Below, one piece after another: positions 1 to 48,409 of a stretch of 48,409 nt of DNA. Below the pieces are notes generated by a model. The model was not told the origin of the DNA, did not search any database, and saw only the letters and a list, made by a program, of their open reading frames with translations. Source of the stretch: Syntrophomonas sp. DTU018. GTDB lineage: Bacteria; Bacillota; Syntrophomonadia; Syntrophomonadales; Syntrophomonadaceae. Made by a program: the position numbers and the translations under genes. The stretch's first letter is position 1. Every line of letters starts with the position of its first letter. The stretch spans positions 1 through 48,409 of the forward strand of contig LFSR01000020.1 in assembly GCA_001513155.1 (NCBI GenBank), given 5' to 3'.

Positions 1-1
1 A

Positions 2-58
2 TTCTTAAGAAAACCGGCTGGCGCGGCTGTACAGGAAAAGAAAGCCGCCAACGCTTAA
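2..58 (+). CDS. possible C-terminal end of a truncated upstream gene
   Basis: The second forward frame is open from the window edge to a TAA at 56-58 and would encode an Ala/Lys-rich tail ending KKAANA, which looks like an ordinary protein C-terminus. Another forward frame is open to a TAA at 118-120, so the frame choice is not certain. The hairpin at 119-150, followed by a T-rich stretch on this strand, would fit as its terminator. The piece is too short for a functional call. Confidence 0.3.
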   Translation, partial: FLRKPAGAAVQEKKAANA

Positions 59-118
59 GATTTCCGATATACACTTCTAAAGGAAGGCGAAAGACATCCC
101 CCATCTCTTTTCAGCAAT

Positions 119-150
119 AAAGCCAGGCCGGCAGGCCTGGCTTTTCTTTG
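119..150. terminator. bidirectional hairpin terminator
   Basis: An 11-bp perfect stem (119-129 with 134-144, AAAGCCAGGCC arm) has a four-base loop and is followed by a T-rich run on the + strand. It lies just downstream of the leftward SDR stop at 164 and downstream of the possible forward gene end, so it may serve both. Confidence 0.7.
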
Positions 151-163
151 TTGGTTGTACATC

Positions 164-922
164 TTAAACGTAACAGGACAGACCTCCGTCAATCAGCATT
201 ACCACACCCGTGAGCCATTTGGAATCTTCACTGGCAAAGAAGAGGATAGCTCCATCCATATCTTCCGGATAACCTACTCGTTTCATGGGGAACAGCCGGT
301 TTAACTTATCCATTTTCCCTGCCGCCTGCAGGCGGTCAATTTCCGGCTGCATCATGGGAGTAACGATATGGGAGGGACATAAACAGTTTACTCTGATTTC
401 CGGTCCCAGATCGGCAGCCATAGCCCGGGTCAGGTTCACAACTCCTCCCTTCATAGCGCAATAAGCGGTAGAATTCCTGGCCCCAAATACCCCCAATATG
501 GAAGATATATTGATAATACTTCCCCCGCCTCCTTTTTGCATAAGGGGAACCATTATCTTGGTCACTGCAAACACACTGCGCAAGTCTATGTTGTATATGT
601 AATCGAAATCTTCCAGAGTTGTTTCCATGAAGGGCTTGCGCATAGCACTTCCGGCATTGTTAATTAAAATATCCAATCTTCCCCAGGTGGAGTCGATTTT
701 ATCCCGTAAGCTTTCGATTTCATCAACCTTTGTAACATCAGTGGGTACAGCCAAGACCTCCCCGTTAAAGGCTTTGATTTCCTGAGCAGTTTCCTCTAAA
801 GGCCCGCTGCGCCGGCCCACAATAACGACCTTGGCACCTTCCTTGGCCAATGCTATAGCCGCTGATTTGCCGATTCCCGTTCCTCCGCCAGTTACCAGGG
901 CCACTTTCCCATCAAATTTCAT
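164..922 (-). CDS. SDR-family NAD(P)-dependent oxidoreductase (FabG-like)
   Basis: This 252-residue protein is a classical short-chain dehydrogenase/reductase of normal family length. The TGGGTGIG cofactor motif is at residues 11-18, NNAG at 88-91 and the structural Asn at 111. The catalytic set is Ser140/141, Tyr154 and Lys158 (YCAMK). Two arginines after the second beta strand (RR, 37-38) favour NADPH, by family rule. It probably reduces or oxidises a 3-oxoacyl or similar hydroxy/keto substrate in the cytoplasm, but the substrate cannot be read from the sequence. The ATG is preceded by a GAGGTGA ribosome site. It lies 140 bases downstream of the activator gene that also reads leftward; a shared function is not evident. 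Confidence 0.9.
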   Translation of the reverse strand: MKFDGKVALVTGGGTGIGKSAAIALAKEGAKVVIVGRRSGPLEETAQEIKAFNGEVLAVPTDVTKVDEIESLRDKIDSTWGRLDILINNAGSAMRKPFMETTLEDFDYIYNIDLRSVFAVTKIMVPLMQKGGGGSIINISSILGVFGARNSTAYCAMKGGVVNLTRAMAADLGPEIRVNCLCPSHIVTPMMQPEIDRLQAAGKMDKLNRLFPMKRVGYPEDMDGAILFFASEDSKWLTGVVMLIDGGLSCYV

Positions 923-1062
923 GCCATCACCTCATTTTTCATTATTACTTTTCCTGAAGCAGACCCAAGGTCTGTTATCGACCTTATTTTAATCAGGAAG
1001 TTCTGTATCCGCTGGCAGAATCCTCTGCGTTGTCCGATTATTGTTTTGGCCGAGATGGAGCT

Positions 1063-2871
1063 TCAAAAGTTCATCTGTTCAAGAAAAAGGCTTTGGAAAG
1101 TATCCAGACTGGCTAGTTCCACATAGCTGGTACAGGCCCGTATGCGGCTAGCCTCCTGTCTTTTCTCCGGAGATAGAAGGGCAGCTACCGCGCCTTTGGC
1201 CGCAGCATTGCCAATAGGCTGAATAATGCCCATATTGATCCTGGGAAGCAGTCCCAGGGCTACCAGGTTGGCCGGATCCAGGAAGTTGCCGAAAGTACCG
1301 GCCAGGTAGACATGCTGAAGATCCTCAGCAGTCAGTCCGGCTTTTTCCATAAGCAAATCCACCGCGGTACGCAGAGCAGCTTTGGCCACCTGCACCTGGC
1401 GGATATCCTCCTGGCTGAATATTATGGGAGCCGGCCAGTTTCCGTCTGGATCATGCAATACCAGTTGGGGACCGTCGCTTCCAATCTGAACGGAGATATT
1501 CCGGTCCTGACCCCTGTCAACAATGGTGCCGTATTGATCTATCCAGCCGGATTTCAATAAGGCCGCCGTCAGGTCTATAACCCCTGAACCACAAATACCG
1601 CGGGGATAACCACCGCCAATGACCCGGAAGCACCAGCCGTCTTCCTCATTGAAAATAACCCGGTCAATGGCCCCCTCGGCGGCTCGCATGCCGCAGCGAA
1701 TATGCCCGCCTTCCAGTGCCGGCCCGGCTGCGGCTGATGCTGCCCATAACTGGCCGTGGTTTCCTGCAACCACTTCTCCGTTGGTGCCAATGTCAATCAA
1801 AATAAAGGAGGATTTGTCCCAATCCGCTATGTTCAGCAGGCAGCCTATGGTATCTGCCCCTACAAATCCGTTCACCTGGGGAAGGACAATTACTTTGCCC
1901 CCATTGTTTACCTTGAGATTCAGGCTGGCAGGCGCAACCGTCAATTCATCGCCAAACAGTCCCTGATAAGGATAGCTGGCAAAGCCATTGGCCGGCAGAC
2001 CCAGGAAAAAATGCAGCATAACCGGGTTCCCTACCACTACGGTTTCATAAATATCCTCCGTAGAAGCCTTCGCTTTATCCAGCAGATCTTCAATCATGGC
2101 ATTGATATTATTGATCAGCACCTGGTGCAGCTCATCCAGTCCGTTAGGATTATCCAGGCAGTAGCTCACCCGGGATATTATATCGGCTCCATATACTCTC
2201 TGCATATTGGGCTGGGAAGCTATCGCAATCGTCTCACCCGTTTCCAGGTCAATCAATCCCGCCCATAAACTGGTACTGCCCACATCCAGTGCCAGGCCGA
2301 AAGCTTGAGGAGGCTGCCGGCTTACCTTCCATATTTCCCCGTCCAGCACCAAAGCGTTTAATTCCAGAGCAGGCCGGCCTACACGATCCATGCGGCTCAG
2401 TTCCCGCATGGTTTCCAGGGGCAGCAGCAAATCCTTCATTCCCAGAGCATTTTTAATCCGCTGGTAAAGGGGTACCGGCTCCTGGGGGTCCAAACCGGGC
2501 AATAAAACCCTGCGGATGGAAGCTCTCCTCGCACCCGGTTTTGTTTCTGGAGCCAGGCTGCCTTTTGCGTAATACCTGTCATCTTCTATGGTAACCTCCG
2601 CTGAACCCCATACAACACAGCGACAGGCTACTCTCTCCCCCCGATTTACCTCATCAGGAAGCAGCCTGTTTAACTCGTTTTCGTCCATGGAGCTTACAGC
2701 ACCAGCAGCCTTCACCCTGCATTTGCCGCAAATACCACGGCCGCCGCAGGTTCCGCCGGGATCAAAGCCCCCCTCGGTGAGAACTTCCCAGAGACTTTTG
2801 CCCGCCAGAGTCCACAAGACCCGCTGCTTACCGTCAGCTGTCTTTACTTGAATTTTTACCGGATCACTCAC
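1063..2871 (-). CDS. RACo-like corrinoid-protein reductive activator ([2Fe-2S] + ASKHA ATPase)
   Basis: The 602-residue protein begins with a plant-type [2Fe-2S] ferredoxin domain (about residues 1-95) whose cluster cysteines are Cys42, Cys48, Cys51 and Cys83 or Cys85 (TCGGRGICGKC). A linker and a large DUF4445/ASKHA ATPase region follow, with phosphate-binding segments such as ALDVGSTSLW and LIDIGTNGEV and the late LAGTFGNFLDPANL segment. Proteins of this architecture (RACo and relatives) use ATP to drive electrons onto the Co(II) corrinoid of methyltransferase systems. No corrinoid protein or methyltransferase is visible in this window, so the client is unknown. Translation starts at a GTG with GGGAGG upstream. 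The nearest upstream gene is a small membrane protein that ends at its own terminator. Confidence 0.85.
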   Translation of the reverse strand: MSDPVKIQVKTADGKQRVLWTLAGKSLWEVLTEGGFDPGGTCGGRGICGKCRVKAAGAVSSMDENELNRLLPDEVNRGERVACRCVVWGSAEVTIEDDRYYAKGSLAPETKPGARRASIRRVLLPGLDPQEPVPLYQRIKNALGMKDLLLPLETMRELSRMDRVGRPALELNALVLDGEIWKVSRQPPQAFGLALDVGSTSLWAGLIDLETGETIAIASQPNMQRVYGADIISRVSYCLDNPNGLDELHQVLINNINAMIEDLLDKAKASTEDIYETVVVGNPVMLHFFLGLPANGFASYPYQGLFGDELTVAPASLNLKVNNGGKVIVLPQVNGFVGADTIGCLLNIADWDKSSFILIDIGTNGEVVAGNHGQLWAASAAAGPALEGGHIRCGMRAAEGAIDRVIFNEEDGWCFRVIGGGYPRGICGSGVIDLTAALLKSGWIDQYGTIVDRGQDRNISVQIGSDGPQLVLHDPDGNWPAPIIFSQEDIRQVQVAKAALRTAVDLLMEKAGLTAEDLQHVYLAGTFGNFLDPANLVALGLLPRINMGIIQPIGNAAAKGAVAALLSPEKRQEASRIRACTSYVELASLDTFQSLFLEQMNF

Positions 2872-2915
2872 TTTCCTGCCTCCCAGCTATGTGTACCTGG
2901 CTGAGTTTTGACATG

Positions 2916-2938
2916 AAAAAGGCGGCCTTAGCCGCCCA
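2916..2938 (-). terminator. rho-independent terminator of the small membrane-protein gene
   Basis: Read leftward, a GGCGGC/GCCGCC stem (2931-2936 with 2921-2926) is followed by TTTTT. It separates the 98-residue membrane protein gene from the activator gene downstream. Confidence 0.75.
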
Positions 2939-3030
2939 GATGCTTCATTTGACAACGGCAGGTTCGCCCTTCGTTGCAGCTTATTCTTCTGTTAATTTAT
3001 TAAGCAAAAGTTCATACCCTGGTCATGCCA

Positions 3031-3327
3031 TTATTCAGATTTGGTTTCCGCCATCAGGGCAAAAGCAAAGATAAAAACCCATACCAGGGCCGCCACCATG
3101 GCGCAGGTAGCCACACTGTAGTCGCCGCTGGCACTAATGGCTTTATTGCCCAAGGAATAGTAGACATTAAAACCAACCAGTCCAACCCCGGTAAGAATAT
3201 AGATTACCTTCTTTACTCCTGCCGAGAGCTGGAACTTCTTGGCCCAAGTGCAGTATTTAAGGAATATAAAAATCCCTAAAATCACTGTCAAGAATGCGAC
3301 CAAGTTGTTATTGAAGATTTCCACCAA
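3031..3327 (-). CDS. small three-helix membrane protein, function unknown
   Basis: I do not recognise a family. The 98 residues hold three likely membrane helices (about 9-25, 38-57 and 71-91) with a short charged C-terminal tail. The first codons are TTG then GTG; a strong AGGAGGGGGG ribosome site just upstream supports a start here, and either codon could be used. The gene is transcribed leftward, divergent from the RNase P RNA gene, and ends before a good terminator. It therefore looks like a single-gene unit rather than part of the activator operon. Confidence 0.7.
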   Translation of the reverse strand: MVEIFNNNLVAFLTVILGIFIFLKYCTWAKKFQLSAGVKKVIYILTGVGLVGFNVYYSLGNKAISASGDYSVATCAMVAALVWVFIFAFALMAETKSE

Positions 3328-3509
3328 CTCTACCCCCCTCCTGAACCTTTACTAAATATTGTATTCCAATTCCCCAACTGAAACAAGGAACCACCAAACC
3401 CTCTTGAGTCAGCGCTCCTTTTTGAAGTTTATATTCTCTATAAATAATTAGTCTCCTGCTGAAAAATTCTGCTTTCTGACAAAAATTCTTATCAGACAGC
3501 AGCGATTCC

Positions 3510-3538
3510 TTTACATGTTGATAGTAATTATGTATAAT
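3510..3538 (+). promoter_or_regulatory. sigma-A type promoter of rnpB
   Basis: TTTACA (3510-3515) and a perfect TATAAT (3533-3538) are spaced by 17 bases. The expected start point, around 3545, lies just upstream of the first paired bases of RNase P RNA. Confidence 0.8.
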
Positions 3539-3554
3539 ATCTTGTGCTGTTATG

Positions 3555-3892
3555 AGCAAGTAAATCAGATAGTCGCAGATTTTTTAATCTGAGGAAAGTC
3601 GGAGCTCCGCAGGGCAGGGTGCTGGATAACGTCCAGTGGGGGCGACCCCAAGGCTAGTGCCACAGAAACAGACCGCCTGGCAGCAGCCAGGTAAGGGTGG
3701 AACGGTGAGGTAAGAGCTCACCAGCGTTTAGGCGACTAAACGGCTCGGTAAACCCCACCCGGAGCAAGACCAAATAGGGGAACAATAGAGTGGCCCGCTC
3801 TGTTCCCGGGTAAGGTCGCTAGAGGTGTCAGGCAACTGGCATCCCAGATAGATGACTATCTAATACAGAACTCCGCTTACAGATTTACTTGC
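3555..3892 (+). ncRNA. rnpB: RNase P RNA (catalytic subunit)
   Basis: The conserved core elements are all present in order: GAGGAAAGTCGGAGCTCC near the 5' end, ACAGAAACAGACCGCC, AAGGGTGGAACGGTG, GTAAGAGCTCACC, CGGTAAACCCCACC, and near the 3' end GGCATCCCAGATAGATGAC and ACAGAACTCCGCTTAC. The ends pair as helix P1: GCAAGTAAATC at 3555-3565 with GATTTACTTGC at 3882-3892. This is the ribozyme that matures the 5' ends of tRNAs. The gene has its own promoter and terminator, with no evidence of coupling to neighbours. Confidence 0.97.
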
Positions 3893-3910
3893 TGCTTGCC
3901 AGTTAAGTCA

Positions 3911-3947
3911 AGAACCGTTCCCCCACCAGGGAGAACGGTTCTTTTTG
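3911..3947 (+). terminator. rnpB terminator
   Basis: The perfect 10-bp stem AGAACCGTTC/GAACGGTTCT (3911-3920 with 3933-3942) is followed by a T tract. It lies 19 bases after the last base of the RNase P RNA. Confidence 0.9.
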
Positions 3948-3953
3948 TCAGAA

Positions 3954-4091
3954 CTAACGGAGGTCTTTGTCCCGATTCCGGTTCTGCAGATTATCGTCGT
4001 TTCTATTATTGTCGCGGCGATTCTGCAGATTGTTGTCATTTTTGTTATCCTGGTTGTTCCGACGATTCCGGTTGGCGTTGCGGTCGCTCAC
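3954..4091 (-). CDS. 45-residue Asn/Arg/Asp-rich hydrophilic peptide
   Basis: A GTG at 4089-4091 with AGGAGG nine bases upstream opens a 45-codon frame ending in TAG at 3954-3956. The peptide begins MSDRNANRNRR and ends RNRDKDLR. It is almost wholly Asn, Arg and Asp, has no Cys, aromatic or membrane segment, and contains LQNR twice (residues 22-25 and 35-38) inside a duplicated NDNNLQNRRD/NDDNLQNRNR unit. It should be intrinsically disordered. I recognise no family. The opposite strand reads as a hydrophobic frame, but that frame starts inside the rnpB terminator without a ribosome site. The strong Shine-Dalgarno sequence is the main reason to accept this gene. Confidence 0.6.
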   Translation of the reverse strand: MSDRNANRNRRNNQDNKNDNNLQNRRDNNRNDDNLQNRNRDKDLR

Positions 4092-4280
4092 AAATCATCC
4101 TCCTTTAAGATTCCTTCAACAACTCGGTGGCCTAGTTGTATTCTGTCTAAATCTCTCGAAGTTATGCAGTATAATAGCGCTTTGTCTGCCACAAATTAGT
4201 AAATTATAATTTATTTATAGGTAATTATGGTAATATGATAAGAACATATCTTGAGGAAAATTAAAGCGGGGGGACTACAA

Positions 4281-5639
4281 ATGAATATCAATGACCGGGA
4301 AATGCTGCACATCATGGAACATGTAATTAACAACCCTTACATGGGGGTCATCTATATTAACACTGATTGCGAGATACTCTTGGTAAATGAAACTTTTGCT
4401 GAAATCTTAGGAGTAGACCGGGACAGTATCATCGGCCAGCCGATACAAAAGATCGTACCCAAATCCCGTTTGCCGCATACGGTCAAAACCGGTGAAGCTA
4501 ACCTGTGCGAGCTGTGTATGGTAAATAACAAGGAAATGATCTCCATGCGGGTGCCAATTTACAGCAACGGCAAAATTATTGGGGCTATGGCCAAAACTCT
4601 ATTTCTGGATATATCTACCGCCAGGTTACTGACCGACATGATATCCTTAAACGAGGATACTGCCCGCAGCAGCAGCAAGTACCAGAGCAAATATACTTTG
4701 GATGATATAATCGGCAACAATCGCCGCATAGTCCGTCTAAAAACCTGGTCCGCTCAAGTGGCTAACAACAGTTCCAATGTGCTGATTATCGGCGAAAGCG
4801 GCACAGGAAAAGAATTATTTGCTCATGCCATCCATCATGCCGGTATACGGCGCAACTACCCCTTCATCCGCATTAACTGTGCTTCCATTCCGGAAAACTT
4901 AATTGAATCCGAATTATTTGGCTACGAAGAAGGTGCTTTTACGGGAGCCTTAAAAGGCGGGAAAAAAGGCAAATTCGAACTGGCCCACAAAGGTACAATA
5001 TTCTTGGATGAAATCGGAGAAATGCCCCTGTCCATGCAGACCAAGCTGCTAGCCTTTTTACAGGAACGTGAGTTCGAAAGGGTCGGGGGCAGCGATCCCA
5101 TTCACTCGGATGCCCGGATAATCGCAGCAACTAATATCGACCTGGAAAAGGCGGTAGCTGAAGGTCGTTTTCGCGAAGACCTGTATTACCGGCTGAATGT
5201 AGTTACTTTCATGCTTCCGCCCCTGCGAGACCGGATTGATGACATCGAACCCCTGGTTAATCATCTGATACCCAAGCTAAACAATAAACTCAACACCTCC
5301 ATCGAAGGCATTGAGCCCGATGCCCTGGATCTGCTTATGAACTACCATTGGCCGGGCAATGTCCGGGAATTGGAGAACCTGCTGGAACGGGCCATAAATC
5401 TAGCCCATCTGGATCAAGCTCGTCTCCTGCTTCCTGAGCATTTCCCCACTTTGCTGCGGAAAAATACCCAGCGAAACACAAAACCTGCTACCTTAAGTGC
5501 GGCGGTAGAATCCCTGGAATACCAGTTGATTATGAATACTTTGCGTTCCAATAACTACAACAAAACTGTTACTGCCAAACAGCTGAATATTCACCCCTCG
5601 GTTCTATACCGCAAGTTAAAGAAATACAATATCAGCTAA
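4281..5639 (+). CDS. sigma-54-dependent activator (PAS / AAA+ / Fis-type HTH)
   Basis: Starting at the ATG at 4281, behind a G-rich ribosome site, the protein has 452 residues; an in-frame TTG at 4251 lies further upstream. An N-terminal PAS domain (about 10-115) may sense a ligand. The AAA+ domain carries Walker A GESGTGKE, the sigma-54 contact motif GAFTGA and Walker B-type TIFLDEIGEM. The C-terminus has a Fis-type helix-turn-helix (TAKQLNIHPSVLYRKLKKY). Such proteins open sigma-54 promoter complexes using ATP. A palindromic site and a -24/-12 promoter directly downstream suggest that it activates the thiolase/acyl-CoA dehydrogenase operon; this is inference from position. The inducer is unknown, though an acyl-CoA-related signal would fit. 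Confidence 0.92.
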   Translation: MNINDREMLHIMEHVINNPYMGVIYINTDCEILLVNETFAEILGVDRDSIIGQPIQKIVPKSRLPHTVKTGEANLCELCMVNNKEMISMRVPIYSNGKIIGAMAKTLFLDISTARLLTDMISLNEDTARSSSKYQSKYTLDDIIGNNRRIVRLKTWSAQVANNSSNVLIIGESGTGKELFAHAIHHAGIRRNYPFIRINCASIPENLIESELFGYEEGAFTGALKGGKKGKFELAHKGTIFLDEIGEMPLSMQTKLLAFLQEREFERVGGSDPIHSDARIIAATNIDLEKAVAEGRFREDLYYRLNVVTFMLPPLRDRIDDIEPLVNHLIPKLNNKLNTSIEGIEPDALDLLMNYHWPGNVRELENLLERAINLAHLDQARLLLPEHFPTLLRKNTQRNTKPATLSAAVESLEYQLIMNTLRSNNYNKTVTAKQLNIHPSVLYRKLKKYNIS

Positions 5640-5695
5640 AAAGCAAATGCCGGTTATACTCATCGGCCTGTACATATTCCCGGAATGGGACCCTA

Positions 5696-5793
5696 GTATC
5701 GCTTTTAGCGATACCAGGCTCTCATTTTGCGAATATTGATAAGAGCTTATAAAAACCATATCGCTAACATCACACCTTCGCATTCTGCGATAC
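5696..5793. promoter_or_regulatory. palindromic upstream activating sites for the sigma-54 operon
   Basis: A perfect palindrome, GTATCGCT-TTT-AGCGATAC, occupies 5696-5714. A second, wider inverted pair of the same half-sites (TATCGC at 5759-5764, GCGATA at 5787-5792) follows. They lie about 80-175 bases upstream of the -24/-12 promoter, the usual range for enhancer-binding activators. The obvious candidate to bind them is the activator encoded just upstream. The first palindrome has no T tract, so it is not a convincing terminator. Confidence 0.6.
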
Positions 5794-5869
5794 ATTGTGA
5801 AAGATATTATTACCTCATAAACACCCCCAACCTGCGCTGCTGCTTATTTAGACCATATTGGCAATTGGC

Positions 5870-5885
5870 TGGCATAATATTTGCT
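5870..5885 (+). promoter_or_regulatory. sigma-54 (-24/-12) promoter of the thiolase operon
   Basis: TGGCATAATATTTGCT matches the sigma-54 consensus TGGCAYRNNNNTTGCW at every defined position. It is about 145 bases upstream of the thiolase start, with a sigma-54 activator gene immediately upstream. Confidence 0.85.
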
Positions 5886-6031
5886 TACCAGTGAATAGAA
5901 GTTACCAAGGGGGGTGAGGTGCACATCGATTAAAACCTGCTATCACCTGTGTTAGATTGTCCCCTCGATCTCTATAGATAAAAAAACACCAAAATGCCAA
6001 ACAGGTATGCATGGAAAGGAGTGGGTTGTTA

Positions 6032-7231
6032 GTGCGGGAAGTGGTTATCGTAAGTGCCTGCCGTACTGCTATCGGCAAGTTTTTGGGCAGTTTAAAAGAC
6101 GTACAGTCCAAGGAACTGGCTGTCACCGTAGGCCGGGCGGCAATTGAGCGGGCTGGAATCTCCACCGACATTATTGATGAACTGGTTATGGGGCAGGTAT
6201 ATCCACATATGCAGGGATCCCTTCCCTCCCGCCAGGTGGCTATGGCTCTGGGACTGCCGGTAAGCAGCAATGCCTGTAATGTGAATCAGAACTGTGCTTC
6301 CGGTATGCGGGCTCTGGAAATTGCCTGCCACAACATCATGCTGGGCAATACCGAAGTTGCCCTGGTAATCGGTGTGGAGAGCATGTCCAACACCCCATAC
6401 ATGCTGGCTAAAGCCCGTGCCGGGTATCGTATGGGACCTGGAACTTTGGAGGATGCCATGCTCCATGATGGGTTGGTTGACGAAATGGTGCCCGGTCACA
6501 TGGGCCTCACTGCTGAAAATGTAGCGGAAAAATACGGCATTACCCGGGAAGAATGCGATCAGTTGGCCTTGATGAGCCATCAGAGAGCCACCCGGGCTAC
6601 TCAGGAAGGCATCTTCAAACGGGAGATCGTACCGGTGGAAGTAAAAACCAAGAAGGGCGTTACCCTCTATGAAACTGACGAACATTTTATTCCCGATGCC
6701 AACCTGGAAGCCATGGCCAAGCTTCCGCCTGCTTTTAAGAAAGGCGGAGTGGTCACTGCCGCCAATGCTTCCGGGATAAATGACGGGGCGGCAGCGGTGG
6801 TAGTCATGTCCAAGGAAAAAGCCCAAGAGCTGGGCATTACTCCTTTAATGAAACTAATAACCTTTGCTGCCCAGGGAGTAGATCCCAAAGTAATGGGATT
6901 GGGTCCGGCGGTAGCCATCCCCAAAGCCCTTAAAAAGGCAGGCTTAAAATTTGAAGATATTGAATACTGGGAAATCAATGAGGCTTTTGCGGCTCAATTC
7001 CTGGGAGTCGGCCGCATGCTCAAGGAAGATTTTGGCCTGGAACTGGATATGGACAAGTGCAATCACAATGGTTCCGGGATTGCCCTGGGACATCCGGTAG
7101 GCTGTACAGCTTTGCGAATTGTTGTGTCCCTGTATTATGAGATGGAACGCCTCAACCTTACCCTTGGCGGTGCCTCACTATGTGTAGGCGGCGGTCCAGC
7201 TATGGCATCCCTGTGGACCCGGGACATTTAG
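6032..7231 (+). CDS. acetyl-CoA acetyltransferase (thiolase)
   Basis: The 399-residue protein is a type II thiolase. The nucleophile Cys88 lies in QNCASGMRA, the GHPVGCTA motif carries the catalytic His, and the second active-site Cys is in CVGGGPAMA near the C-terminus. It interconverts two acetyl-CoA with acetoacetyl-CoA, or cleaves longer 3-ketoacyl-CoA, in the last step of beta-oxidation. I place the start at the GTG at 6032 because AAAGGAG lies 11 bases upstream and the family N-terminus (REVVIVSACRTAIGKF) begins there; a frame-open ATG at 6011 lies upstream of the ribosome site. It is first in a probable two-gene sigma-54 operon with the acyl-CoA dehydrogenase. Confidence 0.93.
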   Translation: MREVVIVSACRTAIGKFLGSLKDVQSKELAVTVGRAAIERAGISTDIIDELVMGQVYPHMQGSLPSRQVAMALGLPVSSNACNVNQNCASGMRALEIACHNIMLGNTEVALVIGVESMSNTPYMLAKARAGYRMGPGTLEDAMLHDGLVDEMVPGHMGLTAENVAEKYGITREECDQLALMSHQRATRATQEGIFKREIVPVEVKTKKGVTLYETDEHFIPDANLEAMAKLPPAFKKGGVVTAANASGINDGAAAVVVMSKEKAQELGITPLMKLITFAAQGVDPKVMGLGPAVAIPKALKKAGLKFEDIEYWEINEAFAAQFLGVGRMLKEDFGLELDMDKCNHNGSGIALGHPVGCTALRIVVSLYYEMERLNLTLGGASLCVGGGPAMASLWTRDI

Positions 7232-7343
7232 CTTCTCCATAGAGATCTGAATGCCAAATCAGCTCCTCGGGCAGGGGGGATCAGGCAAGGATGCGTTATC
7301 AGCAAGTCCCGAGGATCTAGAGAGAAAAGAGGAGGGGTAAAGA

Positions 7344-9179
7344 GTGGCAGCGAATTTTGCCTACCTGAATACCCGTGATCTGGAATTTATCATACAGGAA
7401 TGGCTTCCCACAGAAAGGGTATTTAATTATGACCGTTACAAAGACTATTATTCCAAAGATGATGTTAAATCTTTCCTAGCTCCGGTCCTGAAGATGGCCA
7501 AAGAGATAATCGAACCTACCAATGATGACGGCGACAAAAACCCAGCCAGATTGGTTAATGGCAAAGTAGTTCTCCCCAAGAGCTTTGGCCCTCTCTATAA
7601 AAAGATTCAATCTGAGGGTTGGGGCACCAGTAATATAGATAGATCAGAAGATGCTATGGTAATGCCCCATATTTTACACGCAGCAGTCAACGAGCTTATA
7701 ACGGCAGCCAACCCGGTATTTTATACCTATGTCATGCTGGCCAGCGGTGCTGCCGATTTAATTCAGACCTTTGCCGATGATGACCTGAAAGAAATGTTCC
7801 TGCCCAAAATGATGGATGGGACCTGGGCTGGCACCATGTGCCTGACCGAGCCCAGTGCCGGGTCAGATGTGGGAGATATTCTCTCCAAAGCCTACCCTAC
7901 TGATGATCCGCGCATCTTCAAAATCAAGGGCAACAAGATCTTTATAACGGGCGGAGACAACGACTTCACGGAAAACATTATTCATTTATACCTGGCCCGG
8001 GTGGAAGGAGCCCTGCCGGGAACTGCTGGTATATCCCTGTTTATTGTCCCCAAATACTGGGTCAATCCTGATGGCAGCCTGGAAGACAACGATGTGGTCA
8101 CCACCGCTCTGGAACATAAAATGGGCCAGCATGGTTCCGCTACTGCCGCTTTGTCTTTCGGGGAGAATGGTAACTGCCGCGGTTGGCTGATCGGCAAAAA
8201 CCCTCTTGAGAATAACGGCCGGGGCGAGGGCATGGCCCAAATGTTTCAGATGATGAATCTGGCTCGTATGGAGACAGGTCATATGGCCCTAGCCTGTGTG
8301 GCCAATGCTTTTTACAATGTACGGGATTACGCCCGGGAAAGAGTACAGGGACGGCCCTTTACCAATCCCAAAGGAGAAAGGGTTACCATCATCAACCACG
8401 AGGATATTCGCCGCACCTTGTTAATGGGTAAAGCCTATACCGAAGCCTTTAGGGCCATGTTGATGAAAGCCCTGTTCCACTTTGACATCCGCCAGGATGA
8501 TCCTGATCCCGCTGAACGGAAGAAAGCTCAGTATTATGTGGATGTAGTTACTCCCCTTTGCAAGGCTTTTCCCAGTGACGAAGGCTGGTGGCTGTGTGCT
8601 GAAGCTATCCAGGCCTATGGGGGCTATGGTTACTGCGAAGAATATCCGGTAGCGCAAATTGCCCGGGATATGAAGATCTATTCCATCTGGGAAGGAACCA
8701 ACTATATCCAGTCCATGGATCTGGTGGGACGCAAAATGGGCCTGGAAAACGGCCAGGTATTTGCTGACTTTATTCAGGAAATCAAGGACTTCTATGAAGC
8801 CAATAAGAATACAGAGGAACTGAAAAAGGAATTTAATAACCTGGGGACTGCACTGCAGGCTTATGATGAGATAATGCAAACCTTGAAAAACTGGCGCACC
8901 AGCAACCCTGCTCTCATTCCCACCTATTCCCGCCGGGTGCTGACCGCCACCGCAGAACTGCATGCTTCCCACCTGCTGCTGGATCAGGCCCTGGTAGCCT
9001 TGAAAAAGATTAAGGAATTAGGCAGGGAACATCATGATTATAATTTCTACATCGGCAAGGTTTTATCAGCTCGCTGGTTTCTGCGCAACGTTACTCCCCA
9101 TATCGTTTACCTGTCAAGTGTGATTGCCGATGGAGACACTTCCGTCCTGGAAATACCCCTGGAATCTTTTGATTATTAA
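7344..9179 (+). CDS. large acyl-CoA dehydrogenase (about 600-residue class)
   Basis: The 611-residue flavoprotein has the acyl-CoA dehydrogenase core (signature CLTEPSAGSDVGDI near residue 160 and QAYGGYGYCEEYPVAQI near 430) followed by an extra C-terminal helical domain of about 130 residues. This matches the long bacterial class rather than the 380-residue butyryl-CoA type. The Glu in IWEGTN is the expected catalytic base. It should oxidise acyl-CoA to enoyl-CoA and pass electrons to an electron-transfer flavoprotein. No etfAB is in this window. Start is a GTG behind GAGGAGGGG. It lies 112 bases after thiolase on the same strand, so both are likely served by the sigma-54 promoter. Chain-length specificity cannot be read here. 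Confidence 0.93.
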   Translation: MAANFAYLNTRDLEFIIQEWLPTERVFNYDRYKDYYSKDDVKSFLAPVLKMAKEIIEPTNDDGDKNPARLVNGKVVLPKSFGPLYKKIQSEGWGTSNIDRSEDAMVMPHILHAAVNELITAANPVFYTYVMLASGAADLIQTFADDDLKEMFLPKMMDGTWAGTMCLTEPSAGSDVGDILSKAYPTDDPRIFKIKGNKIFITGGDNDFTENIIHLYLARVEGALPGTAGISLFIVPKYWVNPDGSLEDNDVVTTALEHKMGQHGSATAALSFGENGNCRGWLIGKNPLENNGRGEGMAQMFQMMNLARMETGHMALACVANAFYNVRDYARERVQGRPFTNPKGERVTIINHEDIRRTLLMGKAYTEAFRAMLMKALFHFDIRQDDPDPAERKKAQYYVDVVTPLCKAFPSDEGWWLCAEAIQAYGGYGYCEEYPVAQIARDMKIYSIWEGTNYIQSMDLVGRKMGLENGQVFADFIQEIKDFYEANKNTEELKKEFNNLGTALQAYDEIMQTLKNWRTSNPALIPTYSRRVLTATAELHASHLLLDQALVALKKIKELGREHHDYNFYIGKVLSARWFLRNVTPHIVYLSSVIADGDTSVLEIPLESFDY

Positions 9180-9197
9180 AAAATCCACCCAGAAATG

Positions 9198-9225
9198 CCC
9201 CCCGTTACTTAACGGTAACGGGGGG
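9198..9225. terminator. C/G-rich hairpin after the acyl-CoA dehydrogenase gene
   Basis: An 11-bp stem CCCCCCGTTAC/GTAACGGGGGG closes a six-base loop 18 bases after the stop codon. No T tract follows, so termination by this copy alone is uncertain. A near-identical hairpin recurs at 9381-9407. Confidence 0.5.
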
Positions 9226-9231
9226 TCAGAC

Positions 9232-9373
9232 TGTCAAAGAAGTCTTTTAGCGGTTAGACATTCGAGATTGCCACGCCCCTCCGGGGCTCGCAATGACACA
9301 TAAGATGGCCTTTTGGTATGTCATCGCGAGGAGCGTAGCGACGTGGCGATCTCTTTTAGCTAATTTTTTGACA
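9232..9373. repeat. nested inverted-repeat island with REP-like palindromic arms
   Basis: TGTCAAA at 9232-9238 and TTTGACA at 9367-9373 bracket two 35-base arms in inverted orientation. Arm 1 at 9264-9298 begins GAGATTGCC and ends GCAATGACA; arm 2 at 9319-9353 begins TGTCATCGCGAG and ends GGCGATCTC. The same unit occurs four more times at 17011-17234. Together with the outer hairpins the whole 9198-9407 block is one symmetric structure. No open frame of interest lies inside. It looks like an interspersed, non-coding palindromic element between convergent genes. Confidence 0.75.
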
Positions 9374-9380
9374 CTCTCTG

Positions 9381-9413
9381 CCCCCCGTTACTTAACGTAA
9401 CGGGGGGTCATTT
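9381..9413 (+). terminator. second C/G-rich hairpin with T tract
   Basis: The stem CCCCCCGTTAC (9381-9391) with GTAACGGGGGG (9397-9407) is followed by TCATTTTT on the + strand. It can end rightward transcription from the thiolase operon and faces the stop of the leftward CoA-transferase gene. Confidence 0.65.
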
Positions 9414-9425
9414 TTCTTCATTCAT

Positions 9426-10772
9426 TCAGCCATCCTGTTTGTTGGTGCGGCGCCATATATTCAGCTTATCAGCTTCTCGAACCAATTCATCCCTGAATTT
9501 AGGATGAGCAATGCTTATCAGCAATTCCGCCCGTTCCCAGGTAGGTTTGCCTTTCAAACGCACTTTGCCATACTCAGTAACAATAAAATCCACCGCTGAA
9601 CGAGGAGTGGTAACTATACTTCCCGGGGTAAGCATGGGGACGATGCGGGAATGCAGATTTCCTTTCTGGTCTGTAAAGGTGCTGGTAAGGCACAAAAAGC
9701 TCTTGCCGCCCTTGGAATACCAGGCCCCGGTCACGAAGTCCAGTTGCCCGCCGGTCCCCGAAATTTGCCGCGGCCCGGCACTTTCCGAACAGACCTGGCT
9801 GAAAAGATCAATCTGTACCACATTGTTGATGGATACTACCCGGTCATTCAGGGCAATAATGCGCGGATTATTGGTATAGCGGCCGCAATGACTGGCCATA
9901 AGGGGGTTTTGATGCATGAAATCATAGGTTTTACGGGAACCCAAGGCGAAAGAGAAAGCTATCTTGCCCCGATCCGTAGTTTTGTACAAACCGGTAACTA
10001 CTCCCTCCTGAAAAAGGCGCGTCATCGATTCGGTGTACACTTCGGTATGGATACCCAGATCTTTAAGTCCGGCGTCACAAATCAACTCCCCCAGCAAATT
10101 GGGCAAAGTTCCGATTCCCAATTGCAGGCAGGAGCGATCCTCGATTTCTTCCAATATCAGCCGGGCCATAGCCTGGTCAGCTTCACCGGCCTGTTTGGCA
10201 GCCGGCATTTCAAACAAGGGACTGTTGCTGCCTTCAATAATATAGTCCACCATGGAGACATGTATGGCGTCCTCGGATCCCCCCGGAACCCTGGGCATGT
10301 TTTCATTTACCTCCAGGATAACCTTATCCGCTTTCATGCAGGCTTCAAAACTGTAAGTGTTAGCCAGGCCAAAGGAAAAATATCCGTAGCGGTCCATAGG
10401 GCTCACCTGCTGCACGTAATAATCCAGTTTGGGCATGTAATGGGCAATAATATCCTGGAGCTGGCTGAACTGGATGGGGCAGAAAAACATTTTGCCCTGA
10501 TCATGCCACTTGCGGTCCTGAACCCCAAAGAACCAGTTGTTGCAGGTGAAATGTTCCGGTCCGGCTAAAGGAGTCTGCATATCCGGGTAGGGCAGATCTC
10601 CGCAGCAGTATACCTGAACATTGGTCAATTCATCAGCCCGGGCTGCCAGTTCTCTGTCAAAATCCACCGGCCTTCCCAGAAAAGTGGCATACATAATAAT
10701 GTCGCCAGGTTTGATCATTTCCGCAGCTTGCCGGGCAGAAACCAGCTTCTGTTTATACAGATCCTCGTACAT
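9426..10772 (-). CDS. acetyl-CoA hydrolase/transferase family CoA-transferase
   Basis: The 448-residue protein belongs to the family of acetate, succinate and 4-hydroxybutyrate CoA-transferases. It shows the C-terminal motif GTGGQLDFV and the segment GIHTEVYTE, whose Glu is the expected residue forming the glutamyl-CoA thioester. It probably moves CoA from an acyl-CoA to a carboxylate, so it could activate a fatty acid or release acetate; the substrate pair is not determined. I start at the ATG at 10772 because a GGGTGGGTGA stretch precedes it; an in-frame upstream ATG at 10829 has no ribosome site. The gene converges on the thiolase/dehydrogenase operon and resembles a second CoA-transferase at 45135-46484. 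Confidence 0.9.
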   Translation of the reverse strand: MYEDLYKQKLVSARQAAEMIKPGDIIMYATFLGRPVDFDRELAARADELTNVQVYCCGDLPYPDMQTPLAGPEHFTCNNWFFGVQDRKWHDQGKMFFCPIQFSQLQDIIAHYMPKLDYYVQQVSPMDRYGYFSFGLANTYSFEACMKADKVILEVNENMPRVPGGSEDAIHVSMVDYIIEGSNSPLFEMPAAKQAGEADQAMARLILEEIEDRSCLQLGIGTLPNLLGELICDAGLKDLGIHTEVYTESMTRLFQEGVVTGLYKTTDRGKIAFSFALGSRKTYDFMHQNPLMASHCGRYTNNPRIIALNDRVVSINNVVQIDLFSQVCSESAGPRQISGTGGQLDFVTGAWYSKGGKSFLCLTSTFTDQKGNLHSRIVPMLTPGSIVTTPRSAVDFIVTEYGKVRLKGKPTWERAELLISIAHPKFRDELVREADKLNIWRRTNKQDG

Positions 10773-10841
10773 TTGTTCACCCACCCTTGCAAATTTAAGC
10801 CATATGCTGTGCTTCCCCACTTTCCGCATCCCACTTTTCCC

Positions 10842-10850
10842 ATTATATCA
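10842..10850 (-). promoter_or_regulatory. extended -10 promoter element of the CoA-transferase gene
   Basis: Read leftward the site is TGATATAAT, an extended -10 element (TGnTATAAT), about 70 bases upstream of the CoA-transferase start. No good -35 hexamer is visible. This suggests housekeeping sigma-A expression, unlike the second CoA-transferase. Confidence 0.45.
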
Positions 10851-10907
10851 GCAAATCTACCTGCGGCACTATACTCAGATTAGGCCCTCCCTTGCGGCCG
10901 GCCTGCT

Positions 10908-10948
10908 CTTAAAACCGAAAAACACCCGCGAGTCTTCCCGCGGGTGTT
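10908..10948 (-). terminator. terminator after the DNRLRE-protein gene
   Basis: The perfect 10-bp stem AACACCCGCG/CGCGGGTGTT (10921-10930 with 10939-10948) is followed, reading leftward, by TTTCGGTTTT. It ends the gerA-DNRLRE transcript. Confidence 0.85.
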
Positions 10949-10964
10949 CCGCTAAAACTAATTT

Positions 10965-11594
10965 TTAATCACAAGGGTAGTCATGCTGCTTGTAACCTAC
11001 CACCAGCCGGGGCCACAATCTGCTGTCAGGATACTCAGAGCTGTAGAAGCCCACCAAACTGTTAACTTCCTCATTACCTATCAAAAGAATGCCGTTATTG
11101 GCAATGCAGCCGGAATACCATCCCTCCACCAGATCCTTGACATCAAAGGATATTTCTCCGAACTCACCGGGGCTGACGGTAACACAATCTACCGGATCCG
11201 GATCGAACAGAGGCTGATCGTCCCAGGTTACAGCAAATTCTTTCCAGGGCTGCAGGACACGGTGGGCACAAACCTGAATATCATAAGGGACCTCGTTACG
11301 ATAAATGCTCAGCACCAGGTAAGCAAAGCATATTTTGCTGTTAGGGGGAATAAAGTTGCAGCACAAGCTGCATAAATCAAACTGCACCAGGCTGCGATAA
11401 TCATCCCGGCAAGGGCAGGGATCGGGTACGGGTGGACAATCATACTGGCTTACATATAAGAACGGTACAGCGCCAAAATTCGTATCGGGATAAAACTCGG
11501 CAATATATGCTTCCTGCTTGGGGAAAAAGCAGATTTCGGTACAGCGATGGTCGTGATGATACCCTTCACTAAAATTATCCCTTCTCGCAGACAT
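10965..11594 (-). CDS. Cys-rich DNRLRE-domain protein, possible spore-surface protein
   Basis: The 209-residue protein matches the pattern of a DNRLRE domain: DTNFG near the N-terminus, then RSLVQFDL, AYLVLSIYR, LQPWKEFAVTWDDQP, ISFDVKDLVEGW and a final RLVVGY. These domains form beta-sandwich modules of surface or extracellular proteins. Here the domain is almost the whole protein, there is no signal peptide, and 13 cysteines are spread along it (including CPC and LCC). Lack of a signal together with many Cys is typical of proteins laid on spores by the mother cell. The gene follows gerAC by 92 bases, on the same strand, with a GGAGG ribosome site. A spore coat or exosporium role is inference from this context. 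Confidence 0.7.
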   Translation of the reverse strand: MSARRDNFSEGYHHDHRCTEICFFPKQEAYIAEFYPDTNFGAVPFLYVSQYDCPPVPDPCPCRDDYRSLVQFDLCSLCCNFIPPNSKICFAYLVLSIYRNEVPYDIQVCAHRVLQPWKEFAVTWDDQPLFDPDPVDCVTVSPGEFGEISFDVKDLVEGWYSGCIANNGILLIGNEEVNSLVGFYSSEYPDSRLWPRLVVGYKQHDYPCD

Positions 11595-11686
11595 TTTTTA
11601 CCCTCCTTTCCTTCTTTAGTACACAATATTGGAGAGGATGGCAAAAGGTTACCTGTCTGGAGTATATTAACTTCATAACTACTTGT

Positions 11687-12805
11687 TTAACCTAATTCAC
11701 CGGTATTCTGCAGTATGACATTGACCTCCACATTAATCAGTACGTCTTCAATAAAGCCCTGCTCCAGCTGAGGGGTAATCTCCCGGCGCCACTTGGCCAG
11801 GGCATAAGGAGTTATATTAATGGCATCCACCTGCAGTTCCTCCTGCATAAATTTAATAAAATCTTGCATTTGCAGCTGTAAATCCCGGGCAATTGCCTGC
11901 TCCATCTCTTTTAGGTGCTGGCTGTCGTGCAGAGTTGAACTGTGCTCCGCCACCATGTGTTCAACTAAACGTCCTTTCATCTGCACTTTAATGTCAAAGA
12001 CTATTAAATCCCCTTGCCGGCTCACTTCTACCTCCCGCTTATTGTCAACAAAAGCCGTCCCCTCATCAACTAACTTTCCGTCCTTATAGAGAGAAAAAGG
12101 GAGCCATCCCCTAGTTTTTCTTCCGCTCAACAGTACCAGGGCCCTGGTCTCCTCCCGGTCTAATTGGGCTACAATCCGGTCATTGACAAATAACGCGCTG
12201 CCAGTTACTTCTACTCCCTGTTGATTTTGAGCTACCTGCAAAACCGGAACCGCCACCGCCATACCTGGTGTATAGAAAGCCGTGGACAACTCGTGCAAGG
12301 AGGTACTGGGAACAAAAGCTCGATCCGGGAGGGTTTGCAGCAAGTTAATCAAAATCTGACTGGTTTTGCGGGGATTCTTTTCTACCATAAACTGCAGCAG
12401 TTCCTCTACTCGGCCGTCTACCAGTGCTACATTAACAGATGATTTAACTTCCGGTTCCCGCAAATTAATATCAATGACACCCTTGATGTCCTGTTGGGCA
12501 AAATCTTTGCCGATCAGCATAACCTGCAGTTGAGCCAGATTGTAATGCCGGGCTTCGCTGTAAGCCCGCCGTTCCCGGGTACCCCCCACCGTCCGCGCAG
12601 AATGGGTTGCTATTTTTTCGCTTTTTTCTCCCACGTCCGCCAACAGAGCGGTAACCGCTATCTTCCCGGTTTCTCCGGCAGGAGGGGTATCATAACCGGC
12701 TACCAGGCAAATATCAAACTCCTCCAAATCGATGGTATCCCAGCAACCGCACAGCATGCTGCCCATGACCAGAATAAAGACTATCCTCATCCCTCGAAGT
12801 TTCAC
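11687..12805 (-). CDS. gerAC: spore germination protein Ger(x)C family lipoprotein
   Basis: The 372-residue protein has a short lipoprotein signal peptide with lipobox LCGC, putting the acylated cysteine at residue 21, followed by the family-typical WD. The length and C-terminal fold region fit GerAC-type subunits. These lipoproteins sit on the outer face of the spore inner membrane and form a germinant receptor with GerAA and GerAB. The start ATG overlaps the end of gerAB by four bases, so the two are translationally coupled. The germinant recognised cannot be predicted. The symbol denotes the family, not a specific orthologue. Confidence 0.93.
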   Translation of the reverse strand: MKLRGMRIVFILVMGSMLCGCWDTIDLEEFDICLVAGYDTPPAGETGKIAVTALLADVGEKSEKIATHSARTVGGTRERRAYSEARHYNLAQLQVMLIGKDFAQQDIKGVIDINLREPEVKSSVNVALVDGRVEELLQFMVEKNPRKTSQILINLLQTLPDRAFVPSTSLHELSTAFYTPGMAVAVPVLQVAQNQQGVEVTGSALFVNDRIVAQLDREETRALVLLSGRKTRGWLPFSLYKDGKLVDEGTAFVDNKREVEVSRQGDLIVFDIKVQMKGRLVEHMVAEHSSTLHDSQHLKEMEQAIARDLQLQMQDFIKFMQEELQVDAINITPYALAKWRREITPQLEQGFIEDVLINVEVNVILQNTGELG

Positions 12806-13896
12806 GAGCTTCTCGGCCTCCTCACTGCGGAAACTAGCAAATAAAGCAAGGGATAGCCCAGGGAAACAGCAAGAAATGTATAGCCGGCATAATCAGCCAG
12901 GACAAAAACCTGCAGCAAGTTTTTCGGCAGCAGGGACAGCACATATATGCCCGCTCCTATCGCCAGGGCTATCCAGGCATAAAAGCGACTGATGTCCAGA
13001 TTGAAAGTTCGCACCGCCGCATAGCTGGCGGTCATCCCCAGGTTCATAACCGGCTTGACCCCGAGGCCTACCCACAGCAGCAGGAACACAATTTCCAGCC
13101 TGCCCAGGGCAAAAGAATAGGGTATTTTCAAAAGGGTGATAACCGGCCAGGTGATAAATTGTACTCCAATATGGCCGAAAACCATTAGCCCGGCGATTAC
13201 CACCAGCAAATAGATCAGGAGCGTAATACCCAGGGCTATCAGGGACGCTTTGAGAACTTCGTGCCGGTGCTGCACCATGGCATAAGTAATTAATAGCACC
13301 TCACTCCCGGCATAAGCGTATGCCATTTTCATGCTTCCCTGCATTAGCCCATTAATATCTATTTCCCCCAAAGGAAGCAGGTTTAAATAGCTGCCCTTAC
13401 CGATGGAAATAGCAACAATCATTAATATGTCCACAATCAAAATGTAAAAAAGGAACTCGTTGAGCCGGCCAATTACCTTGGCACCTTTGCTGACGGCATA
13501 AACAACACTGAGGGTGCAGGCCAAGGATACCATACAGGTCGGAGTAGTAGGCAGCATAAATACACAGGTAATTTCCGAGAAAATTCTTATTACTATCGAC
13601 TGAAATATTACTACATAGACCACAAAGATCAAAACCATCAGAGTACCCAAGAATTTCCCAAACAACTGATGGCTTACGTTAACAAAATCAGCATCCTGAA
13701 AGCGGTTCAGCAGGGCTACCGTAAACAAAATAGCTGCCAGAGGAAAAACAGCTCCGATAATAACAGCCAGCCAGGCATGATGCCCAGCTTCAGCAGCGGC
13801 TATCCGGGGAAGACTCAGAAAAGCGGTAGCTACCTGAGCTCCTACTATAATGAAGATCAGCTGTTTGCTGGTTATTTCAAAGCGAGTTCTATCCAT
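12802..13896 (-). CDS. gerAB: spore germination permease-like protein, GerAB family
   Basis: The 364-residue protein is an APC-type integral membrane protein with about ten hydrophobic helices from residue 12 to the C-terminus. It begins with the family-typical ITSKQLIFIIVGAQVATAF segment. GerAB subunits bind the germinant amino acid or sugar within the membrane. The gene overlaps gerAA by eight bases and gerAC by four bases, a compact three-gene receptor operon. A forespore-specific promoter (sigma-G) would be expected upstream of gerAA, but I could not identify one with confidence. Confidence 0.93.
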   Translation of the reverse strand: MDRTRFEITSKQLIFIIVGAQVATAFLSLPRIAAAEAGHHAWLAVIIGAVFPLAAILFTVALLNRFQDADFVNVSHQLFGKFLGTLMVLIFVVYVVIFQSIVIRIFSEITCVFMLPTTPTCMVSLACTLSVVYAVSKGAKVIGRLNEFLFYILIVDILMIVAISIGKGSYLNLLPLGEIDINGLMQGSMKMAYAYAGSEVLLITYAMVQHRHEVLKASLIALGITLLIYLLVVIAGLMVFGHIGVQFITWPVITLLKIPYSFALGRLEIVFLLLWVGLGVKPVMNLGMTASYAAVRTFNLDISRFYAWIALAIGAGIYVLSLLPKNLLQVFVLADYAGYTFLAVSLGYPLLYLLVSAVRRPRSS

Positions 13897-15451
13897 TCCG
13901 CTCTCCCTGCCGCTTCTGGTCCAATACGGGGATAGATTGGGGCCGATATTTGAACCAATATATGAAACCTTTCAACATCGCATCTTTGAGGTCCCTGAAG
14001 CGCACCGGTCCAAAGGGCGAAAAATAAGGAACCCCCATGCTTTCCAGGCTGATCAGGTGGGTTAACAGGATAAACCATCCCAGGGAAAAGCCAAACAGTC
14101 CAAAGATTGCTGTTGCCAGCACAAACAGAATACGAATCAGCCGCGTAGCCAGAACCATGCTGTAGTTAGGCAGGGAGAAGGTGGATATAGTAGTAATGGT
14201 AATAACCATTATAATGGCCGGACTGGCGATATTGGCACTGATAGCAGCCTGCCCCAGCACAATTCCTGCTACTACTCCTACCGTTTGCCCAATACTGGTG
14301 GGCAAACGTAATCCGGTTTCTACTACCAGCTGAATAATAATTTCCTGGATTAAAACTTCCACCAGCACTGGAAAGGGAACCTCGGAGCGAGCCTGGGCCA
14401 GTATGACAAATAATTCATAAGGTATCAATTCCGGTTGAAAGCTGAGCAAAGAAATATACAGAGCCGGTAAGGACACCGCCATAATGAAGGCCAGATAACG
14501 GGCCATCCGGTTTACGGTGGTTAGCATAGGACGATCGTAGTAGTCTTCCGATGCCTGCAGAAAACTTACAAACAGAGTGGGCACTATCAAAACCCAGGGA
14601 GTCCCTTCCGCCATAATGGCCACTCGTCCTTCCAGCAGTTCCATAACCACCCGGTCCGGCCGTTCGCTGGATTTAAACTGGGGGAAAGGAGAATAGTGAT
14701 TATCATCTATGAATTGCTCAATGAAACCAATTGCCGATATACCGTCCACATCGATCTGGTTGATTTTGTCTTTGACATTGCGGACAATTTCCGGATCAGC
14801 AATGTCTTCAATGTACACGACAGCTACCTCAGTGCGGGTTCTTCTTCCCACTATGGTTTTCTCTATTACCAGGTTGGGATCCCGCAGGCGGCGACGGATC
14901 ATAGATATGTTGGAGGAGAGATCTTCTATAAAGCCTTCCCGGGAACCCCGCAGGGTTCTTTCCACCGGCGGTTCTTCAGGAGTTCGCTGCACTCCTCCGA
15001 TAACATTAATGGCCAGTACTTCCGGCATTCCATCCAGGATCACCAGAGTCAGACCATCAAAAAGTGCGTGGATCATGTCCTGGACCAGATTCACTTTTTT
15101 AATCTCGCCAATGGTCAGGGAAGTCTGGGAGATCCGGTCAATAAGCTGATCAGCGGCACTCTGCTGCCAGGAAGCAGCATCACTCTCCAGCATCAGGCTT
15201 TTAAGAATTTCTTCATAAAGTACCTGCTTGTCTATTCTTCCTTCCAGGTATACAACGGCGGCCCGGCGGCCGGGATCAGCCTTGATAGTAATCTCCCGGT
15301 AAATAACGTCGCGGTTTTTTTGTATGTACGGATCGAGGATTTTTTTCTTGCTGCCCAAACTGGGACTCAATTTTTCCTGCTGCTCTTTGGGCAACGGTTT
15401 ATAGACAGGTTTTTGGCGCCTGCCCAGGAGGCGGTTAAAAAACGGTGCCAT
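13889..15451 (-). CDS. gerAA: spore germination protein GerAA family
   Basis: The 520-residue protein has the typical layout: a hydrophilic N-terminal half of about 290 residues, then a membrane part with about five helices (from about 300 to 455), and a short hydrophilic tail. Family segments are visible, for example VERTLRGSREGFIEDL, PNLVIEKTIVGRRTRTEV and the PFPVLVEVLIQEIIIQLVVE membrane stretch. GerAA is the A subunit of the germinant receptor and may form its ion channel, as known for the family. The ATG at 15451 follows a G-rich ribosome site. It is first in the leftward operon and divergent from the LexA-controlled imuB-like gene. Confidence 0.95.
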   Translation of the reverse strand: MAPFFNRLLGRRQKPVYKPLPKEQQEKLSPSLGSKKKILDPYIQKNRDVIYREITIKADPGRRAAVVYLEGRIDKQVLYEEILKSLMLESDAASWQQSAADQLIDRISQTSLTIGEIKKVNLVQDMIHALFDGLTLVILDGMPEVLAINVIGGVQRTPEEPPVERTLRGSREGFIEDLSSNISMIRRRLRDPNLVIEKTIVGRRTRTEVAVVYIEDIADPEIVRNVKDKINQIDVDGISAIGFIEQFIDDNHYSPFPQFKSSERPDRVVMELLEGRVAIMAEGTPWVLIVPTLFVSFLQASEDYYDRPMLTTVNRMARYLAFIMAVSLPALYISLLSFQPELIPYELFVILAQARSEVPFPVLVEVLIQEIIIQLVVETGLRLPTSIGQTVGVVAGIVLGQAAISANIASPAIIMVITITTISTFSLPNYSMVLATRLIRILFVLATAIFGLFGFSLGWFILLTHLISLESMGVPYFSPFGPVRFRDLKDAMLKGFIYWFKYRPQSIPVLDQKRQGERNG

Positions 15452-15531
15452 ATCCGGCTCCCCCCGGCAATTTTTATTTATTTTGGCCCTTCCCCCCTGT
15501 CTCTATCCAATAATTCCCCGGCTATTCCCAG

Positions 15532-15561
15532 TTGACCTGAACGTATGTTCTGGTGTAGGAT
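15532..15561 (+). promoter_or_regulatory. sigma-A promoter of the SOS mutasome operon
   Basis: TTGACC (15532-15537) and TAGGAT (15556-15561) are separated by 18 bases. A LexA box lies wholly within the spacer, so repressor binding would occlude RNA polymerase. The start of the ImuB-like gene is about 30 bases downstream of the -10. Confidence 0.7.
15539..15550. promoter_or_regulatory. LexA (DinR) box 1
   Basis: GAACGTATGTTC matches the core of the Gram-positive SOS box, GAAC-N4-GTTC, and sits between the -35 and -10 elements. Confidence 0.88.
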
Positions 15562-15570
15562 AACTACACA

Positions 15571-15582
15571 GAACAAATGTTC
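15571..15582. promoter_or_regulatory. LexA (DinR) box 2
   Basis: GAACAAATGTTC has the same GAAC-N4-GTTC core, 32 bases (about three helical turns) from box 1 and just before the start codon. Two boxes on one helical face suggest tight, cooperative repression. Confidence 0.85.
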
Positions 15583-15592
15583 GGGTGATGAT

Positions 15593-16633
15593 ATGCGCCG
15601 CATTGCTTTTTGGTATAGTGCAGAAAAACTAAGGGATAACTTTTTGGAGGCCTGCCTTGATCTGACTCCTCTGGTAGAACCCAGCGGATCCCAAGCAGTT
15701 TATTTAGATCTGACCGGAAGCCGGATAAAAAAACTCCTTCTGCAAAAACTGGCTGCTTATGCTGAAGGTAAGGCAAGAATAGGTATGGCTGCCACCCGCC
15801 TGACTGCCCATATAGCTGCGATCGCCCCTGGGCTGTTGCCTTCAGCTCGTTCCAAGGATTACCGGATCCACCGCTGGGCAGGGGGAGAACTTGTAGAGGT
15901 TCTGCCCCACCGGGATGCTTATTTTTTAGCCCCTTTGCCCCTGGAATGTCTCTATCCCCTGGAGAAGGCTGAGATGAAGAAACTGCGCCGCTCCGGTTTT
16001 GATCGTATAGGAGATATTGCTGCCCTTCCCCCTTATGAGCTGGTACGGCTGCTGGGGGAAAAAGGGCTGTACCTTTCCAACCTGGCCCGGGGTATTGATA
16101 ATACTCCCGTTATGGGCCTTTACCCCCCTTCCCGGATACTATACCAGCTTAATTTTGAACCAGAGCTGGACAATACATTGTCTTTACAGCAAATCCTGCA
16201 GCAAGCAGCCACCCAGTTATCTGCCCGGCTGCGCCAAAAGAATTCTGTCTGCCAGCGAGTCAGTCTGGAATTGCAGCGGGGCACTCACAAAGACCAGGCC
16301 CAGCGCTTGCTCCAGACAGGCAGCCAGGATGAACTGTTTTTGCGTCATGTTTTGGAGGGGCTCGCCAAAAACATAATGGCTCAGTATGACAGGGAATACC
16401 TGATAACCGGGATGACCATTATTCTGGATCAGTTTGCTCCCCTGTCCTGGTCCCAGCCTGATTTGTTCAGCTATCGCCCTATTTCCGCCGCCGAAGAACA
16501 ATCCCGCCTGGATCAGGTTTTAATCCGCCTGGAAAACCGTTTTCCCGGGTCTTTAAGCCGGGGGATAGCCATTGCCAGGCGGGAACAGGTACTGGCCCTG
16601 TGGGATCCCTGGAGGCTGACTCCCCATGAGTAA
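15593..16633 (+). CDS. imuB: ImuB-like Y-family polymerase relative, catalytically degenerate
   Basis: The 346-residue protein aligns by eye with Y-family DNA polymerases: TPLVEP at about residue 25, the VYLDLTGS segment, a helix-hairpin-helix-like region (LRRSGFDRIGDIAALPPYELVRLLG), and a little-finger-like C-terminal part. The active polymerases have SIDE before the FLDVTG-type segment; here it reads SGSQ, so the catalytic acidic residues are gone, and the first catalytic Asp at the usual N-terminus is absent too. This is the hallmark of ImuB, the non-catalytic hub of the ImuB-ImuC mutasome. I start at the ATG at 15593; an upstream in-frame ATG at 15545 lies within the promoter. The stop overlaps the next gene. 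Two LexA boxes precede it. No imuA is present here. Confidence 0.82.
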   Translation: MRRIAFWYSAEKLRDNFLEACLDLTPLVEPSGSQAVYLDLTGSRIKKLLLQKLAAYAEGKARIGMAATRLTAHIAAIAPGLLPSARSKDYRIHRWAGGELVEVLPHRDAYFLAPLPLECLYPLEKAEMKKLRRSGFDRIGDIAALPPYELVRLLGEKGLYLSNLARGIDNTPVMGLYPPSRILYQLNFEPELDNTLSLQQILQQAATQLSARLRQKNSVCQRVSLELQRGTHKDQAQRLLQTGSQDELFLRHVLEGLAKNIMAQYDREYLITGMTIILDQFAPLSWSQPDLFSYRPISAAEEQSRLDQVLIRLENRFPGSLSRGIAIARREQVLALWDPWRLTPHE

Positions 16634-16874
16634 ACTGCGGCATAAGGCTTTACAGGTAAGTTGCGATAATCAGGGCTCGCCCCTTAGCCTGCAAAAGGAC
16701 CAGCAAACCTTCCGGGTGGAGCAGGTTCTGGACTGCTGGCGGGATACAGGCTGCTGGTGGGAGGGAGAAAGCGAAAAGCTCTTTTACCGTTTGTCTCTGG
16801 ATAACGGAGCGATTGTAGAGATTTACCGTGACTTGGAAACTCATGCATGGTTACTGTATAAGGTTTATGACTAA
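16626..16874 (+). CDS. DUF6504-like small mutasome-associated protein
   Basis: The 82-residue protein has the core VEQVLDCWRDTGCWWEGE followed by LFYRLSLDNGAIVEIYRD and WLLYKVYD. This resembles the DUF6504 module found next to, or fused at the end of, Y-family/ImuB proteins; I assign it from recalled pattern, not a search. Its ATG overlaps the ImuB-like gene's stop by eight bases, so translation is coupled and the two products probably act together. A plausible role is a structural or binding appendage of ImuB, here encoded as a separate chain. No catalytic motif is visible. Confidence 0.65.
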   Translation: MSKLRHKALQVSCDNQGSPLSLQKDQQTFRVEQVLDCWRDTGCWWEGESEKLFYRLSLDNGAIVEIYRDLETHAWLLYKVYD

Positions 16875-16951
16875 GGACGGTCAGTCCATATCTCCAGCTT
16901 CCGGCTTGCTGGGAAATAGCTATCGCCTTTGATGAAAAGCCACCTTTTGGT

Positions 16952-17234
16952 GGCATTGCTGTGAAAATGGCTTCCCTAATGTGTCATTGCTGTGAAAAGA
17001 GCTCTCTTCGTGTCATCGCGAGGAGCGCAGCGACGTGGCGATCTCTTTAAATAGGCCTGCTGTTTGCGTTTGAGATTGCTTCGCTCCGCTCACAATTATC
17101 ACCTGAAGCACAGGCCACGATGAATGAAAAGTCCTCTTATGTGTCATTGCGCGCCCCTGAAAGGGGCGCGGCAATCTCATTCGTCTATCTGTCTCCCCGA
17201 TTGAGATCGCCACGTCGCTTCGCTCCTGGCGATG
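16952..17234. repeat. REP-like palindromic repeat array between the mutasome genes
   Basis: This 383-base gap between genes holds no plausible gene. A 16-base direct repeat (GGCATTGCTGTGAAAA at 16952-16967, one mismatch at 16983-16998) is followed by four palindromic units. Unit A (17011-17045) begins TGTCATCGCGAGGAGCG; unit B (17072-17096) is an inverted partial copy beginning GAGATTGCTTCGCTCC. Unit C (17142-17178) begins TGTCATTGCGCGCCCC and is strongly self-complementary; unit D (17203-17234) is inverted, GAGATCGCCACGTCGC. A/B and C/D are two head-to-head pairs. Unit D ends 11 bases before the dnaE ribosome site. The same family forms the island at 9232-9373. No transposase gene is present. 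Confidence 0.8.
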
Positions 17235-17257
17235 GCCTACAAGATGGAGGTAAAACG

Positions 17258-20200
17258 ATGAAATTCGTTCACCTGCATACCCATAGCCCTTTTTCCTTTC
17301 TGGATGGGGCCAGTTCCATCGAAGCTCTGGCAGAGCGGGCGGCCCAGCTGGATATGCCCGCTCTGGCCATAACTGACCACAACAATGTCTCCGCGGCGGT
17401 TAAATTTCACCAGGCTGCTTCCCGGGCAGGCATCAAACCCATCCAGGGCACGGAAGTGGAGATTCCCGGAGGTTATCACCTGACTTTGCTGGCCCGCAGC
17501 CCCCGGGGATATGCTTCCCTGTGCCGTCTGCTTACCCGCAGCCATCTTTCCCATCCCCGGGGCAATCCCTGCCTGGACCTTGAGTGGCTGGCAGAAGGAG
17601 AAGACATCCTGGTGCTGTCCGGGTGCCGGCAGGGACAAATCCCGGCCCTCATTTTAAAGGGGCACTACCAGGAAGCTCTGGAGTGCGCCCGCCGTTACCG
17701 GGATATGCTGGGCAGGGAAAATTTTTACATAGAGATGCAGGATACCCTGTTGCCAGGCAACCAGTTCCTCAACCACCAGCTGGCCCAGCTGGCTGACTGC
17801 CTGGGCCTGGAACCGGTGGCTACCAATAACGTTCACTATGCTGATCGCCCGGATTTTATGGTCCACGATTTGCTGACCTGTGTAAGGCACCTTCTGCGCA
17901 TAAATGATGTTCACCCGGCCCGGCCCCTCAATGCTGAACAATACCTAAAATCCGCTGAGGAGATGGAGGAACGTTTTTCCTTTTGCCCCCGGGCTCTGGC
18001 TAATACGGCAGTTATTGCTGGGCAATGCCAGGAGGTTTTCAGCAACACTCAGGTGCATTTTCCCCGTTTTGCCTCCCCGCCGGGGGGCAGTGCCATCGCT
18101 TACCTGCGCTCCCTTTGCTATGCCGGAGCCCGGGAACGGTACGGGAAAATATCCCCTCAGGTGCGGCAGCGCCTGGATTATGAGCTGGGAATTATCGAAC
18201 AGATGGGGTTTGCTGACTATTTCCTGCTGGTATGGGATCTGGCCCGGTTTGCCCGCCGCCAGGGCATCCGTTATGCCGGCCGGGGATCGGCGGCCGACTC
18301 CCTGGTAGCCTACTGTCTTTATATATGTGATGTGGATGCCTTGAAAAGAGGGCTCCTGTTTGAGCGCTTCATGAGCCCGGAACGTTCCCAGCTGCCGGAT
18401 ATTGATATTGATTTTGAAGCCCGTTACCGGGACCGGGTTATTGACTATGTTTATAAAACCTACGGTTCAGAACGGGTGGCCCGGGTGGCTGTTTACAACA
18501 CTTTTATGGCCCGGTCAGCGGTGAGGGATATCGGCAAGGTATTGGATTTCGACCAGGAGGAATTAGGCAGGATCGCTAAGAGCCTGCCCCATACTTACGC
18601 CGACCGCATCCGCGGTATGCTTCAGCTCCTGCCCGAGCTGCAGGACAGCCCCTTGAAAGAACAGCGGTTTCAGCTGCTCCTGGATGTATGTGAACATATC
18701 GCCGGATTTCCGCGTTTTCTGGGTACTCATCTGGGAGGCCTGGTGATCAGCGACGTTCCCCTGACCAATTTTACTCCCCTGCAAAAATCAGCCCTGGGCC
18801 CCGTTATAACCCAGTTTGACAAAGATGATGTGGAAGCTATCGGCCTGGTAAAACTGGACCTGCTGTCTTTAAGAACCCTGTCCGTGGTTCAGGATACCGT
18901 CCAGCAGATCCGTAAAACGGGCACCTCTTTGGATTATGATCGTATCAGCCTGGAGGACCAGGAAACTTATGAAATGATCAGTCAGGGAGAAACCATCGGA
19001 GTCTTTCAGCTGGAAAGCCCGGCCCAGCGAGCCCTGCAAACCCGCCTGGGAGCCAGTCACATGGAAGACATTGTGGCCAGTATGGCTTTAATCCGGCCCG
19101 GCCCCATTAAAGGGAACATGGTTGACCCTTATATCAGGCGGCGCCAGGGACAGGAAGAAATAACCTACCTGCACCCGCTCTTAAAGCCAATCCTGGAAAA
19201 AACCTATGGTGTGATACTCTTTCAGGAACAGGTAATCGAAATTGCCATTGCTGTGGCCGGCTTCACTCCCGGGGAAGCTGATCAGCTGCGGCGGGTCATG
19301 ACCCATGCCCGTTCCCAGCGGGTAATGGAAGAAATCGGCCGTCATTTTGTGCAAAAGGCCATCCTCAATGGCATAGAACCCCAAGTGGCCGAGTCCATAT
19401 TTGCCTGCATGGCCGGCTATGCCAGCTATGGATTCTGTGAAGCCCATGCCGCTGCTTTTGCCAATACCAGCTATAAGACGGCCTATTTGCTTAAGCACTA
19501 CCCGGCCCACTATTTTGCAGCTTTGCTGAACCACCAGCCCCTGGGATATTACCCGCCCCATGTGCTGGCTACGGAAATACGGCGGCGCGGCTTAAAGCTT
19601 CTGCCCCCAGACGTGAATAAAAGCAAAGCCGACTGCCGGGCGGGATCCCCATCGGCTATCAGAATTGGTCTGAAGCTGATTAAAGGTATAAGCCGCCCCA
19701 CCCTAGATGTGATTCACCAGGAGCAGGAAAAGAGTCCCTTTTCTTCTGCCGCCGATTTTATCCAAAGAATTGCTCCTCCCCGGGATGAGGCCGAAAACAT
19801 CATAAAATGCGGAGCCCTGGACAGCCTGTATCCTAACCGGCGTGAACTCCTGTCCCTGCTTCCCTATCTGGAATCAGCGGATAATCTGCTGTTTGCCGGA
19901 GACCTCCCCCCGGCTGGCACTATTGCCGATTTTTCACTCCCCCAGAAGCGTTTTATGGAACGGGAACTGCTGGGCTTGGATATAGAAGAACACTTCCTGA
20001 CTTTCCTGCGCCCCTGGCTGCAGCAGCAGAATATCATGTCATCCCGGGAACTGCACTCCCTGGAATCAGGCTGCCGCATACAGACAGCCGGAGTACTGGT
20101 CCATCCCCACCGCCCGCCCACCCGCAGCGGCAGAATAACGGTTTTTTTCGCTCTGGAGGATGAATGGGGACTGACGGATGTGACTATGTTTGAAGATGTT

Positions 20201-20338
20201 TATAAGCGCTATGGCGGCGAGATATTCAACCCGGCAGAAGGAGTGGTACTGGTCAGAGGCAAGTTGCAGAGAAGAGGCCGGGGCTTGACTGTTATAGCTG
20301 ATCAGGCCCAGCGCCTGCCCATATTGACAGTAAGGTAG
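17258..20338 (+). CDS. dnaE2: DNA polymerase III alpha-type, DnaE2/ImuC-like error-prone polymerase
   Basis: The 1026-residue protein is a C-family polymerase. It has an N-terminal PHP domain (HLHTHSPFSFLDG, ITDHNN), the palm motif PDIDIDF with catalytic Asp residues near residue 380, AGRGSAADSLVAY just before it, DLLSLRTL for the third carboxylate, helix-hairpin-helix repeats and a C-terminal OB domain (GVLVHPHRPPTRSGRITVF). The length is shorter than typical DnaE1 and fits DnaE2/ImuC. It retains the His-x-His of the PHP metal site. The start is the ATG at 17258 with GGAGG eight bases upstream; the upstream open frame is repeat DNA. Association with ImuB and two LexA boxes argues for SOS-induced translesion synthesis. 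A second replicative DnaE is not excluded. Confidence 0.88.
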   Translation: MKFVHLHTHSPFSFLDGASSIEALAERAAQLDMPALAITDHNNVSAAVKFHQAASRAGIKPIQGTEVEIPGGYHLTLLARSPRGYASLCRLLTRSHLSHPRGNPCLDLEWLAEGEDILVLSGCRQGQIPALILKGHYQEALECARRYRDMLGRENFYIEMQDTLLPGNQFLNHQLAQLADCLGLEPVATNNVHYADRPDFMVHDLLTCVRHLLRINDVHPARPLNAEQYLKSAEEMEERFSFCPRALANTAVIAGQCQEVFSNTQVHFPRFASPPGGSAIAYLRSLCYAGARERYGKISPQVRQRLDYELGIIEQMGFADYFLLVWDLARFARRQGIRYAGRGSAADSLVAYCLYICDVDALKRGLLFERFMSPERSQLPDIDIDFEARYRDRVIDYVYKTYGSERVARVAVYNTFMARSAVRDIGKVLDFDQEELGRIAKSLPHTYADRIRGMLQLLPELQDSPLKEQRFQLLLDVCEHIAGFPRFLGTHLGGLVISDVPLTNFTPLQKSALGPVITQFDKDDVEAIGLVKLDLLSLRTLSVVQDTVQQIRKTGTSLDYDRISLEDQETYEMISQGETIGVFQLESPAQRALQTRLGASHMEDIVASMALIRPGPIKGNMVDPYIRRRQGQEEITYLHPLLKPILEKTYGVILFQEQVIEIAIAVAGFTPGEADQLRRVMTHARSQRVMEEIGRHFVQKAILNGIEPQVAESIFACMAGYASYGFCEAHAAAFANTSYKTAYLLKHYPAHYFAALLNHQPLGYYPPHVLATEIRRRGLKLLPPDVNKSKADCRAGSPSAIRIGLKLIKGISRPTLDVIHQEQEKSPFSSAADFIQRIAPPRDEAENIIKCGALDSLYPNRRELLSLLPYLESADNLLFAGDLPPAGTIADFSLPQKRFMERELLGLDIEEHFLTFLRPWLQQQNIMSSRELHSLESGCRIQTAGVLVHPHRPPTRSGRITVFFALEDEWGLTDVTMFEDVYKRYGGEIFNPAEGVVLVRGKLQRRGRGLTVIADQAQRLPILTVR

Positions 20339-20358
20339 GAAGCTATCTTGTTTGATTA

Positions 20359-20769
20359 TCAGGGGTGATTCCCGGTTTCATAGCACCATTGGGCAATTTC
20401 GGCAATCAGCGCCAGCGGGAGCGGCTTGCTGTACGGCAATTGCACCGCGCCTTTGCTGGTCTTGTACTCTGTCAGCCGGTGGGAGAATTCCTCGATAGCT
20501 TTAGGGCCGGGGTACAACCCGATATGCTTTTTGAAGGCTGCAAAATGAATAATATTATGACCTTTCCAGTAGGTGGGCATACTCCAGGAGATCCGCTCCT
20601 CCGCTTCCGGGAGAGCAGCACGGAGAGTTTCCCGGACCTGGTGCAAAAACGGCTGGACTTCTTCCGGCTGCGCGGCAATATATGCGTCAATGGTTTTGGG
20701 CCTCTCACCGCAGGAGTGTTTTTGCTGCTGGTTTTTGAACTCCCGGCCGCATTTGGGGCATCGCCACAT
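20359..20769 (-). CDS. DUF1801 domain protein with N-terminal zinc-ribbon-like motif
   Basis: The 136-residue protein starts with CPKCG and KHSCG (residues 4-21), a small Cys/His knuckle, then a DUF1801/YdhG-like domain: IDAYIAAQPEEVQPFLHQVRE, ISWSMPTYW and FAAFKKHIGLYP. Domain members include an iron-chaperone-like protein in Bacillus, but a biochemical role is not established here. The ribosome site AAAGGAG overlaps the 3' end of the DUF1905 remnant upstream. It converges on dnaE2 with 20 bases between the stops. Confidence 0.8.
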   Translation of the reverse strand: MWRCPKCGREFKNQQQKHSCGERPKTIDAYIAAQPEEVQPFLHQVRETLRAALPEAEERISWSMPTYWKGHNIIHFAAFKKHIGLYPGPKAIEEFSHRLTEYKTSKGAVQLPYSKPLPLALIAEIAQWCYETGNHP

Positions 20770-20775
20770 TGCTAG

Positions 20776-20964
20776 TCACGCTCCTTTACTGTCACTATGA
20801 ACCATATCTCCTGGCTGTTTACCGATTTTTGCCCGGATATCCTTGCCCAGGCCAATAATATAACACCCCGAGCCATCGGCATTCTTCAAGCCCATATTTA
20901 CAATATTCCCCTCGTAAGGCTCGCCGGCAAAGGCAGCGTGAACTTTTACCCTGCCTTTTCCGAA
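20776..20964 (-). pseudogene. DUF1905-domain remnant
   Basis: Read leftward, an open stretch of about 60 codons encodes [17 protein letters not shown], then [20 protein letters not shown], then a stop. This is the recognisable core of the DUF1905 domain (small beta-barrel with IRK-IGK-PGD motif). An in-frame TAA lies directly upstream of the core, no start codon precedes the conserved part, and the usual tail after PGD is missing. It therefore looks like a decayed gene caught between the DUF2200 and DUF1801 genes. A very short internal ATG product is possible but would lack half the domain. Confidence 0.6.
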
Positions 20965-20976
20965 TTACCTATTGCC

Positions 20977-21330
20977 TTACTGCTTGCGCAGGATCTTCTC
21001 CATCGCCTTTCCTTTGGCCAGCTCATCGATAAGCTTATCCAAATAGCGAATTTCCCGCATAAGGGGTTCTTCAATTTCTTCTACCCGCACACCGCAGACC
21101 ACCCCTTTGATCAAAGCCCTGGCAGGATTCAACTGAGGTGCTCCGGCAAAGAAGGTTTCAAAATCGGTCTGCTTTTCCAGGTGGGCTTCCAGTTCTTCCT
21201 GGCTGTATCCGGTCAGCCAGCGGATGATTTCATCCACTTCCGCCTTGGTACGCCCTTTTTTCTCCGCCTTGGCCACATAATTGGGGTATACTTTGGCAAA
21301 ACTCATGGTATAGATAGGATGCTTGGCCAT
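20977..21330 (-). CDS. DUF2200 domain protein
   Basis: The 117-residue protein matches the DUF2200 pattern: [54 protein letters not shown] and [30 protein letters not shown]. Function is unknown; genes of this family are often found with other short accessory genes, as here. Start is an ATG behind AAGGGCGGTG. It is downstream of the ppdK terminator and heads a small leftward group of short domain proteins. Confidence 0.85.
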
Positions 21331-21401
21331 AATACACCGCCCTTACAGAGATTTTTCTCATTGATAACAATAACATTTTAGCCCCTGGAAACAAAATAAC
21401 A

Positions 21402-21449
21402 TAGAAAAACAGGATATTACCATGGGAAAGCTTCCATGGTAATACCCTG
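21402..21449 (-). terminator. ppdK terminator
   Basis: A 16-bp almost perfect stem, CAGGGTATTACCATGG pairing with CCATGGTAATATCCTG (21434-21449 with 21410-21425), is followed leftward by TTTTT. It lies about 70 bases after the ppdK stop. Confidence 0.9.
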
Positions 21450-21521
21450 TTTGGTTTTACTTAAGTATTCAGAATAGCTACAGAGTTTTACAGGCCTTTG
21501 CACAATGAGCAAGCCCTGTTT

Positions 21522-24164
21522 CTACTGGGCTTTATGCTTGATAGCGGCCTGAGCGGCAGCTAATCTTGCTACCGGAATCCGGTAGGGTGAGCAGCTTACA
21601 TAGTTCAGACCGATCATATGGCAGAACTCGATGGAACTGGGCTCTCCCCCATGTTCCCCGCATATGCCCATCAGGACATCGGGTTTCACTGAACGGGCTT
21701 TTTCTACGGCGATCTTCATTAGGGATCCCACTCCCTCCCGGTCCAGCACCGCAAAAGGATTGTCCCGGAGGATTTTCTTTTCCAAATATACCGGGATAAA
21801 CTTGCCTTCCGCATCATCGCGGCTGAATCCCAGGGTAGTCTGGGTTAAGTCATTGGTGCCAAAGGAGAAGAACTCAGCTTCGGCAGCGATTTTGTCAGCG
21901 GTTAAACAAGCCCGGGGCAGTTCTATCATGGTGCCCACTGAATATTTTAATTCTTCTCCGCTTTCAGCCTTGATTTCTTCATAAACGGAATCAATCTCTG
22001 CTTTCAGCAGGGCCAATTCGCTGATATCCATTACCAGGGGTATCTCGATTTCCGCATAAGCCTCTACCCCTTCCTTCTTTAGCTGGAGCAGGGCTTCAAA
22101 AATAGCCCGTGCCTGCATGCGGTAAATCTCGGGATAGGTAATGCCCAGGCGGCACCCCCGGTGACCCAGCATGGGGTTAGCTTCTTTAAGACTTACAACT
22201 TTCTTCAGCAGTTCCCCTTTTTCAATGATAGCGGTGTTATTGGCATGCTGATGTTTCAACTCGGCAATTTCATGGATCAGGGTTTCATGATCGGGCAGGA
22301 ATTCATGCAAGGGCGGATCCAGCAACCGGATTGTGACCGGATACGGAGCCATGGCCTTGAGTATACCGTAGAAATCCTGGCGCTGGAACTCTAACAGTTT
22401 GGCCAGGGGTTTTTCCCTTTCTTCCAGGGTTTCGGCCATAATCATTTCCTGCACATAGGGCAGTCTTTCCTGAGCCATAAACATATGTTCAGTCCGGCAC
22501 AGGCCAATACCCTCAGCCCCGAACTCTCTGGCCCGGGCAGCATCTTCAGGGGTATCGGCATTGGCTCGTACTGCCAGGCTCTTTACCTGATCAGCCCACT
22601 GCAGGAGAGTCTCAAATTCATCAGACAAGGTCGGCTCTATCATGGGGACTTCTCCCAGCATAACATTGCCGGTGGCTCCATCAATGGTGATGATGTCCCC
22701 TTCTTTTACCACCAAGCCATTGACGGTAAACTGGTTGCCCGCACCATCTATTTTAATGGCCTCACAGCCGCACACACAGGGCTTGCCCATACCCCTGGCT
22801 ACTACCGCGGCATGAGAGGTCATGCCCCCGCGGGAAGTAAGCACTCCCTGGGCATGTATGATGCCGTGAATGTCGTCAGGGGTAGTCTCACTGCGCACCA
22901 GGACCACCTTTTCCCCGGCACCGCCTAATTTCTCCGCCACATTGGCATCAAAAACCACCTTGCCGCAGGCCGCACCCGGTGAGGCCGGCAGGCCTTTGGC
23001 AATAGGCTCTACCTTAACACTGGTGTCTATCTGCCGGTGCAGCAGCTGATTTAATTGCTCTGCGTCCACTCGCTGCAGAGCTTCTTCGATGGTTATGAGT
23101 CCCTCATTTACCATATCAACAGCTACCTTAACCGCAGCCCGGGCAGTACGTTTGCCGTTGCGGGTCTGCAGCATGTACAGGGTACCTTTTTCCACCGTAA
23201 ACTCAATGTCCTGCATATCCCGGTAGTGATTCTCCAGCTTCTGGCAGGTATCGATGAATTGCTGGTATACCCCGGGTAATTCTTCCTTCAGTTTATCTAT
23301 GGGCATGGGAGTACGAATACCAGCCACCACATCCTCACCCTGGGCATTGACTAAGAACTCGCCGTACAAGGTCTTTTCTCCTGTAGAAGGATTGCGGGTG
23401 AAGGCCACTCCCGTGCCGCAGTCCTGGCCCATATTGCCGAAAGCCATACATTGCACATTTACGGCGGTTCCCAAACTGTCGTCGATCTTGTTCAGGCGCC
23501 GGTAAACAATGGCCCGCTGATTGTTCCAGGAATTAAAAACGGCTTTTATGGCCAGAATCAACTGTTCCTTGACATCCTGGGGAAACTCGAAGCCCTTTTC
23601 CCTCAGCACCAGATCTTTATATTCACGGATAATTAACTGCAGTTCCGAGGCAGGTATTTCGTAATCGAAAATAACGCTTAGCTTGCGCTTATGTTTTTCC
23701 ACTATATCGTCAAAGAAAGCATGCTCTATATCCAATACTACATTGCCGAACATCTGGATAAAGCGCCGGTAGCAATCATAGGCAAAACGCTCATCGCCGG
23801 TCAGTTCCGCCAATCCCTGAACGGTCTCATCATTCAGGCCTAAGTTCAATATAGTGTCCATCATTCCCGGCATGGAAATAGCGGCACCCGAACGAACCGA
23901 TACCAACAAGGGGTTGTTTTTGTCTCCAAATCCTTTGCCGGTACGCTGTTCCAAAGCCTTCAGACTGGCAAAAGTCTGCTCCAATACTTCCTCTGGCAAA
24001 TTCCCTCCGGAAGACAGGTAAATATTGCAGGCTTCCGTAGTAATGGTAAATCCAGGCGGTACCGGCAGACCGATACGGGTCATTTCCGCCAGGTTAGCTC
24101 CCTTGCCCCCCAACAGCATCTTCATGTCAGAATTGCCTTCTTCGAATAAGTAGACGTACTTCAC
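21522..24164 (-). CDS. ppdK: pyruvate, phosphate dikinase
   Basis: The 880-residue enzyme interconverts pyruvate, ATP and phosphate with PEP, AMP and pyrophosphate. The N-terminal nucleotide-binding domain begins GGKGANLAEMTRIGLPVPPGF. The central swivelling domain carries GGMTSHAAVVARGMGKPCVCG, with the catalytic His and the neighbouring Thr that is the regulatory phosphorylation site in this family. The C-terminal PEP domain has FFSFGTNDLTQTTLGFSRDD and GICGEHGGEP with the catalytic Cys. Length is normal. Start is a GTG after GGGAGG. It lies downstream of ppsA on the same strand but across a 339-base gap with a hairpin, so it may have its own promoter. Confidence 0.97.
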   Translation of the reverse strand: MKYVYLFEEGNSDMKMLLGGKGANLAEMTRIGLPVPPGFTITTEACNIYLSSGGNLPEEVLEQTFASLKALEQRTGKGFGDKNNPLLVSVRSGAAISMPGMMDTILNLGLNDETVQGLAELTGDERFAYDCYRRFIQMFGNVVLDIEHAFFDDIVEKHKRKLSVIFDYEIPASELQLIIREYKDLVLREKGFEFPQDVKEQLILAIKAVFNSWNNQRAIVYRRLNKIDDSLGTAVNVQCMAFGNMGQDCGTGVAFTRNPSTGEKTLYGEFLVNAQGEDVVAGIRTPMPIDKLKEELPGVYQQFIDTCQKLENHYRDMQDIEFTVEKGTLYMLQTRNGKRTARAAVKVAVDMVNEGLITIEEALQRVDAEQLNQLLHRQIDTSVKVEPIAKGLPASPGAACGKVVFDANVAEKLGGAGEKVVLVRSETTPDDIHGIIHAQGVLTSRGGMTSHAAVVARGMGKPCVCGCEAIKIDGAGNQFTVNGLVVKEGDIITIDGATGNVMLGEVPMIEPTLSDEFETLLQWADQVKSLAVRANADTPEDAARAREFGAEGIGLCRTEHMFMAQERLPYVQEMIMAETLEEREKPLAKLLEFQRQDFYGILKAMAPYPVTIRLLDPPLHEFLPDHETLIHEIAELKHQHANNTAIIEKGELLKKVVSLKEANPMLGHRGCRLGITYPEIYRMQARAIFEALLQLKKEGVEAYAEIEIPLVMDISELALLKAEIDSVYEEIKAESGEELKYSVGTMIELPRACLTADKIAAEAEFFSFGTNDLTQTTLGFSRDDAEGKFIPVYLEKKILRDNPFAVLDREGVGSLMKIAVEKARSVKPDVLMGICGEHGGEPSSIEFCHMIGLNYVSCSPYRIPVARLAAAQAAIKHKAQ

Positions 24165-24307
24165 GTTAATATTTACCTCCCATCACAAACGCTGCATAAA
24201 ACCGACACAAAAAATTAACCCAATACGGTATTAGGTCTGGTAATAAATCAAAAATAGCCGAGTACATTGAATAATCCCCGGCATTTTAAAATTAATCCCC
24301 TTATAAT

Positions 24308-24341
24308 AGAGAAAAACGGTAATTTCTCCGTATTTCTCTAA
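24308..24341. promoter_or_regulatory. inverted repeat in the ppdK upstream region
   Basis: AGAGAAAAACGG and CCGTATTTCTCT form an imperfect inverted repeat about 145-180 bases upstream of the ppdK start. It could be an operator or a leader hairpin. The rest of the 24165-24503 gap is AT-rich, contains two near-identical TATATAACCTA-type stretches (24394-24436 area), and shows no gene. Confidence 0.35.
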
Positions 24342-24436
24342 AAATAAGGGAGACAGCTCACATTATATAATATAGCACAATAGGGTTATGAAATCTATAT
24401 AACCTACATTATTTTTCTTATATAACCTATATTAAT

Positions 24437-24474
24437 TAAGCCGGCCCAGCACTTTCTGCAGCCTGGCCGGCTTA
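24437..24474 (-). terminator. hairpin after ppsA
   Basis: TAAGCCGGCC (24437-24446) pairs with GGCCGGCTTA (24465-24474) about 30 bases after the ppsA stop. What follows leftward is AT-rich but not a T run, so terminator strength is uncertain. Confidence 0.55.
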
Positions 24475-24503
24475 TGCTTATCCCTGCTTATCAATCAGTT
24501 TCC

Positions 24504-26846
24504 CTATTTTCTTTCTCTCAGCAGCTGCAATATGGTTTTCTGTTCCACCGAAGCCACCATTCCCCGGGTTTGAATTACCCGGTCGGGATTGACACTTACA
24601 CTGTCAATGCCGGTCTTGACCAGAAATTCGGTGAATTCCGGGTATAGGGAAGGGGCCTGGCCGCATATGGAAACGGTTTTGCCGTATTTGTGGGCGGTTT
24701 TTATCAGGTGAGCTATAGCCCGTTTTACAGCAGGATTCCGTTCATCGAAATAGCCCATGCCATCCAGGACTCCCGAGTCCCGATCCGCCCCCAGGGTCAA
24801 CTGGGTCAAATCGTTGCTGCCGATGCTAAAGCCATCTACCATCTGGCTGAATTCATCTGCCAAAAATATAACCGCCGGTACTTCGGCCATAATCCACAGT
24901 TTAAAGTCCAAACCCTGTTTTAAGCCTTCCTCTTCCATGATCTTCTTTACCTGTTCCAATTCCCAGGTGGTGCGAACAAAGGGCAACATAGCCCAGATAT
25001 TCAACAGGCCATATTCTTCCCGGGCTTTGCGCATAGCCCTGCATTCCAGGCGAAAACCCTCCAGGTATTCCGGGGAAATATAACGGGAAACCCCGCGCCA
25101 GCCGATCATGGGATTGTTCTCAATGGGCTCGACTTCTTCCCCTCCTTCTAACCCCCGGAATTCATTGGTACGGAAATCACTCATTCTCACTACCACGGGC
25201 CGGGGATAGACGCCCTGGGCAACCGTTTTCAGCCCTTCCGCCAGCTTGTCGATCATAAACTGCTGCTGACCGGTTTTAATGAGGTACAGGGGATGAGCTT
25301 TAATAATATTGGTAAAAATAAACTCCACTCGCATAAGGCCAATGCCGTCAAAGGGCAAATCTTTGTACTTGTCTACCAGGGAGGGATTCCCCAGATTCAT
25401 GTATATCTTGGTGGCACAGACCGGGAACAACTGCCTTAATATTTCCGGTGATATACCTAGGTCGGCATGGCCTTCCTTCTTCGCTTGTCCAAGATCTACC
25501 CGGTCCCTGTAAACTACCCCTCGGGTAGCATCTACCGTAACTTCCTGCCCCGGCTGGAGTACCTGGGTGGCATTATGGCAGCCCACAATGCAGGGAACCC
25601 CCAATTCCCTTGATACAATAGCCGCATGGCAGGTGCGTCCTCCTTCATCAGTAATTATAGCCCGGGCTTTGCTCATGGCCGGAACCATATCAGGATTGGT
25701 CATAATCGTTACCAGAATATCTCCTTCCTGAACAGAGGAGATATCATTGCCTCTGATAATATTAACCCTCCCAAAAGCAATTCCCGGAGATGCTGGCGTT
25801 CCCTTCACTAACACTTCCAGATCTTCTTTTTTGGCAGTGTTCATTTCCGGTGTCTCCTCTCTAAAGGTAGTAATCGGGCGTGCCTGCAGCAAATAAAACT
25901 GGTCATCGCTGGCATCATAAGCCCATTCGATATCCATGGGCATGTTATAATGCTGTTCTATCCGGGAACATATTTGGGCCAGGCGTACAATATCCTGGTT
26001 TGACAGGCACTGCCTGGCAACATATGCCTCACCCAGTCTTTCCCTGACCGGTACCGTCCGGGTGCCTATCTCATTTTCCGGATCTCTTGTCACCATGAGT
26101 TTCTTTTCAGCAACTTCGATTTGTTTGATATTCCAGGTCCCTTTTTCCACAATGTAATCATCCGGGGTAACCAAACCTGCTACCACCGCTTCACCTAAGC
26201 CCCAGCTGGCGTTGATGACAATTTCGTCCCGATGATTGGTTACCGGGTTGGATGTAAAAGCTACTCCAGCTTTGTCTGCTGCCGCCAGCTTTTGCACTAC
26301 CACCGCCAGGTAAACCTCAAAATGGTTAAAGCCCTGAGTCTGGCGATAGTAGGCAGCCCGGGAGGTCCATAAAGAAGCCCAGCACTTTTGGACATAATCT
26401 AATACTTCCTGATCTCCCAGGATGTTTAAATAAGTATCCTGTTGTCCGGCGAAGGAAGCATCGGGCAGGTCCTCCGCGGTAGCCGAACTGCGCACAGCTA
26501 CCCGGGCTAAACTTCCGGCAGTGCTTAATGATTCATAAGCGGAAACAATTTCTTCTTTAATCTCGGCAGGCATAGGTGTAGAGGTGATCATTTCCCGGAT
26601 GGTTGAGGTTTTTGCCTCCAAATCCCGAGTGTCATTTAGGTTGGTTTCTGCCATCAAGGTGCGTATTTTATCCTGCAAACCGGTAGACTGAATAAAGTGC
26701 CGGTATGCATCGGCGGTTACGCAAAAACCAGGCGGTACTTGTATGCCCGCCTGGGTAAGTTCGCCTAAATTGGCCCCTTTACCGCCAACCAAAGGTATAT
26801 CTTGTTTGGACAGCTCTGCAAACCATTTAATAAAATGATAGCCCAT
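24504..26846 (-). CDS. ppsA: phosphoenolpyruvate synthase (pyruvate, water dikinase)
   Basis: The 780-residue protein has the PEP synthase layout. The ATP-binding domain carries LVGGKGANLGELTQAGIQVP and RSSATAEDLPDASFAGQQD, the swivelling domain carries GGRTCHAAIVSRELGVPCIVG with the phosphorylated His, and the C-terminal domain has SIGSNDLTQLTLGADRD and SICGQAPS with the catalytic Cys. It makes PEP from pyruvate and ATP, releasing AMP and phosphate, for gluconeogenesis from acetyl-level carbon. The Thr two residues before the catalytic His is the family's regulatory phospho-site. ATG is preceded by AGAAGG. It lies about 170 bases downstream of the DUF299 regulator gene on the same strand. 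Confidence 0.95.
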   Translation of the reverse strand: MGYHFIKWFAELSKQDIPLVGGKGANLGELTQAGIQVPPGFCVTADAYRHFIQSTGLQDKIRTLMAETNLNDTRDLEAKTSTIREMITSTPMPAEIKEEIVSAYESLSTAGSLARVAVRSSATAEDLPDASFAGQQDTYLNILGDQEVLDYVQKCWASLWTSRAAYYRQTQGFNHFEVYLAVVVQKLAAADKAGVAFTSNPVTNHRDEIVINASWGLGEAVVAGLVTPDDYIVEKGTWNIKQIEVAEKKLMVTRDPENEIGTRTVPVRERLGEAYVARQCLSNQDIVRLAQICSRIEQHYNMPMDIEWAYDASDDQFYLLQARPITTFREETPEMNTAKKEDLEVLVKGTPASPGIAFGRVNIIRGNDISSVQEGDILVTIMTNPDMVPAMSKARAIITDEGGRTCHAAIVSRELGVPCIVGCHNATQVLQPGQEVTVDATRGVVYRDRVDLGQAKKEGHADLGISPEILRQLFPVCATKIYMNLGNPSLVDKYKDLPFDGIGLMRVEFIFTNIIKAHPLYLIKTGQQQFMIDKLAEGLKTVAQGVYPRPVVVRMSDFRTNEFRGLEGGEEVEPIENNPMIGWRGVSRYISPEYLEGFRLECRAMRKAREEYGLLNIWAMLPFVRTTWELEQVKKIMEEEGLKQGLDFKLWIMAEVPAVIFLADEFSQMVDGFSIGSNDLTQLTLGADRDSGVLDGMGYFDERNPAVKRAIAHLIKTAHKYGKTVSICGQAPSLYPEFTEFLVKTGIDSVSVNPDRVIQTRGMVASVEQKTILQLLRERK

Positions 26847-27015
26847 AATATCAGATCCTTCTTCGCAAATACCACGTCACCTGCAGGTCCAACTGCCATC
26901 CTCAAAACAGGGAAAATCTCCGGGCAGGCCCGTTGACCTGCCCTAAATACAGCGTTCCAGAACTGTTATATTTTTCAGGCCTTACCACTCCCCTTTGGTC
27001 CTCACCCACATCTGA

Positions 27016-27837
27016 CTAGACATTGCTTAGTCTCCGGTAATATATCTCCAATATCTTACTGGCTGTTTCTTCCACAGCCTTATTGGTTACGTCAATAACT
27101 GGACAGCCCAGGCGCTTCATTACCTGGTCGGCGAACTCCAGTTCTTCCAGAATACGCTGGGGATCAGCGTAACTGGCATGGCCCTTCAATCCCAAGGTTT
27201 TCAACCGCTCAGCGCGAATATGGTTCAATTGTTCCGGGCGGATGGTCAAGCCAATTATTTTGCCCCGTTCAGCGGTGAACAGTTCTTCAGGAGGGGGCAC
27301 CTCGGGCACCAGAGGCACATTGGCCACCTTTATTCTCTTGTGAGCCAGATACATGGACAGGGGTGTTTTGGAGGTGCGGGATACACCAATCAGCACAATA
27401 TCAGCCAGATTAATGCCCCGCGGGTCTTTGCCGTCATCATAGCGGACGGCAAACTCCACAGCTTCCACCCGGCGGTAGTACATTTCATCCACTTTCCGCA
27501 GCAATCCCGGCTCTTTTTTGGGTTCAATAGAAGTTACTTTTTTGAAGGCTTCTATCAACGGTCCCAGGATATCAATGCATACTACCCCCGCTTTATCCGC
27601 CTCTTCCTGCAAATAAGCTGCCAGATCATCCACAACCAGAGTATAGGCAATCATAAAGCCCAGATCCTGAGCATGATTAACAATCTCTTTCAGGGTTTCC
27701 TTGTCAGATATATTGGGGACCCTGCGAATTTCCATATTGCCCGAATTGAATTGGCTGGCCGCAGCTCTAACTACCATTTCTGCGGTCTCACCGATGGAGT
27801 CCGACACAATGTAGACCCCAGGTAAGTGACTAGTCAA
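27016..27837 (-). CDS. DUF299 kinase/pyrophosphorylase regulating pyruvate dikinases
   Basis: The 273-residue protein begins VYIVSDSIGETAEM and has the P-loop GVSRTSKTPLSMYLA at about 150-165, the signatures of the bifunctional PPDK/PEP-synthase regulatory proteins (YqfL/PpsR type). These enzymes inactivate the dikinase by ADP-dependent phosphorylation of the Thr near the catalytic His and reactivate it by phosphate-dependent dephosphorylation. Start is a TTG; its ribosome site GAGGGGGT lies inside the last codons of ccpN and only three bases separate ccpN's stop from the start, so the genes are translationally coupled. Two possible substrates, ppsA and ppdK, lie immediately downstream. Confidence 0.93.
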   Translation of the reverse strand: MTSHLPGVYIVSDSIGETAEMVVRAAASQFNSGNMEIRRVPNISDKETLKEIVNHAQDLGFMIAYTLVVDDLAAYLQEEADKAGVVCIDILGPLIEAFKKVTSIEPKKEPGLLRKVDEMYYRRVEAVEFAVRYDDGKDPRGINLADIVLIGVSRTSKTPLSMYLAHKRIKVANVPLVPEVPPPEELFTAERGKIIGLTIRPEQLNHIRAERLKTLGLKGHASYADPQRILEELEFADQVMKRLGCPVIDVTNKAVEETASKILEIYYRRLSNV

Positions 27838-27840
27838 AAC

Positions 27841-28494
27841 TTATACCCCCTCATTTTTCATACTGGCTATATCCAAAAATAGTCTGGCAATATTGGTTTT
27901 GGAAAACTTGCCGACCACCTCAAGCTTTTCGTTGCCCTCAGCATCCAGGAAGCACTTTACCACGGGCAGGCTGTCAACCTCATGTTCCACTACTTTCCTG
28001 ACCGCTTCTACAACGGTTTCATCCAAGCTGGTAGTAATAATGTTGGGCATACGAGTCATAATTACACTTACGGGGACTTTGTGAATATCCGCCTGCCCCA
28101 GGGTAGTCTTGAGCAGGTCTTTGCGGGATACTACTCCGGACAGGAAGTTGTCCTTGTCCACCACGTATATACTCCCTGTATCCTCCACAAACAGGGTCAC
28201 TATGGCATCGTATATGCTGCAGTTTTCCTTTACAATCACCGGTCTGGACTGGATATCCCGCACCCGGTACTGGTTAAGGACCCGGCGGATTTGACTCTCT
28301 ACCCCTTCGGTCCGGTAAGTATAACCAACCCGCGGCTTAGCTTCCAGAAAACCGGACATGGTTAAAACGGCCAGATCAGGACGCAGAGCAGCTCTGGATA
28401 CAGCCAGCATCTCTGCGATCTTTTCCCCGGTAATTGGTCCGTTATTTTTAACTATCTCCACAATTTTCTCTTGCCGTTCGCTCAGCTCTATCAT
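27841..28494 (-). CDS. ccpN: CcpN-like transcriptional repressor (HTH + two CBS domains)
   Basis: The 217-residue protein has an N-terminal winged helix (ERQEKIVEIVKNNGPITGEKIAEMLAV region, residues 5-60) and a tandem CBS pair (about 75-205; VSRKDLLKTTLG and VVGKFSKTNIARL). This is the architecture of CcpN/YqzB, which represses gluconeogenic genes in Bacillus and responds to nucleotides through its CBS domains. Gene order glyS-ccpN-yqfL is as in Bacillus. With ppsA and ppdK immediately downstream, local control of the pyruvate/PEP node is a reasonable inference. Confidence 0.9.
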   Translation of the reverse strand: MIELSERQEKIVEIVKNNGPITGEKIAEMLAVSRAALRPDLAVLTMSGFLEAKPRVGYTYRTEGVESQIRRVLNQYRVRDIQSRPVIVKENCSIYDAIVTLFVEDTGSIYVVDKDNFLSGVVSRKDLLKTTLGQADIHKVPVSVIMTRMPNIITTSLDETVVEAVRKVVEHEVDSLPVVKCFLDAEGNEKLEVVGKFSKTNIARLFLDIASMKNEGV

Positions 28495-28585
28495 ATTCCC
28501 CCGCCTAATTATGCTATACTTTTTACCTCAAATCATAATAATTATATATACTATTTCGGTGAAAAGAAATACTGCTGCTTTATTT

Positions 28586-30646
28586 TTATTGCACTATTTT
28601 GCTGAAATCCGCTACCTGCTGGCAGAGCCCCGCAATGGAACGCAGCAGACTGAGCCGGTTTTCTTTCAGCTTTTCATCTTCTACCATAACCATCACCGAC
28701 TCAAAAAACCGGTCCACATAGGGCCGTAAGTCCACCAGATCCTTGATAAGCTGGTGATAATCCAGCGGGGCGGACAGGCGGGACTGGACCGCTGTCAGCT
28801 GCTGGTACAGCTCTTTTTCACTGTCATCTTGCAAAACATCGGCCAGCACCGTGGTCTGTTGCCACTTTTTGCTCAGGTTATGGCTGCGGTTGAATACCAC
28901 CATAAAGTCTTCAAACAGGGGGGATTTTTTCAGTTCCTGCACAATCTGAGCCCGGTTGTAGATATCCAGAAGATAACCGGTGGATTTGGCCATAACGCTA
29001 TCGATAACATCATAGGAAAACTTCTGTTCAGCCAGAACGCCCTTCATGCGCTGCAGGACGAACTCCAGCAGTTCCCCAACGGCGGTTTCCTCATCCACAT
29101 CGGGCTTAACTTCCGTAAACTGGCGGTAAGCCTCCCGGAAAACCTGCTGCAGATCAATATTCAGCCTGTGCTCCATAATAATGTGCACTAACCCTAAGGC
29201 TTGCCGGCGCAGGGCATAGGGATCCTGGGAGCCGGTAGGTTTGATGCCGATGCAGAAACAGCCCATTAAATTGTGAATTTTCTCGGCCAGGCTCAATACT
29301 GTCCCCACTTCACTCTGGGGCAGCTGATCACCGGCAAAGCGAGGCAGGTAATGCTCAAAAATAGCCTGGGCTACCTGAGGATCTTCCCCGCTGTTCTGGG
29401 CGTAATACCTTCCCATTATCCCCTGCAGTTCCGGGAATTCGTACACCATGCTGCTTAACAAATCAGCTTTGCTCAGCTGAGCTGCTCTCTTTACCAGTTC
29501 CGGTTTACCCCAACCGGTTTCCCGGCACAGGTAGAGGGCAATGGCTTCCAGCCTTTGCACCTTGCGTTCCAAAGTACCCAGCCGTTCCTGGAACAGGACA
29601 TCAGCCAGTCCTTGATTAAAGGCTTCCAGGGGTTTTTTATTATCTTCATTCCAGAAGAACAAGGCATCCTCCAGACGGGCTCTGAGTACCCTTTCATTGC
29701 CGGCCCGTACATTATCCAGGTGATCCCGGTTGCCGTTGCGCACCGCTGCAAAAGCAGGCATGAGACGTCCCGATTCATCATATATGGGGAAATAGCGCTG
29801 GTTATTAATCATAGTCGTGGTTAATACTTCCGGCGGCACCTGTAAATACGACTCGGAAAACCGGCCTGTAAAAGCGGTGGGATATTCCACCAGGTAATTG
29901 ATTTCCTCCAGCAGGTCCGGATTCTCCATGGGGGTTCCTCCTGCTTCAGCTGCTGCTTCCTGCACCTGCTTCCAGATCATTTCCCTGCGGGCCTGCTGGT
30001 CCAAAACCACATAGTTAGACTCCAACTGGCGCATATAATCATCGGGATTGGCCACGGTCAAGGGTTCTGGAGCGAGGAAGCGATGTCCCCAGGTGGTCCG
30101 GCCGCCTTTCAGGTTCTCAATTTCAATGGGAATAACCTGGTCACCGAACAAAGCTACCAGCCAGCGAATGGGCCGGGCAAAACGCAGGTGATAGTACCCC
30201 CAGCGCATTGACTTGGGAAACGGTATGGAGGTAATCAGGCCCGTCAAAAGCTCAGGCAGTACTTGCAGGGTGGCCTGACCGGTGAGTTTCTTGACTGCAA
30301 AGACATACTCTATGCCGTTTACTTCTTTCACCTGCAGGTCCTCCACATTGACTCCCTGACCCCGGGCGAAACCCTGACAGGCTTTGGTGGGATTGCCCTG
30401 TTCATCAAAGGCCATCTGTTTTTTAGGGCCCCGGTTTTCAATTACTGCATCCCTTTGCTGTTCGGCCAGCTGCTTAACATACAATACCAACCGGCGGGGG
30501 GTAGCATATACTTTGAGCTCCTTCCACTCCAGACGGGCATCTCCCAAGAGCTGCTGAGCCAGTTCCTGCAGATCCCTGACTGCTCCCGGCATATAAGCTG
30601 AAGGCATTTCTTCCACACCAATTTCCAGTAAAAGATCCTGGGCCAT
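28586..30646 (-). CDS. glyS: glycyl-tRNA synthetase beta subunit
   Basis: The 686-residue protein is the beta chain of the heterotetrameric bacterial GlyRS. It starts DLLLEIGVEEMPSAYMPGA and contains TWGHRFLAPEP and QDPYALRRQALGLVHI, which are typical segments. It binds tRNA-Gly and is needed for aminoacylation with the alpha chain. The start lies two bases after the glyQ stop, with the ribosome site in the end of glyQ. Length is normal. The operon is preceded by a T-box leader. Confidence 0.97.
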   Translation of the reverse strand: MAQDLLLEIGVEEMPSAYMPGAVRDLQELAQQLLGDARLEWKELKVYATPRRLVLYVKQLAEQQRDAVIENRGPKKQMAFDEQGNPTKACQGFARGQGVNVEDLQVKEVNGIEYVFAVKKLTGQATLQVLPELLTGLITSIPFPKSMRWGYYHLRFARPIRWLVALFGDQVIPIEIENLKGGRTTWGHRFLAPEPLTVANPDDYMRQLESNYVVLDQQARREMIWKQVQEAAAEAGGTPMENPDLLEEINYLVEYPTAFTGRFSESYLQVPPEVLTTTMINNQRYFPIYDESGRLMPAFAAVRNGNRDHLDNVRAGNERVLRARLEDALFFWNEDNKKPLEAFNQGLADVLFQERLGTLERKVQRLEAIALYLCRETGWGKPELVKRAAQLSKADLLSSMVYEFPELQGIMGRYYAQNSGEDPQVAQAIFEHYLPRFAGDQLPQSEVGTVLSLAEKIHNLMGCFCIGIKPTGSQDPYALRRQALGLVHIIMEHRLNIDLQQVFREAYRQFTEVKPDVDEETAVGELLEFVLQRMKGVLAEQKFSYDVIDSVMAKSTGYLLDIYNRAQIVQELKKSPLFEDFMVVFNRSHNLSKKWQQTTVLADVLQDDSEKELYQQLTAVQSRLSAPLDYHQLIKDLVDLRPYVDRFFESVMVMVEDEKLKENRLSLLRSIAGLCQQVADFSKIVQ

Positions 30647-30648
30647 AT

Positions 30649-31560
30649 TTATTCCACCTCCTCTGCAGTCAGAACTTGCTGGCGCAGCTGCTCATCTTTA
30701 AGCAAGGGATAACCCAAGCGCTTCCGCTGTTCCAGGTATTCTATGGCCACCCGGCGGGCTAAATTGCGTACCCGCCCGATATAACTGGTGCGCTCGGTTA
30801 CGCTGATAGCCCCGCGGGCATCCAGCAGGTTAAAGAGGTGGGAACACTTGAGAACATAGTCATAGGCCGGCTGCACCAGTTTTTTATCCGCTACCGCCAG
30901 AGCTTCTTTTTCACATAGGTTAAACATAGTCATCAGAGTAGATACATCAGCACATTCAAAGTTGTAGTGGGAATAATCCACTTCTCCTTGATGGTGCACA
31001 TCAGCATAAGTGATGCCGTTCACCCACTCAATGTCGAAGACGCTTTCCTTGTTTTGAATGAACATGGCAATGCGCTCCAGTCCGTAGGTGATTTCTGCAC
31101 ACACCGGATAACAATCAAATCCCCCGCACTGCTGGAAATAGGTAAACTGGGTAACTTCCATGCCATCCAGCCAGATTTCCCAGCCCAGACCCCAGGCACC
31201 CAGGGTAGGTGATTCCCAGTTGTCCTCCACCAGGCGGATATCGTGTTCATGAGGTTGTATCCCCAGTTCCTTCAGGCTATCCAGGTATAATTCAATCACA
31301 TTGTCGGGAGAGGGTTTCAGTATTACCTGGTATTGATAGTAATGCTGGAGGCGGTTGGGGTTTTCGCCATAACGGCCGTCGGTAGGCCGGCGGGAAGGCT
31401 CCACATAAGCTACGTTCCAGGGCTCAGGTCCCAAAGCCCGTAGAAAAGTGGCCGGATTCATGGTACCTGCTCCCTTCTCCACGTCATAGGGCTGTTGAAT
31501 GATGCAGCCCTGCCGGGCCCAGTAACTTTCCAAGGCCAGAATTATCTCCTGAAAATTCAT
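30649..31560 (-). CDS. glyQ: glycyl-tRNA synthetase alpha subunit
   Basis: The 303-residue alpha chain shows the class II catalytic core of this family: [37 protein letters not shown] split over the N-terminus, [23 protein letters not shown], and [19 protein letters not shown]. It activates glycine and charges tRNA-Gly. It is slightly longer than the roughly 290 residues common in the family. First gene of glyQS, under T-box control. Confidence 0.98.
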
Positions 31561-31593
31561 CGGCTACGTTTTCCTCCTTCGTCAGTTTAAAAT

Positions 31594-31811
31594 TATAAAA
31601 CCCGCCCCTGATAAGCAGGGACGGGATTACCCGCGGTTCCACCCTGATTGGCTTTTCAAGCCCACCTTCATTGGGTCAGGTTTTACTAACTGCCCTAGCA
31701 GCGTTCCTCCTGGGGCTCCAAAGCGCCTTCAAAAATAACCCCTACCGGTTCGCAGCCACCACCGGCTCTCTGTTCAGGGAAGTTATTTTCTACTCCTCTT
31801 TTTCATCGCCA
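31594..31811 (-). promoter_or_regulatory. glycine T-box leader of glyQS
   Basis: Read leftward the leader contains the T-box sequence AGGGTGGAACCGCG (31645-31632). It then has a terminator with stem CCCGTCCCTG/CAGGGGCGGG (31616-31625 with 31601-31610) followed by TTTTA. The upstream stem I region includes GAAGGC at 31730-31725, so the specifier is probably the Gly codon GGC. Uncharged tRNA-Gly should stabilise the antiterminator and switch on glyQS. The antiterminator pairing and exact stem I limits were judged by eye. Confidence 0.92.
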
Positions 31812-31873
31812 GATATGCAATTGTAAACCTCAATTCAAATTTGCTATTAGTTTACCCATACCGCAAGGGGTTG

Positions 31874-32629
31874 TCAATGCAACCGCCGGGAGGGTTTCAA
31901 TTGACGGATGGTTTCTTTCAGCTTGAACTGCCTTTCCAAAAAATACTGCAGGTATTGCTCCAGAAAATATTCCATCTGCTCCAGGGCCTGGTCGGAAGCC
32001 TTCAATCTTTCCAGCATGGCAGTGCCGGCCTTTTCCAGCTGGCGCAGTATAGCCAGGCTTTCCCCGGATAGATTGATCAGACTGCCGGATTTAGCCGCAG
32101 CACATTCCCGGCAGACCATTCCTCCTTCCGCCAGGCTGAAACCGGCCAAGGCCTGGTTTTGGCCGCAGGCTGCGCACCGTTCCAGGACCGGGCGGTAACC
32201 CAGGTGTATGGCCAGATTCAACTCAAAGCGGCGTATCAGCAGGGGATTAAGTCCCCAGTTGTTAATGGCCCGCAAAGTTTCCAGGGTCAGGGGAAACAGC
32301 CCCGGAACCGGCATTCTGTCCATAAGGGACTTATCAAGAAGTTCCATAAGATAAACGCAGTAGAGGGTCCTTTCCAAATCCTCCCGGGCGTTGCCGAAGA
32401 AGTCCAAGAGCCTGCCCTGGGTAATTAATTCCAGATCCCTGCCCTGGTAAAAGTGGAGCTGGGAGTAGCAAAAGGGCTGTACACAGGAGCGCAGGCTGCT
32501 CTTGGGCTTTTTTATGCCCCGGGCCACAGCCCGCAGCTTGCCGTATTGCTCAGAAAATACGGTGACCAGCTTATCCGCTTCGCCAAAATCGGTAGATTTA
32601 ATAATTATAACCGGGGCATTGTAATACAC
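31874..32629 (-). CDS. recO: DNA repair protein RecO
   Basis: The 251-residue protein has the RecO N-terminal OB fold (PVIIIKSTDFGEADKLVTVFS, LRAVARGIKKPKSSL) and a helical C-terminal region with a zinc-binding set CAACG and CREC (about residues 150-178). RecO helps load RecA onto SSB-coated DNA with RecR. Start is a GTG. It lies four bases after the unknown gene upstream and in the conserved era-recO-glyQS order of Firmicutes, here interrupted by deoC and one unknown gene. Confidence 0.95.
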   Translation of the reverse strand: MYYNAPVIIIKSTDFGEADKLVTVFSEQYGKLRAVARGIKKPKSSLRSCVQPFCYSQLHFYQGRDLELITQGRLLDFFGNAREDLERTLYCVYLMELLDKSLMDRMPVPGLFPLTLETLRAINNWGLNPLLIRRFELNLAIHLGYRPVLERCAACGQNQALAGFSLAEGGMVCRECAAAKSGSLINLSGESLAILRQLEKAGTAMLERLKASDQALEQMEYFLEQYLQYFLERQFKLKETIRQLKPSRRLH

Positions 32630-32633
32630 AGCC

Positions 32634-33551
32634 TTACCTGCCTCTTAGAAGATCAATTACTTTCACCGGCCGGTTCACCACCGTAACCGGTTTTCCCAGA
32701 TGGTCTGCTACCCGGGATGCCCATTGGGCAGCTTCCTCCGGGTCAATTTTATTATAGTTAAAAGCCACCAATACTTCCTTAATATCCTGGTTTAATGCCT
32801 GGATACGAGCAGCATAATCTGCGGGGCTTACTCTCTGGCTGCCGTTGATATAGGCCAGAATATACCCATTGTACCAGCTCATGCCGTAAGCAGCACAGGG
32901 TTTGAATTCCCGGTCCGGGTCTTCTTCCCTGGGGTTGGTTCCGGCAATAATCCTTTCGGTAAGGGTTTCCAGGCTGCCGGGACGTTTTACTACCAACCAG
33001 CGGGATACTGTTACCGCCACGCTGGGAGAATCAATTTTTTCCAGCAGCTGCTGCAGTACCTGCACCGGCATGCCATCCCGCATATAGGAATGAACCGCAG
33101 TATCCTTGAAGACCGGAATCAACAGGATATCGGGTTCCAGGCCCAGAGTGGGCAAATGGTGACCGCCGTCAAAAACCACGGTCCTATAGGCCCTTTCCCT
33201 GATCAAACGTAAGCTTTGCTGCCCTTCCCTGGTTGTATGCCAGGCATCGATTTCTGATGATTCCACCAAGGCCAGGGGGTCCCTTTCCAGGGCGGATTCA
33301 ATTCTCTGCTGGTGATTATTATCTTCATTGGGAATCAGAGCATAGGCAGAACCCTTTTGTGCAGGCATTGAACGCAGACCGGGATTGTAAATCCACTGCA
33401 AGGGAGCTCGGGGAGCAGTAAGCAGGCCATAAAGATCCAGAAACTGATTGTATCCCAGGGATTTAAACCAGGAGGGAGGATTGTTGGCAGCCACGGCCAC
33501 ATAGATGATAATCAACAGCACCAGGAGAATTGCTTTGCCCCAGCGCCTCAT
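32634..33551 (-). CDS. membrane-anchored protein of unknown function
   Basis: I do not recognise this 305-residue protein. A single N-terminal hydrophobic helix (about 6-22) without a lipobox or clear cleavage site suggests an anchored extracytoplasmic protein. The remainder is soluble and mixed alpha/beta, with segments such as VVFDGGHHLPTLGLEPDILL, YGMSWYNGYILAYING and a C-terminal VADHLGKPVTVVNRPV. There are no evident catalytic motifs. It sits between deoC and recO with gaps of five and four bases, so it is co-transcribed with repair and nucleoside genes; no link in function is apparent. Confidence 0.75.
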   Translation of the reverse strand: MRRWGKAILLVLLIIIYVAVAANNPPSWFKSLGYNQFLDLYGLLTAPRAPLQWIYNPGLRSMPAQKGSAYALIPNEDNNHQQRIESALERDPLALVESSEIDAWHTTREGQQSLRLIRERAYRTVVFDGGHHLPTLGLEPDILLIPVFKDTAVHSYMRDGMPVQVLQQLLEKIDSPSVAVTVSRWLVVKRPGSLETLTERIIAGTNPREEDPDREFKPCAAYGMSWYNGYILAYINGSQRVSPADYAARIQALNQDIKEVLVAFNYNKIDPEEAAQWASRVADHLGKPVTVVNRPVKVIDLLRGR

Positions 33552-33556
33552 ACCTT

Positions 33557-34228
33557 TCAGCCCTGTCGCCTGCCTTCCAGTTCCCGCATCAGAGCCATGG
33601 CCTGGCTGGTACCGATACGGTTTGCTCCGGCCTCAATCAACTGCAGGGCGAAATCCAGGGTGCGGATCCCCCCGCTGGCTTTGATTTTCAAAGCGGGATT
33701 GCGGTTTGCCCTGATTACTTCTATATCTTCCAATGATACCCCCCGCTGGGCAAAGCCAGTGGAAGTCTTTATGTAATCGGCTCCCCAGTCTCCCAAATAC
33801 TGGGTTATCTCCGCTAACTGCCGGGTGTTTAACAGAGCTGTTTCCACTATTACTTTCAGCACCAGGGGATAATCCAGCTTGAGGCTTACCATGCTGCGGA
33901 CTTCTCTTTCCAGGAGAGAGTAGTCCCCGGCGGCCAGAGCAGCCAGGTTCAGGACCATATCGATTTCGTCAGCCCCGTCCTCCAAGGCCCGGCGGGCTTC
34001 AAAGATTTTGGTGTCAATTAGGTTGGCTCCCAGAGGAAAACCTACCACCGTTGCCAGTTGCACCTGGGTTCCGGCCAGCACTTCCCGGGCCCGGGCTACC
34101 CAATGAGGGTGAATACACACGGCTGCCATTTGATAATCAATAGCATCCTGGCACAGTTTTTCAATATCAGGCCACTGTGCATCGGGTTTTAAGTTGGTAC
34201 TGTCCAGATAGGAGGCTAGGTTCAGCAT
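33557..34228 (-). CDS. deoC: deoxyribose-phosphate aldolase
   Basis: The 223-residue TIM-barrel enzyme cleaves 2-deoxyribose-5-phosphate to glyceraldehyde-3-phosphate and acetaldehyde. Visible family motifs are VVGFPLGA, ADEIDMVLN (Asp of the proton relay), LVLKVIVETALL (probable auxiliary Lys) and YIKTSTGF with the Schiff-base Lys. Start ATG follows a perfect AAAGGAGG. It lies 14 bases after era. Together with cdd in the same operon it gives two steps of deoxynucleoside salvage/catabolism. Confidence 0.96.
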   Translation of the reverse strand: MLNLASYLDSTNLKPDAQWPDIEKLCQDAIDYQMAAVCIHPHWVARAREVLAGTQVQLATVVGFPLGANLIDTKIFEARRALEDGADEIDMVLNLAALAAGDYSLLEREVRSMVSLKLDYPLVLKVIVETALLNTRQLAEITQYLGDWGADYIKTSTGFAQRGVSLEDIEVIRANRNPALKIKASGGIRTLDFALQLIEAGANRIGTSQAMALMRELEGRRQG

Positions 34229-34242
34229 AGTTTCTACCTCCT

Positions 34243-35124
34243 TTATAAACGGTAGCCCAGCTGGTTCAAGTTGGTTTCGCTGTCCCGCCAGTTCTTCTTA
34301 ACTTTAACCCATAAGTCCAGGTAAACATGACAATCCAGCATGCGCTCAATATCCAGGCGGGCCTGCTCACCAATGGCCTTGAGCATCTGGCCGTTCTTGC
34401 CGATTATAATACCCTTCTGGGAATCCCGTTCCGTATAGATAACAGCCCGCAGGTAGACTTTGTCCTTGCTCTGCTGCTTAAATTCTTCTATTTCCACAGC
34501 CAAAGAATGGGGCACCTCATCCCGGGTGAGTATCAAAGCCTTCTCCCGGATCAGTTCGGCGGCAATAAAGGATACCGGCTGATCGGTAAAATCCCCTTCC
34601 GGATAATACAGAGGGCCCTCCGGAAGCAACTCAAAAGTTTCCTGCAAAAGCCGGTCCACATTAATGGCCAGGGTGGCTGATATGGGAATAATTTTGGAAA
34701 AACCCATATATCCGGTAAAAGGGCGAATAAATTCTTCCACTTCCTGCTGGCTCACCAGATCGATTTTGTTGACCAGCAGGAAAACCGGCACACTGGCGTC
34801 TTTCAGCCGGTTAAGTATGAACTGCTCTCCCCCGCCGAAGGGACGGGTCACGTCGGTCATGTAGTAGATAATATCCACTTCATTCATGGTGCGGGTGGAT
34901 ACCTCTACCATGTATTCCCCCAAGCGGTGTTTGGGCTTGTGGATTCCCGGAGTATCTATAAAGATTATCTGACCCTGCTCACAGGTATGTATGCCCTGTA
35001 TGCGGGTACGGGTAGTCTGGGGCTTTTCCGAAACAATAGCAATTTTGTGCCCGATTATTGTATTTAACAATGTGGACTTCCCCACATTGGGTCGTCCCAC
35101 AATGCTTACAAATCCAGATTTCAC
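34243..35124 (-). CDS. era: GTPase Era
   Basis: The 293-residue protein has the Era GTPase domain: G1 GRPNVGKST (11-19), G3 DTPG, G4 NKID, and the KPQTTR G2 region. A C-terminal KH domain follows with GIIIGKNGQMLKAIG. Era binds the 3' end of 16S rRNA and helps assemble the 30S subunit. Start is a GTG with AGGAGG upstream. It is 19 bases downstream of cdd, in the order ybeY-dgkA-cdd-era known from Bacillus. Confidence 0.98.
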   Translation of the reverse strand: MKSGFVSIVGRPNVGKSTLLNTIIGHKIAIVSEKPQTTRTRIQGIHTCEQGQIIFIDTPGIHKPKHRLGEYMVEVSTRTMNEVDIIYYMTDVTRPFGGGEQFILNRLKDASVPVFLLVNKIDLVSQQEVEEFIRPFTGYMGFSKIIPISATLAINVDRLLQETFELLPEGPLYYPEGDFTDQPVSFIAAELIREKALILTRDEVPHSLAVEIEEFKQQSKDKVYLRAVIYTERDSQKGIIIGKNGQMLKAIGEQARLDIERMLDCHVYLDLWVKVKKNWRDSETNLNQLGYRL

Positions 35125-35143
35125 TTGTATTAGCCCTCCTACA

Positions 35144-35524
35144 TTACAGCAAAAACATCTGCGGCAGTAATTCCCTCAAGCTATGCACTTTAATATTATT
35201 CTGCCTGTCGCATACGATAATTTTCAGGTCGGGGTTGAATTCGGCCAATACCTGCAGGCAAGCCCCGCAGGGATAGGTAAATCCCTCGGCACTGCCGGCT
35301 ACAGCTATCGCCTCAAACTGCTTTTCCCCCTCGCTTATGGCCTTAAAAACCGCATTCCGTTCAGCACACACCGTAAGTCCATAAGATGAATTTTCCACAT
35401 TCACTCCAGTATACACATTTTGCCGGGCAGTTAAAAGAGCTGCCCCCACCGAAAAATGTGAATAAGGTACATAGGCATTAGGCTGAACCTGGCGGGCTAT
35501 CTTTATCAGTTCCTTTTCGTCCAT
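35144..35524 (-). CDS. cdd: cytidine deaminase
   Basis: The 126-residue enzyme has the tetrameric cytidine deaminase motifs: zinc ligand and catalytic Glu in CAERNAVF and the two further zinc Cys in PCGACLQVL. FSVGAALL and GVNVENSSYG form the substrate site. It deaminates cytidine and deoxycytidine. The ATG at 35524 has GGGGGAGA upstream; an in-frame GTG 18 bases earlier would place the ribosome site inside the gene, so I prefer the ATG. Confidence 0.96.
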   Translation of the reverse strand: MDEKELIKIARQVQPNAYVPYSHFSVGAALLTARQNVYTGVNVENSSYGLTVCAERNAVFKAISEGEKQFEAIAVAGSAEGFTYPCGACLQVLAEFNPDLKIIVCDRQNNIKVHSLRELLPQMFLL

Positions 35525-35544
35525 AATTCTCCCCCAAATCACTC

Positions 35545-35898
35545 TCAGCGCAGATACGGAACAAATATGATATAGGCCATGACCAGGGCATTGATGGCTG
35601 TCAATAATACGGCTCCCGCCGCTACGTTTTTCGCTGCTTTAGCCAGCGGGTGGTACTCGCCGGTTATAATATCCACGGCTTTCTCCACTGCGGTATTGAT
35701 CATCTCCACTGCCATTACCAGAGTGATAGTAATGGACAGCAGCGCCCATTCCATGCGGCTTATATCCAGCCAAATCCCCAGGGCTACTGCAGCACAGGCA
35801 GCCAGGAAATGAATACGCATATTGCGCTCCCTTATCAGGGCATAGACAATCCCCGCTATAGCATACCTAAAGCTGCTCCCCAGGCTGGTTTTTCCCAT
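35545..35898 (-). CDS. dgkA: diacylglycerol/undecaprenol kinase family protein
   Basis: The 117-residue protein has three membrane helices and the DgkA-type motif EMINTAVEKAVDI with the catalytic Glu, plus RNMRIHFLAA near the N-terminus. In Gram-positive bacteria this family phosphorylates undecaprenol for cell-wall carrier lipid recycling. I place the start at the ATG at 35898, seven or so bases after a GGAG; an in-frame TTG at 35904 is too near that site. The C-terminal helix is followed by the short tail VPYLR. Confidence 0.92.
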   Translation of the reverse strand: MGKTSLGSSFRYAIAGIVYALIRERNMRIHFLAACAAVALGIWLDISRMEWALLSITITLVMAVEMINTAVEKAVDIITGEYHPLAKAAKNVAAGAVLLTAINALVMAYIIFVPYLR

Positions 35899-35900
35899 AG

Positions 35901-36371
35901 TCAACGCTCCAACTTAGCGGCTGACAGGATTTTCTCTTCTAATTCCCTCATCAGCTTGCGTTCCCCTTCGGTCTCATGATCATAACCCAAAAGGTGCAGC
36001 ATACCGTGCACTACCAGGTAACCCAGTTCCCTTTCCAGGCTATGCCCGTATTCCTGGGATTGTTCCAGGGCTTTCTCCAAAGATATAACTATATCTCCAA
36101 GTACGTTGACTTCGCCGGAAAAGTCAATATCAGGTTCATCTTCACCCAATTCGTTCATGGCAAAGGACAAAACATCCGTAGGTGTATTCTGCCCCCGGTA
36201 GATTAAATTTAACTCCTGTATATAATTATTGTCCACGATCAAAATACTGGCTTCGGTATTTTTCGCCAGTTTAACCGTGCGCGCTACCGTATTGGCAACT
36301 TTTTTTATAACCTGCTGCAGTTCACGAGTATAGTTAACCTTATTCTGCTGGTTGATTATCAGGGTTTCCAT
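35901..36371 (-). CDS. ybeY: endoribonuclease YbeY (rRNA maturation factor)
   Basis: The 156-residue protein has the metal-binding motif HGMLHLLGYDH with three His and RGQNTPTDVLSFAM typical of YbeY. It acts in 16S rRNA 3' end maturation and ribosome quality control. The ATG at 36371 follows GGCGGGAAAACC and overlaps the end of pgpH by 32 bases, implying coupled translation; an in-frame upstream start at 36404 has no better ribosome site. Confidence 0.95.
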   Translation of the reverse strand: METLIINQQNKVNYTRELQQVIKKVANTVARTVKLAKNTEASILIVDNNYIQELNLIYRGQNTPTDVLSFAMNELGEDEPDIDFSGEVNVLGDIVISLEKALEQSQEYGHSLERELGYLVVHGMLHLLGYDHETEGERKLMRELEEKILSAAKLER

Positions 36372-38529
36372 GGTTTTCCCGCCTTCTTTCAAACTCTTTG
36401 ACAATTACTTCCGGGTACTCAATTCTCTTGTGATATATACCTTCCAAAATGGTGCAGAAGGATTGAGTAATAGTTTCCAAGTCTTTGAAAGTAAGGTCGC
36501 AGGCTTCCAGCTGCCCGTCATTCAGCTTGTCTTTTATGATCTTTTTAACCATATCCTTTATTTTAGCTTCCGTTGGCTCCTGCAGGGAGCGTATGGCTGC
36601 TTCCACCGAATCAGCCAGCATCACCAGAGCTACTTCTTTGCTCTGGGGTTTGGGACCTTCATAGCGGAAACTGTCCGGACTTATAGAGCCGTCCCGGTCT
36701 TCTTCCAGTGCCCGGCTGTAAAAATATTTGGTCAGGCTGGTGCCATGATGCTGGGCAATAAAATCAACTACCACATCAGGCAAATGAGCCTCCCGGGCTA
36801 TTTCCAGTCCGTCTTTGACATGGGAGGTTATAATCAGGGCACTTAAGGCCGGAGCAATTTTCTCATGGGGATTGTCGAACCCGCGCTGGTTTTCCACGAA
36901 ATACTCGGGGCGCTTTAATTTGCCTATATCGTGATAATAGGCCCCCACCCTGACCAGCAAGGGATTGGCTCCCACCGCTTCCGCAGAAGCTTCCGCCAAA
37001 TTGGCCACCATCAAGCTATGATGATAAGTGCCGGGAGCCTCCAACAGCAGCCTTCTCAACAGGCTGTGGTTGGGATTGGACAGTTCCAGGAGCTTCATCA
37101 TGCTGGTAATGGAAAAGGCACTTTCCAAAAAGGGCAGGGCACCTATCATCAGTATGGATGACAGGATACCGTTAACCGCTCCAATAACTGTTCCTACCAG
37201 TACAGCGTTCCAGGAAAAACTTCCCCCTATCATGGACAAGGTAACAATAGTGACAATATTGGCCAAAGCCACGTAAAGTCCGGATTTAGCCAGGTCGGAA
37301 GTCTGGCTGAGGCGATAGACCTTGAACACTCCTACCGTACCGCCCACAAAGGCGGTTATCCCATAAAACAGCTGGCTGCCCTCGGTGAGCAACCCCACAT
37401 ATAAGGCCATTATCAGGGTCAGGAAATGAGCCAGACGATTGTCCAGCAGGATGGCGATCAGCATGGACCCCGCTGCCACCGGAGCCAAATACCCCACCAG
37501 AGCATTTATCTCCGCATTGTTACTTATTTTGATCATGGTCAAAAACCTAGTCAACAGCAGGATTATAATAAATATCAGGCCAATCAGCAGCATCAGCCGG
37601 TCATCTTTGAATATATCCGGATAATAGCGGCGCAGGAACTGAATAACCAGCCAGAAAGTCAACAGGACAAAGATTCCTGCTCCTATCAGAGTGGAAGTAT
37701 AACTCTGGGTGCGCTGGATGCCTAACTGCTCCAGAATGGAAATCTGTTCGGCGGTCACCCGGTCTCCGGCCCGGACAATTATTTCGCCGGCTTTGATATT
37801 CTTCTGGACCGGCTGTACCGCTTCAACCGCTTCCTGAATGGCTTTTTCGGTAGCTTCAGCGTTGTAAATCAGATTGGGGCGCAGGCTGTTGATAGCCACC
37901 AGCTTTATAATATCCCGGGCAGTCCGGGAATAACCCATGGAGTCCACCTGAGCATGAGCCTGCTGGTAGATATCTGGCAGCGCTTCTTCCGTTACCGGTT
38001 TGCTTAAGAGATTCTGCACCACCGACAGGGCAGCCTGGCGAATCAGTTCCAGATCTTCGGGGCGGGCGTTGATGATGTACTGAGCCAGGGTAGGGCTGTG
38101 CAGCTGCAAATTGGCTTCATCCCGAAGGCTGTTAGTGCTTTCAATCAGTTCCTGGAGCTGGATGTCATGCTCACCTTCAGCCGCCAGGATCTCGTTAACG
38201 GTGGTGAAAAAGCTGTTAATTTCATTGGTGGTATTGGCCAGAGCATACTTGTCCTCCTGGTAGACCTTCTGGACCCGCTCGGCCGCCTGCTTGCGCAATT
38301 CTGCCGTTTGCTTTTCGTCAATTACCACCGCATTGATTTTGGACTGTATGTCTTCCCGGGCTACTTCATCCACCTTGAGATTTACCTGCTTGGGGCTGAA
38401 ACTGCTGAATACGATAAGGATAGTTATGGAGAAAAACAGCAGTATCCCCAACACTTTTTGGGTGGTGGAGTGGCGGAAAAAATTTGCGAACACATTGCCT
38501 ATCCATTTAAGGCTTGCAGGTACTCGCAT
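36340..38529 (-). CDS. pgpH: 7TM-HD cyclic-di-AMP phosphodiesterase, PgpH family
   Basis: The 729-residue membrane protein has an N-terminal helix (about 22-43), a large extracytoplasmic 7TMR-HDED region to about 270, a block of seven membrane helices (about 275-465), and a cytoplasmic HD domain with EAPGTYHHSLMVANLAE, YYHDIGK and later AQHHGTS. This is the PgpH/YqfF layout; known members hydrolyse c-di-AMP to pApA. ATG follows AAAGGAG. It lies between phoH and ybeY as in Bacillus. Confidence 0.95.
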   Translation of the reverse strand: MRVPASLKWIGNVFANFFRHSTTQKVLGILLFFSITILIVFSSFSPKQVNLKVDEVAREDIQSKINAVVIDEKQTAELRKQAAERVQKVYQEDKYALANTTNEINSFFTTVNEILAAEGEHDIQLQELIESTNSLRDEANLQLHSPTLAQYIINARPEDLELIRQAALSVVQNLLSKPVTEEALPDIYQQAHAQVDSMGYSRTARDIIKLVAINSLRPNLIYNAEATEKAIQEAVEAVQPVQKNIKAGEIIVRAGDRVTAEQISILEQLGIQRTQSYTSTLIGAGIFVLLTFWLVIQFLRRYYPDIFKDDRLMLLIGLIFIIILLLTRFLTMIKISNNAEINALVGYLAPVAAGSMLIAILLDNRLAHFLTLIMALYVGLLTEGSQLFYGITAFVGGTVGVFKVYRLSQTSDLAKSGLYVALANIVTIVTLSMIGGSFSWNAVLVGTVIGAVNGILSSILMIGALPFLESAFSITSMMKLLELSNPNHSLLRRLLLEAPGTYHHSLMVANLAEASAEAVGANPLLVRVGAYYHDIGKLKRPEYFVENQRGFDNPHEKIAPALSALIITSHVKDGLEIAREAHLPDVVVDFIAQHHGTSLTKYFYSRALEEDRDGSISPDSFRYEGPKPQSKEVALVMLADSVEAAIRSLQEPTEAKIKDMVKKIIKDKLNDGQLEACDLTFKDLETITQSFCTILEGIYHKRIEYPEVIVKEFERRRENHGNPDNQPAE

Positions 38530-38564
38530 TATAAAGCTCCTTTAGCGAGTCCAGCTTTCAGCCG

Positions 38565-39536
38565 CTAAAAGCGACCGTGCTGGGGCTCATACTGTTCATA
38601 AGCATCAATGATCTGCTGCACCAGAGGATGGCGGATGACATCCTCTTTGGTCAGGTACTCGAAAGATACTCCTTTTACATTGGCCAAAATCTTGCGTATT
38701 TCAATCAAACCTGAATATTCGTCTTTAGGCAGATCAACCTGGGTGATATCTCCGGTAATAACCGCCTTGGATCCGAAACCCAGCCTGGTTAAAAACATCT
38801 TCATCTGCTGGGGAGTAGTATTCTGCGCTTCGTCCAGTATTATAAAGGCGTCATTCAAGGTCCTTCCCCGCATATAAGCCAGAGGGGCTACTTCAATGAT
38901 GTTTTTTTCCAAGTAACGCTGGGTTACTTCTACTCCCAAAATATCAAACAGCCCATCGTAGAGAGGCCTTAAATAGGGATTCACCTTTTCAATAAAATCG
39001 CCAGGCAAAAAGCCCAGCTTTTCCCCCGCTTCCACGGCAGGTCTGACCAGTATGATTCTCTCAACTTCCTTGTTGCGCAGGGCCCTTACCGCCATTACTA
39101 CGGCCAAATAGGTTTTCCCGGTTCCGGCTGGTCCAATGCCGAACACCACATCATCCCGGAGAATAGCTTGAACATACCTTTTCTGGCCGATGGTTTTAGC
39201 TTTGATGGCCTTGCCGCGAAAGGTGTTCAGAAGAGTTCCCGAGACAATGTCAATATGGCGTTTGTGCTCACCGCGTTTTAACAAATTAAACATATAGTTT
39301 ATATCATTGACAGTCAACTGGTGTTCATTTTCCACTACATCCAGGAGACTGTTTATCAGATCAGCAGCAAAATTGACGTCTTCCTCACTGCCTTTGATAT
39401 AGATATCCGATCCCCGCGCAGAAATGTCAGCCGATGATATGCTGCGAAGGTAACGGAAATTCTCATCGCCAGCACCAAACAATATAGCAGCCAGAGTGTT
39501 ATCCCCTATAGAAATTCTGGTCTCTTTGTCAGGCAA
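38565..39536 (-). CDS. phoH: PhoH-family ATPase
   Basis: The 323-residue protein has an N-terminal KH-like/nucleotide region and a PhoH ATPase domain with Walker A GPAGTGKTY and Walker B AFIILDEAQN, then TRLGFGSKAVITGDITQVD. PhoH/YbeZ proteins are RNA-associated ATPases that work with YbeY; ybeY is two genes downstream, consistent with this. The start appears to be a TTG at 39536 with GGGGGAATATCC upstream. Confidence 0.95.
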   Translation of the reverse strand: MPDKETRISIGDNTLAAILFGAGDENFRYLRSISSADISARGSDIYIKGSEEDVNFAADLINSLLDVVENEHQLTVNDINYMFNLLKRGEHKRHIDIVSGTLLNTFRGKAIKAKTIGQKRYVQAILRDDVVFGIGPAGTGKTYLAVVMAVRALRNKEVERIILVRPAVEAGEKLGFLPGDFIEKVNPYLRPLYDGLFDILGVEVTQRYLEKNIIEVAPLAYMRGRTLNDAFIILDEAQNTTPQQMKMFLTRLGFGSKAVITGDITQVDLPKDEYSGLIEIRKILANVKGVSFEYLTKEDVIRHPLVQQIIDAYEQYEPQHGRF

Positions 39537-39589
39537 AAAGGATATTCCCCCATTCGCGAAAATATTTACGTTATTATATCATATCAAAA

Positions 39590-40816
39590 TCACGGCTGGC
39601 TATGTTCCCCTCCTCCGATAGGTTCCGGCATGGCAATGTCCTCAATAACTTCAGCAGTCAGCTTAATTCGTATAATCGGATCACTGGGGGATGAGACCAC
39701 TTCCCTGGTAGTATTTATGATCTTTTTGGCGGAATTAATTTTATCTTTCAACACCTGTTCCGCTTTGCCGGCGGCTATTATTTCTGCCTCCGCTGCTGAC
39801 AGCTCGGTCACTTCTTTGACCTGTTCGGTGATAACCAGTTCATGCAGGGTTATATCACCCACCGGAGTGTGTATTGTTCTCAGCTTGTGTTCTTCTTCCG
39901 CCAGGTCAAATTCTTCTTTTTCATCCTTCAAGGTAATGGTCCGCCAGGGGGTTTCCAAATAATATTTGGTTACCTGCCGGCCGGGAATCACTTTCTCCTG
40001 CACCAGGGGACATTCCCCGTAACCTTCGTACCACACCCGGGCCTTTACCCTGCCCCTGGCCCTCACCGTGTAGGGCATGCTGACCTGGGGGCCTTTCTCC
40101 GGATCAGAAACCATGTAGGGACTGGGCTCGGGAAATACTATTCCCGATATCAGTATATCCCCGGCGGCCACCACATCGCCGGCAGCCACATTAGCCTGGC
40201 CTTCCAGGACCAGAACATCCTCCACGATTCCATCCCGGGAAGCTACCAGGTGACAGGGCCCGGTAATCTCATCCCGGGGCAGAACCTTTTCCACCACTTC
40301 AATGTTTACCCTTACCCCCCGTATGTCCACCTTGGCATAGGTTAACTGGCTTATGTCCCGCAGCAACCCTTCTTCAACTTGGCTGCGGCTGAAATTCCAC
40401 TTGGCGGCACCCTGGTATAATCCATAACGAGCGGCGGTAACCAGAATACGGGTGGGATCCACCTTCTGGGTACCGCTGACCTCGATAAACCATACGAAGG
40501 ATGACAAAAAGTATAAAGCTATTATGAAAATCAAGGCCCCGATGACAAAGCCCAGTCTCCTTTTAAGAAGAGCCTGGTAAAAGGGAATGCCTTTCTTTTC
40601 GGTTATTTCCAGCTGGTAGCCGTTCTCCTCCGCTATGCTCTTGAGAGCTGAATACGCACTGCTGCGGATCTTAAAATGCAAGCCATCTTCTTTGCGTTTC
40701 ACGTCATTGATAAAGATGCCCCGGGCCAGGGCCATGTTAATAACTTTCTCCAGGTTCTTGCCCTGCAAACGCACCCGGATGATGCCGCCCACCTGTTCGA
40801 AAAAGCGATTGACCAC
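39590..40816 (-). CDS. yqfD: sporulation protein YqfD
   Basis: The 408-residue protein matches YqfD: an N-terminal soluble region, one membrane helix at about 90-110 (FVIGALIFIIALYFLSSFVW area), then a large extracytoplasmic domain with VEVSGTQ-like and VSGIVFPEP segments and a charged C-terminal part. YqfD is a sporulation membrane protein of the sigma-E regulon in Bacillus; its biochemical role is unclear. The GTG at 40816 has AAAGGGG upstream. It follows yqfC by 18 bases, and the pair heads the operon. Confidence 0.93.
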   Translation of the reverse strand: MVNRFFEQVGGIIRVRLQGKNLEKVINMALARGIFINDVKRKEDGLHFKIRSSAYSALKSIAEENGYQLEITEKKGIPFYQALLKRRLGFVIGALIFIIALYFLSSFVWFIEVSGTQKVDPTRILVTAARYGLYQGAAKWNFSRSQVEEGLLRDISQLTYAKVDIRGVRVNIEVVEKVLPRDEITGPCHLVASRDGIVEDVLVLEGQANVAAGDVVAAGDILISGIVFPEPSPYMVSDPEKGPQVSMPYTVRARGRVKARVWYEGYGECPLVQEKVIPGRQVTKYYLETPWRTITLKDEKEEFDLAEEEHKLRTIHTPVGDITLHELVITEQVKEVTELSAAEAEIIAAGKAEQVLKDKINSAKKIINTTREVVSSPSDPIIRIKLTAEVIEDIAMPEPIGGGEHSQP

Positions 40817-40834
40817 TGGTCATTACCCCTTTGG

Positions 40835-41113
40835 CTAGTCGTGATATTTCACACTGTGAACCAGCCCGCTGATACTGATTTCATCAGCCATGAGGGCCTT
40901 TATCTCCAAATCCGTTCCTTCGATTTCGATAAAGCCCCGGGACAAATTAATCCTGAGCCGGTTGGGCAAATATTCTATAATGCCGCGGTGGTTTTCCAGG
41001 TAGATTTCATTGCGGCCTATTATGGTAACTTTGGGCAGATCCAGAACCAGGTCTTTGGGTATTTCCAGGAACTCGGCCATGACTCTGGTGAGAGTTTCCC
41101 TGCGCTTTTCCAT
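40835..41113 (-). CDS. yqfC: sporulation protein YqfC
   Basis: The 92-residue protein fits YqfC: FLEIPKDLVLDLPKVTIIGRNEIYLENHRGI and RLRINLSRGFIEIEG. It belongs to the sporulation set with yqfD. I use the ATG at 41113, eight bases after GGGAGG; an in-frame TTG at 41131 would include the ribosome site in the coding region. It is the first gene of the long leftward operon that runs through phoH and pgpH. Confidence 0.93.
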   Translation of the reverse strand: MEKRRETLTRVMAEFLEIPKDLVLDLPKVTIIGRNEIYLENHRGIIEYLPNRLRINLSRGFIEIEGTDLEIKALMADEISISGLVHSVKYHD

Positions 41114-41222
41114 CCTCTTCCCTCCCGTCAAAGTTCCATTCCACCACTAGTCATACAAATATATGCTTGTCAGTCCAATCCCATGCCGGCGACAGAATTA
41201 TTCAACCCAACCTGCTGCATGT

Positions 41223-41262
41223 AAAAAGCCCCCGCTAAGACCTGCCTTAGCGAGGGCTTTTC
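41223..41262. terminator. bidirectional terminator after the flavoprotein gene
   Basis: AAAGCCCCCGCTAAG pairs with CTTAGCGAGGGCTTT over about 15 bp, with T-rich ends on both strands. It lies just downstream of the flavoprotein stop and upstream of yqfC, isolating the two transcripts. Confidence 0.85.
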
Positions 41263-41284
41263 CAAACCAGTCTGTTGGGGATCC

Positions 41285-42808
41285 TTAGCTCCAGGCTTCC
41301 TCTTTGGCGGCTTCCTGCCCGGCAATCCTTCCGTTGACAATACAATCGGTTACAGCACAGCCGCCCAGCCGGACTGCTCCATGTACGCCGCCGGTGATTT
41401 CCCCTGCGGCATACAGCCCTTTGATGGGCTCAAAGTCCTGATTGATTACCTGGCACTGGGTATTGGTAACCAGTCCGCCCATGCAGTGGTGTACTTTAGG
41501 CCAAAGTCTGGCGGCATAGAAGGGTCCCGTAGTCATCGGCTTGGCATCGGGGAAAATCATACAGCCAAAATCGTCATCCTGTCCTTTCTCCACTATGGAG
41601 TTCCAGCGCTGGATTTCCTCCAGGAAGGGCTGTAACGGAATATTGTAATGCTCAGCCACCTGTTCCAGGGTATCAAATTGCTTAATAGACCCGTTTCTCA
41701 GGCCGCCTTCGAAGGAGGAGGGTATTACTTGTTTTCTGGCAGCATATTCATCGGCTACATGGATTACAGGTTCACCTATTTCCAAAATAGCATCGGCTCT
41801 TACTTTGCGATTGCCGGTTTCATTAATAAACCGCTTGCCGGTTTTGGGATTGATCATGGGCGCATATCCTACCAGCCGCTCGCAGAAATGAGGCACATAC
41901 CCGAATCCCTTTTCATCAGGACTGGCCCAGGGGCCCAACTGTATCCAGTCAAGCTGGACATCCATGGCGCCGATTTTCATGGCCGCCCGCAGCACTTCTC
42001 CAGTAGCGCCGAGATGATTGGTGCTGTCCAACTTGTCGGTAAGCTTGGGATCGTGGATCATGCGCATCTGCAGATCCTGAGAAAAACCGCCGGCAGCCAG
42101 AATCACAGCTTTTTTGGCTTTTATGAACACAGGAGTACCGCTGTCCTCTTGTCCAAATTTATATTTGTCCAGTACCTCTACACCTATTACCCGGCCTTCC
42201 TCATTCTGGATCAAGCGAACCATCTTCCGGTTAGTCTCCACTTCAATTCCTTTTTCCTTCAATTTATCCAGCATAGGTCTTACGATGTCGCCGCCAGAGC
42301 CGGTCTCAGCCTGGTGGGTACGGGGCACAGAGTGGCCGCCATGGTAGTTGACGGTTACAAACTTGGTGCCAACATAATTCATAACCCACTCCAGGGCCTC
42401 TACAGATCTTTCCGCTACTAATTTGACTTTCTCCGGATGGTTCAGGTACAGCCCGGCTTTCAGCATATCTTCCAGCATTAATTCCGGGGAATCCTCAATG
42501 CCCATTTCCGCCTGCATTTTGGAGCCTGCAGCAGCCATGTCGCCACCATTTATAATGGAGTTTCCTCCCGGAGTAGGCATTTTTTCAATTATTTTCACCT
42601 TGGCTCCAGCCTCAGTGGCTTCCAGAGCAGCAGCCAAACCGGCAAAACCTGATCCGATGATCACTATATCAGCTTCTTCGCTCCATTTTATGGATTCCCC
42701 TCCGGACCCCAGGCCGCATCCTGCCAGGGTAGCAGTACCAGCCAGAACCAATCCAGTGGCAGCGGTTTTTTTAATGAACTCACGCCTGTTCATACCAGTT
42801 GCAGACAT
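41285..42808 (-). CDS. Tat-exported FAD-dependent reductase, fumarate reductase flavoprotein type
   Basis: The 507-residue protein starts with a twin-arginine signal (MNRREFIKK, hydrophobic stretch) ending in the lipobox LAGC, so it is exported folded and probably lipid-anchored outside. Next is the FAD-binding motif VIIGSGFAGLAAALEATEAG, and the C-terminal half shows HCMGGLVTN and GGVHGAVRLGGCAVTDCIVNGRIAG, as in soluble flavocytochrome fumarate, urocanate and methacrylate reductases. There is no haem motif in this chain; haems come from the adjacent cytochrome gene. It probably reduces an activated C=C bond with electrons from quinol via that cytochrome. The substrate is unknown. Start ATG follows AAGGAGG. 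Confidence 0.9.
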   Translation of the reverse strand: MSATGMNRREFIKKTAATGLVLAGTATLAGCGLGSGGESIKWSEEADIVIIGSGFAGLAAALEATEAGAKVKIIEKMPTPGGNSIINGGDMAAAGSKMQAEMGIEDSPELMLEDMLKAGLYLNHPEKVKLVAERSVEALEWVMNYVGTKFVTVNYHGGHSVPRTHQAETGSGGDIVRPMLDKLKEKGIEVETNRKMVRLIQNEEGRVIGVEVLDKYKFGQEDSGTPVFIKAKKAVILAAGGFSQDLQMRMIHDPKLTDKLDSTNHLGATGEVLRAAMKIGAMDVQLDWIQLGPWASPDEKGFGYVPHFCERLVGYAPMINPKTGKRFINETGNRKVRADAILEIGEPVIHVADEYAARKQVIPSSFEGGLRNGSIKQFDTLEQVAEHYNIPLQPFLEEIQRWNSIVEKGQDDDFGCMIFPDAKPMTTGPFYAARLWPKVHHCMGGLVTNTQCQVINQDFEPIKGLYAAGEITGGVHGAVRLGGCAVTDCIVNGRIAGQEAAKEEAWS

Positions 42809-42831
42809 GAATAATCCCTCCTTATAAAGCC

Positions 42832-43356
42832 TTAAATACCATCGGCAATTTTCCAGCTCTTGTCCAGGGTCTCAAACCATTCGAAATCATGGCATTGGGC
42901 ACAGTAAACCTGCGACTCCCGATGCATTTTGTGGCACAAGTGGCATTCTATCTCGCCCAGATGGCTGTCATGGGGATTAGACATTTCAAAATCAGTGGCA
43001 GCTACGGTTTGTTCCCAATCCTCCCAATGGCACTCCAGACATTGTTCGCGGGAAAAATCACGTTCTTTAAGGGGTTTTTCGTAATTTCCGGTTACAAAGG
43101 CTATGCCTTCATGAATTTTTTCCGGTATACTCTGGTGGTGGCAATCCAAGCACTTGACGTCGGCTTCTGCATGCCTGGCCACCTGCAGATCTCCTCCCAG
43201 CCAGGACTCATAGTAAGGACGGATTACATGGCAGGTAGCACAAAAACTGGGGTTTTCACTGGCTTTTAAAAGTACTGCAGCGGAAGCCGCTCCAATAACT
43301 ACGACTAGTACAGCTGCTATAAGCACAGTTTTCCGCGAAAAACTGAGCCTGGACAT
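42832..43356 (-). CDS. membrane-anchored five-haem NapC/NrfH-family cytochrome c
   Basis: From the ATG at 43356 (AGGGGGG upstream) the protein has 174 residues. A membrane anchor is at about 10-30. Five CxxCH haem motifs follow at residues 39-43, 69-73, 106-110, 138-142 and 152-156. NrfH/NapC quinol dehydrogenases normally have four haems, so the fifth is an addition. It should take electrons from menaquinol and pass them to the flavoprotein encoded 23 bases downstream. The frame remains open upstream of the chosen start, but that stretch has no ribosome site or conserved feature. The 457-base gap upstream holds the divergent control region. Confidence 0.9.
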   Translation of the reverse strand: MSRLSFSRKTVLIAAVLVVVIGAASAAVLLKASENPSFCATCHVIRPYYESWLGGDLQVARHAEADVKCLDCHHQSIPEKIHEGIAFVTGNYEKPLKERDFSREQCLECHWEDWEQTVAATDFEMSNPHDSHLGEIECHLCHKMHRESQVYCAQCHDFEWFETLDKSWKIADGI

Positions 43357-43813
43357 CCCAATCCCCCCTTCGTGATTCTTGCTGTTGCGGCTGGTATCAC
43401 CACCTCCTGCCGTTTTCAGCTTGTCCATTAAGTCGGGCTGATCTGGATTGAGTAATTGGGGAAATTTGCTGAAGCCTTTGCTGCAGAATATTTGCGGGGA
43501 TTCCTTATTTGGAATGGCTGTCGAATTCTGTGTTTTTCCGGGAGAATCCTTTGTGCTGCTGAACGAAAGCAAAGCCGGTATTTTGTCGCAGTGCTCATAT
43601 TAATTGCTGCTTTTGGGTACCAGTGATCGCCCTTGAACAGCAATTATCCAGTTACAATGGCGAACATGGGCACCATTTTCCTACATTCCTGGTTATTTCA
43701 TACGGATACCTTGGTTTCCTGTTAAGTTGTTATTTGATAAAATTACCGTACTTACGGAATATGTCTTCTGGGATTATCCGCCATTGCGGGGAATTGGGGA
43801 AAGGAGGAATGTT
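43357..43813. other. divergent control region without a convincing gene
   Basis: This gap separates the leftward cytochrome/flavoprotein pair from the rightward regulator. It contains an inverted repeat AATTGCTG (43602-43609)/CAGCAATT (43638-43645) that could be an operator. It also has a possible rightward promoter near 43710-43740 (TTGGTT, then TGATAA after about 18 bases). No sigma-54 site was found on either strand. Short open frames here lack ribosome sites. Confidence 0.4.
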
Positions 43814-44197
43814 ATGGGAAAGCCTGCAGATCCCACCATCCTTTTGGTGGAATCCATCCTGGACACGGGTAAACTGGACCAAGTTTTTGGATATTTGCGC
43901 ATGACCAGTGACAAACAGTTTATTATCACTGATTATACGGGAAAGATTTGTGCCAGCAGCCAAGGATCCGGCGATGATCCTCCTGATGATCGCTATATCG
44001 ACCTGCCGCCTGAGGACCTGAAGGAAAACATATATTTCGATGAAATGGCTTCCACTCTGTACTTTCGAGTAGGAAACCAGCCGAAAGACGGTTATGTAGT
44101 AGTCCCAGGTGTTTCCCCGGAAGAAGTTGATGTCCTTACAGAACACCTCAGCGTAACCAAATTAGCCATAAAAACCTTTGTAAATCATGTATCTTGA
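43814..44197 (+). CDS. N-terminal sensor-like part of a CdaR/PucR-type regulator
   Basis: The 127-residue product starts at an ATG with AAAGGAGG. It has a single-domain, mixed alpha/beta sequence (ILLVESILDTGKLDQVF, QFIITDYTGKICASS, YFRVGNQPKDGYVVVPG) ending in a helix, like the ligand-sensing N-terminus of CdaR- or PAS-containing regulators, but no family match is certain. Its TGA overlaps the TTG start of the next frame by two bases. The following product has the rest of a CdaR/PucR regulator but no sensor, so the two are probably one functional unit, either split or joined by frameshift. Confidence 0.7.
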   Translation: MGKPADPTILLVESILDTGKLDQVFGYLRMTSDKQFIITDYTGKICASSQGSGDDPPDDRYIDLPPEDLKENIYFDEMASTLYFRVGNQPKDGYVVVPGVSPEEVDVLTEHLSVTKLAIKTFVNHVS

Positions 44198-45030
44198 AAT
44201 CCATCGAAAACCAGAACACTGACCATCTTATTACCAACCTTTTGCTGCGGAACATAAACATCAAGGATCTTCTCAAGCATACCTACCCGCTCATAGATAT
44301 CAACCGCCTATATTATGTCTGCATTATGGAACCCGAAAATACCCTTACCAAAAGGGAAATGGATACCCTGCTTTCTCACTCCAAGGACTGGCTGGCATAT
44401 AAGGATCTGGATATCATCTGTACCGTGTGGGAAAACAAATACCTGGTTTTTGTGTGCCCTACTCATTATGATCAGAAAACCCTGGAAATAGAATACGGCT
44501 GGGAAAAGCATATAAAACATATCACCCAGCACCAGAAAGATATTCTGAAGAAGTTTGGCTACCGGGTATCCTTCGGCATTGGCAACAAGTATCCGTTACC
44601 CGATCTGCACCGCAGTTACAAAGAAGCCATTTTTGCTCTCCACCTGTCCAAGCTGGTGGGCAACAGCTTTTTCATTAAGCATTTCTCTGACCTGGGAGTC
44701 TTTTCCCTGATCTGCCAGAATGAACCCAAGGTACTGGTTCAGTTCTATGAAAAATTCCTAGGGCCGGTAATTAATTTCGACCGGGAAAACCAGCGAGAAC
44801 TTCTGGTCAGCCTGCGCTGCCTGTTTGATGCCAACCTGGATGTGAAAGCTGCGGCTGAACGCCTGCACCTGCATATCAATACCCTTCGCTACAGGCTCAA
44901 ACAGGTTGAGGAACTTACCGGCATGAACCTGCAAAAAATTGAGGATCGGGCCAACCTTTTCGTTGCCTTGAAAATCTACGAATTAATGGTGTCTTCCGGC
45001 TATGTCGACGGAATCTCTGCTTCTACGTAG
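44194..45030 (+). CDS. CdaR/PucR-family transcriptional regulator, C-terminal part with HTH
   Basis: The 278-residue product has a middle GGDEF-like/CdaR region (RLYYVCIMEPENTLTKREMD, VSFGIGNKYPLPDLHRSYKEA) and the C-terminal helix-turn-helix typical of PucR/CdaR proteins: LFDANLDVKAAAERLHLHINTLRYRLKQVEELTG, read in pieces, then NLFVALKIYEL. The only start near the boundary is a TTG overlapping the previous stop as TTGA. Full-length relatives are roughly 400 residues, equal to both pieces together. It is divergent from the cytochrome/flavoprotein pair and is the obvious candidate to control it. Confidence 0.85.
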   Translation: MKSIENQNTDHLITNLLLRNINIKDLLKHTYPLIDINRLYYVCIMEPENTLTKREMDTLLSHSKDWLAYKDLDIICTVWENKYLVFVCPTHYDQKTLEIEYGWEKHIKHITQHQKDILKKFGYRVSFGIGNKYPLPDLHRSYKEAIFALHLSKLVGNSFFIKHFSDLGVFSLICQNEPKVLVQFYEKFLGPVINFDRENQRELLVSLRCLFDANLDVKAAAERLHLHINTLRYRLKQVEELTGMNLQKIEDRANLFVALKIYELMVSSGYVDGISAST

Positions 45031-45054
45031 TCCAAATCCCGGCAGGTATAAGAG

Positions 45055-45121
45055 CAAAAAAGTGCCCCCGGGCTCCTCCATTAACGGGCTTGCTGCTGTC
45101 AAGGGGAGCCTTCCAGGGGGC
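45055..45121 (-). terminator. terminator of the second CoA-transferase gene
   Basis: A long hairpin pairs GCCCCC (45064-45069) with GGGGGC (45116-45121) and GGCTCC with GGGAGCC inside it. Read leftward it is followed by six T. It lies between the convergent CoA-transferase and regulator genes. Confidence 0.75.
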
Positions 45122-45134
45122 AAAGGGCTGATAT

Positions 45135-46484
45135 TTAAATCCAGCCTATTTGTTTGGCCTGGAAAAGTAACTCATCTCTGAATTGGGGATGGGATAAGCG
45201 TATCATTTCCCGTACCCGCTCGCCTACACTCTTATAACGCAGGTTGGCTACTCCATACTCAGTTACAATATATTCCACATCATTGCGGGGTGTGGATACA
45301 ATCGTACCGGCCGGCAGGAAAGGTACTATCCGGGATTTCAGTTTGCCCTCCCGGTCGGTGAAGGTGGAGTTAAGGGCGATAATACTTTTGCCGCCTTTGG
45401 AAAAACGAGCACCCCAGACAAAATTAACCTGCCCGCCGGTACCGCTGTATTGCCTATGACGAATAGATTCCGATGCCACCTGGCCAGTCAAATCCATCAT
45501 CAGGGCATTGTTGATTGAGATCAGATTGTCATGCTGCCCTATAAAATAAGGATCATTGTTTTTCTCCACTTCCATAAACCAGAATTTAGGGTTGTGGTTC
45601 ACATAATTCCACAGCTTGGCATCCCCCACACAAAAGGTACCGGTGGTAATGCCGGGATAAATGTTTTTCTTGCTGTTGTTAACTACTCCTGATTTCATAA
45701 GTTCCATAATGGAGTTCTGCACCACTTCCGTGTGAACCCCCAGATCCTTCTTGTCGTGGAGGAAATAGCCGATGGCATTGGCCAGGCCTCCCAGCCCCAG
45801 CTGAACGGTGGAACCATCAGGAATCATTTCCACAATATACTGAGCGATTTGCTTTTCTACATCAGTAATAGGGATATCCGGTATTTCTACCAGATCAGCA
45901 TCGCTTTCCAGAATCACATCTACTTCGGAAACGTGGATTTTCAAATCATCACTTACCAGCCAGGGAGTGCGGGGATTCACCTCGGCAATTACCAGATCAC
46001 AGCGCTGAATAGCCCGGCGGGGAACCAAACCGCCAAAACAGGAGCGATTCATATATCCGTTTTCATCAGGAGGGGTGACCACAAAAGAAGTGACATTGGG
46101 CTTGCGGCAATCCATCCATTCAGCCAGCTGGTTTAAATGGACCGGTATATACTGGGCGGTTTTCCACTCCAGGCACATACGCTCCACCGGTCCCACAAAG
46201 GGAGTTTCGATGTGAATGTGCTCTTTATACTGGGGCTGCATATAGTCGTAGAGTTTCAGGGCCAATCCCAGGCAGACAGTAACATTCCTCAGTTCACTGA
46301 CCCGGTTGCTCAAAGCCACCGAAAAATCATGGGGAATACAGGTTCCTCCCGGCATCATAATTACATCATTATCCTTAACCAAAGCTGCTGCATCCGCTGC
46401 ATCCATTAATTTTGCCTGGTATTCTTCTTTCCAATTAGCATACTTAACATGGGCTCGTGGAAGTCGCTTTTCTGAAATGGCCAT
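45135..46484 (-). CDS. second acetyl-CoA hydrolase/transferase family CoA-transferase
   Basis: The 449-residue protein is the same family as the enzyme at 9426-10772: GVHTEVVQNSIM carries the predicted thioester Glu, and YSGTGGQVNFVWGARFSKGGK matches the C-terminal motif. It probably exchanges CoA between an acyl-CoA and a carboxylic acid, fitting ATP-sparing activation of fatty acids with acetyl-CoA. I start at the ATG at 46484 behind AGGGGG; an in-frame ATG at 46529 overlaps the sigma-54 promoter. Unlike the first copy, this gene has a -24/-12 promoter and lies just downstream of its own sigma-54 activator gene. Confidence 0.9.
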   Translation of the reverse strand: MAISEKRLPRAHVKYANWKEEYQAKLMDAADAAALVKDNDVIMMPGGTCIPHDFSVALSNRVSELRNVTVCLGLALKLYDYMQPQYKEHIHIETPFVGPVERMCLEWKTAQYIPVHLNQLAEWMDCRKPNVTSFVVTPPDENGYMNRSCFGGLVPRRAIQRCDLVIAEVNPRTPWLVSDDLKIHVSEVDVILESDADLVEIPDIPITDVEKQIAQYIVEMIPDGSTVQLGLGGLANAIGYFLHDKKDLGVHTEVVQNSIMELMKSGVVNNSKKNIYPGITTGTFCVGDAKLWNYVNHNPKFWFMEVEKNNDPYFIGQHDNLISINNALMMDLTGQVASESIRHRQYSGTGGQVNFVWGARFSKGGKSIIALNSTFTDREGKLKSRIVPFLPAGTIVSTPRNDVEYIVTEYGVANLRYKSVGERVREMIRLSHPQFRDELLFQAKQIGWI

Positions 46485-46524
46485 ACTATAATACCCCCTA
46501 TAATAAAAATTCAACCGGGGGTAT

Positions 46525-46540
46525 TGCACAAAACATGCCA
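46525..46540 (-). promoter_or_regulatory. sigma-54 promoter of the second CoA-transferase gene
   Basis: Read leftward the site is TGGCATGTTTTGTGCA, matching TGGCAYRNNNNTTGCW except for G in place of one T. The essential GG and GC are correctly spaced. It is about 40 bases upstream of the start codon. Confidence 0.8.
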
Positions 46541-46597
46541 GTACAATAACTGCCGATTTTACTCGAATTTAATATAGACCAGACATGACCCAGCCCT

Positions 46598-46704
46598 CTG
46601 TAGTGTACAGCTTTTCTTACACCCTTGGTCAGGTGCCCTATCCATACCACTGCGGATGTATAACGTTTTCAGTGTACTAATTTTTGGGCAATGTTTAAAA
46701 CATT
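46598..46704. promoter_or_regulatory. candidate upstream activating sites for the CoA-transferase promoter
   Basis: Three symmetric sequences lie 58-180 bases upstream of the sigma-54 promoter. CTGTA-GTG-TACAG is at 46598-46610, a related CAGTGTACTA at 46670-46679 shares the AGTGTAC core, and AATGTTTAAAACATT at 46690-46704 is a perfect palindrome. The activator encoded immediately upstream is the likely binder; which of these it uses is not decidable by eye. Confidence 0.45.
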
Positions 46705-46711
46705 TTACACA

Positions 46712-48118
46712 CTATTTTGAAGATTCAGTCAAAGAATTGCCGATTTTATACTGCTCCATCTTATAATACAGCGCACTGCGGCTTAGTCCTAATAATTGGG
46801 CAGCCTGGGTCTTGTTGCCCCCACAGGCTTTAAGGGCCCTTAATATAGTCTGCTTTTCCGCTTCTTCCCGGGCTTTGGCCAGATCAAATCCCTGGTATTT
46901 AAACCGGTTGCCGGCACCATTTTTCTGACCGGCAAACCGCAGCAAATTGTCCAGAGTTATTATCCCTTCCCCAGCATCAATGCAGGCCCGTTCAATTACC
47001 GTGTTCAGTTCCCGCACATTGCCCGGCCAGTGATATTGGTGCAGGCGGGCTAAAGCTTCTTTGGAAATGCCTTCGATACGTCCTCCGGTTTCCTGGTTGT
47101 ATCGACTTATAAAGCACTCTACCAGGGGTTCCAAATCCTCCATCCGCTCCCGTAGGGGCGGTATGTAAATCGGAAAAACATCCAACCGGAAAAACAAGTC
47201 CTTGCGGAATTTTCCCTGGCTTACCATATCCCGCAGGGAACTATTGGTGGCTGAAATGATCCTCACATCTACAGGAATAGTCTGAGTGCCACCCACTCGT
47301 TCCAATTCCTTTTCCTGCAGCACTCTCAGCAGGCCGGCTTGGGAAACCCAGGACAGTTCAGATACCTCATCCAAAAAGAGAGTACCTTTGTCAGCCAGTT
47401 CAAATTTGCCCGGTTTCCCTGCTTTACGGGCTCCGGTAAAGGCTCCTTCTTCATAGCCGAACAATTCGCTTTCCAGCAGATTGTCGGGAATGGAAGCACA
47501 GTTTACTCTAATCAGCGGGTATTCACGGCGGTTGCTTTCCTGATGAATGGCATGGGCAAACAGTTCCTTGCCTGTGCCGGTTTCTCCGGTTATCAATACA
47601 GGTATAGAGGTACTGGCGACCATGCGCACCTGTTCCTTGGCTTCCAGTATGGCTTCACTCCTGCCCACGATGGAAGCCAGGGAATACTTAGCCGAAGACA
47701 AACGCTTGACTTCTTCTTTATAATATTTCAATTCGGAAAACATTTTGGAAATGCGCCGGGCGAACCCCTGGGCTTCATCCAAATAGCGAAAAATACTAAA
47801 TCCTGCGGCGCCAATGATTTGGCCCTCTGCTGTAATGGGTACCCGGGATACTATCTGGGCTTTTCCGTTAAGTTCCCAAAGGTCAGCAATGATAGGTTTG
47901 CCGGTGCGCAATACCTCCAGCATACGGGTATTGGGAAAAACTTCGTCTACTCTGCGGCCCAGTACTTTCTCCTTGGACAGACCACTTTCCCGGCAATAAT
48001 AATCGGTAATGATACGGATGATTCCATTTTCGTCAACAATAAGAGCACCATCAAACTCATTGAAAATCATCTCAATTACGTCCAGGTATTTCTTGGGCAT
48101 TTTACTGAGCTTCAGCAC
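46712..48118 (-). CDS. sigma-54-dependent activator (PAS / AAA+ / Fis-type HTH), second copy
   Basis: The 468-residue protein has an N-terminal PAS domain (about 10-115; [17 protein letters not shown]) and a coiled linker. Its AAA+ domain carries Walker [15 protein letters not shown] for sigma-54 contact, [11 protein letters not shown], and the [10 protein letters not shown] sensor region. A C-terminal Fis helix-turn-helix ([19 protein letters not shown]) completes it. Start is a GTG at 48118 with AGGGGG upstream; an in-frame ATG six codons later is an alternative. It resembles the activator at 4281-5639. The sigma-54 promoter of the adjacent CoA-transferase is its probable target. The small-molecule signal is unknown. 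Confidence 0.93.
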
Positions 48119-48256
48119 CCGGCTTTCCCCCTATCCTTTCCCCGGTAATTTTAGACTTATTTAAATATTCTATATATTGTTGATATTTCCTTGATGCTGG
48201 ATCTATTCTTCTTAGAAAACCGGCCCGATAAGGATAACAAGATATTCCCAGCAAAA

Positions 48257-48332
48257 AGGGACGATTTTCTGCCATGTCGATAAAAATCATCTCAAGACAC
48301 AAAAGCTTGAGTTTTGACAGAAAATCGTCCCT
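48257..48332. repeat. nested long hairpin, REP/MITE-like
   Basis: AGGGACGATTTTCTG (48257-48271) and its exact complement CAGAAAATCGTCCCT (48318-48332) form a perfect 15-bp outer stem. Inside, CTCAAG and CTTGAG form a second stem. The outer arms have no T tract beyond them, so this is not an ordinary terminator. It lies upstream of the activator gene in a region without a convincing gene (48119-48409). Confidence 0.7.
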
Positions 48333-48352
48333 GCTTGCCTAAACAGGTGTTA

Positions 48353-48409
48353 ATGTCAATTAAAAATTAGGCAATTCGCTGGTCAGAAATTAGGCCACTT
48401 ACGCAAAAA
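48353..48409. mobile_element. possible end of an insertion sequence, cut by the window edge
   Basis: The last bases begin with TGTCAATTAAAAATTAGGC and repeat AAATTAGGC after 25 bases. Terminal TGT and short repeated subterminal motifs are seen in IS21-family ends. No transposase is visible because the window stops here, so this is only a suggestion. Confidence 0.3.

Follow-up and report, generated by a model that had tools for sequence, protein, structure and literature searches.

A putatively LexA-controlled iPolY-ImuB-C-DnaE2 cassette with a fingers-less Y-family subunit in Syntrophomonas, and the apparent repeated reduction of iPolY in Bacillota

Introduction

Cassettes of the iPolY-ImuB-C-DnaE2 type have already been described (PMC6511836, PMC12926913, PMC3765255, PMC8072749). 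Timinskas and Venclovas described a DnaE2X-iPolY-ImuB-C-RecA module (NAR 2019, PMC6511836, with an operon of Kyrpidia tusciae; NAR 2026, PMC12926913) and reported it together with all three replication-system types. A cassette of the same gene content is found in Deinococcus deserti and D. ficus, and in D. deserti UV mutagenesis needs ImuY and DnaE2 under LexA/RecA control (PMC8072749). The ImuA-ImuB-DnaE2 mutasome is known from Caulobacter, Mycobacterium and Pseudomonas; in mycobacterial ImuB both the clamp motif and the RecA-NT motif are essential (PMC10421592, PMC11791113). Reduced ImuB1/ImuB2 proteins are said, in the text of PMC12926913 on Supplementary Fig. S22, always to keep thumb, little finger and ImuB-C. 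DnaE2 has been reported as extremely rare in bacteria with PolC and DnaE1 (PMC3919608).

Here we analysed the window, that is, the whole stretch of 48,409 nucleotides of Syntrophomonas sp. DTU018 DNA, and compared its cassette with these systems. The cassette resembles the DnaE2X module in having an apparently inactive Y-family protein, a separate ImuB-C and a DnaE2-type polymerase, placed here by our own tree, in a genome without ImuA. The module's iPolY has a RecA-NT motif, and the tail of the Syntrophomonas iPolY weakly matches the RecA N-terminus. It differs from the module in that the Syntrophomonas iPolY has no fingers and some related cassettes also have no palm and thumb. With Deinococcus the cassette shares the three proteins and their order, LexA control and the absence of ImuA, but the Deinococcus operon includes lexA, its ImuY is full length (423 aa) and its DnaE2 lies elsewhere in the tree, so its genetics are transferred by analogy. 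With the ImuA-ImuB-DnaE2 mutasome it has in common a dead Y-family subunit, a clamp motif, ImuB-C, SOS control and DnaE2, whereas it has no ImuA, carries ImuB-C as a separate chain, has a DnaE outside the DnaE2A clade and belongs to an anaerobe with PolC and DnaE1. The label iPolY-ImuB-C-DnaE2, probably with RecA, suits the cassette better than ImuA-ImuB-DnaE2. As in reduced ImuB1/ImuB2, structural elements were lost from a dead Y-family scaffold; unlike those proteins as described, some related iPolYs that consist of the little finger only have no thumb.

The initial annotation had proposed a LexA-controlled cassette with a dead ImuB-like subunit, a separate DUF6504 chain, a C-family polymerase and no ImuA, and all of these are present. 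It had also called the cassette a less-described Clostridial form, which holds for anaerobic PolC-containing Bacillota, above all for the missing fingers, but not for the cassette type, which was already published. The openly available article texts that we searched yielded no description of a fingers-less or little-finger-only iPolY. The composition is known, and the repeated reduction of iPolY, once as far as its clamp-binding end, is provisionally regarded as new.

Results and Discussion

Organization of the cassette and LexA control

The iPolY, ImuB-C and DnaE2-type polymerase genes follow one another on the + strand at 15532-20338 (Table 1), a gene order common to many Bacillota families. 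Exact GAACNNNNGTTC occurs four times in the window against 0.41 expected, and the two LexA boxes previously noted at the promoter, one of them within its spacer, were recovered as exact matches. Three same-genus relatives have a counterpart of box 1 at the equivalent place, mismatched in one of them; box 2 shows identical sequence and distance to the start in three same-genus relatives, and the 32-nt spacing between both boxes is kept within the genus. The genome search showed that the host encodes LexA, and its recA carries GAACATATGTTT directly 5' of the start codon. Given the boxes at the promoter and the LexA in the genome, the cassette is predicted to belong to the LexA regulon. The divergent operon upstream reads as spore-germination (ger), a name taken from the translation alone.

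Table 1. Features of the cassette, in positions of the window.
Feature	Position	Strand	Basis
Sigma-70-type promoter, TTGACC-18-TAGGAT	15532..15561	+	consensus scan, 9/12 positions
LexA box 1, GAACGTATGTTC	15539..15550	+	exact match; inside 18-nt promoter spacer
LexA box 2, GAACAAATGTTC	15571..15582	+	exact match; immediately 3' of -10 element
iPolY, predicted inactive fingers-less Y-family subunit, 346 aa	15593..16633	+	PF11799, phmmer, AlphaFold, Foldseek
GSQA codons at catalytic SIDE position	15686..15697	+	alignment to 7yll; family alignment with DinB control
Putative beta-clamp-binding motif QPDLF	16454..16468	+	D, L, F invariant among 18 relatives
C-terminal tail: RecA-NT-like helix RLDQVLIRLENRFPG and conserved RREQVLALWDPWR	16502..16630	+	conserved in relatives
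Standalone ImuB-C (DUF6504), 82 aa, all-beta	16626..16874	+	PF20114 above cut-off; AlphaFold
DnaE2-type C-family polymerase, 1026 aa	17258..20338	+	Pfam domains; catalytic Asp triad intact

Among 74 Bacillota cassettes with a full or fingers-less iPolY, exact GAACNNNNGTTC was found within about 480 nt upstream in 46 and a form with one mismatch in a further 18; the background, estimated from the same loci, is 0.002 exact matches per stretch. No GAAC-type box was found upstream in about 14% of the 74. The dN/dS values of 0.22-0.30 for iPolY, 0.07-0.12 for ImuB-C and 0.10 for DnaE2 show that all three genes are under purifying selection.

The DnaE2-type polymerase and the proposed function

The host is a Syntrophomonas-type bacterium, a strict anaerobe, whose named relatives belong to Syntrophomonas and other Syntrophomonadaceae. 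Its genome of 2.56 Mb is 99.9% complete and encodes the cassette DnaE besides PolC and a DnaE1 of 1152 aa. It also encodes one RecA, in addition to a RadA-like match, and no ImuA was found in it, since the ImuA model matched only RecA, far below the cut-off; the first reading had already noted that the cassette has no ImuA. Another contig carries an open frame of 404 aa that is a further Y-family match.

For the cassette DnaE, the start at 17258, preceded by GGAGG, is better than 17120, where the longest open frame begins. The 383-nt gap between ImuB-C and DnaE holds a genome-wide repeat. The equivalents of D401, D403 and D555 are all present, and the protein ends at the OB fold, as DnaE2 does, whereas the host DnaE1 has about 75 residues more. 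In the DnaE tree the Bacillota cassette DnaEs form one clade with 98% support; DnaE1 (100%), proteobacterial DnaE2A (100%) and the cassette DnaEs of Deinococcus and Thermus all lie outside it, and this tree rejects a recent duplicate of DnaE1. The gene had been read as a DnaE2-size polymerase, and the role of sole or essential replicase was discarded because of PolC and DnaE1. The DnaE1 clamp motif is variable or lost in the cassette DnaEs, which fits recruitment via iPolY. Several residues of the PHP metal site look kept, so that proofreading would be possible, unlike in classical DnaE2.

We consider it likely, on sequence and by analogy with studied systems, that the cassette encodes an SOS-induced, ImuA-less mutasome for mutagenic translesion synthesis in which iPolY serves DnaE2 as an adaptor. 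LexA would hold the promoter via the two operators; upon damage, RecA filaments would form, LexA would be cleaved and one operon would yield iPolY, ImuB-C and DnaE2. The chemistry would be carried out by DnaE2 and none of it by iPolY, which would link DnaE2 to the clamp and, probably, to RecA. By analogy with published ImuA-ImuB-DnaE2 models, ImuB-C is the probable link between iPolY and the DnaE2 PHP domain, and the assembled complex would perform error-prone translesion synthesis. That damage induces the operon, that the clamp and RecA are bound, that the complex assembles and that its synthesis is error-prone we infer from Deinococcus genetics (PMC8072749) and mycobacterial mutants (PMC10421592, PMC11791113). 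The fingers would be dispensable, and would have been repeatedly lost in Bacillota, because iPolY need not hold a nucleotide. For strict anaerobes with PolC and DnaE1, having an SOS mutagenesis cassette would bear on how they mutate under damage.

The cassette could instead be SOS-induced for accurate gap filling or repair, with its DnaE as a high-fidelity backup polymerase loaded by iPolY. The PHP domain keeps the HxH, TDH and E residues of DnaE1-type PHP domains and the clade is separate from classical DnaE2A, both of which favour this alternative, but the DnaE2-like end at the OB fold and the mutagenic role of the same gene content in Deinococcus (PMC8072749) argue against it, and we regard it as improbable.

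ImuB-C

The 82-aa protein matches PF20114 (E 1.9e-5, 25.3 bits; cut-off 24.2), as do 19 of the 19 aligned ImuB-C members, and DUF6504 is the ImuB-C domain. Its ATG at 16626 overlaps the iPolY stop at 16631-16633, and both the DUF6504-like nature of this gene and its overlap had been correctly recognized. Its AlphaFold model has six strands (pLDDT 86). The Foldseek search gave no significant PDB match, in agreement with the published statement that the ImuB-C fold has no close PDB relative. Three of the four plasmid-borne ImuB proteins scanned also match PF20114 at their C-terminus, and the only control genome matching it was that of Caulobacter vibrioides, in which ImuB is known. The ImuB-C profile matched five proteobacterial ImuB C-termini weakly, though collinearly, and in Thermus brockianus ImuB-C is fused to a dead Y-family protein. 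The earliest searches for ImuB-C used Swol_1669 of Syntrophomonas wolfei as one of their queries, so that a protein of this species contributed to the definition of the domain (PMC3765255).

Clamp motif and C-terminal tail of iPolY

The clamp motif takes the forms EQDLF or QLxLF elsewhere, and together with the RRExxLxxWDPxR tail it is conserved and kept in nearly all forms examined. The motif suggests that the little finger of iPolY binds the beta clamp. For the tail segment LDxxLxxLExRFPG the best of the RecA windows tried was the RecA N-terminus (hhalign score 14.3 vs 10.7 or less for the others), a weak match with P 0.011 over 18 columns. The resemblance agrees with the published RecA-NT motif. 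RecA is the probable docking partner of the tail, in the position that ImuA would take on ImuB.

A clamp motif in a protein without activity makes competition for the clamp conceivable, and iPolY and ImuB-C might have a regulatory role, denying the replicative polymerase access to the clamp in the SOS response, with DnaE2 being secondary. The nearly one-to-one co-occurrence and the operon coupling with DnaE2 argue against this reading, and we give it very little weight beside an adaptor role for iPolY.

The inactive site and missing fingers of iPolY

The start codon of iPolY was placed by comparison with relatives. The protein consists of palm strand 1 and the remaining palm, thumb, little finger, clamp motif and RecA-NT-like tail; it matches PF11799 (E 1e-6), part of Pfam IMS being absent, and the Y-family structure 7yll (phmmer E 1.2e-11). 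In the alignment to 7yll, VEP-VSIDE-AYLD corresponds to VEP-SGSQA-VYLD, with D changed to Q and E to A. The catalytic SIDE had been reported as replaced by SGSQ; the replacement stands, but the aligned motif is GSQA, the reported one being shifted by one residue. None of about 79 aligned cassette iPolYs has the D-E pair, and the first Asp is absent from every full-length one aligned, whereas the DinB control keeps all three residues.

The AlphaFold model (pLDDT 82) places palm strand 1 at residues 4-9 and lets it run directly into the helix and hairpin that once held the active site; the thumb, the little finger and the helical tail come after these. Its Foldseek matches are Y-family polymerases (E 1.6e-19) with low TM-scores (0.35-0.52), for which a different arrangement of the domains is the probable reason. 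At the N-terminus the fingers (about 65-70 residues) are gone and strand 1, MRRIAFW, is kept without its Asp. The initial annotation had described the N-terminal catalytic Asp region as lacking: the Asp is indeed lost, but the strand is retained and the missing part is the fingers. Its suggestion of a dead Y-family protein was borne out, no intact set of catalytic carboxylates being present in iPolY or among the relatives aligned, and the structure prediction and profile searches that it had proposed returned a Y-family fold and PF11799 for this protein and PF20114 for the 82-residue one. Alignments and model thus indicate that iPolY is catalytically dead, with all carboxylates lost and the fingers deleted.

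A decaying pseudogene or a mis-called start would account for the absent part of Pfam IMS, but this is hardly credible, as the Syntrophomonadaceae cassettes share a common start and a similar length, with LexA boxes at the would-be fingers codons, and the fold is confident and the dN/dS low; a hidden N-terminal half was likewise rejected, the upstream region being occupied by promoter, LexA boxes and divergent ger operon.

Distribution and reduction of iPolY in Bacillota

The profile search found DUF6504 matches in at least 94 of 398 Bacillota genomes, a lower bound because the Pfam model misses several Syntrophomonadaceae ImuB-C proteins. Combining the DUF6504-matching places with the cassette relatives yielded 78 loci in which iPolY, ImuB-C and DnaE follow one another in this order. 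By model columns covered, about 41 iPolYs are full, 33 fingers-less and 4 little-finger-only; L257, counted as full, is fingers-less when its sequence is read. Sister families have the same cassette with a full-length iPolY of about 400 aa.

On the DnaE tree of the cassettes, full and reduced iPolYs require about nine steps (L206, L249 and L260, which could not be safely classed, were omitted), a count that depends on a quick tree of partial DnaE sequences with many weak deep branches; well-supported branches alone force at least four changes of the fingers-less label. Loss is the simpler direction because DinB, ImuB and ImuY are long, and a few regains of the fingers by recombination are possible. 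Family f14 holds both forms: L108 reads MRLIAHVFVRNFF...(fingers)...CYDLSPRVE and L219/L220 read MKIIAHIFLHDFRGNMSELACKCHHLSPRVE, as would be expected if the fingers had been cut out in frame.

The evidence tilts slightly towards a repeated trimming of Bacillota iPolY to a clamp/RecA adaptor, in which the fingers would have been excised in frame several times and one lineage would also have lost palm and thumb and exchanged LexA for an XRE-S24 repressor. This deletion series bears on the role of a catalytically dead polymerase in bacterial mutasomes: the natural forms of about 400, 345 and 175 residues suggest that what cannot be spared is the little finger with the clamp motif and the tail. 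If the trimming is real, the thumb would not be needed, although it has been taken for an invariable contact of DnaE2, and about 175 aa would suffice for the task that ImuB otherwise performs. Such small natural iPolYs could serve mutasome reconstitution from purified proteins.

The little-finger-only iPolYs, of about 175-187 aa, occur in three genomes (two in f114, one in f16). In L184 the missing part of iPolY was not found in the 5 kb upstream. Their clamp motif is QLSLF, QLALF or QLSFF and their tail ends in DRRERMLxFYDPxR or SRREIMLAFYDPWR; ImuB-C and DnaE2 come next in the cassette. The divergent neighbour of these cassettes encodes a protein of 261-323 aa that combines an XRE helix-turn-helix with an S24 peptidase domain and, judging from its position, may control them. 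In their promoter regions another palindrome, TTTACACCCAGGGTGTACA and similar, replaces the GAAC-type boxes.

Relatives of the cassette in other lineages

The gene order of the Deinococcus cassette (L079) is identical to that of the Bacillota cassettes, but their DnaE proteins fall in different regions of the DnaE tree, which suggests either convergent assembly or polymerase swapping. On plasmid pTB1 of Thermus brockianus, the fusion of iPolY, the inactive Y-family subunit, with ImuB-C adjoins an S24-type gene and DnaE, and in Thermomicrobium roseum the fingers-less ImuB-like protein is adjoined by a RecA-like gene and DnaE2. Several Bacillota families also have DUF6504/ImuB-C genes whose fetched flanks showed neither a Y-family gene nor a DnaE gene (L093-L102 and similar loci).

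Coordinates of the cassette repeat and of features at related loci (L, fetched locus with its own numbering)
Feature	Position	Location
REP-like repeat GTCATCGCGAGGAGCGCAGCGACGTGGCGATCTC	window 17012-17045	gap separating imuB-C from dnaE (cassette genes 2 and 3)
iPolY-ImuB-C fusion, single 443-aa protein	L082:3825-5156	Thermus brockianus pTB1
ImuB-like protein, fingers-less, extended C-terminus	L084:3724-4974	Thermomicrobium roseum plasmid
XRE-HTH + S24-peptidase repressor	L184:4222-5181	divergent to little-finger-only cassette
XRE-HTH + S24-peptidase repressor	L185:396-1367	divergent to little-finger-only cassette
XRE-HTH + S24-peptidase repressor	L252:1007-1792	divergent to little-finger-only cassette

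Control elements and repeats

The cassettes whose iPolY is of the little-finger-only form carry a putative palindromic operator unlike the LexA type, and their XRE-S24 repressor looks like a replacement for LexA control. The genome scan with the REP-like repeat returned 154 sites with at most 3 mismatches (68 forward and 86 reverse). LexA-type boxes were also observed in tandem with 30 nt spacing close to a contig end (G000:C48:255 and 285, genome:contig:position; L050), and singly at G000:C57:76269 (L051), ahead of a 609-aa SMC/ATPase-like gene; these boxes may mark other, candidate SOS genes.
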